From Gemmatimonadaceae bacterium (GTDB taxonomy: Bacteria > Gemmatimonadota > Gemmatimonadetes > Gemmatimonadales > Gemmatimonadaceae): a stretch of 51,586 nucleotides of DNA. The notes under the pieces were generated by a model, which saw only the letters and a program-made list of their open reading frames with translations, ran no database searches and was not told where the DNA came from. The position numbers were made by a program, and so were the translations under genes. Each line of letters opens with the position of its first letter. The stretch's first letter is position 1. The DNA lies in assembly GCA_025930755.1 (NCBI GenBank), contig JAICOJ010000014.1, positions 1-51,586 of the forward strand, read 5' to 3'. Shown in pieces: positions 1-51,586 of this stretch.

Positions 1-84
<84 letters not shown>

Positions 85-92
85 CCTACGTC

Positions 93-311
93 TTACGGCT
101 GCGGATTCGCCGGTGGGGGATTCCCGCCGCCCGATCCAGCCGCTGGCGTCTCCACTTCTATCCGCGTCTCGTCGCCACCGCCGCCTGGACCACCGGCGAA
201 CACGAACCACGCGATGAGCGCAACCACCACCAGTACCACGATTGCCCAGATCCAGCCGGAGCTACCAGCACTTCCGCCCCCGGGGCTCTGGTTCACTTGT
301 ACGTCGGCCAT
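93..311 (-). CDS. Small single-pass membrane protein, unknown function
   Basis: This encodes a 72-residue protein of unknown function. The ATG at 311 is preceded by a strong GAGGAGG ribosome site, which decides the start over the longer upstream frame. A short Ser/Gly-rich N-terminus leads into one membrane helix (about residues 18-38, a run of I, V, L and A), followed by a Gly/Pro-rich tail ending in PPPANPQP. The tail resembles a flexible linker on one side of the membrane. It lies downstream of msrQ on the same strand with a gap of about 95 bases, so it could be cotranscribed, but nothing in the sequence links it to that function. Confidence 0.7.
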   Translation of the reverse strand: MADVQVNQSPGGGSAGSSGWIWAIVVLVVVALIAWFVFAGGPGGGGDETRIEVETPAAGSGGGNPPPANPQP

Positions 312-405
312 GGCTTTCCTCCTCGAATGGGCCGAACCCCGCGCCGGCCTCGCCGCGGGATGGCGTGAGCGCCCACGTGCTATGCAAGGGGAACGCCAGC
401 GAGGG

Positions 406-1020
406 CTAGCCCTTTGCCTGCCGGGGGAAGCGCAGGAGGAAGAGGACCGCGAAAATCCCGGCATAGATCAGGGGCTCGCGGATGTCCTTCTTCACAGCCC
501 AGAGGAAATGGATGGTTCCGAGTGCGGCAACCACCCAAACGAGCCGGTGAAGCTTCTTCCACCGGCGTCCCATGCGGCGGATCGCGCCCTTCGTCGACGT
601 CACCGCGAGCGGGATCATCAACAGGAACGCCGTCATCCCCACCGTGATGTACAGATGCTCGGCGACATCCTCGACGATGTCGCTGACGTCGAAGAACATG
701 TCGAGTCCGATGTACATCGAGAGGTGGAGGCAGGCATATCCGAACGTGACCAGTCCGATCGTCCGGCGGTGCCTGGCGAGCCAGTTCCACCCCGTGAAGC
801 GGCGCAGCGGAGTGATGGCGAGGGTGAGGATCAAGAACCGGAGGGTCCAGAGTCCGGTTTGAATCTCGAGCTCCTCGATGGGGTTGGCGCCGAGATCGTC
901 GGCGAGGGCGCTGCGCGCCAGCCAGAGGGCGGGGAGTAGACAAACGAGGACGAGCGAAAGCGTCGCCCACCGCCGGCCGTGCGATCGCTGGCCCTCGCGC
1001 GGGATGGCGGTTGCCGTCAG
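406..1020 (-). CDS. msrQ: MsrQ, heme-binding membrane subunit of MsrPQ
   Basis: MsrQ is the inner-membrane b-type heme protein that feeds respiratory electrons to periplasmic MsrP for repair of oxidised methionines. The 204-residue product has five to six hydrophobic helices, conserved histidines in the segments [20 protein letters not shown] and LGTIHFLWA, and the family pattern [17 protein letters not shown]. No ATG, GTG or TTG fits near the expected start. A CTG at 1020 overlaps the msrP stop as CTGA and has a GAGGA site six to seven bases upstream, so I place the start there. An ATG at 1140 in the same frame would overlap msrP by 124 bases and is less likely. Translation is probably coupled to msrP. 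Confidence 0.88.
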
Positions 1021-1943
1021 TAGAACTTCCTCAGATCCATCCCGGCGTAGAGGCGCGCGACCTGGTCCGCGTACCCGTTGAATGGCAGTGTCGCGCGACG
1101 GCGGAACTCGCCGATGCGACGCTCCTTCGCCTGACTCCATCGCGGGTGGTCGACCTCGGGATTCACGTTGGCGTAGAAGCCGTACTCGTCAGGCGCGGCG
1201 TCGTTCCACGCGGTGCGCGGCTGCGTCTCGACGAAGCGCATCCTGACGATCGACTTGACGCCCTTGAACCCATACTTCCATGGAACGACGAGTCGGAGCG
1301 GCGCGCCATTCTGATTGGGTAGGACCTTCCCGTACAGGCCGGCCGCGAGGATCGTCAGCGGATGCATCGCTTCGTCCATGCGAAGCCCTTCCGTGTACGG
1401 CCAATTCAACACCTGCCGCCGCTGTCCCGGCATCTGCCGGGGATCCAGCAACGTCGTGAGCTCGACGTATTTCGCTTTCGACGTCGGCTCCACGCGCTTG
1501 ATGAGATCCGCCAGGGGGAACCCGAGCCAGGGAATCACCATCGACCAGGCCTCGACGCAGCGCATGCGGTAGACACGCTCCTCGAGCTTGTGCGGCTTGA
1601 GGAAGTCCTCGATCGCGTACACGGCCGGCTTTTTCACGTGCCCTTCGATCGCGATGGACCACGGCCGTGTGCGGAGGGTGTGGGCGTTCTTCGCCGGCTC
1701 GTCCTTGTCGGTACCGAACTCGTAGAAGTTGTTGTACGTCGTGACGTCCTCATACGGCGTGAGCTTGTCGTCGCCCTGGTCCTGGCCGTCGCGACCATGC
1801 AGCGCGCTCATCCCCCAGGGGACACCCGCTCCCACGGCGGCCAACCCGAGACCGGCCTTCGTGATGAACCGACGTCGATCGAGATAGGTCGCTTCATCGG
1901 TAATGTCGGAGGCGCGAAGGTCGGGCGCGCGCTTGATCAGCAT
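1017..1943 (-). CDS. msrP: MsrP, periplasmic molybdopterin methionine sulfoxide reductase catalytic subunit
   Basis: MsrP reduces protein-bound methionine sulfoxide in the periplasm using a molybdopterin cofactor. The 308-residue product starts at the ATG at 1943, giving [17 protein letters not shown], which matches the usual N-terminus of the family. A twin-arginine signal ([19 protein letters not shown]) indicates folded export by Tat. The cofactor cysteine is in [14 protein letters not shown], and the C-terminal region ([20 protein letters not shown]) is typical of the family. It precedes msrQ on the same strand, the standard operon order. The gene to its right is divergent with about 130 bases between starts, which should hold both promoters. 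Confidence 0.95.
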
Positions 1944-2072
1944 TCGAGGCTCCACGAAGGGGGGCGGGCTATCTAGAATACAGCGTGCGGCGGGGCGAGT
2001 TCCAGATCCCGACGCGCTCGACACCACTCGCGCCCGCGGCTATCCTCGTGCGGGCTCACTCGAGGTACGACC

Positions 2073-3332
2073 ATGATTCGCTCTATCGTCTTCTCGACCC
2101 TCACCTGTGCCGCGGCGGTGTCCACTCTCGCCGCGCAGCAGTCGCGCGTCGCCTGCGACGCTGACAACGGCGGCATTACTCTTCCGCAAGGGTTCTGCGC
2201 CCTTGTCGTCGCCGACAGCCTCGGCCCCGCACGCCACTTCGTCGTTGCGCCGAACGGTGATCTGTTCGTCGCGATTCGAAACACGCGCGACGTGAAGGGC
2301 GCGATCGTCGCGCTGCGCGACACGACCGGTGATGGCCGCATGGATGTGCGCGAGCGGTTTGGCGAGAACGGCGGCTCGGGCATCGCGCTCCGTGGGACCG
2401 ATCTCTTCTTCGGCACCGACGATGCCGTGCTCCGGTACTCGGTCCCGCGTGGCGCGCTCCGCCCGACGGGCGCCCCGGATACCGTGGTCGGTCAGCTTCC
2501 CACCGGACGCAGTCATACGGCGAAAACCATCGCGCTGCGTGGCAACGATCTGTTCGTGAACATTGGCTCGCCCTCGAACGCCTGTCAGGTTCAGGATCGC
2601 CGTCCGCAGTCTCCCGGACAGACCCCCTGTCCGGAGCTCGACACGCGCGCAGGCATCTGGCGATTCGACGCGACCGATAAAGGTCAGACGCAGGACGATG
2701 GAGAGCGCTGGGCGACCGGCATTCGCAACGCCGTCGCGATCACGGTCCACCCATCGGGCGGTACGCTGTGGGCGGCGCAGCATGGCCGGGACAACCTGGT
2801 GCAGAACTGGCCCGCGCACTTCGACACGACGGAGAGCGCGGAGCTGCCCGCCGAGGAGCTTCTTCAGGTGGGACGCGGCGATGATTTCGGGTGGCCGTAC
2901 TGCTTTTACGATGGCCAGGCGAAGCGGAAGGTGCTCGCACCCGAGTATGGCGGAGACGGCCAGCAGGTGGGACGATGCGCCAACGTGAAGGGACCCGCCG
3001 CCGCGATGCCGGCGCACTGGGCGCCTAACGGGCTCGTCTTCTACACGGCGACGCAGTTTCCCGCCCGCTACCGGAATGGCGCCTTCATCGCGTTCCACGG
3101 CTCATGGAACCGGGCGCCGCGACCGCAGGGCGGCTACAACGTGGTGTTCGTTCCCTTCGCGAATGGCCGGGCGGGGCCGTACGAGGTCTTCGCGACGGGC
3201 TTCGCGGGTGACTCGGTGCAGCCCGCCGGCGCTCGCCACCGTCCCGCGGGCGTTGCGGTCGGCCCCGACGGGTCGCTGTACATCAGTGACGATCGCGGGG
3301 GGCGAATTTGGAGGGTGATGCGAAAGGAATGA
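2073..3332 (+). CDS. Exported PQQ-type sugar (glucose/sorbosone) dehydrogenase family protein
   Basis: This 419-residue protein has a Sec signal peptide (MIRSIVFSTLTCAAAVSTLAAQ) and the six-bladed propeller sequence pattern of soluble aldose or sorbosone dehydrogenases. Recognisable pieces are NGDLFVAIRNTRD, GIALRGTDLFFGTDDAVLRY, WATGIRNAVAI, the DDFGWPYCF blade motif, FIAFHGSWNR, RHRPAGVAVGPDGSLYISDD and the closing GGRIWRV. Family members oxidise sugars with PQQ in the periplasm; the exact sugar cannot be read from sequence. It stands alone, convergent with the gene at 3401, and its 3' end runs into a repeat hairpin. Confidence 0.88.
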   Translation: MIRSIVFSTLTCAAAVSTLAAQQSRVACDADNGGITLPQGFCALVVADSLGPARHFVVAPNGDLFVAIRNTRDVKGAIVALRDTTGDGRMDVRERFGENGGSGIALRGTDLFFGTDDAVLRYSVPRGALRPTGAPDTVVGQLPTGRSHTAKTIALRGNDLFVNIGSPSNACQVQDRRPQSPGQTPCPELDTRAGIWRFDATDKGQTQDDGERWATGIRNAVAITVHPSGGTLWAAQHGRDNLVQNWPAHFDTTESAELPAEELLQVGRGDDFGWPYCFYDGQAKRKVLAPEYGGDGQQVGRCANVKGPAAAMPAHWAPNGLVFYTATQFPARYRNGAFIAFHGSWNRAPRPQGGYNVVFVPFANGRAGPYEVFATGFAGDSVQPAGARHRPAGVAVGPDGSLYISDDRGGRIWRVMRKE

Positions 3333-3409
3333 GGAACGAGGAACGGGGAAGTGGCGTGGACGCTCTGGTGCGCCGAACTCGACGGGCCACTTCCTCGTTC
3401 CTACCTCGG
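3331..3409. repeat. AACGAGG-family inverted repeat at convergent gene ends
   Basis: The left arm (3331-3355) contains GAGGAACGAGG followed by GAAGTGGC, and the right arm (3386-3409) is nearly its reverse complement, starting GCCACTTCCTCGTTCC. The arms flank a loop of about 30 bases and sit between the convergent stops at 3332 and 3401, overlapping both genes. A role as bidirectional terminator is inferred from position. Confidence 0.85.
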
Positions 3410-3940
3410 TTCCGTCGCCGCGACCTGTCCCGTCGCCGCGTCCCGCATCGCGCCTAACAGCGTCGCCACGTCGCTGCGGGTCAGGATGATGTAGATGCGG
3501 CGCTCGCGCGCGTTATCGACGACGTAGAGCGCATACCGCGAGACATCATCGCGGTCGATGCGGTCGATCATCATCGACATCGATGGGCCGAGCGAGAGAT
3601 AGGGCGACTTGTATTCGACCTTCTTGGATCCGTCAGCGTATTCGTACGTGACGGCCGACAGCGGTACGCCGCGGTGCGAATCCACGAGCGCCCACGAGCT
3701 GTCGGTCCAGCGCGCGAGGCGCTCCGCCTCGACGTAGCCCGTGATGCGCGCCATTCCACGCCACGCTTCCACCAGCACCCTGCCGTCGACGAGCGGGCCG
3801 ATCGTGAGCATCGTCGTGCTGACCCGCATGCGCGTCTGTCCGGGCACGAGCGGCTGGGAGGGCCCGAGTGACTGCGCGGACGCCGACGCGCCCCAGGCGA
3901 ACATGATGATCGAAGCGGTGCGAACGAGTGTGCGGGGCAT
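3401..3940 (-). CDS. Exported protein of unknown function, paralogue of its neighbour
   Basis: The 179-residue product begins with a Sec signal (MPRTLVRTASIIMFAWGASASAQ), so it is probably periplasmic. No known domain is recognised. It shares layout with the product of 4123-4614: a beta-rich middle with the pattern R-W-x-D-S, then a bulky hydrophobic strand (YIILTRSDVATLLGAMRDAA) that aligns with the end of the neighbour (AMVPMRKSQARGFLAALREAA). Both genes point the same way, separated by a repeat hairpin, and look like an old tandem duplication. Its 3' end lies in the AACGAGG repeat. Confidence 0.75.
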   Translation of the reverse strand: MPRTLVRTASIIMFAWGASASAQSLGPSQPLVPGQTRMRVSTTMLTIGPLVDGRVLVEAWRGMARITGYVEAERLARWTDSSWALVDSHRGVPLSAVTYEYADGSKKVEYKSPYLSLGPSMSMMIDRIDRDDVSRYALYVVDNARERRIYIILTRSDVATLLGAMRDAATGQVAATEPR

Positions 3941-4051
3941 GGCCTCCTCCGGAGATACGCATAACGCGCGGGGCTTCCTCTAGAGGACGGGGTGCCGTCG
4001 GCAAACGCAACAGCTCTCGCACCATGGGGTTGAGGGCACCTTCTGCAGACA

Positions 4052-4118
4052 TCAGGGGGTCAGGCGTCAGGAACGTCATGGCTTCTCCCCTGATTTCCGA
4101 CTCCGGACCCTGACCCCC
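4052..4118. repeat. TCAGG/CCTGA inverted repeat, probable minus-strand terminator
   Basis: GGGGGTCAGG at 4055-4064 is the exact reverse complement of CCTGACCCCC at 4109-4118. The element lies between two minus-strand genes, just beyond the stop of 4123-4614, where a terminator is expected. It is a degenerate relative of the CCTGACT family. Confidence 0.7.
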
Positions 4119-4122
4119 AGGA

Positions 4123-4614
4123 TCACCGCGGCCGGCGGGCCACGTGCGCGGCTTCGCGGAGCGCCGCCAGGAAGCCGCGGGCCTGCGACTTCCGCATCGG
4201 CACCATGGCCGCGCTGTGATCGCCCACCCACGCCGTCAGGAAGAGCTGGGAGCCCCGATCGGTCACTCGGCGCGTGAATTCCAGCCCGCTGCGATACGAC
4301 GAGTCGCTGTGACGCAGCACCGGCGACGAGGACTCGGTCGTGTGCCCGTTAGGCGCATCCGCATCGCGGGCGACGAACGCCGAGGCCGAGTCCAGCCAGC
4401 GCTCGACCGACCGCGAATCCAGATAGACGACGATCGCCTGCGGCCGTCGCCAGAGAAACACCTCGACGCGCGGGGCGTCGGCGCTGATGCGCAGCGTCAC
4501 ATCATCGACGTTGTATTCGGCGATCGTCCGCGCCGAGGGCAACGATGCTCCCTGCGCGAGCAGTGGCGACGACATGAGGACCGAGCACAGAGCGAGCGAG
4601 CGAAACGGGGGCAT
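4123..4614 (-). CDS. Exported protein of unknown function, paralogue of 3401-3940
   Basis: The 163-residue product starts at the ATG at 4614 (MPPFRSLALCSVLMSSPLLAQG), giving a clear signal peptide; the frame stays open upstream but that part lacks export features. The mature part resembles the 3401-3940 product around RWLDSASAFVARD and the C-terminal FLAALREAAHVARR helix. There is no catalytic motif. It is divergent from the CHRD lipoprotein gene, with about 200 bases between starts for promoters. Function unknown. Confidence 0.7.
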   Translation of the reverse strand: MPPFRSLALCSVLMSSPLLAQGASLPSARTIAEYNVDDVTLRISADAPRVEVFLWRRPQAIVVYLDSRSVERWLDSASAFVARDADAPNGHTTESSSPVLRHSDSSYRSGLEFTRRVTDRGSQLFLTAWVGDHSAAMVPMRKSQARGFLAALREAAHVARRPR

Positions 4615-4817
4615 GGAGAGACGCGAGAAAGGTGAGAGACATCGCCGGCGCCGTGTCGTTCGACTGCGCCGCCGAGTTACTGCGGTGAACAGCAAGAAAC
4701 GCGCGGTAAAAGATGGTGGCTCCAGTTGTCGCGCGCGAATCCCCCTTTCACACTGCAGTGTCGGCGGGGCGCAGTTGTTGCGAGCGCCCACAGTGTACCC
4801 TCGTATGGGGAGGCTGC

Positions 4818-5294
4818 ATGCGTATGCTCAGACACTTCGCGTTGATGTCGCTGGCCGTCGGTCTCACGGTCGCCGCGTGCGACGACGATGACGAGACCGG
4901 TCCGTCGCCGCGGCAATTCACGGCGACGCTCGCGGGCACGAACGAGCGGCCAACGCCAGTGACGACCGGCGTCACAGGAACGGCCACGATGAGCGTGCCG
5001 AACAATAGCAACCAGATGACCTGGACGATCAACGTCGCCAACGTCCCGGCGAACGATACGATCACAGTCGCCCACATTCACAAGGGCGTCGCTGACTCTG
5101 CCGGTGGCATCGTCGTCGATTTCCAGGCCAACTTCACCCGGGGCGGCAACGGTACCACAGCGACGGCGAGCGGAACCACCGCCGTTCCCGACTCGGTATT
5201 TACGCTCATTTCGGGCAATCGCGCCTACGTCAACGTGCATTCCAGACGGTTCGGCGGCGGAGTGACCCGCGGGCAGGTGGTACAACAGCCGTAA
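4818..5294 (+). CDS. CHRD-domain lipoprotein
   Basis: This encodes a 158-residue exported protein with one CHRD domain. The ATG at 4818 has a GGGGAGG site five bases upstream. The signal MRMLRHFALMSLAVGLTVAAC ends in a lipobox cysteine followed by DDDDE, a spacer typical of outer-membrane lipoproteins. The CHRD pattern is seen in FTATLAGTNERPTPVTTGVTG, in VAHIHKG and in AYVNVHSRRFGGGVTRGQV, where histidines lie on domain strands. CHRD domains occur in chordin and many bacterial surface proteins; their role in bacteria is not established. It converges on the PAP2 gene with a 15-base gap. Confidence 0.88.
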   Translation: MRMLRHFALMSLAVGLTVAACDDDDETGPSPRQFTATLAGTNERPTPVTTGVTGTATMSVPNNSNQMTWTINVANVPANDTITVAHIHKGVADSAGGIVVDFQANFTRGGNGTTATASGTTAVPDSVFTLISGNRAYVNVHSRRFGGGVTRGQVVQQP

Positions 5295-5309
5295 GACTGA
5301 CAGGTGGCC

Positions 5310-6035
5310 TCACGACTCCGCGACGGGCGCCGGTTCACCACCGGCGCCCATCGCGCGTTCAGGCACCGGCGGACGCCGAAACGCCGTATACGTCGCGGCG
5401 AGCCACAGCAGCCCCACCAGCACGCCGCCGACGATGTCAGTCGGCCAATGCACACCGAGGTAGAGGCGTGAGTACAGGCTGATGATCAGCAGTACGACGG
5501 CGGCACGCATCGGCCAGCTCCAGCCACGCTCGCGCCGGAGCAGGATGGCCACCGTCAGCAACACGGAGATGCTCGCGATCGCGTGACCGCTCGGAAACGC
5601 GGCCCAGGCGTGCTGACCGCGCTGCTCGAACAGCTCGGGCCGTGGGCGATCGAAGATGTCCTTCAACAGCGCGTTGAGCGTGAGGCTGCCCAGCTGCACC
5701 GTCACCAGGTGCGCGGCCAGGTCGGGACGCTTGCGCCTGACGAGTAGCCACAGCGACACCGCGGCGACGAGGGGAAGGAGCGTGATGTTCGTTCCCAGCC
5801 ACGGGAGAACGAGCATCAGCGTGTCGAAGGGCTCCGGGAACCTTACGTGGGTGCGGATCAGCAGCGCTCGCTCCCACGCGAGTCCCTGGTCCCAGTTCCC
5901 GGTGCTGCGCATGAGCTGCGCGAAGAGAATGCCGACGAGCAGGGCGCCGAAGTAGCCGCCCACGATCCAGCTCACCGTCCAGGCCAGATCTCCGCGGCGA
6001 CGAAACCATTGCCGCCGTGATCCCACCGCCATCAC
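5310..6035 (-). CDS. PAP2-family membrane phosphatase (first of tandem pair)
   Basis: A 241-residue integral membrane phosphatase of the type-2 phosphatidic acid phosphatase family. All three signature motifs are present: K-x6-RP as KDIFDRPRP, PSGH as FPSGHAIAS, and SR-x5-H-x3-D as SRLYLGVHWPTD. About six membrane helices surround them. Enzymes of this family remove phosphate from lipid phosphates such as phosphatidate or undecaprenyl pyrophosphate; the substrate is not predictable here. Its start overlaps the stop of the similar upstream gene by 4 bases (ATGA), so the two are translationally coupled. Confidence 0.92.
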   Translation of the reverse strand: MMAVGSRRQWFRRRGDLAWTVSWIVGGYFGALLVGILFAQLMRSTGNWDQGLAWERALLIRTHVRFPEPFDTLMLVLPWLGTNITLLPLVAAVSLWLLVRRKRPDLAAHLVTVQLGSLTLNALLKDIFDRPRPELFEQRGQHAWAAFPSGHAIASISVLLTVAILLRRERGWSWPMRAAVVLLIISLYSRLYLGVHWPTDIVGGVLVGLLWLAATYTAFRRPPVPERAMGAGGEPAPVAES

Positions 6036-6865
6036 TGATCGAATCCTTTCGACGCTCGCTCCAGCTTGGAGAGATCCTCTTCCTGCTCGAGCACCCGCGG
6101 CCGGAACCGCAGCCCAAAGACTCGCACCGCTTCGAGGCCGGCGAGGCAGAACCCGGCCCAGGCGAGCCCAATGACCATCCCCGCGATCACATCAGAGGGG
6201 TAATGGACGCCGAGGTAGAGGCGGCTCACCGAGATGAGCCCCACCAGCAGCAGCGACGCGATGATCGTGAGCGCCCGCATCCACCGGCGCTTCTCGAGCC
6301 GCGCGATGAGATACGCGACCGTGAAGTACACGATGGCCGAGCTCATGGCGTGGCCCGAGGGGAACGAGCTGCTCGAGGGCTCGGTGAGCCACTCGAAGAG
6401 CTGCGGCCTTGGCCGGTCGAAGCTCGACTTCAGAACGGTGTTGAGCACGATGCCCCCCGCCGAGGCCACCAGCAGAAGGAACGCGGAGAAGCGGTGCTGC
6501 GTGGCGATCAGGAAGAGGGCGGAGATGAGCACGATCATCATCACCACGAGACCGGTGCCCAGCGCCGTGATCTCGAGCAGCGACCGCTCGATCCACGGGA
6601 TGCGGTGCGCCCCCATCCAGCGCATCACCGCTTCATCGAACGTCTGAGTCGCTCCGCTTTGCACGTGCGAGGCGAGCTCGACGAAGAGCCAGGTGCAGGC
6701 GAGGGCAAGCACCGCTCCACCAACGAGGTAGATGCCGAGCGCGGTGTAGAAGCTGCTCGCGTGGCGGCCGATGGCGCGCAGCGTCGAGTACAACACGTCG
6801 CGCACGAGGTCGAAGCGGTTGCGCGGGTCCGCGCGCCGCTCGGGATTCCGTCTGGGGTCGGTCAT
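6032..6865 (-). CDS. PAP2-family membrane phosphatase (second of tandem pair)
   Basis: A 277-residue PAP2 phosphatase with motifs KSSFDRPRP, FPSGHAMSS and SRLYLGVHYPSD. It is longer at the N-terminus than its neighbour, with a charged cytoplasmic stretch (MTDPRRNPERRADPRNRFD) before the first helix. It is the first gene of a two-gene operon with 5310-6035. The two share the same layout and motif wording and look like a tandem duplication. The minus-strand promoter should lie in the 131-base gap before the divergent S46 peptidase. Confidence 0.92.
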   Translation of the reverse strand: MTDPRRNPERRADPRNRFDLVRDVLYSTLRAIGRHASSFYTALGIYLVGGAVLALACTWLFVELASHVQSGATQTFDEAVMRWMGAHRIPWIERSLLEITALGTGLVVMMIVLISALFLIATQHRFSAFLLLVASAGGIVLNTVLKSSFDRPRPQLFEWLTEPSSSSFPSGHAMSSAIVYFTVAYLIARLEKRRWMRALTIIASLLLVGLISVSRLYLGVHYPSDVIAGMVIGLAWAGFCLAGLEAVRVFGLRFRPRVLEQEEDLSKLERASKGFDQ

Positions 6866-6920
6866 TGAGGGGTCTCGTTACACACTCCGGGCCAACCTGA
6901 GGGTAGACGGCAAAGAGGTC

Positions 6921-6952
6921 CGAGTTCAGAATTCGGAAGTCAGATTTCAGAG
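6921..6952. repeat. TTCAGAA-family degenerate heptamers (single arm)
   Basis: Between divergent starts at 6865 and 6997 lies a run of related 7-mers (GTTCAGAATTC, then AAGTCAGATTTCAGAG). It is the same unit as in the hairpin at 20.5 kb but without an obvious partner arm. It is the only element of this kind found in a divergent gap. Confidence 0.5.
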
Positions 6953-6996
6953 ACACCAACCGTGAATCCGGCCTCTCCTGGGCCGCACAGGACCTC

Positions 6997-9084
6997 ATGA
7001 CCAGGCACTTTCGCGCCGCGCTTTTCCTCCTCCTTGCCGGACCCCTGGCAGCCCAGGTCGCGGCCCCGACCCTCGCTGGGTACCGTAAGGAATTCGGTAC
7101 GATGTGGACCTTCGATGCACCGCCGCTCGAATACTGGAAGGCGACGTACGACTTCGCCCCCGATCAGGCGTGGCTCGACAACGTTCGGCTCGCCTCGGTG
7201 CGCCTGCCGAACTGTTCCTCGTCGATCGTCTCGTCGCGTGGGCTCGTGCTCACCAACCACCACTGTGCGCGGTCGTGCATTTCGTCTTCCTCGCCGCGGG
7301 ACACGAACTACATCGAGGTCGGCTTCGTCGCCCCGTCGATGGCGGACGAGCGAAAGTGCCAGGGCCTCTACGTCGATCAGCTGCAGTCCGTCGAGGATGT
7401 GACGGCGCGCATTCGAGCGGCCAGTCGCGCAGCGACCGCGACCGCACAAGCCGAGCGACGAGCACGTGTAATCGATTCGATTCAGACGGACTGTCAGAAG
7501 AGCACCGGCTTCCAATGTCAGGTCGTCACGCTCTATCAGGGGGGGATGTACTCACTCTACCGGTACAAGCGCTACGATGACATACGCCTGGTAATGGCGC
7601 CCGAGGAAGGCGTTGCGTTCTTCGGCGGCGATCCGGACAACTTCACCTTCCCGCGGTACTGCCTCGACATCGCGCTGCTCCGCATCTACGAGAACGGACA
7701 GCCGCTGGCCGCCCGCAACTTTCTCCGGTGGAGCTCCGAGGGCGCGCAGGATGGCGATGTCGTGTTCGTGACCGGCAATCCAGGGAGCACCGGCCGTCTC
7801 CTGACGATGGCGCAGATGGAATATCTGCGCGACGTCGTGTATCCGGAGAATCTCGCCGCATACGCCCGACAGCTCGAGGTGTTGCGCGAGATCACGAAGA
7901 ACGACCCGGAGCGCGCACGCCGCTACGACAACACGATCTTCTCCCTGTCGAATTCCGAGAAGGCCGTCACCGGCTATCGCTCGGGCCTGCTCGATCCCGA
8001 CCTCATGGCGAAGAAGCGGGCCTTCGAGCGTGAGTTCCGCGCTCGTATCGCAAGGGATTCCAGGTTTCGCGCGCAGTACGGAGGCGCGTGGGATGCGATC
8101 GCCGCCGCGCAGCGTGAGCTCGCGTCGTTCGACAAGGCGGCGCGTTACCGCTCCTTCGCGGGCTCGCAGCTCCTGACCATGGCGGGCCAGATCGTGCGCA
8201 TTCCCGCGCAGTCCGCGCTCCCCGACAGCGCGCGCCTGCCGGAGTATCGCGGCGAGGCCATCGAGCGAATGAAGCGGCAGATCGCCACCGCCGCGCCGGT
8301 CGATACGCAGGTCGAGACGCGTTTGCTGGCCGCTCAGCTCGCCGCGGCGAAGCGTGCGCTCCCGGCCAACGACCCCTTCCTCCAGGCCGTCCTCGCGGGC
8401 CGCACCCCGGAGGCAGCCGCACGCGCGCTGATCGGCGGCACGACGCTGAACGACGCAGCCGCTCGTAAGGCGCTCGTCGATGGGGGCGCCGCGGCCGTCG
8501 CGGCCTCCAGCGACCCGCTCATCGTCGTCGCCCGCAAGATCGACCCGCTACAGCGACTTCTCTCCACGCGCGCACGGCGGTTGAACGCACTCATCGCGTC
8601 CGAGGCCGAGAAGCTCGGCCAGGCGATCTTCGCCGCATATGGCACGTCACTGCCACCCGACGCGACGTTCACGCTCCGTATCTCCGACGGACGGGTGAAG
8701 GGGTACCCGTACAACGGAACGGTCGCGCCCTACCGAACCAGCTTTTATGGTCTCTACGGCCGCTCGGCGGAATTCGGAGGCAGGCCCCCGTTCAACCTCC
8801 CGGCGCGCTGGCTCGCGCGCGCGGACAGCCTCGACCTCACCGCGCCGCTCAACTTCGTGTCGACCAACGACATCATCGGCGGGAACTCCGGCAGTCCCGT
8901 GATCAACCGCAACGCCCAGGTCGTGGGAGTGATCTTCGACAGCAACATCGAGGGCCTGCCGAACCGCTTCGTATTCACCGACGAGGTCGCGCGGTCGGTG
9001 AGCGTGCACTCGAGCGGGATCACCGAAGCGCTGCGCCGGATTTACGGGGCGGGCTGGGTGGTGGAGGAGCTCGAGGGACGGTAA
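6997..9084 (+). CDS. S46-family dipeptidyl peptidase (DPP7/DPP11-like), exported
   Basis: A 695-residue serine exopeptidase of family S46, which removes dipeptides from peptide N-termini in the periplasm of Gram-negative bacteria. The signal peptide is MTRHFRAALFLLLAGPLAAQ. The catalytic histidine is in VLTNHHC (residues 88-89), the aspartate lies in RYCLDIALLR, and the nucleophile is Ser631 in GGNSGSP. Length matches the family (about 700). The residue that decides DPP7 versus DPP11 specificity lies after Ser631 in the DSNIEGLPNRFVF region, but I cannot assign specificity with confidence. It is single, and followed by a large repeat hairpin before the helicase gene. Confidence 0.93.
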   Translation: MTRHFRAALFLLLAGPLAAQVAAPTLAGYRKEFGTMWTFDAPPLEYWKATYDFAPDQAWLDNVRLASVRLPNCSSSIVSSRGLVLTNHHCARSCISSSSPRDTNYIEVGFVAPSMADERKCQGLYVDQLQSVEDVTARIRAASRAATATAQAERRARVIDSIQTDCQKSTGFQCQVVTLYQGGMYSLYRYKRYDDIRLVMAPEEGVAFFGGDPDNFTFPRYCLDIALLRIYENGQPLAARNFLRWSSEGAQDGDVVFVTGNPGSTGRLLTMAQMEYLRDVVYPENLAAYARQLEVLREITKNDPERARRYDNTIFSLSNSEKAVTGYRSGLLDPDLMAKKRAFEREFRARIARDSRFRAQYGGAWDAIAAAQRELASFDKAARYRSFAGSQLLTMAGQIVRIPAQSALPDSARLPEYRGEAIERMKRQIATAAPVDTQVETRLLAAQLAAAKRALPANDPFLQAVLAGRTPEAAARALIGGTTLNDAAARKALVDGGAAAVAASSDPLIVVARKIDPLQRLLSTRARRLNALIASEAEKLGQAIFAAYGTSLPPDATFTLRISDGRVKGYPYNGTVAPYRTSFYGLYGRSAEFGGRPPFNLPARWLARADSLDLTAPLNFVSTNDIIGGNSGSPVINRNAQVVGVIFDSNIEGLPNRFVFTDEVARSVSVHSSGITEALRRIYGAGWVVEELEGR

Positions 9085-9086
9085 GA

Positions 9087-9220
9087 CGAGGGGTCAGGAG
9101 TCAGGGGTCCGGTTTCAGAGGGTGTCAGGGAGAAGGGATCAGGAGAGTCCCGAGCTGCTCTCTCCTACAACCCATCCCCTCACACTCCCTGATCCCTGAC
9201 CCCTGACTCCTGACCCCTCG
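9087..9220. repeat. TGACTCC-family inverted repeat with 23-bp perfect arms
   Basis: Arms at 9087-9109 and 9198-9220 are perfect 23-base reverse complements built from GGGTCAGGAGTC and GACTCCTGACCC units. Inside lie further weaker arms (GTGTCAGGGAG and CTCCCTGATCCC). It follows the S46 gene stop by three bases and precedes the same-strand helicase gene, so it could end the first transcript. Confidence 0.92.
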
Positions 9221-9256
9221 GGACTCCTGGCCTCTTTCCTGCCACTAGCTCCCGCC

Positions 9257-10765
9257 ATGCCGCGCCAACTCGAAGCTCGCGCGCAGTCCCTCATGCGCGA
9301 GCAATTTGGGCACGCCGATTTCCAGCCGGGCCAGTGGGAGCCAATGCGAGCTCTGCTCGCCGGCCGTGACGCGATCGTCGTCATGCCCACGGGGAGCGGG
9401 AAGTCACTCATCTATCAGCTCCCGGCGCTGATGTTCGATGGGCTCACGGTCGTGGTGACCCCGCTCATCGCCCTGATGAAGGACCAGGAGGACAAGCTGA
9501 GCGCGTGCGGCGTCGACGTGATCGCCATGCACTCGCATCTCACCGACACCCAGGCTCGCGACATCCACGAGCGCGTCGGCAGCGGACAGGGTGCCATCCT
9601 CTACCTCACGCCGGAACGCTTCAAGGACCGGGAATTCTTCGAGCGGCTCCTCGAGCGGCGCGTCAGTCTCTTCGTCATCGACGAGGCGCACTGCGTCTCC
9701 CAATGGGGGCACGACTTCCGGCCGGACTACCTCACGTTAGGCTCCGTGGCGCGCCGCCTTGGCCGGCCCCCGATCCTCGCGCTCACGGCGACCGCGACCG
9801 CCGAGGTCCGCCGGGACATCGCGCGCCAGCTCGAAATGAAGGACCCGCACCTGACGATCACGGGGTTCGCGCGGCCGAATCTCCGCTTCGAGATCCGGCG
9901 CACGGTCAACGCGGCCGTGAAGGATGAGGAGGTCGAGCGGACGCTCCGCGCGCGCGAGGGCGATGGCGTCATCTACACCGCCACGATTCGCGAAGCCGAA
10001 CGGCTGTACGAGCGCCTCCGGCACGACCATCCCGTCGGGATCTACCACGGCAAGATGGCGCCCGGCGAACGCAAGGAAACGCAGGATCGGTTCATGAGTG
10101 GCGATCTCGGCGTCATGATCGCGACCAATGCCTTCGGACTGGGCATCGACAAGCAGGACATCCGCTTCGTGCTGCACTATCACTTCCCAGGATCGATCGA
10201 GGCGTACTACCAGGAAGCCGGTCGGGCGGGTCGGGACGGCGACCCCGCAACGTGCGCGCTCCTGTACCGTGTCGAGGATCGGCGCGTCCAGTCGTACTTC
10301 CTCGGCGGCAAGTATCCCGAGATCGAAGAGGCGGCGCGCGTCGCCATCTGCCTGGAGCAGTATCCGCTGTCCACACCAGTGGCGCTCACCGACCTGGCGA
10401 ATCAAGCGGATGTGCCGGCGCGGAAGGCGCGGATCGTGCTCGCGCTGCTCAAGCGGCATGGGCTCGTGCGCGAGCATCGTGGAGGCAGCTGGGAGCGCCT
10501 CGGAAGCCAGCTGACGTCGGTCAACCTCAGCGAAGACCTGCACGACTACGAAGAGCGGCGCGCGATGGACCAGTCGAAGCTGCGCGCGATCGTTCGCTAC
10601 TGCCAGACAACGGAATGCCGAACGCGCTACATCCTCGAGTACTTCGGCGAGGCGGTCGAGCCGGGATGGGCGTGCGGGAATTGCGACTCGTGCGATGCGA
10701 TGGAGCGATGGGAAGAGCGAGCGACGACTGACCGAGCGTCGACTGACCGAGCAGCAGTGGCCTAG
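9257..10765 (+). CDS. RecQ-family ATP-dependent DNA helicase
   Basis: A 502-residue 3'-5' superfamily-2 helicase of the RecQ family. Walker A is MPTGSGKSLIYQLPAL, the DEAH box is VIDEAHCVSQWGHDFRPDY, and motifs V and VI are seen as TNAFGLGIDKQDIRFV and YYQEAGRAGRDG. A RecQ zinc-binding region follows, with cysteines in CQTTECRTRY and ACGNCDSC. The C-terminal HRDC domain of long RecQ proteins is missing; the protein ends soon after the zinc site, as in short RecQ forms. It is followed after 9 bases by the SDR gene, probably in one operon. Its DNA-repair substrates are inferred from the family. Confidence 0.93.
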   Translation: MPRQLEARAQSLMREQFGHADFQPGQWEPMRALLAGRDAIVVMPTGSGKSLIYQLPALMFDGLTVVVTPLIALMKDQEDKLSACGVDVIAMHSHLTDTQARDIHERVGSGQGAILYLTPERFKDREFFERLLERRVSLFVIDEAHCVSQWGHDFRPDYLTLGSVARRLGRPPILALTATATAEVRRDIARQLEMKDPHLTITGFARPNLRFEIRRTVNAAVKDEEVERTLRAREGDGVIYTATIREAERLYERLRHDHPVGIYHGKMAPGERKETQDRFMSGDLGVMIATNAFGLGIDKQDIRFVLHYHFPGSIEAYYQEAGRAGRDGDPATCALLYRVEDRRVQSYFLGGKYPEIEEAARVAICLEQYPLSTPVALTDLANQADVPARKARIVLALLKRHGLVREHRGGSWERLGSQLTSVNLSEDLHDYEERRAMDQSKLRAIVRYCQTTECRTRYILEYFGEAVEPGWACGNCDSCDAMERWEERATTDRASTDRAAVA

Positions 10766-10774
10766 AGGCGTGAG

Positions 10775-12280
10775 ATGCGAGTATTCGTGACCGGTGGTTC
10801 CGGAGTCGTAGGAACGGCGACCGTGCGATCGCTCGTCGCGCGCGGGCATGAGGTGCGGCTCTGCAGCCGCAACGCGCAACGCGATGTCGAGCGGTGGCCC
10901 CATGGCGTGGAGGCATGTCCCGCGAGTGTCGATGATGTTGCGTCACTGCGCGGATCGATGGAGGGGTGCGACGCAGTGATTCATGTCGCAGGCATCGTCG
11001 CCGAGGAGCCACCGGATATCACCTTTCAGCGCGTGAACGTCGACGGAACGCAGAACGTGCTGCGGGAGGCCGAGCGTGCCGATGTCGGGCGCTTCATCTA
11101 CGTGTCATCGCTCGGCGCCGATCGCGGTACCTCGAATTACCACCGGTCGAAGCGTGCCGCTGAGGGTCTCGTGAGGCAGTTCCGTGGGGGATGGCTCATT
11201 CTGCGACCGGGGAACGTGTACGGTCCGGGTGACGAGGTGATCTCGCTGTTGCTGAAGACGGTTCGGACGCTTCCGGCGATTCCGGTGATCGATGGCGGCG
11301 ATCAGCCCTTCCAGCCGATTTTCGCCGAGGACCTCGGCGAAGCGATCGCCGCCGCGGTAGCGCGGCCGGATCTCTCGCGAACCACCCTCGAGCTGGCGGG
11401 CGCTGAGCGGACGTCGATGAACGATCTGCTCGATCGCTTCAGCCGGATCACGGAGAAGACGCCGCTTCGCATTCCGCTGCCATCGTGGCTCGCCGAAGCG
11501 GGCACACGCGTCGCAGGCGCCTTCGGTGTCGACCTTCCGGTGAACGTCGATCAGCTGCAGATGCTGGTGGAAGAGAACGTCATCTCACCGGGCGAGACGA
11601 ACGCCCTGGTGACGACGTTCAAGATCACGCCGACCCCACTCGACGACGGGCTGCGGCGGCTCGCCGACGAGATGCCCGAGCAGACTCCCGCGGACGGGAC
11701 GGGGCGGCTGCACCGGCGGCGCTACTGGGCCGACATCGCCGAGTGCGAGCTCACCGCGACCGCGCTCTTCGAGCGGTTCCGCACCAACTTCAAGACCTTC
11801 ATGCCCGAGGCGGCGATCGAGGTCGGCGTGGAGCGCGGAACGCCCTGCGTGCCTGACGAGGGTGAGACGCTGACCCTCGGCCTTCCCCTTCGGGGGAACG
11901 TTCAGGTGCGCGTGCTCGAGGTCGATGAGCGATGGATGACGTTCGTCACCGTCGAGGGGCATCCACTGGCGGCGGCGATCCGCTTCGTCACTGAGGACCA
12001 GGCGGACGACATCGTGCGATTCGAGATTCAAACGTACGATCGCGCCGGCTCATTGATGGACGCGGTGATGCTGGCGATCGTCGGCGATCTGCTCAAGGAC
12101 GCCACCTGGCGTGCCGTCGTCCAGCGCGTGATCGACGAGAGCAACGGGCGCGCGGTCGGCGGCGTGCAGCATTCCGATGAGGTGCTGGAGGGTGAAGAGG
12201 CCGAGCTGGTCGAGCAATGGGCGGAAGCGCTGGTGATGGCCGAGCGTCGCGCCGAGGAGGCTCACCGAGCGTCGCCGTAG
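10775..12280 (+). CDS. NAD(P)-binding SDR (NDUFA9-like) fused to a DUF1990-like domain
   Basis: Residues 1-290 form an extended or atypical short-chain dehydrogenase: the dinucleotide motif is TGGSGVVG near the start, followed by VIHVAGIV, FIYVSSLGAD with YHRSKRAAE (Y-x3-K), and RPGNVYGPGD. This resembles the NDUFA9/YbjT-type group that binds NAD(P) and often acts as sensor or chaperone. Residues of about 320-480 (ECELTATALFERFRTNF, LPLRGNVQVRVLEVDERW, VEGHPLAAAIRF) resemble DUF1990/START-type folds; this second assignment is tentative. The C-terminus is a charged helix. The 3' end overlaps the convergent DCC gene by 19 bases. Substrate unknown. Confidence 0.8.
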   Translation: MRVFVTGGSGVVGTATVRSLVARGHEVRLCSRNAQRDVERWPHGVEACPASVDDVASLRGSMEGCDAVIHVAGIVAEEPPDITFQRVNVDGTQNVLREAERADVGRFIYVSSLGADRGTSNYHRSKRAAEGLVRQFRGGWLILRPGNVYGPGDEVISLLLKTVRTLPAIPVIDGGDQPFQPIFAEDLGEAIAAAVARPDLSRTTLELAGAERTSMNDLLDRFSRITEKTPLRIPLPSWLAEAGTRVAGAFGVDLPVNVDQLQMLVEENVISPGETNALVTTFKITPTPLDDGLRRLADEMPEQTPADGTGRLHRRRYWADIAECELTATALFERFRTNFKTFMPEAAIEVGVERGTPCVPDEGETLTLGLPLRGNVQVRVLEVDERWMTFVTVEGHPLAAAIRFVTEDQADDIVRFEIQTYDRAGSLMDAVMLAIVGDLLKDATWRAVVQRVIDESNGRAVGGVQHSDEVLEGEEAELVEQWAEALVMAERRAEEAHRASP

Positions 12281-12735
12281 TCGAGCTGCTCCGGGCGGAA
12301 CTGGCAGTGCTCCCCGCAGCCGAAGCGATATCGGTTGCGTGCGAACCACCGATAGAACCTGTCGGCCAGCTTCCCGACGAAGGGAAGCTTGAACACCCAG
12401 CCGATGAGCCATCCGCTGGGAAGAATGCCAAGCAGATCCTCGATCGCCTGGGCGCCCTGCGTGGTGCGACCACCCGGTCCAATGAGCTGAACGGCCTGCG
12501 CGTACGCGTCGGCGGGAATCCAGGGAAATCGCGCCTGCACGCAGGTGTTCTGCGACGGAATGCTCTCGATCCTCTTGCGGCGGTCCCAGCGCTCCAGGAG
12601 CCGCACGAGCCGGCCGCACACCTTGCAGTTGCCGTCGTAGACGAGGGTCCACGGGCGACCCTCGCCACCGCAGTCACTCGATTGCCCGGCGAAGATGAAG
12701 CGAACGACCGGATACATGCGTGCGGTCGTAGTCAT
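12262..12735 (-). CDS. DCC-family (DUF393) thiol-disulfide-like protein
   Basis: A 157-residue protein whose VYDGNCKVC segment (Cys37, Cys40) is the D-x-x-C-x-x-C motif of the DCC family, predicted thioredoxin-fold oxidoreductases. A hydrophobic helix region (LPSGWLIGWVFKLPFVGK) follows, and a second cysteine pair appears near the end (FGCGEHCQF). The ATG at 12735 overlaps the stop of the upstream OsmC-like gene as ATGA, so the two are co-translated. Pairing with an OsmC-like protein suggests a role in redox or thiol chemistry, which is inference. Confidence 0.85.
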   Translation of the reverse strand: MTTTARMYPVVRFIFAGQSSDCGGEGRPWTLVYDGNCKVCGRLVRLLERWDRRKRIESIPSQNTCVQARFPWIPADAYAQAVQLIGPGGRTTQGAQAIEDLLGILPSGWLIGWVFKLPFVGKLADRFYRWFARNRYRFGCGEHCQFRPEQLDYGDAR

Positions 12736-13103
12736 GAGGCGATCGCCGTCGTAACCGTCGGGGCGGTCGCGAGCGTGTTGTGGATCGCGCAGAGGTGCGC
12801 GGCTCGCTCGGCGGCCGTTCGCCGCTCGGGAGGCAGCTGTGGCCAGATGATTTTCACGTCGATCGTGCCGACGCGGTGCGGCTTCTCGGCAAAGCGCCAG
12901 TCCACCTCGAGCGCCAGTCCGGACGCATCGAGCTTGGCATGTTCCGCCCACGAGGCGAGCACGGAGAGTACGCAGGTCGCCAGCGAGCTCGCGAGCATGT
13001 GGAAAGGCGAGTATTGCGCGTCGGGACGATCGGCCTCGATGGTCAGAGGACCAGGGGTTCCCTCGAGACGGATACGCTCCTCCGACAACAGCAGAATCTT
13101 CAC
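12732..13103 (-). CDS. OsmC-family protein
   Basis: A 123-residue protein of the OsmC/Ohr superfamily, which reduces organic hydroperoxides through two cysteines. The start is a GTG at 13103 with a GAGGAG site eight bases upstream. The first redox cysteine lies in MLASSLATCVLSVLASW and the second in AAHLCAIHN. The upstream conserved piece is YSPFHMLASS. Specificity (OsmC, Ohr or YhfA type) cannot be fixed; the wording is closest to the YhfA-like group. It is the first gene of a two-gene operon, divergent from the channel gene with 73 bases between starts. Confidence 0.85.
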   Translation of the reverse strand: MKILLLSEERIRLEGTPGPLTIEADRPDAQYSPFHMLASSLATCVLSVLASWAEHAKLDASGLALEVDWRFAEKPHRVGTIDVKIIWPQLPPERRTAAERAAHLCAIHNTLATAPTVTTAIAS

Positions 13104-13176
13104 GTCGTTCTCCTCGCGGCCGCGGCGCTGAGTATGCAAAGAATACGCCCCGAACCGATGGCTGGAGACTGCACGA

Positions 13177-13968
13177 ATGACTGATACCGACTCGTCGACA
13201 CCTCGCCTCGCGCGTGAGCGGGCGCGCCTCCTGATTCGCTTTCGCCAGTGGATGGAGGTTCCCCTCCTCGTCCTCGGCTTCGTGTGGCTGGTGCTACTGG
13301 TCGTCGAGCTGACGAGCGGGCTGCATCCAATGCTCGAGTCGTTGAGCACGACGATCTGGATCATCTTCATCGCTGCGTTTCTGGTCGAGCTGGCCCTCGC
13401 GCCGCGGAAGCTCGCCTATCTGCGCTCACAATGGCTCACGGTGCTGTCGCTGGCGCTTCCCGCGTTGCGCGTGCTTCGCATCGCGCGCACGCTGCGGGTG
13501 CTGCGCGCGGCGCGCGCCGTTCGGGGCGCTCGGCTGCTGCGAGTGGTGACGGGGTTGAATCGCGGGATGCGCGCGCTCGGCCGCAGCATGGGACGGCGAG
13601 GATTCGGGTACGTCAGCGCGCTCACGCTGATCGTGATCGTTGCCGGGGCCGCCGGGATGCTCGCACTCGAGCGCGACGCGAGCGGGGGGCTTCCCGACTA
13701 CGCCAGCGCGCTGTGGTTCACGATCATGCTCCTGACGACGATCGGATCGGAGTATTGGCCGCGCACGCCCGAGGGGCGAGTGCTGTGTCTGCTCCTGTCG
13801 CTCTACGCGATCAGTGTGTTCGGCTACATCACGGCAGCTCTGGCGAGCTTCTTCGTCGACCGCGATCGCGAGGAGCGTGGTCCGGAGCTGGCGAGTGAAG
13901 ACGCCGTACAAGCGCTACGCATGGAGATCGTCGCCTTGCGTCAGGAGCTTGGGGCGAGACGCCCGTGA
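13177..13968 (+). CDS. Voltage-gated-type K+ channel homologue with a non-standard filter
   Basis: A 263-residue six-helix cation channel subunit. The S1-S3 helices occupy about residues 25-100. An S4-like helix carries regularly spaced arginines (RVLRIARTLRVLRAARAVRG), then come a pore helix and filter, and S6 (LLLSLYAISVFGYITAALASFF). The filter reads TTIGSEYWP (residues 187-195) where K+ channels normally have T-V-G-Y-G-D. The C-terminus is a short helix (ALRMEIVALRQEL), perhaps a tetramer coil. I call it a channel with confidence, but ion selectivity is uncertain. The next gene starts at a GTG overlapping its stop. Confidence 0.85.
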   Translation: MTDTDSSTPRLARERARLLIRFRQWMEVPLLVLGFVWLVLLVVELTSGLHPMLESLSTTIWIIFIAAFLVELALAPRKLAYLRSQWLTVLSLALPALRVLRIARTLRVLRAARAVRGARLLRVVTGLNRGMRALGRSMGRRGFGYVSALTLIVIVAGAAGMLALERDASGGLPDYASALWFTIMLLTTIGSEYWPRTPEGRVLCLLLSLYAISVFGYITAALASFFVDRDREERGPELASEDAVQALRMEIVALRQELGARRP

Positions 13969-14894
13969 GACTCGCGCGCCGCGCCACGCATCTGGGGGCG
14001 CTCCTCGCGTGTGCGTCGTGCGGTCGCGCCGACGCAGCGCGACAGTACGACGACTACATGCTCCTGCGCGGCCGGCTCGTCGCGGCGGAGACGAGCGCGG
14101 CCGGGTTTCGTGGACGATACGCGATACAGCGCGTGCGCCTCAGCAGCTCGACGGGCCTCGAGGTGACGGGACGGCTGCTGCGGCCCGCCTCGACCACGCC
14201 AGCACCGGCCATTCTGCTCAACGACGGCCGCGAGCTCGACTCGAGAGCGATCGATTACCTGCCGGCCGACTTTGGCGACGTGGTCGTCCTGTCGATCGAT
14301 TACCCGGAGGCGATTCCGTACACCGTCGGCGTGAAGGACATGGTGCTCAACGGTGGCACCATTCGGAAGGCGGCACGTCTCATCCCGGCGTCCTTCTCCC
14401 TGGCCGGCGAGTGGCTCTCGATGCGAGAGGACGTGGACGCAGAACGCGTCGGCATCGTCGCCACGTCGTTTGCGGTGCCGTTCGCCACGATCGCGGCGGC
14501 CATGGACGCACGATTCCGCGACGTCGGATTGATCTATGGCGCTGGCGACTTCGCGACCGTCATGGCGGCCAACATTACGCTGCGCCCACGATTTCTGCGT
14601 CGTCCAGCGGCGTGGCTCGCGACACGAGCGTTCCGGGAATTCGAGCCGGAGCGCCACGTCGCGCAAATCGCGCCGAGGCCTCTGCTGATGATCAACGGGA
14701 TCGACGACCCGCAGATGCCTCGCGAAGCGGTGCAGTCACTCTACGACGCGGCGCGCGAGCCGAAGACGGTCATCTGGCTTCGCACCGGTCATTTGCTTCC
14801 TACCGACAGCGTGCTCATCCGCGCGCTGGTCGATACTGCACTCGCGCGGCTGCCGATCCTGCGCCGTCCAGTGGCGGCACCCATCGTCCCATGA
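13965..14894 (+). CDS. Alpha/beta-hydrolase-like exported protein with weak nucleophile motif
   Basis: A 309-residue alpha/beta-hydrolase-fold protein. The GTG start forms a GTGA overlap with the channel gene, so translation is coupled. The N-terminus (LARRATHLGALLACASCGRAD) looks like a lipoprotein or Sec signal. Fold marks are ILLNDGREL, VVVLSIDYPEAIPY, then VGIVATSFAVPFATIAA where the nucleophile elbow G-x-S-x-G should be; here it reads A-T-S-F-A, so both glycines are replaced. An acid (LLMINGIDDPQMP) and a histidine (LRTGHLLPTD) are in the right order. It may be a divergent esterase. Connection with the channel is unknown. Confidence 0.72.
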   Translation: MRLARRATHLGALLACASCGRADAARQYDDYMLLRGRLVAAETSAAGFRGRYAIQRVRLSSSTGLEVTGRLLRPASTTPAPAILLNDGRELDSRAIDYLPADFGDVVVLSIDYPEAIPYTVGVKDMVLNGGTIRKAARLIPASFSLAGEWLSMREDVDAERVGIVATSFAVPFATIAAAMDARFRDVGLIYGAGDFATVMAANITLRPRFLRRPAAWLATRAFREFEPERHVAQIAPRPLLMINGIDDPQMPREAVQSLYDAAREPKTVIWLRTGHLLPTDSVLIRALVDTALARLPILRRPVAAPIVP

Positions 14895-15395
14895 CGGCAC
14901 CCGCCTTGCGGCGCGTCATCCTATTACGGGCTGGCCTGGTAGCCCCGACAAGGCGAGAACCGAAGAGGGCAGATTCCGGCAACCGCAAACGTCAACAGCG
15001 TTAAACGCGGATTCCACGGATTGGAAAGCAAAACCTGCACGGAGTAACGGCAACCGCAGCAACTTGGAGACTGCAGCCGCGTGTCGGGTGTGAGTCACCC
15101 ACACGCAGGACAAGAGCAACGGCATTGTTTTACCGCAGAGGTCGTAGAGGAGCTTCAGCTACAAGTGCTTTTGAAAAGGCTCCTCCAGTTGAAGTTCCCT
15201 CTGCGTCCTCTGCGGCAAGAATGCCGTTACCGCTGCCGTTGTTGCATCCGTGTCGTTTTGCCGTTCAAACCGCCGGATCCGCGTCACACGCTTTTCCCGA
15301 TGCAGTTGCCGGTGCTCTTGTGCGGCCGTCTGCGGTTCCTTCATCGGTCTTGCATCTGCATGACGGGGATAGGCCACGAGTCCTGAGGAAGAGAC
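14895..15395. other. 501-base non-coding gap with nested inverted repeats
   Basis: No convincing gene, tRNA or rRNA is seen. The gap holds the CGCAGAGG-family hairpin at 15118-15228. A looser outer pair (ACGCGGATTCCACGG near 15005 and CCGCCGGATCCGCGT near 15270) could extend the structure to about 280 bases. The promoter of the hydrolase at 15396 must lie in the last part, but no clear -35/-10 pair stands out. Confidence 0.6.
15118..15228. repeat. CGCAGAGG-family inverted repeat
   Basis: The left arm (15118-15141) reads AACGGCATT, GTTTTA, CCGCAGAGG; the right arm (15207-15228) is CCTCTGCGG followed by CAAGAATGCCGTT, so the outer 8-9 bases and the inner 9 bases pair. Between them sit further GAGG/CCTC units. 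The unit matches the perfect hairpin at 32797-32857. Confidence 0.8.
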
Positions 15396-16061
15396 ATGGC
15401 GGCAGTGATGAGCGGGCGCGACGTGATGGTCACGAGCGACTCGGCGACGATGCGCGGCCTCCTCGGCATTCCCAAGGGTGCGCGCGGTGTCGTCCTGTTC
15501 GCGCACGGGAGCGGTAGCGGGCGACTCAGCTCGCGGAACAACTTCGTCGCGCGCGCCCTCCAGGACGCCGGGCACGCGACGCTTCTCATTGACCTCCTGA
15601 GCGAGGAAGAGGAGCGCATCGACGCCGGGACGGGTCACCTGCGCTTCGACATCCCCTTTCTCGCGAAGCGTGTCGAGGCAGCAACCACCTGGCTCGCGGA
15701 CACGGCGGAGACGCGAACGCTCGGAGTAGGGTACTTCGGCGCGAGCACTGGGGCCGCGGCGGCGCTGGTCGCGGCGGCCGAGTTGCAGGACCGTGTCGAT
15801 GCGGTCGTGTCGCGCGGAGGGCGTCCCGATCTGGCGGGAGAGCATCTCGCCAGGGTGACGGCGCCAACGCTCCTGATCGTCGGCAGCCGCGACGTGCCGG
15901 TGATCCCGCTCAACGAGGACGCGTTCGCGCAGCTGCGGTGCGCGAAGAAGCTCGAGATCGTCCCCGGCGCCTCGCATCTGTTCGAGGAGCCCGGGACGCT
16001 CGAGGTGGTGTCCCGATTGGCGGCGTCGTGGTTCACCAGGTACCTCGGTACGACCGACTGA
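15396..16061 (+). CDS. Dienelactone-hydrolase-like alpha/beta hydrolase
   Basis: A 221-residue cytosolic alpha/beta hydrolase. Typical pieces are VVLFAHGSGSGRLSSRN, the nucleophile elbow GYFGASTGAAAAL (Ser in GASTG), the acid region TLLIVGSRDVPVIP, and the histidine in GASHLFEEPG. Members of this subfamily are often encoded next to, or fused with, phosphoribosyltransferases, and here its stop overlaps the start of such a gene by one base (TGATG). No signal peptide is seen. Substrate unknown; the coupling suggests that the two proteins work together. Confidence 0.9.
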   Translation: MAAVMSGRDVMVTSDSATMRGLLGIPKGARGVVLFAHGSGSGRLSSRNNFVARALQDAGHATLLIDLLSEEEERIDAGTGHLRFDIPFLAKRVEAATTWLADTAETRTLGVGYFGASTGAAAALVAAAELQDRVDAVVSRGGRPDLAGEHLARVTAPTLLIVGSRDVPVIPLNEDAFAQLRCAKKLEIVPGASHLFEEPGTLEVVSRLAASWFTRYLGTTD

Positions 16062-16744
16062 TGCTGTTTCCAGATCGCGCGGTGGCGGGGCAACGACTGG
16101 CGTCGGAGCTCGTGCGTCGCCTGCCGCAGATCCGCCACGAAGATCCACTCGTGCTCGCGATCCCGCGTGGCGGGGTGCCCGTGGGCTACGAAGTCGCGCG
16201 CGCGATCGACGCTCCGCTCGACCTCTTCATCGCGCGCAAGCTCGGGGCGCCCGGCCATGAAGAGCTGGGTATCGGCGCCGTTGCCCCGGGCGGGACGCGG
16301 TTTCTCGATGCGGACGCGATCCGTATGCTCGGCGTGAGCGACGAGTACATCGAGGAAGTCACGCGCAAGGAGCTGGCGGAGCTGGAGCGACGCCTTCGTC
16401 GTTTTCGCGGGGATCGGCCTCCCGCGCGCATCGAGGGCCGATCGGTGGTCCTCGTCGATGATGGTCTTGCCACCGGCGTGACGGCGCTCGCGTCACTGAC
16501 CGCGCTCCGTCTCCAGCGCCCGCGCCGGCTCGTCTTCGCGGCACCGGTGTGCTCGGTCGAGGGCGCGCAGGCGGTGGCTCGTCAGGCGAACGACGTCGTG
16601 TGCGTCGCGACCCCTGACCGCTTCTTCGGCGTCGGCGCGTGGTATGATGACTTCACGCAGACGACGGACGAGGAAGTGGTGGAACTACTCCACAGGGGTC
16701 AGGAGTCCGGGGTCAGGGATCAGGGGGTGTCGGGGGGCAGGTGA
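16061..16744 (+). CDS. Phosphoribosyltransferase-domain protein
   Basis: A 227-residue type-I phosphoribosyltransferase fold protein. The PRPP-binding motif is VVLVDDGLATGVTA, with an N-terminal LAIPRGGVPVGYEVA and an inserted helical hood (DEYIEEVTRKELAELERRLRRFR). The start at 16061 overlaps the previous stop. The natural domain probably ends near TDEEVVELL; the last 16 or so residues (ESGVRDQGVSGGR and before) are encoded by the repeat element that begins at 16693, so the C-terminus is repeat-derived. The substrate is unknown. The group is common beside hydrolases and erythromycin-esterase-like genes, as here. Confidence 0.9.
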   Translation: MLFPDRAVAGQRLASELVRRLPQIRHEDPLVLAIPRGGVPVGYEVARAIDAPLDLFIARKLGAPGHEELGIGAVAPGGTRFLDADAIRMLGVSDEYIEEVTRKELAELERRLRRFRGDRPPARIEGRSVVLVDDGLATGVTALASLTALRLQRPRRLVFAAPVCSVEGAQAVARQANDVVCVATPDRFFGVGAWYDDFTQTTDEEVVELLHRGQESGVRDQGVSGGR

Positions 16745-16820
16745 CAGGAGAGCTGCGGTGTTGCCGTTCTCTCCCGAAACCCACTCGCTGACACCCTGAC
16801 CCCTCACTCCTGACTCCTGG
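16693..16820. repeat. TGACTCC-family inverted repeat at convergent gene ends
   Basis: The left arm (16693-16731) carries GGTCAGGAGTCCGGGGTCAG and then GGATCAGGGGGTGTC; the right arm (16790-16820) reads GACACCCTGACCCC, then TCACTCCTGACTCCTGG. The left arm is translated as the C-terminus of the phosphoribosyltransferase; the right arm ends at the stop of the minus-strand gene. Confidence 0.88.
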
Positions 16821-17897
16821 TCATCGAGTCGAGAACCTGACGAGAGATCGGGTCTCCAGCACCTCGCCTCCGTGCTCGATGATCGACACGAAGCGCTCGC
16901 GACTGCGAAACTGCAGTGAGCCCCCCATGCGGAAATAGGTGCGCTCGACGCCCATGCGGGGCGCGCGCACATACCACCGGCGAACGATCCACACGCCCGA
17001 GGCAAGCTGCTCGAACTCCACACGCCCGCCCACACGCGACGTCGCGACTCCCCACGGCATCTTCGTGTAGGTGAACTCGAGATGCCGGAGCTCGGCCGTC
17101 TCGGGATCCAGCCACAGCACTCCTTTCACATCCGCGACTCTCCGCTTCCGCGCCGGCTCGAACGCGAGCCCGATCAGGCCGTCCTCGCCGTCCGTCACAC
17201 GAAAGCAATGATTCCGGAGGAAGGCTTCGGACAGCAGCACGTCGGCGTCGGGCGCGTAGAAGTACCAGGTGTCACGCCCCTTTCGCTCGATGAACCCGAC
17301 ACGCTCGAGGTGATCGGCGGGGAGCGCGACGAAGGGTCGCTGCGCCATGCCACTGAGCATCCAGCTCGAGTCGGCATGGACGAATCGCGCGAGCGTGTCG
17401 AGCTCGCGAGTCCACCGGCGGGCGGTCGTCTGGAAGAGGTCGCCGCGCTGTGCGAGCTGCGTCTGGTAGAGGGCGGTGCGAACCTCCTCCCACAGATGGA
17501 ACGCCGGAGCGCCATCGCCGGGCCGGACCACGCAATGACGCTGCGCGTGCACGGTCACCGAGGGCAGGCTCACGCGAATCGTCGGCGCGAGGATGTCGTG
17601 GACTCGCACCTCCCCCTGGGCGACCCCGAAGGGATGCGACTGCACGGCGCGATAGCCGATGCGCTTCGTGCGGATCGAGTACCGTCCGGGAGCCGGCGCG
17701 ACAAGGGCGTACCCGCCCGCGTCGAGTGAGAGTGCGCGTGCGCGCGCCCTGCCGTCGTCGCCGAGGAGCAGCACCAGCGCGTCGCGCACGGGCGCACCGG
17801 TCAACGAATCACGCACCGTCCCGCGAACGACCTGCGCGGTGACGCTCGTCGCGCTCAGCGCCAGCAGCGCGGAGACGAGCAGAATCTGACGTGACAC
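16821..17897 (-). CDS. Exported protein with N-terminal carboxypeptidase-regulatory-like domain
   Basis: A 358-residue exported protein. The GTG start at 17897 has GGAGGG just upstream, and the signal is MSRQILLVSALLALSATSVTAQ. Residues 22-115 match a carboxypeptidase-regulatory-like beta-sandwich (VVRGTVRDSLTGAPVRDALV, GGYALVAPAPGRYSIRTKRIGY). This is followed by a larger beta-rich region of unknown function (ERVGFIERKGRDTWYFYAP, LWLDPETAELRHLEFTYT, VWIVRRWYVRAPR). Such proteins are abundant in Gemmatimonadota and Bacteroidota envelopes; no activity can be assigned. A small GC hairpin sits just upstream of its ribosome site. Confidence 0.8.
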   Translation of the reverse strand: MSRQILLVSALLALSATSVTAQVVRGTVRDSLTGAPVRDALVLLLGDDGRARARALSLDAGGYALVAPAPGRYSIRTKRIGYRAVQSHPFGVAQGEVRVHDILAPTIRVSLPSVTVHAQRHCVVRPGDGAPAFHLWEEVRTALYQTQLAQRGDLFQTTARRWTRELDTLARFVHADSSWMLSGMAQRPFVALPADHLERVGFIERKGRDTWYFYAPDADVLLSEAFLRNHCFRVTDGEDGLIGLAFEPARKRRVADVKGVLWLDPETAELRHLEFTYTKMPWGVATSRVGGRVEFEQLASGVWIVRRWYVRAPRMGVERTYFRMGGSLQFRSRERFVSIIEHGGEVLETRSLVRFSTR

Positions 17898-17908
17898 CGA
17901 ACCCTCCC

Positions 17909-17929
17909 GCCGGCGCTTCCTTCGCCGGC
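17909..17929 (-). terminator. Short GC hairpin between two minus-strand genes
   Basis: GCCGGCG (17909-17915) and CGCCGGC (17923-17929) form a perfect 7-bp stem with a 7-base loop, 4 bases beyond the stop of the erythromycin-esterase-like gene. No T-run follows, and the stem is only 12 bases from the next start codon, so it could also affect translation of 16821-17897. Confidence 0.55.
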
Positions 17930-17933
17930 ACCC

Positions 17934-19283
17934 TCATACCCCGGACGGATAGGTCTCGGGCAGGTCGCCGTTCACACGCACCGGCATGTGAAGCGGCGCG
18001 ACTGCTCGCGTTTCGTCGAGGTAGATGAAGGCGTCGTAGCGCCCGGGCAGGATGGTGGGAACGTAGTTCCCGTGCTGCTCGAGCTCTGGATGATAAACGA
18101 CGCCGATCGCGCGATGCCCTCGTGGCTCGCGCAGGTCGTCCATCACCGGGTGCGCCCCCCGCTCGGCGAACGGGAGGAGGAAGTCCGGGATCCCGGTGCG
18201 GTGGAGCAGCGCCTCGTAGCTATCGAAGCGCGCTTCGGGTACTCGCATCTCCTGCATCGGGTCGCCCCACTCTTCGGCGGCGATGACCGTTCCCCGGTGC
18301 GTCCCAAAGCCGACGATCACGACGTCGTCACTCCCGTGGGCCTGCCGCACGAGCTGGCCTACGTTCACCATTCCGGCGCGCGCCATGTCCGTGAACCGCG
18401 CGTCGCCGACGTGCGTGTTGTGCTCCCACACGATCGCCTTCGCGGACGGCCCATGAAACGCCATGAGCCGGTCGAGGGTCTCGACCATGTGAGTGTCGCG
18501 GACATTCCACGACGCCGGGCCGCCACGGACCATCGTGCGGTAGTACCGCTCGGCGTTGCGGGCGACCAGCGCGTTCTGTTCCGCGTTGAAGAAGGTTTCC
18601 GGGCCGTCCTCCCGGGTTTCCACGGCGCGCTCGCGCAGCAGGCGCAACGTGGCGACCGCCTCGTTCTCACACGAGGTCGGCACGAGCGCCGTCGCACGCG
18701 CGTAGTCCTCCGCGCTCTCGCCGTACGGCTCGAAGCACCGGTAGGCATGGCGCGCTTCGCGCGCGGCGTCGGGATCCACACGCTCGAGGTACGTGACCAC
18801 CTCGTGCATGGAATCCCACAACGAATACACATCGAGGCCGTAGAAGCCGATTCGGCGGTCGCGCGCCAGCCCCTCGTTATGGTCGCGCAGCCAGCGGCAG
18901 AGCGCGATGACCTCCCGGTTCGCCCACATCCACGTCGGCCAGCGCTCGAACGCATGCAGGACGTCCTCCGCGCTCCGGCCACTGTCGGGATACCCCTTCA
19001 CGTACCGGTTCACGCGATAGCAGTCGGGCCAATCCCCTTCGACCGCGATGAAGGAGAATCCCTTGTCGCGAATCAGCCGGCGGGAGATCGCCGTGCGCCA
19101 CGTGTAGAACTCGGAGGTTCCATGCGACGCTTCGCCGAGGAGGACGAATCGCGCGTCGCCGACGAGGTCGAGCAGCGGATCGAGGTCCGCGGCATCGGTG
19201 AGTGGGTGCGCGATCTCGGCGACGCCGCGCGCTATGCGCGTGGCGTCAATCGATCCCCGGCCCCTGGTGGGCGCAGCTCGCAC
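17934..19283 (-). CDS. Erythromycin-esterase-family protein
   Basis: A full-length 449-residue member of the erythromycin esterase (EreA/EreB-like) family. The metal or catalytic histidine and glutamate region is FVLLGEASHGTSEFYTWR; further conserved pieces are FIAVEGDWPDCYRVNRYV, WMWANREV, WEHNTHVGDAR and VGFGTHRGTV. Many family members of this length lie beside phosphoribosyltransferase and hydrolase genes and have no shown resistance role, so macrolide hydrolysis should not be assumed. The GTG start at 19283 has GGAG eight bases upstream. There is no signal peptide. Confidence 0.92.
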   Translation of the reverse strand: MRAAPTRGRGSIDATRIARGVAEIAHPLTDAADLDPLLDLVGDARFVLLGEASHGTSEFYTWRTAISRRLIRDKGFSFIAVEGDWPDCYRVNRYVKGYPDSGRSAEDVLHAFERWPTWMWANREVIALCRWLRDHNEGLARDRRIGFYGLDVYSLWDSMHEVVTYLERVDPDAAREARHAYRCFEPYGESAEDYARATALVPTSCENEAVATLRLLRERAVETREDGPETFFNAEQNALVARNAERYYRTMVRGGPASWNVRDTHMVETLDRLMAFHGPSAKAIVWEHNTHVGDARFTDMARAGMVNVGQLVRQAHGSDDVVIVGFGTHRGTVIAAEEWGDPMQEMRVPEARFDSYEALLHRTGIPDFLLPFAERGAHPVMDDLREPRGHRAIGVVYHPELEQHGNYVPTILPGRYDAFIYLDETRAVAPLHMPVRVNGDLPETYPSGV

Positions 19284-19360
19284 GGTCCACTCCGTTCACG
19301 TTCGATTCTCGGCAAAGGCAAAGGGAGTGCCGGGGAGGCGCGAGTATGGATAATCGGTGA

Positions 19361-19434
19361 CGAACGAGGAACGAGGAACGAGGAAACGTGTTCGCGATCA
19401 CTATCGGACTTCCTCGTTCCGCGGTCCTCGTTCG
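19361..19434. repeat. AACGAGG-family inverted repeat downstream of aguA
   Basis: Left arm 19361-19385 is CGAACGAGGAACGAGG plus one more unit; right arm 19410-19434 is its reverse complement with two mismatches in 25. The element directly adjoins the stop of the minus-strand agmatine deiminase gene (19435), consistent with a terminator. Confidence 0.88.
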
Positions 19435-20514
19435 TCAGGTTCTGCCCGCCGGCTGCTGCTGAGTCAAACAGTGGAGCGTGCCGAGCCCCCACACGAGATC
19501 GACCGAGTTGATGCCGATGACGTCGCGACCGGGGAAGCAGTCGGCGAGGATGTTGAGGGCAACGCGATCGTTGACGTCGTTGAACGTCGGGACGATCACG
19601 ACGCCGTTCGCGATGTAGAAGTTCGCGTAGCTCGCCGGCAGACGCTCGCCATCCATGATCACGGGCCGCGGGTACGGGAGATCGATGACTCGGAGGCCGC
19701 CCTCCAGCCGTCGACCGGCGTGCTCGAGTCGATGGCGGTTGTCGACGGATCGCTCGTGGTTCGCATCGGCCGGGTCGGGCTCGAACGCGAGAACGACCGT
19801 GTTCGGCGCAACGAAGCGCGCGATGTCGTCCACGTGCCCGTGCGTGTCGTCACCGACGCAGCCTTCGCCGAGCCAGATGGTGGTGTGGATGCCGAGGTAC
19901 TCGCGAAACGCACGCTCGTAGCCGGCGCGATCGAGGCCGGGATTCCGCTCCTGGATGGTCGACAGAAGACACTCCTCGGTCGTCAGCAGCACGCCGGCGC
20001 CGTTCGTGTCGATCGCCCCCCCTTCGAGGACGAGACGATTGCCATCGTCAGGCCGAACGGCCTCGACGCTGGGGATTCCCGCCAGCCGCGCCACCGCCGG
20101 CGCGATCAGCGCATCGGCGCGGTGGTTGTCGTACTTCGCCCAGGCATTGAAGCGCCAGCAGACGGCCTCGACGCTCCCATCCTCGCGCCAGACCATGGTC
20201 GGTCCCGAATCGCGCAGCCACACCCGATCGCTGGGGACGCGGTGCACGCGACAGCGATCGAGCCTAACGCCGTGCGAGTGGAGCGCCGCGACAGCCTGAT
20301 CCTGAATCTCCTCGGAGTGACAGAGGATCTGGACCGGCTCGTATCCGTGGAGGGCCCGCACGATCTCCGCGTAGACCCAGCGAATGGGCTCGAACTTCCC
20401 CGGCCAGTCGGGATCATGGTGGGGCCAGCCGATCCAGGTGGCAGAGTGGGTCTCCCACTCGGCGGGCCACAGTCTCGGAGTCCGGGCAGCCATCGCGCGT
20501 GGTCTCAGCGGCAA
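19435..20514 (-). CDS. aguA: Agmatine deiminase
   Basis: Agmatine deiminase converts agmatine to N-carbamoylputrescine and ammonia. The 359-residue protein has the family wording WPAEWETHSATWIGWPH, WLRDSGPTMV, LVLEGGAIDTNG, THGHVDDIARF and the catalytic Cys349 in GTLHCLTQQQP. A bacterial peptidyl-arginine-deiminase-like protein is the same family; the adjacent aguB supports the agmatine role. It follows aguB on the same strand with a hairpin in the 97-base gap, so the two may have separate 3' ends but share regulation. No arginine decarboxylase gene is in the window. Confidence 0.93.
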   Translation of the reverse strand: MPLRPRAMAARTPRLWPAEWETHSATWIGWPHHDPDWPGKFEPIRWVYAEIVRALHGYEPVQILCHSEEIQDQAVAALHSHGVRLDRCRVHRVPSDRVWLRDSGPTMVWREDGSVEAVCWRFNAWAKYDNHRADALIAPAVARLAGIPSVEAVRPDDGNRLVLEGGAIDTNGAGVLLTTEECLLSTIQERNPGLDRAGYERAFREYLGIHTTIWLGEGCVGDDTHGHVDDIARFVAPNTVVLAFEPDPADANHERSVDNRHRLEHAGRRLEGGLRVIDLPYPRPVIMDGERLPASYANFYIANGVVIVPTFNDVNDRVALNILADCFPGRDVIGINSVDLVWGLGTLHCLTQQQPAGRT

Positions 20515-20520
20515 AGATGA

Positions 20521-20579
20521 CAGAATTCAGAAGACAGAATTCAGAACTCAGAACGGAGGCTTCCGACTTCTGAATTCCG
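20521..20579. repeat. TTCAGAA-family inverted repeat between aguB and aguA
   Basis: Repeated units CAGAATT and CAGAACT fill 20521-20553. CAGAATTCAGAA at 20535-20546 pairs with TTCTGAATTCCG at 20568-20579 (11 of 12). It lies downstream of the aguB stop on the minus strand. Confidence 0.75.
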
Positions 20580-20611
20580 CATTTTTGAACGCTGTCATCG
20601 TTGCCGTTGCC

Positions 20612-21526
20612 TTACCCAATGTAGCGCTGAAGGATGGGGCCGTACGCATCTATCCGACGATCTCGCAGGAAAGGCCAGTTCCGCCTCGTGTACTCGATCA
20701 GCTTCGGGTCGCACTCGGCGATCAGAATCGTCGGCTCCGTACCCGCTTCGGCGATCAGGCGCCCGAAAGGGTCGGCCACGAAGGAATGCCCGAAGAAGTC
20801 GATGCCGTCGGTGCCCGGCTCGGGCTCGTGGCCCACCCGATTCGCTGCCGCGACGTAGATGCCGTTCGCGATCGCGTGCGCGCGCTGAATCGTGCGCCAC
20901 GCGTCGGCCTGGGATTTTCCCCACTCGTCCTTCTCTTTCGGATGCCAGCCGATTGCCGTCGGATAGAGCAGAATCTGCGCGCCCATGAGCGCCGTGATCC
21001 GCGCCGCCTCCGGATACCACTGATCCCAGCAGATCAGCACCCCCAGCGTCGCATATCGAGTGCGGAAGACGCGAAACCCCGTCTGGATGGTCGGCGTCTC
21101 ACCGTGCTGGTAGATCTCCCCCGGCGTGAAGTAGTACTTCTCGTGGTAGAGCGGGTCATCGGGGATGTGCATCTTGCGGTACACGCCCACGAGCGAGCCG
21201 TCGGCGTCGATGACGGCCGCGGAGTTGTGATAGACGCCCGCCGTGCGCTTCTCGAAGATCGGGACGACGATCACGAGCGCCAGCTCGCGCGCGAGCGCCT
21301 GCATCCGCTCGACGATCGGTCCGGGGATCGGCTCGGCGAGATCGAAGCGCTCCGCGTCCGTGACCTTGCAGAAGTACGGCGCGTTGAAGAGCTCCTGGAG
21401 CAAAATCACCTGCGCGCCGCGCCGAGCCGCCTCGCGGATGTCGTCCACGGCTTCGGCAACGGTGGCCTCGGCGTCGACTGCCACGCGTTGCTGAATGACG
21501 CCGAGGGTGAAGGGAGCCGTGCTCAC
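20612..21526 (-). CDS. aguB: N-carbamoylputrescine amidase
   Basis: This carbon-nitrogen hydrolase converts N-carbamoylputrescine to putrescine, the step after aguA. The 304-residue protein has the nitrilase triad: Glu45 (LLQELFNAPYF), Lys118 (YRKMHIPDD) and Cys166 (LICWDQWYPEAA). FFGHSFVADPFG and the C-terminal FLRDRRIDAYGPI are typical of AguB. The gene pair gives a complete agmatine-to-putrescine branch. It starts 33 bases after the stop of the peroxiredoxin gene, with a small hairpin between them. Confidence 0.94.
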   Translation of the reverse strand: MSTAPFTLGVIQQRVAVDAEATVAEAVDDIREAARRGAQVILLQELFNAPYFCKVTDAERFDLAEPIPGPIVERMQALARELALVIVVPIFEKRTAGVYHNSAAVIDADGSLVGVYRKMHIPDDPLYHEKYYFTPGEIYQHGETPTIQTGFRVFRTRYATLGVLICWDQWYPEAARITALMGAQILLYPTAIGWHPKEKDEWGKSQADAWRTIQRAHAIANGIYVAAANRVGHEPEPGTDGIDFFGHSFVADPFGRLIAEAGTEPTILIAECDPKLIEYTRRNWPFLRDRRIDAYGPILQRYIG

Positions 21527-21535
21527 CGGGATGGC

Positions 21536-21560
21536 GCGGGACGATGGCGTCCCGTCCCGC
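21536..21560 (-). terminator. Short hairpin after the peroxiredoxin gene
   Basis: GCGGGACG (21536-21543) and CGTCCCGC (21553-21560) form a perfect 8-bp stem with a 9-base loop. It touches the stop codon of the minus-strand peroxiredoxin gene and precedes aguB. No T-run follows, so it may be an attenuator or weak terminator. Confidence 0.5.
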
Positions 21561-22162
21561 TACTTGTGGGCCGAGTCGGCAACGGCAGCGCTCTTGTCAA
21601 CGGCAGCCGCGAGCTCGGTGTAGGCATCGGGTGACAACACCTTGAACGACAGCATGACGTGGGCGATGCGCCCGTCGGGCGATACCACGAAGAGGTTGCG
21701 CGTGTCGAGCTTGCGGACGGCGTCGAACGATCCATAGCGGCGTCCGGCCTCGTTGCCGACATCACTCGCGAACAACATGGGAAAGTCCGACTCCCGGGCC
21801 CATGCGGCGAGCGTGGTATCGGCATCGGCGCTGATCCCGATGACGACGACGTCGTTCCCGGCGTTGAAGAGCGTGGCGTACTGGTCACGGTACGCCTCCA
21901 TTTGCACCGTTCAGCCCTTGGTTCGCGCCTGGTAGAAGAACGCGATCACAACCGTCTTGCCGCGGAAGTCGCTCAGCCGAACGGGCTCGGCGAGCCGTCC
22001 GTAGCGGGTCGCGCCGGGGAGAGTGAAGTCGGGCGCCATCGAGCCCACGGTTGGAACCGTGGCGGCTGCGGGCGCGGCAGGCGTCTGCGCGGACATCACG
22101 GAAGCCGTGGCGGTCGAGAGAAGCGCGACGGCGAGCGCGCGCCGAAAGTTCTGTAAACTCAT
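21560..22162 (-). CDS. Exported peroxiredoxin with in-frame TGA at the catalytic position: candidate selenoprotein
   Basis: Read through one TGA (21911-21913), this is a 200-residue AhpC/TSA-type peroxiredoxin with a signal peptide (MSLQNFRRALAVALLSTATA, then A-Q). The N-terminal half has GSMAPDFTLPGA and LSDFRGKTVVIAFF; the TGA then falls at codon 84 in Y-Q-A-R-T-K-G-stop, exactly where P-x-x-x-T-x-x-C has its peroxidatic cysteine. The frame goes on with TVQMEAYRDQYATLF, VVVIGISADADTTLAAW and LFVVSPDGR. There is no other cysteine. A 7-bp hairpin follows at a SECIS-like distance. Selenocysteine insertion is my leading reading; nonsense mutation or base error are alternatives. The start is the ATG at 22162 with an AGGGGGG site. 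It precedes aguB. Confidence 0.75.
21875..21896 (-). promoter_or_regulatory. Candidate bacterial SECIS hairpin
   Basis: On the coding (minus) strand, GGCGTAC and GTACGCC form a perfect 7-bp stem around the 8-base loop CGTGACCA. The stem begins 14 bases, and the loop 21 bases, after the in-frame TGA; the loop has G at its second position. Known bacterial SECIS elements lie immediately after the UGA with a small apical loop carrying an early G, so this fits. Caution: the stem partly follows from coding A-Y-R-D-Q-Y-A, which may be conserved for protein reasons. Confidence 0.5.
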
Positions 22163-22303
22163 AGCCCCCCTTGAGAGTGCAGGCGGCAAGATGGCCACCG
22201 GCAGGCCTCCCAGGCAACCTTCGTTTGTGGCCGCCGTCACAGGGAGGTTCTGCCATTCTTCGGTGGGGGACAACAGATGTCTCGGAGGTGGACGGTACCC
22301 GCG

Positions 22304-22322
22304 GTTATGCCCTTCCAGGGGC
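22304..22322 (+). promoter_or_regulatory. 19-base conserved upstream motif, copy 1
   Basis: GTTATGCCCTTCCAGGGGC lies 92 bases before the start of the glycine-zipper gene (22415). An identical copy lies 101 bases before the start at 23863. The inner GCCC-TTCCAG-GGGC is a near palindrome. Shared position and orientation suggest an operator or promoter element of a common regulon. Confidence 0.55.
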
Positions 22323-22414
22323 CGTCAATGCGTGGCACCGGCGGTGCCTATAGAGGCCCTGGTTGGACCGCCAAAAGTGCGGCGGTCGTAGCGAGGGATC
22401 CATGAGGAGGGGCC

Positions 22415-22900
22415 ATGACCAGATTCGTTCGTTGGATGATCGTCCCGGTGGTCGCCGTCCTGGCGGCCTGCGGCGGTCAGAGTGATTCGGAGCGGCTCGA
22501 CGAAGCGCTGACGCGCGATCTGGCGTTGGCCGCGTCGATGCAGTATCCGCAGCAGCAGTTCATGTCGCCGATGGAGATGGGCTACGCCCAGCCGTACGGA
22601 CAGCCGCAACAGCAGCTGTATGACCAGTACGGACGGCCGGTCTATGCGCCGCAGCCGGTGGCGCAGCAGGCCATCTATCGTGCGCCGGCGCCCGCCCGCA
22701 CTACGGCGCGCGCGTCGACGGCCACCACGGTTCGTCGCGAGCCGGTCCGCCACACGAAGCGTGACGCGCTAATCGGCGCGACCGCGGGTGCGGTGATTGG
22801 CAGCGTGATCTCGAGGGACGTGAAGGGCGCGCTGATCGGCGCGGCCGCGGGAGGCTTGCTGGGTGGAGTGGTGGGGCATACGATCGACGTGCAGCGATAA
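22415..22900 (+). CDS. Glycine-zipper lipoprotein
   Basis: A 161-residue lipoprotein. The ATG has GAGGAGG six bases upstream; the signal MTRFVRWMIVPVVAVLAAC ends at the lipidated cysteine. A Gln/Tyr/Pro-rich middle (YPQQQFMSPMEMGYAQPY and similar) is likely disordered. Residues of about 118-158 form a two-helix glycine zipper (DALIGATAGAVIGSVI, GALIGAAAGGLLGGVVGH), as in SlyB/YMGG-type envelope proteins. Such proteins often answer to envelope or osmotic stress. The gene ends inside a 31-bp inverted repeat shared with the converging gene. Confidence 0.88.
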   Translation: MTRFVRWMIVPVVAVLAACGGQSDSERLDEALTRDLALAASMQYPQQQFMSPMEMGYAQPYGQPQQQLYDQYGRPVYAPQPVAQQAIYRAPAPARTTARASTATTVRREPVRHTKRDALIGATAGAVIGSVISRDVKGALIGAAAGGLLGGVVGHTIDVQR

Positions 22901-23040
22901 CAACGGCGACTGCGAACTGCGAACTGCGAACAAAACCCCCGGGGGCAAAGATGCTCCCGGGGGTTTCTTCGCAGCTCGCAGTACGCAGTACGCTGTTCGG
23001 CAGTCCGCGGTTCGCAGTCCGCAGTCGCCGTTGTTATCGC
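22894..23040. repeat. GCGAACT-family 31-bp inverted repeat enclosing both gene ends
   Basis: Arms at 22894-22924 and 23010-23040 match as reverse complements at 30 of 31 bases. Each arm contains the stop codon of one of the two converging genes (both TAA) plus heptamers such as ACTGCGA. A compact terminator hairpin sits in the centre. Confidence 0.95.
22933..22966. terminator. Bidirectional intrinsic terminator
   Basis: AAACCCCCGGGGGC (22933-22946) and GCTCCCGGGGGTTT (22953-22966) form a GC-rich stem with one mismatch and the loop AAAGAT. A-rich and T-rich flanks on the two sides let it act for both converging transcripts. It is nested inside the larger 31-bp repeat. Confidence 0.88.
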
Positions 23041-23696
23041 CTCCTCCCAAACGTCGACGCCAGCAGCCCGGCTCCGATCGCGGCAACGGCGACCAGCAAT
23101 GGCTTCGCCTGCGTTCCCCGCCGCACGCCCTCGAACAACGCCATCGCGCCGGTCTCCAACCCCTCCATGGCGTCGGCGAGTCGAGCGTTTCCCACCTCGA
23201 TCGCGCGCTCGACGCGTGCGGTCGTGCTGTCGGGGGACACGCCCATCTCGAGCAGCGTGCGCGCCGCCCAGTCGTAGTGACGCACTTCGTCATCGGCCGC
23301 GCGCGCCAGCACGTCTGCCACCTCGAGATCGTCCGAGCTCTCGGCCGCACGCCGATACTTGTCTCGTCCCTGCCGCTCGTTCGCCTTGAAGGCGAGCAGC
23401 AGAGCCGTCTGCCCGCCCAGGGCTCCCGCCTTCTGCACAGCCAGCTTGAAGACACCGGTGGGAAGGTGCGGCGCTTGAATCGGCTTGCCGCCGCGATCCT
23501 GGATCAATCGCGTGAGCTCTTCGATGTGCCGCTCGTGATCGGCGCGAAACTCACGGAGCGCCTGGCGGTGGGACTCGTCCGTCAATGCCTCGATGGCGAT
23601 GCCATACGCGCCGATGGCGTCGTGATCGAGCTGCAGCAGGTCGTTCAGCGTTGCGATGCGCGTCACATCGCGGGCCAAGACGAGAGCGTCCGACAC
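23034..23696 (-). CDS. Ferritin-like (DUF2383-type) membrane-anchored protein
   Basis: A 220-residue mostly helical protein. I start it at the GTG at 23696 (SDALVLARDVTRIATLNDLL), which has GGAG six to eight bases upstream; the open frame extends further without coding character. LNDLLQLDHDAIGAYGIAIEAL and FRADHERHIEELTRLI match DUF2383-type four-helix ferritin-like proteins, with metal-ligand-like D, E and H residues repeated in ADDEVRHYDWAARTLLEM. The C-terminal KPLLVAVAAIGAGLLASTFG is a likely membrane anchor. Role unknown; such genes often respond to stress. Confidence 0.78.
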   Translation of the reverse strand: MSDALVLARDVTRIATLNDLLQLDHDAIGAYGIAIEALTDESHRQALREFRADHERHIEELTRLIQDRGGKPIQAPHLPTGVFKLAVQKAGALGGQTALLLAFKANERQGRDKYRRAAESSDDLEVADVLARAADDEVRHYDWAARTLLEMGVSPDSTTARVERAIEVGNARLADAMEGLETGAMALFEGVRRGTQAKPLLVAVAAIGAGLLASTFGRRR

Positions 23697-23742
23697 GGGA
23701 GTCTCCGAGGCAAAAGGAAGGTCGGAACGACTGGCGTTCGCA

Positions 23743-23761
23743 GTTATGCCCTTCCAGGGGC
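23743..23761 (+). promoter_or_regulatory. 19-base conserved upstream motif, copy 2
   Basis: Exact repeat of the motif at 22304-22322, in the same orientation, 101 bases before the start at 23863 and 46 bases from the divergent start at 23696. AATGCG follows shortly after both copies. Confidence 0.55.
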
Positions 23762-23862
23762 ACAATGCGCGCCGCGCCGCCTCACGAGCGTGGGCATTCA
23801 ATACGACCGCCGTCGGGTGGCACGGCCCCTGCCCTCGAAACCAGACCCTTTCAGGAGCCACG

Positions 23863-24120
23863 ATGACTGACGACAGAAATCTCGACGGCGCCGCGGAGCG
23901 CGAAGAGCTGCTGGATGAGCTGGAAGAGAACCATGAGCGCGCCCGTCGCGAGGCCGCGGGTCATCCCGAGACGGTCGAGAAGCGTGATCCCGACGAGAAG
24001 AAGAGGCAGCACGATGAGAAAAACCCGCCGCACACGACGACGGGTAAAGTGACCGCACCAAAGTTTGGCTCAGCCGGAAGCGGCGGCGCGGAGTTCGAAG
24101 GACCGCTGCCGAAGAACTAG
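23863..24120 (+). CDS. Small charged hydrophilic protein
   Basis: An 85-residue protein rich in E, R, K and D, with no cysteine, no membrane segment and no known domain. The ATG has AGGAG six bases upstream. The first half (REELLDELEENHERARREA) is a likely amphipathic or coiled helix; the second half is Gly/Pro/Thr-rich and probably disordered. It carries the same upstream 19-base motif as the glycine-zipper gene, suggesting common control, perhaps stress. The stop codon shares the palindrome CTAG with the stop of the converging gene. Confidence 0.75.
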   Translation: MTDDRNLDGAAEREELLDELEENHERARREAAGHPETVEKRDPDEKKRQHDEKNPPHTTTGKVTAPKFGSAGSGGAEFEGPLPKN

Positions 24121-24341
24121 GGCCCGCCCGCCGGCTGCGATGCAGACGGCGATGTCACAGCGAGATCGACGCCCGTCGGCGACGCGAGACGGGCGTCGGT
24201 CGATGGGGCGAGAGGCTCCGCCTCGATGGCGGGTGGCGAAGACAGGCGGCGCTCGCGTTCCCGGTGCTGCTGCACCACGACGACCGCCGCGGTCGCGGCC
24301 ACCAGCACGGCAATCGTGCTGAATTCACTGCTCTTGATCAC
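24117..24341 (-). CDS. Small single-pass membrane protein
   Basis: A 74-residue protein with one N-terminal helix (FSTIAVLVAATAAVVVVQQ) followed by a basic stretch (HRERERR) and a Pro/Ser/Ala-rich tail. The GTG at 24341 has a GGAG site eight bases upstream and gives a better N-terminus than the longer open frame. Function unknown. Its stop overlaps that of 23863-24120 within CTAG. Confidence 0.65.
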   Translation of the reverse strand: MIKSSEFSTIAVLVAATAAVVVVQQHRERERRLSSPPAIEAEPLAPSTDARLASPTGVDLAVTSPSASQPAGGP

Positions 24342-24489
24342 GTTCGATTCTCCAGGGGTCGCACCGATCAGCCGGCGCACGGACCCTGCGTTTTGCATAA
24401 TCCGTTCCGAGGCCCGCCCACGGGCGCGACCGCTTGGCATGAGGCTCGCAATTCACACCGATACATGTACTTACCAGGCGGTCCTCTGA

Positions 24490-25128
24490 ATGCCTGACCG
24501 ACGCTCCCCATCCCGTCACCCGTCTCCGGAGCGAAGGCAGCGCGCTGTCGGGACCAATCGCGCAGTGCGCGCGCTCAAGGCGCGACACGCCGCCCGGCGG
24601 AGCCCACTCGAGACTGCGGCCGACCGCCTAACGCGCATCGCGAGCTCCGGGTACTTCCTCGCCGTCCACGCGCTCTGGTTCATGACGTGGATGCTGTGGA
24701 ATACCGGGTACATTCCGGGCTGGACGCCGATCGATCCGTTTCCCTTTGGCCTCCTCACGATGATCGTGTCGCTCGAGGCGATCTTCCTCGCGATCTTCGT
24801 CTTGATGGCCCAGCGTCGCGAGTCGAGCGTCGCCGAGCTCCGCGAAGAGATCACGCTCCAGGTGCTGATGCGGGCCGAGGAAGAGGTGACGAAGACCCTT
24901 CAGCTCGTCGCTGGGTTGTACCAGCGGCTCGGTCACCAGCTGGCCGAGGATCCCGAGCTGGCGGACATGATGAAACCGCTCGACGCGGACTCCATCGAGC
25001 GGCAGCTGACGTCTCAGATCGAAAAGGCGGACGGGAACAGCAGAAGCGCTCGAGGCGCTCGAGGCGCTGGAGGGGAGTCGCCGGCGCCCCCAGCGCCCTC
25101 GGCCCCCCCCGCAGCGTCAGCGCCTTAG
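24490..25128 (+). CDS. DUF1003-family membrane protein
   Basis: A 212-residue member of DUF1003. Two central helices carry the family wording FLAVHALWFMTWMLWNTG and DPFPFGLLTMIVSLEAIFLAIFVLM, followed by the cytoplasmic helix RRESSVAELREEITLQ. The N-terminus is very basic. The last 35 or so residues (RSARGARGAGGESPAPPAPS and on) are low complexity and are encoded by a GGCGCTCGA-type repeat, so they may be a late extension. Function unknown. Its stop overlaps the stop of the converging dehydrogenase gene within TTAG. Confidence 0.88.
   Translation: MPDRRSPSRHPSPERRQRAVGTNRAVRALKARHAARRSPLETAADRLTRIASSGYFLAVHALWFMTWMLWNTGYIPGWTPIDPFPFGLLTMIVSLEAIFLAIFVLMAQRRESSVAELREEITLQVLMRAEEEVTKTLQLVAGLYQRLGHQLAEDPELADMMKPLDADSIERQLTSQIEKADGNSRSARGARGAGGESPAPPAPSAPPAASAP
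25045..25100. repeat. GGCGCTCGA nonamer inverted repeat inside the end of a gene
   Basis: AGCGCTCGAGGCGCTCGAGG and a GGCGCTGGAGG unit (25045-25074) face GGCGCCCCCAGCGCCCTCGG (25084-25103). The unit is 9 bases, so it keeps frame, and it lies wholly in the DUF1003 gene. It resembles the element at 41.7 kb. Confidence 0.6.
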
Positions 25129-26342
25129 AATCGAAAAGCCACCTTGATGCTCCCCGACGCCTGCTTGTCCATCGCCGTCGACAGCGCGGCTCGGTAGTCG
25201 CCGAGCGAGTACACGTGGGTCAGCAGCGGTGCGAGGGCCACGCGGCGTGCGGCGATCAGGTCGGCCGCTTCGCGGAAGGCGTTGCTCCCCGGCGACCCGT
25301 GCCCGTGCTCGCCATAACATAACGAGCCACGCAGGATCAGCTCCTTGAGCCAGAGCGGCGTCCAGTCGATGCCGTCCATTTTCGCCGAGTTGCCTAACAA
25401 CACGAGCGTGCCTCCCGCGCGGGTGACGCGCATGGCGTCATCGGTGGCACGGGGCCCCCCGATACAGATGAACGTCCGGTCGAAGCCACCGACGCCCACC
25501 GGCTTTCCGAGGATCGGCTTCAACAGCCGAGCGTGCCCTGCGTCGGCGAGCTCCTGCAGATAGCTCCCACGCGCGAAGACGACACCCTCCGCGCCCAGGC
25601 GCCTGGCATGCTCCGCCTGAAAGGGGTGCCGGGCGAGGACAGTCACCTGACACGCGGGGGCGAGCGCCTTCAGCGCCGCGACGGTGAGCAGCCCGATCGC
25701 GCCGGCGCCGATCACGAGCACGCGCTCGCCCGACTCGGGCATCGCAGCGCGAACGGCGTGCACGGAGCAGGCGAACGGCTCGACGAGCACGGCCTCGTTG
25801 TCCGTGATCGCGTCCGGCACGGGGACGAGCTGCGTCTCGTGCGCGACGAACATCTCTCCCCAGCTGCCGCCAAGCCCGCGCGTCGTGCCGATGAGCATCC
25901 CCGGTGCGAGCGCGCCGTCGGTGAAGCGCGCGCATCTCGAGTGGTGACCGGCCGTGCATGCGTCGCACACCGGCTCGAGTCCACGCGGCTCGCAGCAGAG
26001 CAGGGGATTGGCGACGACGCGATCCCCGAGGCGTACGTCACGAACGCCCCGTCCGACCTCGACGATCTCCCCGACGTTCTCGTGACCGATGACGAAGGGA
26101 AAGGACGAGAACGGTGATGTCGACGGCGAGGCCTTGAGGGTGATGACATTGAGATCGCTGCCGCAGATCCCGCCCATGCGCGTGCGGACTCGCACCCATC
26201 GCTCGGTCGGCAGGGCTGGCGTTTCGACGTCGCCGAGCCGCGTGCATGCGTGCGGCCCCACGTAGAAGGCGTCGCTGACTTTGCCGGCGAGCAGCGTCGC
26301 AAGGTACGTGGGGATCGGCGCCGCGAAGGAGATGGCCTTCAT
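25125..26342 (-). CDS. Zinc-dependent medium-chain alcohol dehydrogenase
   Basis: A 405-residue MDR-family dehydrogenase. Catalytic zinc residues are in GGICGSDLNV and FVIGHENVG; the structural zinc cysteines are in the expanded lobe CCEPRGLEPVCDACTAGHHSRC (spaced differently from the classic form). The Rossmann motif VLVIGAGAIGLLTVAAL binds NAD(P). Substrate unknown. It is the last gene of the minus-strand lipid region, separated from the lipid kinase by a repeat hairpin, and may have its own promoter. A role in reducing a lipid ketone is possible from context but unproven. Confidence 0.9.
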   Translation of the reverse strand: MKAISFAAPIPTYLATLLAGKVSDAFYVGPHACTRLGDVETPALPTERWVRVRTRMGGICGSDLNVITLKASPSTSPFSSFPFVIGHENVGEIVEVGRGVRDVRLGDRVVANPLLCCEPRGLEPVCDACTAGHHSRCARFTDGALAPGMLIGTTRGLGGSWGEMFVAHETQLVPVPDAITDNEAVLVEPFACSVHAVRAAMPESGERVLVIGAGAIGLLTVAALKALAPACQVTVLARHPFQAEHARRLGAEGVVFARGSYLQELADAGHARLLKPILGKPVGVGGFDRTFICIGGPRATDDAMRVTRAGGTLVLLGNSAKMDGIDWTPLWLKELILRGSLCYGEHGHGSPGSNAFREAADLIAARRVALAPLLTHVYSLGDYRAALSTAMDKQASGSIKVAFRF

Positions 26343-26346
26343 TAAA

Positions 26347-26451
26347 CGGATTGCGGATTGCTGATTGCGGATTCCGGAATGAGAATATCGTGAGGCCGCG
26401 GACCTACCTGCAATCAGCTATCCGCAACCCGCGCCCACCAATCCGCAATCG
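26347..26451. repeat. ATTGCGG-family inverted repeat
   Basis: The left arm (26347-26377) has ATTGCGG, ATTGCTG, ATTGCGG and ATTCCGG heptamers; the right arm (26411-26451) has CAATCAGCTATCCGCAACC and AATCCGCAATCG. It fills the gap between the lipid kinase and dehydrogenase genes and starts five bases from the dehydrogenase ATG, which has no clear ribosome site. Confidence 0.8.
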
Positions 26452-26453
26452 CT

Positions 26454-27350
26454 TCACGGTGTCACGACACGCAGCGCCCGCGGAACGCATTCGACGTGCA
26501 CCGCCGCCCCGGTAGCCCGGTTGTACTCGCCGTCCGTCTCGAACGCCGGCGGCACCGGGAACTCGAGCGTGAAGCTCGGGGACTGCTCGACGAGGACCTC
26601 GGGGGCCAGCACGTGCGTTCCCTTGGTGGCCGCGGCGAAGAGCCGCATCCGCGCGAGTGGCGCCGCGTCATGAATCGAGATCGCGTCGAGCTTGCCGTCC
26701 GTCACCGACGCGCCGGGCGCGATCTTGAACGAGCCGCCGAAGTTCCGCGCGTTCGCCACGATCAGCATGAGATGACGGCGCGGGTCACGCCGCCGCCGCG
26801 GCGTCGCGATGCCCACGTCGACTCCACCGTAGCTGAAGAGCTGCCGCAGGGCCGAGTACAGGTACAGCATGTCGCCCTTGAGCCAGGAGATCCGCTCGAT
26901 GTCCTCGAGCACGGCGATGTCGAAGCCGAACCCGGAGACGTTCAGAAAGTGCCGGCCTTCGATGCGGCCGACGTCGACCCCCATGTCGGAACCCTCGACG
27001 GCGAGCCGAGCGGTCGTTGGGAAGTCACGCGCCGGTGCGCCGACCGTCTTCGCGAAGTCGTTCCCCGTGCCCGTCGCCACGAGTGCGAGCCTGACCTGTC
27101 CGCCCGCCCCCGCGGCGATGATGGCGTTCGCCACGTTGCCCCAGGTTCCGTCCCCGCCGCAGGCGACGATCGTGTCGAAGCCGGCATCGAGTGCCTTGCG
27201 AGCCGCCGCGGCTTCACCGCCTTTGACATCCGTGAGCCGAACGTCGGAGACGCCGACGGCCGAGAAAGCCGCGCGAATGGCGGGCAGCGCACGCGCGCCG
27301 GAGCCTCTGCCCGAGGCCGGGTTGACGATGACGCAGACGTTGTGGGCCAT
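26454..27350 (-). CDS. Diacylglycerol-kinase-family lipid kinase
   Basis: A 298-residue lipid kinase of the DagK/YegS/sphingosine-kinase family, which phosphorylates lipid alcohols with ATP. Key motifs are VIVNPASGRGSG, the nucleotide loop VACGGDGTWGNVANA, the LVATGTGNDFAKT segment, FLNVSGFGFDIAV and the C-terminal ETDGEYN. The ATG at 27350 is used; a TTG two codons earlier is less likely. Close to a serine-palmitoyltransferase-like gene, a long-chain base or diacylglycerol is a reasonable substrate guess. The preceding hairpin with T7 on the minus strand ends the upstream transcript, so this gene needs its own start signal. Confidence 0.92.
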   Translation of the reverse strand: MAHNVCVIVNPASGRGSGARALPAIRAAFSAVGVSDVRLTDVKGGEAAAARKALDAGFDTIVACGGDGTWGNVANAIIAAGAGGQVRLALVATGTGNDFAKTVGAPARDFPTTARLAVEGSDMGVDVGRIEGRHFLNVSGFGFDIAVLEDIERISWLKGDMLYLYSALRQLFSYGGVDVGIATPRRRRDPRRHLMLIVANARNFGGSFKIAPGASVTDGKLDAISIHDAAPLARMRLFAAATKGTHVLAPEVLVEQSPSFTLEFPVPPAFETDGEYNRATGAAVHVECVPRALRVVTP

Positions 27351-27354
27351 GAAC

Positions 27355-27474
27355 AAAAAAAGGAGTCAGGAGTCAGGGATCAGGGGGTGCCAGGGTGAAG
27401 GTTCGAGGAGTACGGCACGCGCAGCTCCTGAAACCTGTTCCCTGACACCCCCTGATCCCTGACTCCTGACTCCT
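27355..27474 (-). terminator. TGACTCC-family hairpin plus T7: intrinsic terminator
   Basis: Arms 27361-27389 and 27446-27474 are perfect 29-base reverse complements made of GGAGTCA and GGATCAGG units. On the minus strand the hairpin is followed at once by seven T residues (27361-27355). This is the canonical layout of a factor-independent terminator for the gene 27483-28172, here built from heptamer repeats. Confidence 0.92.
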
Positions 27475-27482
27475 GACCCCGC

Positions 27483-28172
27483 TTAGCGTCGAGCGTACGA
27501 GGCGAGCTGCTGCAGCGGGTGGAACGTCTGAACCCCGTTCTTCATCCACAGCTCGCGGAAGGGCGTCGTCGTCAGCTCCCAGTCCTCGAGGAGCTCCGTC
27601 ATCGCCTGCGTATGGATGACAATGCCGCCCTTCTCCTCTTCGTTCTCGGAGAATTGCCCCGCCATCACGATGGTCGACGAGTAGAAGCCCTCCTCGTCGT
27701 GCATGAACGCCTGGTACCGGTGCTCGACACGCGCCCACTCGAACTCGGTGACCGTCATGTCGACGATGGGCTGCCCGCGCTCCGTCGCGTGAATCGTCAC
27801 GTGCCCGTCGCCTCGATCCCACCGCAGGTCGATGTCCTTCATGTAGTGCGGCAGGTGCCACCGCTCGATGGCGTGCTCGCGCGACTCGCGCGTCGTCGTC
27901 GCCAGGCGAAATGGGAAGAAGGCCGATCTGGGCCACGGTTGACCCGGCTCCACACGTGGTGACGTGAGGATCGACAGGATGAGCTCGCCGTACGAGCCCA
28001 CCGGGCTGTCGTGGAAGTCGAATGCCATCACCGACAGGACGCTCGACCCATGGTGCGGCTCGATCGGCTGCAGGTCCTGCGGCAGCAGGGCCCGCGCGTT
28101 CTCCGTGGGAAACTCGAAGAAGCCGCCGATGGCGTCCCGATAGTGATACTGAACAAACCCGTTGTCGCTCAT
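27483..28172 (-). CDS. Acetoacetate-decarboxylase-fold-like protein (tentative), partner of the oxoamine synthase
   Basis: A 229-residue soluble protein. No family is certain. The layout (ALLPQDLQPIEPHHGSSVLS near residue 30, GSYGELILSILTSP, a beta-rich middle, VEHRYQAFMHDEEGFYSS) resembles acetoacetate-decarboxylase-like or DUF2071-type barrels, but I do not see an obvious Schiff-base lysine. Its ATG overlaps the stop of the oxoamine synthase gene by four bases (ATGA), so it very likely acts with that enzyme, for example on its beta-keto product. That function is inference from coupling. Confidence 0.6.
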   Translation of the reverse strand: MSDNGFVQYHYRDAIGGFFEFPTENARALLPQDLQPIEPHHGSSVLSVMAFDFHDSPVGSYGELILSILTSPRVEPGQPWPRSAFFPFRLATTTRESREHAIERWHLPHYMKDIDLRWDRGDGHVTIHATERGQPIVDMTVTEFEWARVEHRYQAFMHDEEGFYSSTIVMAGQFSENEEEKGGIVIHTQAMTELLEDWELTTTPFRELWMKNGVQTFHPLQQLASYARR

Positions 28173-29446
28173 AGGATGATGCCCTCTTCACGAAGTACAC
28201 GGCCGAGGATCGAGACGCCCTCGTCCAGTTGCTCGAAGGTGTGGGAGGCCGAGACCGACACGCGGAATCGTGACCGGTGCTTGGCGACCGCGGGATAAAT
28301 GATCGGCTGCAGGTACAACCCGGCACGCAGCAATTTGTGCCCGATCTCGAACACGCGCCGATCGTTGCGGATCATGACCGGGAAGATCTGCGACGTCGAA
28401 TCGCCCACGTCGACCCCTTCCTCGTCCAGCCGCTTTCGGATGTGCGCCACGTTCGTCCAGAGTGCCTCACGAAGCTGCGGCTCCCGCTGCGCGATGCTCA
28501 ACGATTCCAGCACGCCGGCGGCCACCACCGGCGACAGCGAGCACGAGAAGACCCGCGACCGCGCAAACCCCTTGAGGTAGTTGTAGAGGTTGCGGGATCC
28601 AGCGACGTACCCTCCCTGACCCCCCAGGGCCTTGGAGAACGTTCCGACGTGGATGTCGATCTCGTCGTCGAGCCCGTAATGCTCGGCCACCCCGCGGCCG
28701 TTCGGCCCGTACACGAAGCAGGAATGCGCCTCGTCGAGCAGGATGCGCGCGCCGTACTTCTTGCACACGTCGACGATGTCCGGCAGCGGACAGACGTCGC
28801 CATCCATGGAGTAGATACCCTCCACGGCGACCAGCTTCTTCCCATTCGTCTGACGGAGCTTCTTCTCGAGGTCCGCCACGTTGTTGTGGCGGAAGAAGCG
28901 GACGTTCGCCTTCGAGAGAATCGCCCCGTCGACGATCGACGCGTGCGAGTTCTGGTCGGCGATGATCCAGTCGCCCGGACGCATGAGGCCGGAGATCATG
29001 CCGACGTTGGTGCTGTAGCCCGTGGGGAAGACCATGGCTGCTTCCTTCCCCTTGAACCGCGCGATCGCTTCCTCGAGCTCGACGTGAATGTCCATCGTGC
29101 CGGAAAGGATCGGCGAGCCCGCCGCGCCAAGTCCATAGCGATCGAGGGCGCGCTTGGCCGCTTCGATCACCTCGGGCCGGTACGACATCCCGAGGTAGTT
29201 GTACGACGACAGGTTGAGCAGCGGAACGGTACGGCAGTGCAGCTGCTCCTCGAGCGAGATGCGCGCCGCGGGCGGCGTCGACATGGGCTGCGCGAACAGG
29301 TAGTAGCCCTGCGGCGTTGCCCGGTTGTACCATTCATTGTACGGCTCGAGAATCGCGAACGGGTCGTCGCTCGACGAGTAGAAAAAACTGCTATAGTCGT
29401 AGTCCAGGACGTTCATGCTCGCCGGCGCTTCGACTCGTGTTGCCAT
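28169..29446 (-). CDS. Alpha-oxoamine synthase, serine-palmitoyltransferase-like
   Basis: A 425-residue PLP enzyme that condenses an amino acid with an acyl thioester (serine palmitoyltransferase, AONS, KBL or ALAS class). Seen: LNLSSYNYLGMSYRPEV (the SYNYLG wording is like the LCB2 subunit of serine palmitoyltransferase), AGSPILSGTMDIH, LLDEAHSCFVYGPNGRG and Lys272 in GTFSKALGGQGGY. An extra N-terminal segment of about 60 residues (NVLDYDYSSFFYSSSDDPFA) is not found in BioF. No bio genes are nearby, while lipid genes are, so a long-chain-base role is favoured over biotin. The ATG has GGGAG eight bases upstream. It is first in a coupled pair. Confidence 0.88.
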   Translation of the reverse strand: MATRVEAPASMNVLDYDYSSFFYSSSDDPFAILEPYNEWYNRATPQGYYLFAQPMSTPPAARISLEEQLHCRTVPLLNLSSYNYLGMSYRPEVIEAAKRALDRYGLGAAGSPILSGTMDIHVELEEAIARFKGKEAAMVFPTGYSTNVGMISGLMRPGDWIIADQNSHASIVDGAILSKANVRFFRHNNVADLEKKLRQTNGKKLVAVEGIYSMDGDVCPLPDIVDVCKKYGARILLDEAHSCFVYGPNGRGVAEHYGLDDEIDIHVGTFSKALGGQGGYVAGSRNLYNYLKGFARSRVFSCSLSPVVAAGVLESLSIAQREPQLREALWTNVAHIRKRLDEEGVDVGDSTSQIFPVMIRNDRRVFEIGHKLLRAGLYLQPIIYPAVAKHRSRFRVSVSASHTFEQLDEGVSILGRVLREEGIIL

Positions 29447-29460
29447 TTGGTGATCTCCCA

Positions 29461-30324
29461 GTGAATACCATCAGCTCCGACGCCCTCGGCGACGCGCCGG
29501 CGGACTCCCCATCCCTGCCGGCACCCGCCTCACGAGTGACACGAGTCTATCGTGCCGCGCGGAGCCTCATCTTCCTGCTCGTCTTCTCCGTCTACCTCAT
29601 CGTCGTCATCGCGGGGGGAAACCGACTCCTCATTCCCCCGCTGCTCACGCTCTTTCCCCGTCACAGCGTCCGCATTCGGCGCGTCTGGCTTCGCCTGCAC
29701 GCCATGGTCACCACGGGCCTCGCTCGCACCTTCGGCGGCATGCGCCTCAAAGTGCAAGGCGCCATTCCCCGGGAGAGCGTGGTGGTCGTCATGAACCACC
29801 AGTCCGTCATGGACATCCCCGTCGGGGTCCTTCTGATCCCCGGGCCCTATCCCATCATCCCGACCCGCGATCGCTACGCCCGCGCCAGCGTTCCCGGTAT
29901 GCCCAGCCTCATCCGGCTCCTCCGCTTTCCCGTCGTATCGCAGAAGCGCGAGAACCTGCGTGCCGAGCTCCCGGCCATTGCCGAAGCGGCTGACTCCACC
30001 GCACGCGGCGATACCTCCATGCTCATCTTCGCCGAGGGCCACCGCACGCGCGATGGTCTGATCGCCCCCTTCATGCGCACCGGGCTGCGCCTCGTGCTGG
30101 AGCGCGCGAAGCGCCCGGTGTACTGCATCGTCGCCGATGGCCTCTGGCACGCGCGAACCGCCTTCGATGCGGCGACCGGATTCGCCGGCTCGACCTGCTC
30201 CGTGCGCATCCTCGGTCCCTTCACGCCTCCGTCGAGCAACCTCGACGACTTCATCGAGGGTCTTCGCGACCGCATGGTCGTCGAGCTCGACGCGATGCGC
30301 GCGGCTCGAGCCGCCACCCACTAG
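29461..30324 (+). CDS. PlsC-like lysophospholipid acyltransferase
   Basis: A 287-residue membrane acyltransferase of the 1-acylglycerol-3-phosphate family. One N-terminal helix (SLIFLLVFSVYLIVVIAG) is followed by the catalytic N-H-x4-D as MNHQSVMD and the glycerophosphate-binding block FAEGHRTRDG (E-G-x-R). The GTG at 29461 leaves only 14 bases to the divergent start; a GTG at 29536 (TRVYRAARSLIFLL) is an alternative that leaves promoter room. The next gene starts two bases after its stop. The product phosphatidate would feed the next two genes. Confidence 0.9.
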   Translation: MNTISSDALGDAPADSPSLPAPASRVTRVYRAARSLIFLLVFSVYLIVVIAGGNRLLIPPLLTLFPRHSVRIRRVWLRLHAMVTTGLARTFGGMRLKVQGAIPRESVVVVMNHQSVMDIPVGVLLIPGPYPIIPTRDRYARASVPGMPSLIRLLRFPVVSQKRENLRAELPAIAEAADSTARGDTSMLIFAEGHRTRDGLIAPFMRTGLRLVLERAKRPVYCIVADGLWHARTAFDAATGFAGSTCSVRILGPFTPPSSNLDDFIEGLRDRMVVELDAMRAARAATH

Positions 30325-30325
30325 G

Positions 30326-31336
30326 GTGCCGCGTCCGCTTCATCCGCCTGACGACCCGGCGATCCGCGCCGCCCTCCTTCGCGGCGTCGACACCCCGCCC
30401 TCCGCGGACACGGCACGCCTGGCGACCTTTCTCGGCGAATCCTTTGGCCCGACGACCGCGGCCGTCATCCACTACGGCTCCCATGCGCAAAGCTCCGACG
30501 CCAGGCCCGATAGCGCTCACGATTTCTTCGTTGTCGTGGAGAGCTATGCCGACGCCTATCGGTCGCTGAGCGCGACGGTGCGCCCGAGCTACTCGGCCCG
30601 CACGGCGACCGCGCTGGCCCATGTCCTCCCGCCCAACGTCATCTCCCTGACGCTGAGAGAGCCGAACCGCCCCCTGCGGGCGAAGTGCGCCGTGCTTTCC
30701 CTGCGCGATCTGCGGCGCCTGTGCTCCCCGCGCGCGCCCGACCACTTCACCCGCGGTCGCCTCTTTCAGCACGTCCAACTCGTCTGGACGCGCGATGCGC
30801 GCTCGCGACAGGAAGCCCTCAATGCGCTTCTCGACGCGCGGGTTGGCACCTTCGATTGGAGCCGCCCCTATCTCCCGTCAGTTTTCAATGCGGAATCGTA
30901 CTGCCGACGACTGCTGGAAACTTCGTTCGCCGCGGAAATTCGCCCGGAAGGTGGTGAGCGTATCGCCGCGTTAATCGCGGCACAGCGAGATGTGGTCCTG
31001 CCAGTCTATGACAGCCTACTGCAATGGCTTGTCGGGTCAAGCATAGCCGCCCAGGAAGGGAATGTCTACCGCTTGACTAGGCGTGCGGGGGTCTCCCGGA
31101 GGGTGGCCAGCCGCCTCTGGTTTTTGAAGAGCAAGGCACGGGCGACGGCCCGCTGGCTCAAGTACGTGGCGCTGTACGAGGGATGGCTCGACTACATCGT
31201 CCAGAAGATCGCGCGGCGAAGCGGCCGGACGATCGTGTTGACGGAGCGAGAGCGCCGATGGCCGCTGATTTTTCTATGGCCGAAGGTCATCGAATACGTC
31301 AGAACGAGACCACAGCTGACGAAGAACGGGGAATGA
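30326..31336 (+). CDS. Tam41-like phosphatidate cytidylyltransferase (tentative)
   Basis: A 336-residue soluble protein starting at a GTG two bases after the acyltransferase stop. The N-terminal half looks like a nucleotidyltransferase of the mitochondrial Tam41 type: VIHYGSHAQSS, then SAHDFFVVVESYADAYRSL (a Y-G-S plus D-F pair), LPPNVISLTL, and FTRGRLFQHVQLVW, which resembles the G-R-L-x-K/H-P block of Tam41. The order acyltransferase, this gene, CDP-alcohol phosphatidyltransferase fits making CDP-diacylglycerol. This is a family guess from short motifs; the C-terminal half differs. The last residues (TKNGE) come from the repeat. Confidence 0.55.
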   Translation: MPRPLHPPDDPAIRAALLRGVDTPPSADTARLATFLGESFGPTTAAVIHYGSHAQSSDARPDSAHDFFVVVESYADAYRSLSATVRPSYSARTATALAHVLPPNVISLTLREPNRPLRAKCAVLSLRDLRRLCSPRAPDHFTRGRLFQHVQLVWTRDARSRQEALNALLDARVGTFDWSRPYLPSVFNAESYCRRLLETSFAAEIRPEGGERIAALIAAQRDVVLPVYDSLLQWLVGSSIAAQEGNVYRLTRRAGVSRRVASRLWFLKSKARATARWLKYVALYEGWLDYIVQKIARRSGRTIVLTERERRWPLIFLWPKVIEYVRTRPQLTKNGE

Positions 31337-31397
31337 GGAACGAGGACCGAGGAAGTAATATTCAGCCTGGTTCGTCGTTCCTCGTTCCTCGTTCTCC
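31335..31397. repeat. AACGAGG-family inverted repeat
   Basis: GAGGAACGAGGACCGAGGAA (31335-31354) pairs with TTCCTCGTTCCTCGTTCTCC near 31378-31397. It lies between two same-strand genes and overlaps the first stop codon. The downstream gene has no clear ribosome site because the repeat reaches to four bases from its ATG. Confidence 0.82.
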
Positions 31398-31400
31398 TTC

Positions 31401-32156
31401 ATGGCTACCACGATTTCCTTGACCCTCGTCGGGCTTCTGCTGCTCACCATGCCCGTGTACGCGGTCGTGTCGCGGGGCAGACCCATCGACCCGGAGGTCG
31501 CGCGGCGGCCAAAAACGATCCTGCTCGGCCACTGGGTGCGCGACTGGCTCATATGGGTGATCGGGCCGATGGAGCGTGGCTTCGTTCGCGCTGGGCTCTC
31601 TCCCGACTTCTTCAATTTCCTCGGCGCAGCCCTTGGGCTTGGCGCCGGCGTCGCCTTCGCCACCGGCGACTTCGCCATTGCCGGCTGGCTGGTGCTCCTG
31701 GGTGGTGCGGCGGACATCTTCGACGGCCGTATCGCCCGCGCCCGCGGCCTGGCGAACAAATACGGTGAATTCCTCGATTCGACCCTGGACCGGTTCGCCG
31801 AAACGTTCGCCTACACCGGCCTGGCTCTCCGCCTGGCCCATACGCCGTGGATGGCCCTGTCGACGGTCCTCGCACTTGGCGGCTCGATGCTGGTGAGCTA
31901 CACGCGCGCGAAGGGCGAGGCGTTAGGTGTGAGCTGCAAGGGGGGTATCATGCAGCGCGCCGAGCGGCTGGTGCTGCTGGCGCTGGCCGCCCTGCTCGAT
32001 GTACCGCTGAGTGCGCGCGCCGGCTGGCGGCCGGGGACGATCCTGGGGCTGGCCGTTGCCGCGATCGGCGTCGGCAGCCTGGGGACGGCGATGTACCGGA
32101 CCTGGTACATCGCCGCGCGGCTCACAAAGAACGAGGAACGAGGAACGAGGAAGTGA
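31401..32156 (+). CDS. CDP-alcohol phosphatidyltransferase
   Basis: A 251-residue membrane enzyme that transfers a phosphatidyl group from a CDP-lipid to an alcohol. The signature is intact: ADIFDGRIARARG followed by YGEFLDSTLDR, giving D-G-x2-A-R-x8-G-x3-D-x3-D. About six helices flank it. The head group (inositol, glycerol phosphate or other) is not predictable. It is third in the plus-strand row after the acyltransferase and the Tam41-like gene. The C-terminal tail LTKNEERGTRK is encoded by the AACGAGG repeat that also ends the converging gene. Confidence 0.92.
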   Translation: MATTISLTLVGLLLLTMPVYAVVSRGRPIDPEVARRPKTILLGHWVRDWLIWVIGPMERGFVRAGLSPDFFNFLGAALGLGAGVAFATGDFAIAGWLVLLGGAADIFDGRIARARGLANKYGEFLDSTLDRFAETFAYTGLALRLAHTPWMALSTVLALGGSMLVSYTRAKGEALGVSCKGGIMQRAERLVLLALAALLDVPLSARAGWRPGTILGLAVAAIGVGSLGTAMYRTWYIAARLTKNEERGTRK

Positions 32157-32190
32157 GTCAAGGGTTCACGTCACTTCCTCGTTCCTCGTC
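32129..32190. repeat. AACGAGG-family hairpin coding both C-termini
   Basis: AACGAGGAACGAGGAAGTGA (32137-32156) and TCACTTCCTCGTTCCTCGTC (32171-32190) pair at 19 of 20 bases. The left arm encodes the last residues of the plus-strand gene and the right arm those of the minus-strand gene. Confidence 0.92.
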
Positions 32191-32750
32191 CCGATCGTCA
32201 CCGCGCCGAGTACTCGCTCGATCTGCCCCGCGTGCCGCTCGGCGTGGGTGACCAGAATCGTGAGCGCGTCGCCGAGGTTCATCCGAAGGATCGGCGCGAC
32301 CGGCGAGCGCATTTTCAGGCGGCGCCAGTCGAGGCCGCCGCTGTCCGTGATGAGCCTGCCGACATGCTCCTGCCGCTGCAGGTATTCGTCGAGCACACGC
32401 GGACGCGGCGAGGGCCCCGGCTTGTAGCTCCGGGGCGCCGGCAGCTTGCGCGGGCTTCTGAAGCTCCGGACGAGAAGGCCCCCGGCGAGCGTCGGCTTCC
32501 AGAGGGCGTCGCTGTCTCCTGTCATCCCGCCGTTCTGCTTAACGAGCGATTCGACGGCGGCCAAGTAGGAATCGGCCGAGACGATGAGGTGCTCCAGCAC
32601 TTCCGCGACGCTCCATCCTCCGGTCGGTGGCTGACGACGCATCACCGCGGGGTCAACGCCAGCGACCGCGCGGCGAATTCTGGCGATGACGGCGCGATTG
32701 GCATCGAGAAGCACCGCGCCGTGCGCCGTCTGTGAGATTGCGACAGTCAT
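32166..32750 (-). CDS. DinB-like (DUF664/DinB_2) protein
   Basis: A 194-residue four-helix-bundle protein of the DinB/YfiT superfamily. The metal-binding histidines are suggested by WSVAEVLEHLIVSADSY and ILVTHAERHAGQIERVLG, the two family blocks. Such proteins are metal-dependent thiol S-transferases or unknown in function. The C-terminal TIGTRNEEVT is repeat-encoded. It is single, convergent with the phosphatidyltransferase gene; about 130 bases upstream contain the hairpin that ends the aconitase transcript. Confidence 0.85.
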   Translation of the reverse strand: MTVAISQTAHGAVLLDANRAVIARIRRAVAGVDPAVMRRQPPTGGWSVAEVLEHLIVSADSYLAAVESLVKQNGGMTGDSDALWKPTLAGGLLVRSFRSPRKLPAPRSYKPGPSPRPRVLDEYLQRQEHVGRLITDSGGLDWRRLKMRSPVAPILRMNLGDALTILVTHAERHAGQIERVLGAVTIGTRNEEVT

Positions 32751-32796
32751 GACCTCGTGTGAACGAGCTCGGTTGTCCGTCCACCAGCCATTGTTG

Positions 32797-32857
32797 CCGC
32801 AGAGGGCGCAGCGGACGCAGAGCCATCTCTTCTCTGCGTCCGCTGCGCCCTCTGCGG
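32797..32857. repeat. CGCAGAGG-family perfect 26-bp hairpin after aconitase
   Basis: CCGCAGAGGGCGCAGCGGAC plus GCAGAG (32797-32822) and its exact reverse complement (32832-32857) enclose a 9-base loop. Flanking CCATT (left) and AATGG (right) extend the symmetry. The element is 23 bases beyond the aconitase stop on the minus strand, a terminator position, though no T-run is present. Confidence 0.95.
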
Positions 32858-32880
32858 TAGGAATGGCTTCTACTCGTTGC

Positions 32881-35673
32881 TCATGATTTGCTCTTGACCA
32901 ACTGCCTGAGCACGTAATTCAGAATTCCCCCGTGCCGGTAGTAGCTCAGCTCCTCCGGCGTATCGATTCTCGAAACGACCTGGAAGGTCTTCGGAGCAGC
33001 GCCCTCCGCGCTCGCGCGCACGGTGAGCACCGCTCGCGGTTTCATCGAGTCATCGAGACCGTCGATGTCGAAAGTCTCGAACCCGGTGAGGCCAAGCGAC
33101 TGCCGCGTTTCGCCCTGCTTGAACTCGAGCGGGATGACGCCCATTCCCACGAGGTTCGAGCGGTGAATCCGCTCGAACGACTCGGCGATCACCGCCCGAA
33201 CGCCTAGCAGCAGCGTTCCCTTCGCCGCCCAGTCGCGCGAGGAGCCGGTCCCGTATTCCTTGCCGGCGATGACGATCAGGGGTGTGCCCCGGCGCTGAAA
33301 CTCCATCGCCGCGTCGTAGATCGATGTCGGCTCGCCTCCCCGCTCGAAGGTCGTCCAGCCCCCCTCCTTGCCTGGCACCAGCTCGTTCCGAAGTCGGATG
33401 TTCGCGAAGGTGCCCCGCATCATCACTTCGTGATTCCCGCGCCGCGAGCCGTACGAGTTGAAGTCGGCGACCTTCACGCCGTGGTCGATCAGCCAGCGAC
33501 CGGCCGGGCTGGCCGCGGGAATGTTGCCGGCGGGAGAGATGTGGTCGGTCGTCACGGAGTCGCCGAGCATGGCGAGCAGGCGCGCGCCTCGAAGGGGACG
33601 CACGCCGGGCGGCTCGAGCTTGATGTCGTTGAAGAAGGGGGGGTTCTTGACGTACGTGGACTCCTCCGACCAGGCGAACGTCTCCCCGGTCGGCACGTCG
33701 AGCGCAGCCCAGCGCTCGTCGCCCTCGAACACGTTCGCGTACTGGGTGCGGAACATCTCGCTCTTCACCGATCGCAGGATCTCCTGCTCGACCTCGGCGG
33801 GCGGTGGCCAAATATCCCGCAGGAACACCGGTCCGGCCGAGCCGACACCTAACGGCTCGGTGTTCAGGTCGATGTCCATTCGGCCCGCCAGCGCATACGC
33901 GACGACGAGCGGCGGCGACGCGAGATAGTTGAACCGCGTGAGTGGGTTGACGCGGCCCTCGAAGTTCCGATTCCCCGAGAGCACCGCGGCGACGATGAGC
34001 TTGTTCTGCTCGATCGCGTCGGTGATCGGCGGGGGCAGTGGTCCCGAGTTGCCGATGCAGGTCGTGCATCCGTAGCCGACGAGGTTGAAGCCGAGCGTAT
34101 CGAGCGCGTCCTGTACGCCCGCCTTGCGATAGTAGTCGGTGACGACCTTCGAGCCGGGGGCGAGACTCGTCTTGACCCATGGCTTCGTGCGCAGCCCCTT
34201 CGCGACGGCGTTGCGCGCCAGCAGGCCGGCGGCGAGCATCACGGAGGGGTTCGACGTGTTCGTGCAGCTGGTAATGGCGGCGATGACGACGGATCCGTTG
34301 CGGAGCGAGAACGTCTGCCCTTTCATCTCGACCCTGGCCCCGCCGTGCTCGTGCATTTGCTCGTCAGGCGATGCGGCGACCGCCGACATCGCGAGCTCGG
34401 GTTCGGCGGAGACGCCGAGCTTCTTGGTGGCGGCCGCGACGCCGGCGGGGGTCCCGGCGCGCTCGAGCTCGAGGCGGACCGCGTCCCGATAGCTCTGCTT
34501 GGCCATCTTCAGGGGGATGCGATCCTGCGGTCGCTTCGGTCCCGCCAGACTCGCTTCCACGCTCGACAGGTCGAGCTGAAGCGTGTCGGAGAATTCCGGA
34601 TCGGGCGTCTCGTCGGTGCGAAAGAGACCCTGCTCCTTGTAGTACGCCTCGCACAGCTTCACCAAATGCTCGTCGCGACCGGTGAAGCGCATGTAGTCGA
34701 TAGTGCCCTGATCGACGGGGAAGAATCCCACCGTCGCCCCATACTCCGGCGCCATGTTCGCGATCGTCGCGCGGTCGGCGAGCGAGAGGCTGGAAAGACC
34801 CGCGCCGTAGAACTCGACGAACTTCCCGACGACCTTCTTCGCGCGCAACATCTGCGTGACGGTCAGCACGAGATCGGTTGCCGTCGTTCCCGGCGGGAGC
34901 TTGCCGAAGAGCTTGAAGCCGACCACCTCCGGGATGAGCATCGAGAGTGGCTGGCCGAGCATTGCCGCTTCCGCCTCGATGCCGCCGACGCCCCAGCCGA
35001 GCACCCCGAGGCCGTTGATCATGGTCGTGTGGGAATCGGTGCCGACGAGCGAGTCGGGATAGGCCCGCCGGGTGCCGTTCACTTCGTCCGTGAACACGAC
35101 GCTCGCCAGATACTCGAGGTTCACCTGGTGCACGATGCCGGTATCCGGAGGGACGACGCGGAAGTTCTGAAACGCCTCCTGCCCCCAGCGAAGGAACTGG
35201 TACCGCTCGCGGTTGCGATCGAACTCCTTCTCGGCGTTGATGAGGAACGCCGCATCCGAGCCATATTCATCCACCTGCACCGAATGATCGATGACCAGGT
35301 CCACTGGCTGAAGCGGGTTGATACGTTTCGGGGCGCCGCCGAGCCTGACGATGGCGTCCCGCATGGCGGCGAGATCCACGACCGCCGGAACCCCGGTGAA
35401 GTCCTGCAGCAGCACCCGGCTGGTCCGAAAGGCGATTTCCTGCTCGCCCTGTCCGCGCACGTTCCATCGCGCGAGCGTTTCAATGTCCGAGCGCTTGACG
35501 AAGGCGTCGTCCTCGTTCCGCAACAGATTCTCGAGGAGGATGCGAAGCGTCACGGGAAGCCGCTCGACCGTGGTGGTGGGGAGCTTGGCGAGCGCGCCCA
35601 GTCGTGAGATCGTATACGATGTCCCATCCACGCGAAGCGTGGCGCGGGCATCGAAAGAGTTGAGGGAAGCCAT
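32881..35673 (-). CDS. acnA: Aconitate hydratase A
   Basis: Aconitase interconverts citrate and isocitrate in the TCA cycle. The 930-residue protein is the AcnA/IRP1 type (usual length about 900). The 4Fe-4S cysteines are in ITSCTNTSNPS and GCTTCIGNSG. Other marks are VDSVGTDSHTTMINGLGVLG-like text near residue 210 (LVGTDSHTTMINGL), MLGQPLSMLIPEVVG, and the swivel-domain KEYGTGSSRDWAAKG and ESFERIHRSNLVGMGV. An insert with MHEHGGARVEMKG lies before the second cysteine block, as in other long AcnA forms. It is monocistronic and divergent from the propeller lipoprotein gene. Confidence 0.97.
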   Translation of the reverse strand: MASLNSFDARATLRVDGTSYTISRLGALAKLPTTTVERLPVTLRILLENLLRNEDDAFVKRSDIETLARWNVRGQGEQEIAFRTSRVLLQDFTGVPAVVDLAAMRDAIVRLGGAPKRINPLQPVDLVIDHSVQVDEYGSDAAFLINAEKEFDRNRERYQFLRWGQEAFQNFRVVPPDTGIVHQVNLEYLASVVFTDEVNGTRRAYPDSLVGTDSHTTMINGLGVLGWGVGGIEAEAAMLGQPLSMLIPEVVGFKLFGKLPPGTTATDLVLTVTQMLRAKKVVGKFVEFYGAGLSSLSLADRATIANMAPEYGATVGFFPVDQGTIDYMRFTGRDEHLVKLCEAYYKEQGLFRTDETPDPEFSDTLQLDLSSVEASLAGPKRPQDRIPLKMAKQSYRDAVRLELERAGTPAGVAAATKKLGVSAEPELAMSAVAASPDEQMHEHGGARVEMKGQTFSLRNGSVVIAAITSCTNTSNPSVMLAAGLLARNAVAKGLRTKPWVKTSLAPGSKVVTDYYRKAGVQDALDTLGFNLVGYGCTTCIGNSGPLPPPITDAIEQNKLIVAAVLSGNRNFEGRVNPLTRFNYLASPPLVVAYALAGRMDIDLNTEPLGVGSAGPVFLRDIWPPPAEVEQEILRSVKSEMFRTQYANVFEGDERWAALDVPTGETFAWSEESTYVKNPPFFNDIKLEPPGVRPLRGARLLAMLGDSVTTDHISPAGNIPAASPAGRWLIDHGVKVADFNSYGSRRGNHEVMMRGTFANIRLRNELVPGKEGGWTTFERGGEPTSIYDAAMEFQRRGTPLIVIAGKEYGTGSSRDWAAKGTLLLGVRAVIAESFERIHRSNLVGMGVIPLEFKQGETRQSLGLTGFETFDIDGLDDSMKPRAVLTVRASAEGAAPKTFQVVSRIDTPEELSYYRHGGILNYVLRQLVKSKS

Positions 35674-35758
35674 GTCTCGTAATCTAGAGCCGATGATGAA
35701 CGCCGGAAGCGGCAGAGCCGTTCTTGACGCTGTGAGTGCACGCGCTCAGACTCGCGTC

Positions 35759-37567
35759 GTGCATAAATCTCGCCTCGTTGCACTCGTGCGCGTCGGTCTC
35801 GTGACGTGCGCCGCCTCGGGATGCGTGCAAACGCCCATTCCCAGCACGCCCGCGACTGCGCAGGTCATCCATTCGCACGACGCAACCACCTGGTTCGAGG
35901 AGTATTTCGCGCGTGCGACGTCCGTCGCCCCGGACGGTCGACGCCTGGTGTTCGTGAGCCGGGGCGGTGTCGCCCTCATCGATGTGCAGCACGGGCGGCT
36001 GCCCATGGAGGCGTGGGCGGGCGTCGATGAGGTCACGGGTGTCGTGATCCGTCCGTCCGGAGAGATCGCGGTGCGCGGACGGCGCGGGGAAGCCTCTGGA
36101 TGGTATGAACGCGATCGCTCCGGGACGCTCCGCAGCATCGACGTTTCGGCGGCGTCCGTTCCCCAGTGGTCGGAGGACGGCGAATCGATCGCGTACCAGG
36201 AGGCTGTCGGGTCCCAGTGGATGCTGCACATGGTGACGCGGTCCGGTCGCCGCGTGGTGCCGATGCCATCGAGGGCGCAGGCGTTCGGGTGGTATCCCGA
36301 CGGATCGGCGCTGCTCGTTATGGTACCGGAGAGCGCCGGTCTCGCCTCGCTGCAGCGGATGAATGCGCGCACCGGTGAAATGCGTGTCGTCGCGCGCGGC
36401 CTCGATGTCGAGCCCGGGGGAACGACGGTGGCCGTTGCCGCCGACGGTCGTCGGGCCTTCGTCGCGCTCGCGAGCGCCGGAACGCCCATGCCCGAGGAGA
36501 GACACGACCCGCGCGCCGACCGCGACCTCGACATCTACGAGCTCGATCTGGTGACCGGCACTCGGAGGGTGGTGGCCTCCACGACCGGAGATGACGCGAA
36601 TCCCCTGCTCGTCGGGGGGCACTTGCACTGGACCTCGACGCGCGTGGCTGCGTCGGTGGTCGCGCTGCCCGTCAATGGAGGCGAACCCCACTCGGTGGTC
36701 ACCGACGCGCAGGCTCCTACATGGCATCCCAACGGGCGCCAGATCGGATACTTCTACGGCGACTGGCGCGCCGCCGACTGGGCGCTGAACTGGGACGGAG
36801 GGGCCGTGGAGGTGGACAGCGCCGCCCGGGCGACGTCGCTGCCGGGGCCGCTGATCGTCGGGTACCACGAGGATTTCCCTCCCGTGTGGTCGCCTAACGG
36901 GCGCTGGTTCGCGTACCACTCGCATCGGTCCGACCGGCCGGTGGCCTCGTATGCCGACCCGGGCTCGACGGACGACATCTACCTGCGGGCCGCCGGCGCG
37001 CCGGTCGCGGCCGAGGTTCGCCTCACCGATTTTGGCCTCGAGGCCGGCTCGCCCGACTGGTCGCCGGACGGCACGCGACTCGTGTTCACCTCGTTCGACC
37101 GGTCGCTCGGCACGCGGCATTCATTCCCATTCGTGATCGCGCTCGACACGGCGGCGGGTCGCGCCACCTCGAGCGTTCGCTTGCCCCTTCCCGCGGCGCT
37201 GACGGGCGCCGAGATGGCGGCGTGGTCGCCGGCGGGGGAGGAGATCGCGATCGAGGAGGCGATACCCGGAGGTCGTCACGCCCTGTGGGTGGTACGGTCC
37301 GACGGGACGGGAGCGCGAAAGCTCGTCGACTACCCCATGCGCACCTATGGAGGCCTCGACTGGACTCCCGACGGCAAGACGCTGATCTACAGCGCGCTCA
37401 GCGGAGCTCGCATGCAGCTTTTCGCCATTCCTGCCGCGGGCGGGATGCCGCGGCGCCTGACGAGTGACGCCGCGCACCTGCTGCATCCCCAGGTATCCCC
37501 CGACGGCCGGTGGATCGCGGCGACGAGGCTCGTGCACGTGATCGAGGTGCGGCGGATGAGAATGTGA
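35759..37567 (+). CDS. TolB/WD40-like beta-propeller lipoprotein
   Basis: An exported protein of about 602 residues with many PD40-type blades: SVAPDGRRLVFVSRG, PQWSEDGESIAYQE, PVWSPNGRWFAYHS, PDWSPDGTRLVFTSFD, LDWTPDGKTLIYSA and PQVSPDGRWIAATR. I choose the GTG at 35759 because HKSRLVALVRVGLVTCAASGC then forms a lipoprotein signal; ATG codons at 35672, 35693 and 35696 are in frame and would add a poor N-terminus that crowds the divergent aconitase start. No enzyme domain follows the propeller, unlike amidohydrolase fusions. Partner unknown. Confidence 0.85.
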   Translation: MHKSRLVALVRVGLVTCAASGCVQTPIPSTPATAQVIHSHDATTWFEEYFARATSVAPDGRRLVFVSRGGVALIDVQHGRLPMEAWAGVDEVTGVVIRPSGEIAVRGRRGEASGWYERDRSGTLRSIDVSAASVPQWSEDGESIAYQEAVGSQWMLHMVTRSGRRVVPMPSRAQAFGWYPDGSALLVMVPESAGLASLQRMNARTGEMRVVARGLDVEPGGTTVAVAADGRRAFVALASAGTPMPEERHDPRADRDLDIYELDLVTGTRRVVASTTGDDANPLLVGGHLHWTSTRVAASVVALPVNGGEPHSVVTDAQAPTWHPNGRQIGYFYGDWRAADWALNWDGGAVEVDSAARATSLPGPLIVGYHEDFPPVWSPNGRWFAYHSHRSDRPVASYADPGSTDDIYLRAAGAPVAAEVRLTDFGLEAGSPDWSPDGTRLVFTSFDRSLGTRHSFPFVIALDTAAGRATSSVRLPLPAALTGAEMAAWSPAGEEIAIEEAIPGGRHALWVVRSDGTGARKLVDYPMRTYGGLDWTPDGKTLIYSALSGARMQLFAIPAAGGMPRRLTSDAAHLLHPQVSPDGRWIAATRLVHVIEVRRMRM

Positions 37568-37645
37568 GAACGAGGAACGAGGAACGAGGAAGTCGATTGC
37601 GGCGAAGCTCGGCTCACCACTTCCTCATTCCTCGTTCCTCATTCC
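37566..37645. repeat. AACGAGG-family inverted repeat at convergent ends
   Basis: Left arm 37566-37593 (GAGAACGAGGAACGAGGAAC and on to GAAGT) and right arm 37619-37645 (ACTTCCTCATTCCTCGTTCC and on) pair with few mismatches. It sits between the propeller gene stop and the otsA stop and encodes the last otsA residues (MRNEE). Confidence 0.9.
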
Positions 37646-39028
37646 TTCCAGCTCCCCCAGGAAACTCTCCGCCCACCTGTGCACATCGTACTCCTGCACG
37701 GTATGGCGCAGGCGGCGCATTCGGTGCCGCCGCTCCGTCACTTCCATCGTCAGGGCGCGGTGAATCGCCTCCGCCGTTCCATCCACGTCGTATGGGTTCA
37801 CGAGGATCGCGTCGGTGAGCTCATCCGCGGCGCCGGCGAACTCGCTGAGGATGAGGACGCCGTCGTCATCGATCCGCGAGGCGGGGAACTCCTTCGCGAC
37901 GAGATTCATCCCGTCACGCAGCGGCGTCACCAGCATGACGTCGGCAGCGCGGTAGAGAGCCAGCAGCACGTCGCTCGGGATGCTGCGGTGGATGTACTGA
38001 ATGGGCGTCCACGTCGGCGTCGCGAATTCTCCGTTGATCTGGCCGACGAGCGAGCTGACCTCGCGACGAAAGCGGCGGTATGCGTCGACGCGATCACGGG
38101 TCGGCACGGCGACCTGGATGAGGCGCACCTTCTCCCGCCACTCCGGATGCAGCATGAAGAGTCGCTTCAGCGCCACCAAACGACGCGGGATGCCCTTGCT
38201 GTAGTCGAGCCGGTCGATCCCGACGAGCAGTCGCAGCGACGAGGTCTGGTATTCCCTGGTCTTGAGGCCGACCTCTCGCGCGGCGGCGCGGCTCGCGAAG
38301 TCGGCGGCATCGATGCTGATCGGGAACACGCCGAGCTTCACCCGCCGCGACCGCCAGCGCGCGATGCCGTTGCTGTCCGCTTCCACCGAGAACAGTCGGC
38401 GCAGCGCGGCGCGGAAGTGCCCGTGGTAGCGCCGCGTGTGAAAGCCGACGAGGTCCGCTCCCATCATCCCCTCGACGAGCCAGTGGCGGTTCGGGAGCGT
38501 GAAGAAAATCTCCGGATTTGGAAACGGCACGTGCAGAAAGAATCCGATGCGCGCATCGGGAATTCGCTCGCGCACCAACGCGGGCACGCGAAGGAGCTGG
38601 TAGTCGTGCACCCACACCACATCGCCCGGCCGATGATGCTCCGCGACGGCGTCCGCGAACCGTGCGTTGACCGACTCGTAGACATCCCATCCCTCGACGT
38701 GCAGCGGCAACCGGTCAATGCGGTCGTGGCAGATTGGCCAGAGCACCGCGTTGGAGATCTGCTCGTAGAAGAGCGTCACTTCGCGGTCAGTGAGGCAGAT
38801 CGGCACCGTTCGCAGCTCGGCCAGCTGACGGTCGACGTCGGCGCGCATCACGGGGGTAATGCCCTCGAGGTCGCCAGGCCAGCCGATCCAGAGACCGCCG
38901 GAGCGGTCATGCGGTGTCTGTAGCCCCGTGGTGAGGCCGCCGACGCTCCGGGACACGGTGGGATGCCCGTCTTCGACCTTGACGGTCACGGGGAGCCGGT
39001 TGGAGACGATGAGGAGGCGCGCATCCAT
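37625..39028 (-). CDS. otsA: Trehalose-6-phosphate synthase
   Basis: OtsA joins UDP-glucose (or other NDP-glucose) and glucose-6-phosphate to trehalose-6-phosphate. The 467-residue length matches single-domain OtsA. It starts at the ATG at 39028 ([16 protein letters not shown]). Family blocks are [56 protein letters not shown] and [14 protein letters not shown]. No otsB phosphatase gene is adjacent, so trehalose release must use a gene elsewhere. The role in osmotic or desiccation stress is family knowledge. The C-terminal GMRNEE is repeat-derived. Confidence 0.96.
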
Positions 39029-39079
39029 GTCTCGTGAATAGCGACCTGCGGCGCATAAGAGAACCCCCAGGGCGACATC

Positions 39080-40186
39080 GTGGCCCTTGCGCACCGATGC
39101 GGAAGCACGCTTCCTCCACCCGTGCTCACGCCGATCGATCCGGTGGACCTGACGCTCGCGCTCATGCGCATCGACTCGACGAGTGGTCGCGAGGGCGAGG
39201 TCGTGCAGTTCGCCCAGACGATGCTCGAGTCGCGCGGATGGCGGGTGCGCCGTATCCCCGTGACTCAGGGTCGAGACAACCTGGTCGCGAGTGTGAATGA
39301 AGCTCCCCTCGTCACGCTTTCGACACACCTCGATACGGTTCCGCCCTTTCTCCCGCCGCGGCCCCAGGGGGAACGCATTTGGGGTCGCGGGGCATGTGAC
39401 GCGAAAGGGATTGCAGCCGCAATGATATGCGCCGCCGAGCGGCTTGTTGCGCGCGAGGTGCCGGTTGGCCTCCTGTTCGTCGTCGGTGAGGAGACGACGC
39501 ACGACGGCGCGCACGCCGCCAATGCGTGGCCTACCACGAGTCGTGCGCTCATCAATGGGGAGCCGACGGAAAGCACCCTCGCGGTCGGAACGAAAGGCGC
39601 ACTCCGGCTCCTCGTGCGTGCGGAAGGCATCGCCGCCCACTCGGCCTATCCGCATCTCGGGCGATCCGCGATCGATGCCCTGCTCGACGTGCTTCACGAC
39701 GTGCGCGCTCTCGAGTTCCCGACCGATCCCGTGCTTGGCGAGACGACGCTCAACATCGGTGTGATGGCCGGAGGTGTGGCGGACAACGTGGTCGCCGCCG
39801 AGGCGCACGCGCGGGTCATGATCCGCCTCGTCTCGAACGCGGATGAGGTGCTCGCCCGGGTACGGGAAACCGCGCGCGGTCGTGCCGAGATCCGCGAAGT
39901 CGTGCGTGTTCCGCCCATGCGACTCGCGACGATCGAGGGGTTTCCGACATCGGTCGTTGCGTATGCCACCGACGTTCCCGTCCTGTCGGCGTGGGGCACT
40001 CCGTACCTCTTTGGACCCGGCTCGATCAACGTCGCGCATCGTGATGATGAGCACATCGAAACCGCCGAGCTGCACGCGGCGGTCGATGCGTACGAGCGCC
40101 TGGCGCTCGCGGCTCTCGAACGCATGGCGGCGGATGGCACACCCGTTGCGCGCGTCCCCTCACATGCCCGACATCACAGAGCGTAA
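39080..40186 (+). CDS. M20-family metallopeptidase
   Basis: A zinc amidohydrolase/peptidase of the M20 (ArgE/DapE/CPG2) family. Metal ligands are visible in STHLDTVPP (His), WGRGACDAKG (Asp), VGEETTHDG (Glu pair) and the late VAHRDDEHI (His). A dimerisation domain with GIAAHSAYPHLGRSA lies between. Substrate not predictable; no dap or arg genes are adjacent. The GTG at 39080 gives 368 residues, and a GTG at 39122 (LTPIDPVDLTLALMRIDST) is an equally plausible start. The 3' end overlaps the response regulator by 23 bases in another frame. Confidence 0.9.
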   Translation: MALAHRCGSTLPPPVLTPIDPVDLTLALMRIDSTSGREGEVVQFAQTMLESRGWRVRRIPVTQGRDNLVASVNEAPLVTLSTHLDTVPPFLPPRPQGERIWGRGACDAKGIAAAMICAAERLVAREVPVGLLFVVGEETTHDGAHAANAWPTTSRALINGEPTESTLAVGTKGALRLLVRAEGIAAHSAYPHLGRSAIDALLDVLHDVRALEFPTDPVLGETTLNIGVMAGGVADNVVAAEAHARVMIRLVSNADEVLARVRETARGRAEIREVVRVPPMRLATIEGFPTSVVAYATDVPVLSAWGTPYLFGPGSINVAHRDDEHIETAELHAAVDAYERLALAALERMAADGTPVARVPSHARHHRA

Positions 40187-40562
40187 GCAGACGATCCTCG
40201 TCGCCGACGACCACGAGGACACCCGGGTCATCCTGCGCCATTACTTCGAGGCGATGGGTTATGACGTCCTGGAGGCGCACGACGGAGAGCAGACGCTCGC
40301 GTCGATGAAGGTGTCGCACCCCGATGCGGTGGTGCTCGACATCCAGATGCCCCGAATGGACGGGATCCAGGTGTTGCGTGCCGTCCGCGGCGACGGGACG
40401 CTCAAGGGCATCAGGATCCTGGCGCTGAGCGCGCACGCTCTCTCGGATGAGGTGAGGCAGATTCGGGAAGCCGGCGCGGACGCCTACCTCGCGAAGCCGG
40501 CGGATCCCAAAGCGGTGCTCGAAGCGGTACGCTCCCTCATGGAGCGCGACCGCGGCGCCTAG
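40164..40562 (+). CDS. Single-domain response regulator
   Basis: A 132-residue stand-alone receiver domain. Acidic pocket residues Asp15 and Asp16 are in ILVADDHED, the phosphoacceptor is Asp59 in VVLDIQMPRMDG, the conserved Ser is in ILALSAHAL, and the lysine is in AYLAKPADP. There is no output domain, so it probably acts by protein contact or in a phosphorelay, as CheY or Spo0F do. No histidine kinase is in the window. Its ATG lies 23 bases inside the end of the M20 gene, with no good ribosome site, suggesting translational coupling. It overlaps the stop of the convergent patatin gene by 4 bases. Confidence 0.93.
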   Translation: MPDITERKQTILVADDHEDTRVILRHYFEAMGYDVLEAHDGEQTLASMKVSHPDAVVLDIQMPRMDGIQVLRAVRGDGTLKGIRILALSAHALSDEVRQIREAGADAYLAKPADPKAVLEAVRSLMERDRGA

Positions 40563-41662
40563 TCGGCGGCCATCTCCTCACCGGGGGTTGCGGCGCGCCG
40601 GGGACGCTCCTGCTCGTCCTCGCTCCCCACCGGCTCGGCGATGATCGCCGAGGTCGGACAATGCCGAACGAACTCTCCATCGGCGGGAGACCACTCGAGA
40701 ATTTTTTCGCGGGCGATCGCCTTGCCGTGTCCGTCCATCGCCATGAGTGACGGGGCGAGCCCGACGCACGTGCGACAGCCGATGCATCGGTCGCGGTCCA
40801 CGGTCAGCCTGATCCGCCGGCGCGGATGCACCCCGCCCGCCGACTGGAGCGCATGCTCCGCGTGGTCGAGCGCTCCGTTGGCCGCCTCGTATCCGGTCTG
40901 GATGAGCGATGCGGCATTCGAGAACGAGAACCACCCATGGTGCGAGACGCGCGGTCGAATCAACAGCATCGGCGGGCCCTGCCACTGCGCGAGCGGCTCC
41001 TCCTGCAGCGCGTGCATCATCACGCTTGCGGCCCGCATGTAGATCGCGGCGAAGCCCTGCGTGCTGACGTCGGTCGACGCCGACAAGTCCGAGTTGCCGA
41101 CGTCGACGGCGATCACGGCATCCATGTCTACCGCCGCGATGGCGACCGGCATGTTGTCGATCGTTCCGCCATCGACGCAGGTGCGCCCATCGACTCGGCC
41201 AGGAGGGAAGAATCCGGGGAGGGCGCATGACGCGTACACCGCATCGGCGATCGAGACGTGGCGAAGGCCTGGCAGGCCCCACATCACCTGTGTACCGCGC
41301 TCGATGTCGACGGTGTTGACGAGCAGCGGTGTGCCCAGCTCCTCGAAGGTGCCGCGTGGGCAAATGGCATCGCACAGCGCGCGCAGCGGCTCTTCGAGGT
41401 AGAGCGACGGCGAGCGCATGCGTTCCATGATCATCCCGAGGTGATTGATCCGGAACAGGTCGCGCCGGCGCAGCGTGCGTGCTCGCTCCGACATCTCGAG
41501 CACACTCATCCCGCCGGCGTGAGCGGCAGCGATCAGCGCGCCGATGCTCGTGCCCGCGAAGAGCACGGGTTGAATCCCGCGCTCCTCGAGGGCTCGAATT
41601 ACGCCGATATGGGCGAACCCCTTGAGGCCGCCCCCGCCGAGGACGAGTGCGATGCGTTTGAT
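40559..41662 (-). CDS. Patatin-like phospholipase fused to a 4Fe-4S ferredoxin domain
   Basis: Residues 1-280 are a patatin-like acyl hydrolase: the oxyanion loop LGGGGLKGFAHIG, the nucleophile in AGTSIG, SCALPGFFPP, and the catalytic Asp in VDGGTIDNMP. Residues 285-345 are a small ferredoxin: Cys293, Cys296 and Cys299 in CIGCRTC, and Cys335 in HCPTSAI. No ATG, GTG or TTG exists near the natural N-terminus. The codon ATC at 41662 has AGGAG exactly six bases upstream and would give (M)KRIALVLGGGG, so I place the start there; a GTG at 41566 would delete the oxyanion loop. The fusion of a lipase with an iron-sulfur module is unusual. Function unknown. Confidence 0.85.
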   Translation of the reverse strand: MKRIALVLGGGGLKGFAHIGVIRALEERGIQPVLFAGTSIGALIAAAHAGGMSVLEMSERARTLRRRDLFRINHLGMIMERMRSPSLYLEEPLRALCDAICPRGTFEELGTPLLVNTVDIERGTQVMWGLPGLRHVSIADAVYASCALPGFFPPGRVDGRTCVDGGTIDNMPVAIAAVDMDAVIAVDVGNSDLSASTDVSTQGFAAIYMRAASVMMHALQEEPLAQWQGPPMLLIRPRVSHHGWFSFSNAASLIQTGYEAANGALDHAEHALQSAGGVHPRRRIRLTVDRDRCIGCRTCVGLAPSLMAMDGHGKAIAREKILEWSPADGEFVRHCPTSAIIAEPVGSEDEQERPRRAATPGEEMAAD

Positions 41663-41719
41663 GTGAGGCTCCTGTCTCCCTACTCGTACACGAGCAGGGG
41701 AGGGTGAAGTTTCACGACC

Positions 41720-41810
41720 CTGAGGCGCTGGAGGCGCTGGACGTGCTGGAGGCGCTGGAGGCGCTGCAACTTCACAGGAATCACAGCGCCTTCAGCGCCT
41801 TCGCGCCTCC
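41720..41810. repeat. GGCGCTGGA nonamer inverted repeat
   Basis: Four to five GAGGCGCTG nonamers (41720-41766) face CAGCGCCTTCAGCGCCTTCG and CGCCTCC (41784-41810). The element adjoins the stop of the minus-strand gene 41816-42145. A small palindrome GTGAAGTTTCAC lies at its left. Confidence 0.82.
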
Positions 41811-41815
41811 CACGC

Positions 41816-42145
41816 CTACTGCAAGTACAAATACAGCCCGTAGATGCCGATACCGGCGCCACCGATCATGATGATGGTGCCGGCATCGTCGCCGATGATG
41901 GCGCCGGCGAGGAAGATCGCGCCACCGACGATCATGAGGGTCTCGCTGCGCCGGAGCTGCTGGCGGAGGTCCAGCGCTCGAGGGGTCCCGGCGTCCATTC
42001 GCAGGTCGGGGCGCACGGCGGCGCTCGCTGCGTGGACGGTCGGTCCAGACGTGCCGGGAGTCTCGCTCGCTTGCGCGCGGGCCGAGGGTGCCGCGGCGGC
42101 GGTGGCGAGCACCACCGCAGTGGTCAGCAGGTGTCGGACGTTCAC
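41816..42145 (-). CDS. Exported small membrane protein, unknown function
   Basis: A 109-residue product from a GTG at 42145 (NVRHLLTTAVVLATAAAAPS, then ARAQ), a clear signal peptide; the longer frame upstream lacks coding character. The mature part has a charged stretch (LDLRQQLRRSETLM) and a hydrophobic C-terminus of two short helices rich in Gly and Ile (IVGGAIFLAGAIIGDDAG, IMIGGAGIGIYGLYLY). No domain recognised. No strong ribosome site is seen. Confidence 0.62.
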   Translation of the reverse strand: MNVRHLLTTAVVLATAAAAPSARAQASETPGTSGPTVHAASAAVRPDLRMDAGTPRALDLRQQLRRSETLMIVGGAIFLAGAIIGDDAGTIIMIGGAGIGIYGLYLYLQ

Positions 42146-42533
42146 GATTCTGGGGGTTGAAGGAGACAACGTTCGAATGACAGGGCGATATCCGCCATGC
42201 ACATACGCGCGCCCCTCGACGTGCACGGCGCATGCCCGTTCCGGGTGTTTCCTCCGCCCGAGACCACTGTACTGGCCTGCAACCGCAGACGGCCGCATTT
42301 GGACGGGACTCTCGAGGCACAATAGCCTGGCTCCCGCCGTCCAATGGCCGCAGCACGGCAACGGCGGTCCGGCTGTCCCAGCTTTACGCAGAATTGCCGC
42401 GGCCATTGGACGAGGGGAAAAAGGGCAAACGCGTCGCAAAGTCCTCGTCCAAGCCCGCGCTTCTGCGGTTCAACGGCTCGTTGCGCGAGAGCGACTACCT
42501 GACAACGATCCCGGTGGGGCGCAGATTCCCGCC
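42146..42533. other. 388-base non-coding gap with a 14-bp inverted repeat
   Basis: No convincing gene is present between divergent starts. CGTCCAATGGCCGC (42338-42351) and its exact reverse complement (42399-42412) enclose a 47-base loop that has further G/C-rich short pairings. The structure lies about 120 bases before the permease start and could be a leader-RNA or operator element. No riboswitch class is recognised. Confidence 0.55.
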
Positions 42534-43856
42534 ATGACTGCCCCCGCGATGCACCCCGCCGAGCGCCAGCTCGTCCGCGCGCTGGGCGTGCGCGCGCTCG
42601 CCGCCACGACGTTCAACGTGATCGTCGGGGGCGGGATTTTCGGACTTCCCTCGGAAGTCGCGCGAGGTCTCGGCGCGGCTGCACCCGTAGCCTACGTCGT
42701 CTGCGCAGTGGCGATGGGGCTCATCGTGCTGTGCTTCGCGGAGGCGGGAAGCCGCGTGTCGCTCTCGGGCGGGCCATACGCGTACGTGGAGGTCGCGCTC
42801 GGCGGCTTCGTGGGATTTCTCAGTGGCGTGCTGCTCTGGCTGGTGATCTCGTTCGCGACGGCGGCCGTGGCCAGCGTGTTCGTTGCGGCGCTCGCGGCAT
42901 TCTTCCCAGCCCTGGGCGACGGATACGGGAGGGGACTCCTTCTCACGATCCTGTTTACGGTGCTCGGCGTCATCAATGTGCGTGGGGTGCGGCAGAGCAC
43001 GCGCCTCATCGAGATCGTCACCGTCGCGAAGCTGTTTCCGCTCGTCGCGCTGGTGCTCGTCGGGATGTTCTACATCGACCCGGTGCAACTGGAATGGCAG
43101 CGCACGCCGGCGATGGCGGAGATCGGCCGGACGTCGATCGTGCTCTTTTTCGCCTTCGCGGGGATCGAAAGCGCGCTCGTGCCGAGCGGGGAAGTGAAGG
43201 ACCCGGCGCGCACCGTCCCGAGGGCGCTCTTCATTGCGCTCATCGGCGTGACGGTGCTCTACATCGCGATTCAGCTCGTCGCGCAGGGTATTCTGGGTCC
43301 CGCGCTCGCCACCGAGTCAGCGCCGCTCACCGCCGCCGCCAGCCGCATTGCGCTTCCCTTCGGCGTGCTGCTTGGCGTGGGCGCGGCGATTTCCACCTTT
43401 GGCCACCAGAGCGGAATGATGCTGGCGACGCCGCGCGTGCTCTTCGCGTTCGGGCGTGACGGTGTGCTGCCGGCCGCGTTCGCGCGGGTGCATCCGCGCT
43501 TCCGCACGCCGCATGTCGCAATCATTACGCAGGCCGGCGTTTGTGCGGTGCTCGCGATCACCAGCTCGTTCGGGCGCCTCGCGGTGCTCGCCACTGTTTC
43601 GACGCTGGTGCTTTATCTCGTGTGCTGCATCGCTGCGTGGATCCTGCGTCGGCGGGACGTGCGCGCCGAGGGCGCGACGCCCTTCAGGGTTCCGGGAGGC
43701 GCGCTCGTTCCGATCCTGGCGGTGGCGGTCATCGTGTGGCTTCTCTCGAGCGCAACGGGGCGGGAATTCCTCGTCGTCGGCGCCGTGCTCGTCGCCGCAT
43801 CGGTCGTCTATGTCCTCTCGGGCGCGCATCGCTCGCGCGGGGAGCGCGCGGCGTGA
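42534..43856 (+). CDS. APC-superfamily amino acid permease
   Basis: A 440-residue membrane transporter of the amino acid-polyamine-cation superfamily with about 12 helices. Helix 1 carries the broken-helix wording FNVIVGGGIFGLPSEVA (G-x-G-I-F-G); GGPYAYVEVALGGFVGF and FFAFAGIESALVPSGEVKDP are typical of helices 3 and 6-7. The substrate is probably an amino acid. The next gene, a kynureninase-like enzyme, overlaps it as GTGA, so tryptophan-pathway or related amino acid uptake is a reasonable guess. Confidence 0.93.
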   Translation: MTAPAMHPAERQLVRALGVRALAATTFNVIVGGGIFGLPSEVARGLGAAAPVAYVVCAVAMGLIVLCFAEAGSRVSLSGGPYAYVEVALGGFVGFLSGVLLWLVISFATAAVASVFVAALAAFFPALGDGYGRGLLLTILFTVLGVINVRGVRQSTRLIEIVTVAKLFPLVALVLVGMFYIDPVQLEWQRTPAMAEIGRTSIVLFFAFAGIESALVPSGEVKDPARTVPRALFIALIGVTVLYIAIQLVAQGILGPALATESAPLTAAASRIALPFGVLLGVGAAISTFGHQSGMMLATPRVLFAFGRDGVLPAAFARVHPRFRTPHVAIITQAGVCAVLAITSSFGRLAVLATVSTLVLYLVCCIAAWILRRRDVRAEGATPFRVPGGALVPILAVAVIVWLLSSATGREFLVVGAVLVAASVVYVLSGAHRSRGERAA

Positions 43857-45043
43857 TCGACTCACTTCTCAAGTTCCGCGGCGAGTTCCCCATCCTCTCG
43901 AGCACGACGTATCTCGTGTCGAACTCGCTCGGCGCCATGCCGCGCGCCGTACCCGAGCGGCTCGCGGAGTATGTCGATGAATGGGCGGAGCTCGGCGTTC
44001 GGGCGTGGGCGCGCGGGTGGTGGGAGATGCCGGTGACGGTGGGCGACGAGATCGCGACACTGCTCGGGGCGGGGAGCGGGGAAGTCGCGATGGTCGCCAA
44101 CGTCACGAGCGCACAAGCCGCCGTGATCTCCGCGCTCGACTACACCCCGCCTCGCGACACGATCGTCATGACCGCGCTGGATTTCCCTTCGGTGCGCTAC
44201 GTATACGACCGCCTCGCGACGCGCCTTGGCGCACGGATCAAGGTCGTCGAGAGTGACGATGGCATCGCCGTGGATGCACAGCGCGTGATCGACGCCATCG
44301 ACGAGCGGACGCGTCTGGTGTCGATCTCGCACGTCCTCTTTCGTTCCGCCTACGTGATGGATGTCGACGCGATCTGCCGTGCCGCGCGCGAGCGGGGCGC
44401 GCTGGTGTCGCTCGATGCGTTTCACGCGGTGGGCGTCATGCCGGTCGACGTACGGCGCAGCGGCGCCGATTTCGTGACCGGCGGTGTGTTGAAGTGGCTG
44501 TGCGGTGGGCCGGGCGCCTGCTTTCTCTATGTCGCGCCATCGGTGCGCAATGGGCTGGAGCCGGCACTCACGGGGTGGCAGGCGCACGCCCGTCCCTTCG
44601 CATTCGAGCCGGAGATGGAATATGCCGAGGGCGTATTCCGCTGGTTGAACGGAACACCGGTCATTCCCGCGCTGTACGCGGCCATCGAGGGTCCGCGCAT
44701 CGTGAAGCGCGCGGGCATCGCGGCCATTCGCGCCAAAAGCGCGCGACAGACAGCTCGACTGATCCAGCTGGCCGACGATCGCGGCTTTCGCGTGCACGCC
44801 TCCCGTGATCCGGAGCGCCGAGGGGGCACGGTGGCGATCCGGGTCCCGCACGCCTACGAGGTGTCCAAGGCGCTCCTCGCGCGCGACATCCTCGTCGACT
44901 ATCGGCCCGACGCAGGCATTCGCATCGCCCCCCATTTCTACACGAGTGACGACGAGCTGGAGCTCGCGGTCGCGGCGATGGACGAGATCCTGGAGCGCGA
45001 GGAGTGGAAGAAGTTTGCGGGGGAGAGGACAGTGGTCACCTAG
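43853..45043 (+). CDS. Class-V PLP enzyme, kynureninase-like
   Basis: A 396-residue fold-type I PLP enzyme. Marks are YLVSNSLGAMPRAV at the N-terminus, VANVTSAQAAVISAL (cofactor phosphate region), VSLDAFHAVGVMPVDV (Asp and His at the ring), and GGVLKWLCGGPGACFLYV with the Schiff-base lysine. GWQAHARPFAFEPEM resembles the kynureninase block. Kynureninase cleaves kynurenine to anthranilate and alanine; related isopenicillin-N-epimerase-like or cysteine-desulfurase-like enzymes are alternatives. The GTG start is coupled to the permease stop. Confidence 0.85.
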   Translation: MIDSLLKFRGEFPILSSTTYLVSNSLGAMPRAVPERLAEYVDEWAELGVRAWARGWWEMPVTVGDEIATLLGAGSGEVAMVANVTSAQAAVISALDYTPPRDTIVMTALDFPSVRYVYDRLATRLGARIKVVESDDGIAVDAQRVIDAIDERTRLVSISHVLFRSAYVMDVDAICRAARERGALVSLDAFHAVGVMPVDVRRSGADFVTGGVLKWLCGGPGACFLYVAPSVRNGLEPALTGWQAHARPFAFEPEMEYAEGVFRWLNGTPVIPALYAAIEGPRIVKRAGIAAIRAKSARQTARLIQLADDRGFRVHASRDPERRGGTVAIRVPHAYEVSKALLARDILVDYRPDAGIRIAPHFYTSDDELELAVAAMDEILEREEWKKFAGERTVVT

Positions 45044-45046
45044 GGA

Positions 45047-45120
45047 GAAGAACGAGGAACGAGGAAGCGACGCCGAGCTCGGCGCACCAGAGCGTCCAGG
45101 CACTTCCTCGTTCCTCCGTC
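45047..45120. repeat. AACGAGG-family inverted repeat
   Basis: GAAGAACGAGGAACGAGGAA (45047-45066) pairs with the CACTTCCTCGTTCCTC arm at 45101-45116, separated by a loop containing the palindrome CGCCGAGCTCGGCG. It ends the permease/kynureninase-like operon. Confidence 0.85.
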
Positions 45121-45177
45121 GTTGCCAGCCCCCCCGCGAGGCTCTATTTTCGGGGCTACCTCACACCCCGCCATTCC

Positions 45178-45405
45178 ATGCCTTCCGCTCCCAAGAAGCT
45201 TCGCAAACAGTACGTCAACAGCGAGCATCCCGTCGTCGTGCTGCGGTTCGAAGACGGCCACGAGATCATCGTCAAGAAAGGCGGCGGCAAGACGTTCGAC
45301 GCGTACGCCGGCGAGACGATCAAGGTGCTGGCGGTGTACGACAAGACCTCGGGTGAGCGGGAGCTCGTCGAGAGCCGCAAGGCCGACGAATTCCCCGACG
45401 CCTGA
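45178..45405 (+). CDS. Small soluble conserved-looking protein
   Basis: A 75-residue charged protein (MPSAPKKLRKQYVNSEHPVV and on) with alternating hydrophobic strands: VVVLRFEDGHEIIVKKG, KTFDAYAGETIKVLAVYD and a charged tail ESRKADEFPDA. It looks like a small beta-barrel or SH3-like fold, but no family is recognised. It has no signal peptide. It is followed by the beta-lactamase-like gene 28 bases later on the same strand. Confidence 0.7.
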   Translation: MPSAPKKLRKQYVNSEHPVVVLRFEDGHEIIVKKGGGKTFDAYAGETIKVLAVYDKTSGERELVESRKADEFPDA

Positions 45406-45433
45406 CGAGTGCGTTGACGACGTCGCCCGGCCA

Positions 45434-46363
45434 GTGACCACGTCTGGCCGATCGCGGCCGCGCTTCGCGCCGCTGGCGCTGCTCGTCTTTCTGCCGGCGT
45501 GAGCTCAGGGACAAGTCGCCACCGCGGCAGCGCCGCAGCGCGCTGACACCGTCGCGCTGCGGCGCACGCTCGATTCCCTCGCCGGAGCGCATCGCGGCAT
45601 CGTCGGCTATGCGGTCCGCAACGTGGACACCGGCGAGCGACTCGATCGGCGTGGCGACGAGACCTTCTCGACCGCGAGCCTCATCAAGGTCCCGATTCTC
45701 GTCGCGCTCTTCGATCTGATCGAGCAGAAGAAGATCGCGCTCGCCGATCCGCTCACCGTGCTCGCGATCGATCAGGTTCCCGGCTCGGGCGTGCTCCAGT
45801 TCTTCACGCCGGGCGCGACGATCACGGTGAACGACGCGGCGTGGCTCATGATGACGCTGAGCGACAACACCGCGACGAATCTCATCCTCGATCGCATCAT
45901 CATCCGGCGGGTGTGGGAAAAGATGGAGGCGCTCGGGCTGCCGCACACGAAGGTCCACTCGAAGAGCTTTCTGCGAATCGCCAGCGTGGCCATGGACAGC
46001 TCGGTGAAGTATGGCTTCGGCGTCACCACCCCCAACGAGATGGCCACCCTCTTCGAGCTGATTGCTCGTGGAAAAGCCGTGAGTCCGGCCGCGGATTCGA
46101 CGATGCTGCGCATGCTGGAGAACGGCGACAACTCGGCACTCCTGCTCCGGCACGCCGCGGGAACCCGGTCCGCGCACAAGTGGGGCGGCACCGACCAGGT
46201 GCGCACCGACTGCGCACTCTTCTTCCGCCAATCCCGCGTCGTCGCCTGCGTCCTCACGAAAGAGAACGAGGACCGAAGCTGGCGCATCGACAACGAGGCG
46301 CAGGTCACGATCGCCCGGATGGGTGAGGCGATTGTAAAGGCGTGGCCGGAGAAGCCAAGGTAG
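45434..46363 (+). pseudogene. Serine beta-lactamase-like hydrolase with in-frame TGA in the signal peptide
   Basis: Read from the GTG at 45434, the frame gives a signal peptide (TSGRSRPRFAPLALLVFLPA), then TGA at 45500-45502, then AQGQVATAAAPQ, the usual place for A-W-A-Q. The rest is an intact class-A beta-lactamase/D-Ala-D-Ala-peptidase-like enzyme: S-x-x-K as TASLIKV, SDN as LSDNTATN, and a K-x-G equivalent as HKWGG. Without read-through, translation could start at the GTG at 45623, giving 246 residues with no export signal. A TGG-to-TGA change is the simplest cause; a base error is also possible. Activity is unproven. Confidence 0.72.
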
Positions 46364-46368
46364 GCGAC

Positions 46369-46467
46369 GGTCCTCCGGGTGCTCAGGGTCCTCAGGTTGC
46401 GGGTGCTCAGGGTTTCGCGCCCTGAGGACCCCGAGGACCCTGAGGACCCTGAGGACCCCGAGGACCC
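46369..46467. repeat. CCTGAGGAC nonamer inverted repeat
   Basis: The left arm (46369-46416) has GTCCTCCGGGTGCTCAGGG and CCTCAGG units; the right arm (46420-46467) has CCTGAGGACCCCGAGGACC units repeated. The two halves are roughly reverse complements and occupy most of the gap before the sortase operon. Confidence 0.85.
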
Positions 46468-46468
46468 T

Positions 46469-46477
46469 TGGTATACT
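46469..46477 (+). promoter_or_regulatory. Extended -10 promoter candidate for the sortase operon
   Basis: TGGTATACT is an extended -10 (TG-n-TATACT), 46 bases before the GTG at 46524. The place of a -35 box is occupied by the nonamer repeat, without a good match. The repeat therefore directly abuts the promoter. Confidence 0.5.
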
Positions 46478-46523
46478 AAATGCCCTTTCTGGAGGCGCTG
46501 AACTCCCTCGAGAGGTTACCGTC

Positions 46524-46931
46524 GTGCGCATCCCGACTCTGAGCTTCATCGTCGCCGCTCTCCTCGCCGTCCCAGGCGCCTCGGCCCAGTTCACGGGGCT
46601 CGTCACGCCTCCGCCGCGACCCGCACCTCCGGTCGAAATGATCGCCGAGGGTGGGGCGGTGGCCGCCGACACCACGGCCGCGGCGCGCATGAGCGACATG
46701 AAGGCGTGGGTTGATTCCGCTGCCGTCGCCGTCGCGGCGCAGGCGCCACAGGACACGGCCACGCCCCCACCGGTGGTCATCGAGACGCCCGCGGCCGAGC
46801 CCGCACCGCAGCAGGAAGTCACGGCGTTTCAGGAAGGCGCCCCGGCTCCCGATACGGCCACCGCGCTGCCCGCGCTCCTGCTTCTCGGCGCGGCCCTGGT
46901 CGCAGGCGGCGCGGCCCTCCGGCGCCGTTAG
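46524..46931 (+). CDS. Exported protein with a sortase-type C-terminal signal
   Basis: A 135-residue protein from a GTG with GAGAGG upstream. Signal peptide: RIPTLSFIVAALLAVPGASA. The mature part is Pro/Ala/Val-rich and probably extended. The C-terminus is tripartite: a short motif (DTATALPA), a hydrophobic helix (LLLLGAALVAGGAAL) and RRR, which is the layout of sortase or exosortase anchoring signals. A sortase gene starts 5 bases later. It is therefore the likely dedicated substrate. The motif is not a textbook LPxTG, so the exact cleavage site is unknown. Confidence 0.72.
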   Translation: MRIPTLSFIVAALLAVPGASAQFTGLVTPPPRPAPPVEMIAEGGAVAADTTAAARMSDMKAWVDSAAVAVAAQAPQDTATPPPVVIETPAAEPAPQQEVTAFQEGAPAPDTATALPALLLLGAALVAGGAALRRR

Positions 46932-46936
46932 GCAGC

Positions 46937-47521
46937 GTGCGCCGTCGCGTCGGCGCGCTGCTCTACGTGATCGGCGGCGCGCTCCTCCTTCACACCGGCA
47001 CGACGTACGCCCGAGGCGCACTCGCGCGGAGCGACGCACGCGCCGCCTGGGAGCGCGCCGAAGCACAGCGCGCCGTTCGCGAGTCCCGGCTGATCGACTT
47101 CGGCGAGACGGCAGGCAATGTGGCGCTTGGTGCACCCGTCGCGCGTCTTGTGGTTCCGTCCATCGGCCTCGATGAGATCGTGGTCGAAGGAGTAGGGGAC
47201 GCCGAGCTGAACGCGGGACCCGGCCACCTTCCAGGCTCCGTCATGCCCGGTGATGCCGGTAATGCCGTCATCTCCGCCCACCGCGACCGCCACTTCTCGA
47301 CGCTCGGCGGGCTTCAGATCGGCGATACCGTGTACACGGAAACCGCCGAGGGCCGCTCGAGCTGGATCGTCACGAAGCGTCGCGTGGTCGGGGCGGGAAG
47401 GCCCGCACTGTTCTCCAGCGAGGAGCCGGTTCTCACGCTGACGACGTGCTGGCCGATTCGGTATGTCGGGACGGCGCCCGACAGACTCATCATCGAGGGC
47501 AAGCTCATCGCGGGCGAATGA
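46937..47521 (+). CDS. Class D/E-type sortase
   Basis: A 194-residue membrane-anchored transpeptidase. An N-terminal helix (GALLYVIGGALLLHTG) is followed by the sortase barrel: LVVPSIGLDEIVVEG, GPGHLPGSVMPGDAGN, catalytic His115 in VISAHRDRHF, catalytic Cys171 in TLTTCWPIRY, and an arginine in APDRLIIEG. The wording fits class D or E sortases. Sortases in Gram-negative bacteria are uncommon and usually come with one substrate, here the gene just upstream. Cys171 would attack the substrate motif and pass it to an unknown acceptor. Confidence 0.92.
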   Translation: MRRRVGALLYVIGGALLLHTGTTYARGALARSDARAAWERAEAQRAVRESRLIDFGETAGNVALGAPVARLVVPSIGLDEIVVEGVGDAELNAGPGHLPGSVMPGDAGNAVISAHRDRHFSTLGGLQIGDTVYTETAEGRSSWIVTKRRVVGAGRPALFSSEEPVLTLTTCWPIRYVGTAPDRLIIEGKLIAGE

Positions 47522-47522
47522 T

Positions 47523-47621
47523 GACCGAGGAACGAGGAACGAGGACGTAACCATTACGCTCCTGGCGGGTCGGACCGCGTGTCGCGCTTCCTCGTTCCTC
47601 GTTTCCTCATTCCTCGTTCGC
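47523..47621. repeat. AACGAGG-family inverted repeat at convergent ends
   Basis: Left arm 47523-47547 (GACCGAGGAACGAGGAACGA and on) faces right arm 47587-47621 (CTTCCTCGTTCCTCGTTTCC and on). It lies between the sortase stop and the DUF72 stop and encodes the DUF72 C-terminus (NEE). Confidence 0.88.
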
Positions 47622-48413
47622 AAGCAGCTTTCCCAGCCTTACCGCGTCCCTCGGCGCGTGGACCTTCGCGTCGTTGTCGAAGTAGACGTACACATCGAGC
47701 CCGGCATCCCTCCACCGCTCGATCCGCGCGGCCCACGTCGCGAGCTCCTCATCGGTGTAGTCGCTCGTGTAGAGCTGACGGGAGCCGTGCAGGCGCACGT
47801 AGACGAAGCGGGACGTGACGGCCTCGGAGTACGGAAACTTCCCCGCGGTGTCGGCGACGACGAAGCCCACGTCATGCTCACGCAACAGATCGTAAAACTC
47901 GTCGGAGAAGTACGAGGGATGTCGCACCTCGAAGGCGTGCCGGTACCGAATGCGCACCTCTGTCTCGACCAGCGCGCCGCGGCGAAGGCGATCGTCGTGT
48001 CCCTCGGCGAGCCTGGCGGCAGCGGTCGAATCGCGCGGGAGCATCGCGAGGAAATCGGCGATGCGTTCGCGATCGAAGCCATACATCGCGGGGAGCTGCC
48101 ACAGAAAGGGGCCGGTCATGCGGCCGAGAGCGAGCACCCCGCTCGCGTAGAAATTCGCGAGCGCGGTCTTCGCGTTCCGCAGCTTGAGATTGTGCGTGAT
48201 GAAGCGGCTTCCTTTGACCGCGAAGAGGAAGCCCGGGGGAACCTCGGCGGTCCATCGCCGAAAGACGTCCGGAGACTTGAGCGAGTAGAAGGTTCCGTTC
48301 AGCTCGATGGTGTCGAACACCGAGGCCGCGTACCGCAGCCAGTGCCGCGCGGAGAGCCCCTCCGGATAGAAGAGCCCGCGCCATGTCTTGTAGTCGTAGC
48401 CGCTGATGCCCAC
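47607..48413 (-). CDS. DUF72 (YecE-like) protein
   Basis: A 268-residue TIM-barrel-like protein of DUF72. Family wording: VGISGYDYKTWRGLFYP, FDTIELNGTFYSL, FAVKGSRFITH, FEVRHPSYFSDEFYDLL and FVYVRLHGSRQLY. The function of DUF72 is not known. The start is a GTG at 48413 with no strong ribosome site; a slightly earlier start is possible. The last residues (LLANEE) come from the repeat arm. It is single. Confidence 0.92.
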   Translation of the reverse strand: MGISGYDYKTWRGLFYPEGLSARHWLRYAASVFDTIELNGTFYSLKSPDVFRRWTAEVPPGFLFAVKGSRFITHNLKLRNAKTALANFYASGVLALGRMTGPFLWQLPAMYGFDRERIADFLAMLPRDSTAAARLAEGHDDRLRRGALVETEVRIRYRHAFEVRHPSYFSDEFYDLLREHDVGFVVADTAGKFPYSEAVTSRFVYVRLHGSRQLYTSDYTDEELATWAARIERWRDAGLDVYVYFDNDAKVHAPRDAVRLGKLLANEE

Positions 48414-48472
48414 TCGAACGCGACCGACACGCGAAGGCGCTCGCGTCGGTCGCCGTCGCTGAGACCTTGCAG

Positions 48473-48664
48473 CTACCCCACGACGGCCATCTCGGGTGCG
48501 CCGCTGATCTCTCTCGGCGGTTCCGGCCGCTGCCCGCTATCGTCGCGCATTCCCGTCGTACGCCAGTAGAAGTAGAAGGCGAGCGCGAGCAGGGTGACGA
48601 TGAGAATACCGATCGCGACGCCCGTGCGTCCGCGCGTCGCCGGTACCGTTTCGATTTCTGACAC
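48473..48664 (-). CDS. Small single-pass membrane protein
   Basis: A 63-residue protein from a GTG at 48664 with GGAG upstream (spacing about 6). It has a short polar N-terminus (SEIETVPATRGRTG), one helix (VAIGILIVTLLALAFYFYW) and a hydrophilic tail (RTTGMRDDSGQRPEPP). Function unknown. It is divergent from the M28 peptidase gene. Confidence 0.7.
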   Translation of the reverse strand: MSEIETVPATRGRTGVAIGILIVTLLALAFYFYWRTTGMRDDSGQRPEPPREISGAPEMAVVG

Positions 48665-48792
48665 GTTGTCTCCGTTCGGAAATGGGTCGAGTCTCTGCAA
48701 AGGCAAATTCTTCGCCACCGGTGGCCGCGCCTTCCTTAACGCGTGCCCACTCGCCAAGCTACGAGCACGAAACCTCTCACCCGATTCGGATC

Positions 48793-50475
48793 ATGATGCG
48801 CATTACGACTCTGATCTCCCTCGTCCTCGCGGCCGCCCCGGCCCTCGCGCAGTCCACGGCTGCGCCCGCGCCGATCACGCCCAACGAGATCGACGGGCAC
48901 CTTCGCTTCCTGTCGTCGGATCTTCTCGAGGGCCGTGCTCCAGCGACACGCGGCGGGCGCCTCGCCGCGGAATACATCGCGGCGCAGCTGCGCGTATTCG
49001 GCGTCGAGCCGGGAGTGAATGGATCGTACTTCCAGAAGGTCCCCATCGACGTGGTGGCGGCGACGCGATCGACGATTCGCGCGGTGGCCACCAATCGCGG
49101 GGCGGGGGTGGGCAGCGCCAGCGACGCACCTCCTGCCGCTCCCGCGCTTCGTTATCCGGAGGACGTCGTGGTGTGGGCCGGGTCCGCTGTCGAGACGAGC
49201 GGCGCGAGCGGAGAGCTCGTGTTCGTCGGGTACGGATCCACCGCCCCCGAGTACCAGTGGGATGACTTCAAGGGCGCCGACGTCCGTGGCAAGGTGCTGC
49301 TCATCCTGGTAAACGACCCGCCGGCGCCGCGGAATGAACCGGATCTGTTCGGCGGTCGCGCGATGACGTACTACGGACGCTGGACCTACAAGTTCGAGGA
49401 AGCGGAACGGCGCGGCGCGGCCGGCGCGCTGATCATCCATACGACCGAGCGGGCGGGGTATCCATGGCACACCGTCGTCGGATCGTGGGCGAAGGAGCAG
49501 CGCATGCTGCCACGGGATCCCAAGCTTCCGGCTCCACTCGGGGTGCGGGGGTGGATCACCGACAGTGCCGCAACGGCGCTGCTCGCCCAGGCCGGGCTCG
49601 ATCTCGCGCAGCTTCGCACCCGGGCGGAGTCGCGCGACTTCGCTCCTGTTGCCACCGGCATCAGAGCGGAAATCGCGTTCCGCAACACCGTGGAGCATCT
49701 CGAGTCGGAGAACGTGGTCGGTATCGTCCGCGGCCGCGATCCGGTGCTGCGCGACCAGTTCGTCGCCTTCAGCTCACACTGGGATCACCTGGGCATCGGC
49801 CCCGCGGTCGACGGGGATTCCATCTACAATGGCGCGCTCGACAACGCGTCAGGCGTTGCCGATCTGCTGGCGGTGGCGCGTGTCGCACAGCAGTCGTCGC
49901 CCAGGCCACGCCGCTCGCTCCTCTTCGTGTTCGTCACCGCGGAGGAATCCGGATTGCTGGGCTCCGAGTTCTTCGGACAGAATCCCACCGCCCCTGTCGA
50001 CAAGATCGTCGCCAACATCAATGTCGACGGCGGCAACATCCTCGGCCGCGTGCGAGACCTGACCGTGCTGGGATTCAACAAGTCATCGCTCGGCCCGGCT
50101 CTGGCGCGGATGCTCGGCACTCGCGGAATGCGCATTACACCGGAGGAGCATCCGGAGCGTGGATACTTTTATCGCTCGGACCATTTCTCCTTCGCGAAGG
50201 TCGGCATTCCCTCGATCTCGATCGGCGCGGGGACGGATTACATCGGGCGTCCCCGAGGGTGGGGCGTCGAGCAGAACGAGGACTATACCGCGAAGCGCTA
50301 CCATCAGCCCTCGGATGCCTATCGGCCCGACTTCGATCTGACGGGCGCGGCGCAGCTGGCGGAAATCATCCTGCGCTTCGGCGCGTCGGTCGCGAACTCG
50401 CCCACGGTGCCCACCTGGAACCCGGACGCGGAGTTCCGGGAGGTGCGGGAGAAGTCGTTGCGCGCCTCACTCTAG
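48793..50475 (+). CDS. Exported M28-family zinc aminopeptidase with PA domain
   Basis: A 560-residue exported peptidase. The signal is MMRITTLISLVLAAAPALAQ. A protease-associated (PA) insert is suggested by GVRG-like turns and RRGAAGALIIHTTERAGYP. The M28 zinc ligands are visible in order: AFSSHWDHLG (His), NGALDNASGVADLL (Asp), VTAEESGLLGSEFF (Glu pair), NINVDGGN (Asp) and the late KRYHQPSD (His). Family enzymes remove N-terminal residues from peptides outside the cytoplasm, which fits the S46 peptidase earlier in the window. The next gene starts 7 bases later. Confidence 0.94.
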   Translation: MMRITTLISLVLAAAPALAQSTAAPAPITPNEIDGHLRFLSSDLLEGRAPATRGGRLAAEYIAAQLRVFGVEPGVNGSYFQKVPIDVVAATRSTIRAVATNRGAGVGSASDAPPAAPALRYPEDVVVWAGSAVETSGASGELVFVGYGSTAPEYQWDDFKGADVRGKVLLILVNDPPAPRNEPDLFGGRAMTYYGRWTYKFEEAERRGAAGALIIHTTERAGYPWHTVVGSWAKEQRMLPRDPKLPAPLGVRGWITDSAATALLAQAGLDLAQLRTRAESRDFAPVATGIRAEIAFRNTVEHLESENVVGIVRGRDPVLRDQFVAFSSHWDHLGIGPAVDGDSIYNGALDNASGVADLLAVARVAQQSSPRPRRSLLFVFVTAEESGLLGSEFFGQNPTAPVDKIVANINVDGGNILGRVRDLTVLGFNKSSLGPALARMLGTRGMRITPEEHPERGYFYRSDHFSFAKVGIPSISIGAGTDYIGRPRGWGVEQNEDYTAKRYHQPSDAYRPDFDLTGAAQLAEIILRFGASVANSPTVPTWNPDAEFREVREKSLRASL

Positions 50476-50482
50476 GCCGCAG

Positions 50483-51397
50483 GTGGGAATCGTCCGTCTT
50501 CCGAGGGCGGTCGCGGCCGCGTTGCGCGACGGTCGTCCCGTCGTCGCATTGGAAAGCTCGGTGTTGGCGCAGGGGCTCCCCGTCCCTGCAAACCGGGAAT
50601 GCGCCGAGCGGATGGTGCGTGCCGTGTCCTCCCAGGGTGCGGTCCCGGCGATCACGGCTGTCGTGAGCGGTGTGGCGACTGCCGGGCTCGACGATGCGGA
50701 GCTGGAGCGGTTTCTCAGACGCGAGGGCATAGGCAAGGTGTCCGCACGCGATCTCCCGATGGCCATGGCTCGAGGCAGTGACGGCGCGACGACCGTTGCC
50801 GCCGCGATCGCGATCGCGGCGCTGGCGGGGATCGACGTATTCGCGACTGGCGGCATCGGCGGCGTGCACCGCGGAGCCAATGGCGCGACGTACGACGAAT
50901 CCGCGGACCTCGTGGAGTTGGCGCGTACCCCGGCGCTCGTGGTGAGCGCAGGCGCAAAGTCCATCCTCGACGTGCCTGCGACGCTGGAACGGCTCGAGAC
51001 GCTGGGCGTTCCCATTATAGGCTATCGAACGGGAGAGATGCCCGGATTCTTCACGGCCGAGACGGGACTCACCCTTTCGACGCGTGCAGAAAATGTGAAG
51101 GAAGTGGCGGCCATCTGGCGCGCTCACCGCGAGCTCGGCCGGAAGACGGCGATGCTCGTGGTGCAGCCGCCACCGGCTGATGTTGCGTTGCCGCGGCGTG
51201 CGGTCGAGGAGGCGGTGGAAAGCGCGATGCAGGCTGCGCAATCCGAAGGCGTTCATGGTGGCGCTCTTACGCCGTTTCTGCTGGCGGCCGTGGAGCGCGA
51301 GACGGGTGGACGGTCACTCGGCGCGAATCTGGCATTGCTCGAGGCCAACGCCATGCTGGCGGCAGAGATAGCAGGCGAACTGGCCCACGGCCCATGA
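50483..51397 (+). CDS. psuG: Pseudouridine-5'-phosphate glycosidase
   Basis: PsuG splits pseudouridine 5'-phosphate into uracil and ribose 5-phosphate in RNA-base salvage. The 304-residue protein has the family blocks VVALESSVLAQGLPVPAN, AITAVVSGVATAG, KVSARDLPMAMARGSDGATT, FATGGIGGVHRG, VVSAGAKSILD and GYRTGEMPGFF. The GTG at 50483 is used; no strong ribosome site is seen. The pseudouridine kinase gene psuK is not in the window. It is transcribed with the M28 peptidase gene. Confidence 0.95.
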   Translation: MGIVRLPRAVAAALRDGRPVVALESSVLAQGLPVPANRECAERMVRAVSSQGAVPAITAVVSGVATAGLDDAELERFLRREGIGKVSARDLPMAMARGSDGATTVAAAIAIAALAGIDVFATGGIGGVHRGANGATYDESADLVELARTPALVVSAGAKSILDVPATLERLETLGVPIIGYRTGEMPGFFTAETGLTLSTRAENVKEVAAIWRAHRELGRKTAMLVVQPPPADVALPRRAVEEAVESAMQAAQSEGVHGGALTPFLLAAVERETGGRSLGANLALLEANAMLAAEIAGELAHGP

Positions 51398-51456
51398 CCT
51401 TGGCCCCACAAGGTGAGCGAGGCACCCGCCTCCTAGTCGCTATTTGCTTCTATTGC

Positions 51457-51486
51457 TTGAACTTCGCGGTTTCGTCGTGGTAGTAT
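51457..51486 (+). promoter_or_regulatory. Sigma-70-like promoter for the last gene
   Basis: TTGAAC at 51457-51462 and TAGTAT at 51481-51486 are separated by 18 bases, a fair match to a housekeeping promoter. The start codon of the last gene lies 42 bases further on, after a GGAGG ribosome site. Confidence 0.6.
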
Positions 51487-51527
51487 AGGCGTGAGGCCTA
51501 CCCTTCCGGTTGGAGGTGCCGCTGGAC

Positions 51528-51586
51528 ATGCCTTCCCCGTTCCTGAGTTCCGAAGAGTACGACGAGCGCGCCCACCAGCTCTATAA
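51528..51586 (+). CDS. Start of a gene cut by the window edge, probable TPR protein
   Basis: Only 19 codons are visible: MPSPFLSSEEYDERAHQLY and the next base pairs. A GGAGG site lies 11 bases before the ATG and a promoter lies upstream. The helical wording SSEEYDERAHQLY resembles the first helix of a tetratricopeptide repeat; this is a guess from very little sequence. Confidence 0.55.
   Translation, partial: MPSPFLSSEEYDERAHQLY

Follow-up and report, generated by a model that had tools for sequence, protein, structure and literature searches.

We analysed a window of 51,586 nucleotides, that is, the whole stretch taken from the forward strand of contig JAICOJ010000014.1 of a Gemmatimonadaceae bacterium (GCA_025930755.1), in which a peroxiredoxin gene on the minus strand (21560..22162) contains one in-frame TGA and ends in TAG. 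Translated with UGA as selenocysteine (Sec), it encodes a protein of 200 amino acids with a lone U84 and no Cys, and the Pfam domain AhpC-TSA (PF00578) matches residues 39-168 with 90 bits (cut-off 26). The TGA is codon 84 (21911..21913, minus strand) and occupies the peroxidatic position of a TxxU motif, in the context FFYQARTKG-U-TVQMEAYRDQYA. An earlier note on this DNA had described two halves in one frame, split by a single TGA at the place of the catalytic Cys, in a protein that lacks Cys elsewhere; it had coordinates, frame and codon right, U84 is the sole redox residue on translation, and the same column holds TGA or Cys in relatives. Of the motif P-x-x-x-T-x-x-C, which the note gave here as Y-Q-A-R-T-K-G-U, the Thr is present (T81, codon 21920..21922, minus strand), and Tyr77 (21932..21934, minus strand) stands where the canonical Pro belongs, giving Y77-Q-A-R-T81-K-G-U84. 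Across relatives, Thr81 is nearly invariant (invariant in comparison A1 and nearly so in A2) and Arg155 (21698..21700, minus strand), which from general peroxiredoxin knowledge we take to be the probable active-site Arg, is invariant in both.

The next gene downstream encodes a carbon–nitrogen hydrolase of the nitrilase family (20612..21526, minus strand; Pfam CN_hydrolase, 216 bits), followed by an agmatine deiminase-like protein of the PAD_porph family (19435..20514, minus strand; Pfam PAD_porph, 365 bits). Elsewhere in the window, the unit gcgaactgcgaactgcgaac recurs in the intergenic segment 22900-23000, where a strong inverted repeat of G+C bases, with T after it, also gives a terminator-like arrangement.

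To place the codon in its family, one genome per species was scanned, and the best 80 of 142 matches, nearly all titled Gemmatimonadota, were taken as loci. Among the 89 gene copies in these 80 loci, the peroxidatic column is TGA in 78, TGC in 10, TGT in 1 and nothing else, so that close relatives share the TGA and none of these copies has a random nonsense codon there. Seven loci (L065, L066, L067, L069, L071, L072 and L082) hold two tandem copies, one with Cys and the other with TGA, roughly 550 bases apart. As the loci are the best 80 of 142 matches, the Sec form may be spread more widely among other phyla. This distribution bears directly on whether the TGA is a sequencing artefact or a true nonsense mutation in a decaying gene, an idea for which one could cite the source assembly with its 275 contigs. 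The same-column TGA recurs, however, in 78 genes from other species and independent assemblies, including single-contig genomes, Cys is the only alternative the column shows, and the protein is as conserved after the TGA as before it. Because independent assemblies agree, a codon other than TGA at 21911-21913 is unlikely, and we consider artefact or decay the least credible of the explanations weighed here.

The source genome, a metagenome-type assembly (100% complete, 1.2% contaminated), encodes the complete machinery for Sec insertion, namely selA (553 bits), selB (325 bits, with the winged-helix domains SelB-wing_2 and SelB-wing_3), selD (383 bits) and a tRNA-Sec with anticodon TCA (UCA; 73 bits). 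These genes lie on contigs other than that of the peroxiredoxin, with the tRNA-Sec gene directly downstream of selD. The selD gene (L019:1410-2454, minus strand of genome contig C13) has an in-frame TGA of its own in the N-terminal motif CAGUAAK, making it a candidate selenoprotein.

Across 249 Gemmatimonadota genomes, each at least 90% complete, a relative of the peroxiredoxin was found in 209, tRNA-Sec in 182 and selA in 186. Each of the 166 genomes carrying the TGA form encodes tRNA-Sec, selA or both, with both present in 150; among the 31 genomes with only a close Cys copy, 29 have neither, so the Cys form occurs mostly in genomes that lack the machinery. The exceptions are G006 (L142) and G078 (L152), which encode tRNA-Sec and selA yet carry the Cys form only, and 12 further genomes have only remote relatives of the peroxiredoxin. 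The association of TGA form and machinery gives a Fisher p of 1e-32, a value that is descriptive only because the genomes share kinship. A tree of 113 copies needs seven Sec/Cys switches, at least four of which are forced by supported branches. Relics of a Sec insertion element (SECIS) were sought in the Cys genes of machinery-free genomes and appeared as one partial case (L139, TAC CGT GAT), not as a general pattern. A plasmid search turned up only distant Bcp proteins and, in Gemmatirosa, a relative of the Cys type.

The nucleotides past the TGA can fold into a putative SECIS hairpin (21875..21896, minus strand), GGCGUAC-CGUGACCA-GUACGCC, whose 7-bp stem (6 bp invariant in the family) closes an 8-nt loop, CGUGACCA, with G at its second position, and which starts at nucleotide +15 past the TGA. 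The perfect stem and early loop G match what the earlier note had pointed out; taken alone, however, the hairpin carries less weight than the note gave it and stays at the level of chance. Against dinucleotide shuffles, the hairpin in the window sequence shows no excess (z = -0.19), and 15% of synonymous recodings yield an equally long stem, because the peptide EAYRDQYA itself favours one. The hairpin as a single sequence is thus unremarkable, and we left it out as evidence.

Conservation is what raises the hairpin above chance, through the shared TGA column and through codons whose synonymous sites stay fixed in Sec copies and not in Cys copies. The 79 Sec copies show hardly any variation in codons +6 to +11 (GCG TAC CGT GAT CAG TAC), whereas the same amino acids elsewhere in the gene use mixed codons; over codons +4 to +12, synonymous entropy in Sec copies averages 0.26 bits, compared to 1.21 bits elsewhere (p = 4e-5). 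The six inner pairs are intact in every one of the 79 Sec copies, in L048 by a double change from G-C to A-U, and are not kept in 11 Cys copies. The loop codons of the window gene (21887-21889 to 21884-21886) have GAC for GAT, the sole such case among the 79.

These patterns also speak to readthrough of the UGA without Sec, whether by general suppression or by reassignment to another amino acid, for which the tolerance of an in-frame UGA by a conserved gene could be taken as a sign. TGA is nonetheless the commonest stop, ending 20 of the 31 long, high-GC3 open reading frames of the window, and reassignment was rejected on this ground. The genome has the complete Sec machinery with its UCA tRNA-Sec, the column alternates with Cys codons only and tracks the machinery, and the hairpin codons are conserved. 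Readthrough by such routes is hence very improbable, if marginally less so than an artefact. The codon column, the machinery, the frozen hairpin codons and the co-occurrence can all be read from the genome sequences themselves, and on that footing the UGA is very probably read as selenocysteine. Of the conditions that the earlier note had named as refuting this reading, those open to a check on genome sequences, namely missing Sec machinery and random nonsense codons in close relatives, did not hold.

The predicted structure fits a peroxiredoxin. In an AlphaFold model (window protein and 55 relatives; pLDDT 89.5), the closest solved fold, at Z 23.6 and rmsd 1.5-1.6 Å, is that of the 1-Cys peroxiredoxin AhpE from Mycobacterium tuberculosis; Sulfolobus Bcp4 ties with it and other peroxiredoxins also fall within Z 1, so the resemblance is a likeness and not proof of subfamily. 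With AhpE the window protein shares, besides the fold, the single redox residue, but it has Sec for Cys, 28% identity and a probable export signal. The active site departs from the canon at the Pro of PxxxTxxC, which is kept in all 31 Cys copies and absent from 59 of 82 Sec copies, mostly in favour of Tyr or Phe, the other 23 keeping it. By raw count the association of Pro loss with Sec is striking, yet it comes down to roughly 2.5 contrasts that are independent and supported, each pointing the same way (p at least 0.25), and because independent switches are few we treat it as a lead and not as a result. The replaced Pro, in the window and in those 59 copies, and the want of a second redox residue could instead suit a selenoprotein that uses the peroxiredoxin fold mainly as a thiol-disulfide or reductase-type enzyme, or as a peroxide sensor. 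Such a role is unlikely, considering that Thr81 and Arg155 are retained, that the top structural match is a 1-Cys peroxiredoxin, that 23 Sec copies retain the Pro and that the window protein has no CxxC-like motif.

Residues 1-25 (22088..22162, minus strand) look like an export signal peptide, with RR, a hydrophobic core and the site MSA|Q, according to a rule-based test. By the same simple kind of test, the N-terminus resembles a signal peptide in 78 of 79 Sec copies, which suggests that the enzyme is probably located in the cell envelope. Predicted export, the absent active-site Pro and the phylum-wide occurrence are observations that go beyond the earlier note.

Lacking a resolving Cys, the enzyme would need a reductant from outside. 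In 31 of the 80 loci (best 80 of 142 matches), spread over distant branches, the neighbours of the Sec gene encode a thioredoxin of the TlpA kind (WCPNC) and a carrier of the CcdA/DsbD type (for example, L026:951-2217). They follow the Sec gene on the opposite strand, in a convergent arrangement and not as a single operon, and the membrane carrier is a DsbD_TM protein of CcdA size, CcdA-like rather than ScsB. The source genome has a TlpA and CcdA pair on another contig, away from the window peroxiredoxin. From gene proximity we conjecture that TlpA and CcdA supply the electrons, at odds a little short of even. Reduction by small thiols or by another protein comes close behind: the neighbour in the window is of the nitrilase family and not TlpA, as it is in 37 of the 80 loci (best 80 of 142), usually with an agmatine deiminase-like gene (PAD_porph, 34 of those 80), and AhpE-like enzymes can use other donors. 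Against such donors stand the 31 loci from distant branches with TlpA and CcdA beside the Sec gene (best 80 of 142), and the pair in the source genome.

A comparable chain has been described in Caulobacter, where ScsB, TlpA and PprX clear envelope peroxide (Cho et al. 2012, as described in PMC5403849). In so far as that account goes, the likeness would lie in a peroxiredoxin of the envelope, here a probable one, together with a TlpA-like thioredoxin and an electron carrier in the membrane, here with genes together in 31 of 80 loci (best 80 of 142). The differences are Sec for Cys, a CcdA-size DsbD_TM protein for ScsB, and a link that here is one of gene proximity.

Knowledge of Sec-peroxiredoxins as such goes back to 2001 (Sohling et al., as cited in PMC13188914), with 43 reported from the Sargasso Sea (PMC1088965) and 91 from 78 organisms in a 2016 survey (PMC5029168), in keeping with the earlier note's remark that they occur in a few other bacteria. 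Like PrxU of Eubacterium acidaminophilum and the TxxU proteins of marine and other surveys, the window protein combines an AhpC/TSA domain and Sec in TxxU with a bacterial SECIS-like hairpin just past the UGA; unlike them, it has a probable export signal, Tyr for Pro, a residue of PxxxTxxU that a 2026 review calls "highly conserved", and a Gemmatimonadota-wide distribution. Membership in PrxU (NCBIfam NF040737) was rejected at 60.9 bits against a cut-off of 270. A literature search, supplementary tables aside, found no report of a Sec-peroxiredoxin for Gemmatimonadota, nor of an exported form. Because it scores far below the PrxU cut-off and is missing the canonical Pro, we place the window protein, by its sequence, as a variant branch of the known Sec-peroxiredoxins that is apparently unreported.

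Our main reading, to which we give a probability of roughly 0.93, is that the window gene encodes an AhpC/TSA-family selenoprotein that is probably exported to the cell envelope; its Sec insertion, its export and its peroxidase activity are inferred. Under this reading, SelA, with selenophosphate from SelD, would produce Sec-tRNA(UCA), which SelB would carry to the UGA under the guidance of the hairpin that starts 15 nt downstream. Once the enzyme has folded, the U84 selenolate, with T81 and R155, would reduce peroxides, and the oxidised Sec would be recharged from outside, most likely by a TlpA-like thioredoxin in the periplasm that CcdA keeps in the reduced state. Points against this explanation are the machinery on other contigs, the exceptions G006 and G078, the insignificance of the window hairpin by itself, the missing canonical Pro and the placing of the TlpA and CcdA genes, which are convergent with the peroxiredoxin gene where they adjoin it and do not adjoin it in the window. 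More tentatively, and with odds somewhat against it as a whole, the envelope of Gemmatimonadota may be defended against peroxide by an exported single-Sec peroxiredoxin that is recharged by TlpA and CcdA, has its active-site Pro relaxed by selenium and alternates with a Pro-keeping Cys form where Sec machinery is absent.

If the selenoprotein reading is true, a largely uncultured phylum would join the known users of selenocysteine, with a Sec-peroxiredoxin that gene-calling programs truncate at the TGA. The repeated, machinery-tied switches between Sec and Cys in one gene would amount to a natural experiment on the benefit of selenium to an enzyme, and the same switches may show what in the active site, the Pro for instance, becomes dispensable with selenium. 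If true, a selenoenzyme that is exported and draws on a reductant fed through the membrane would also place selenium in a new context of peroxide defence.
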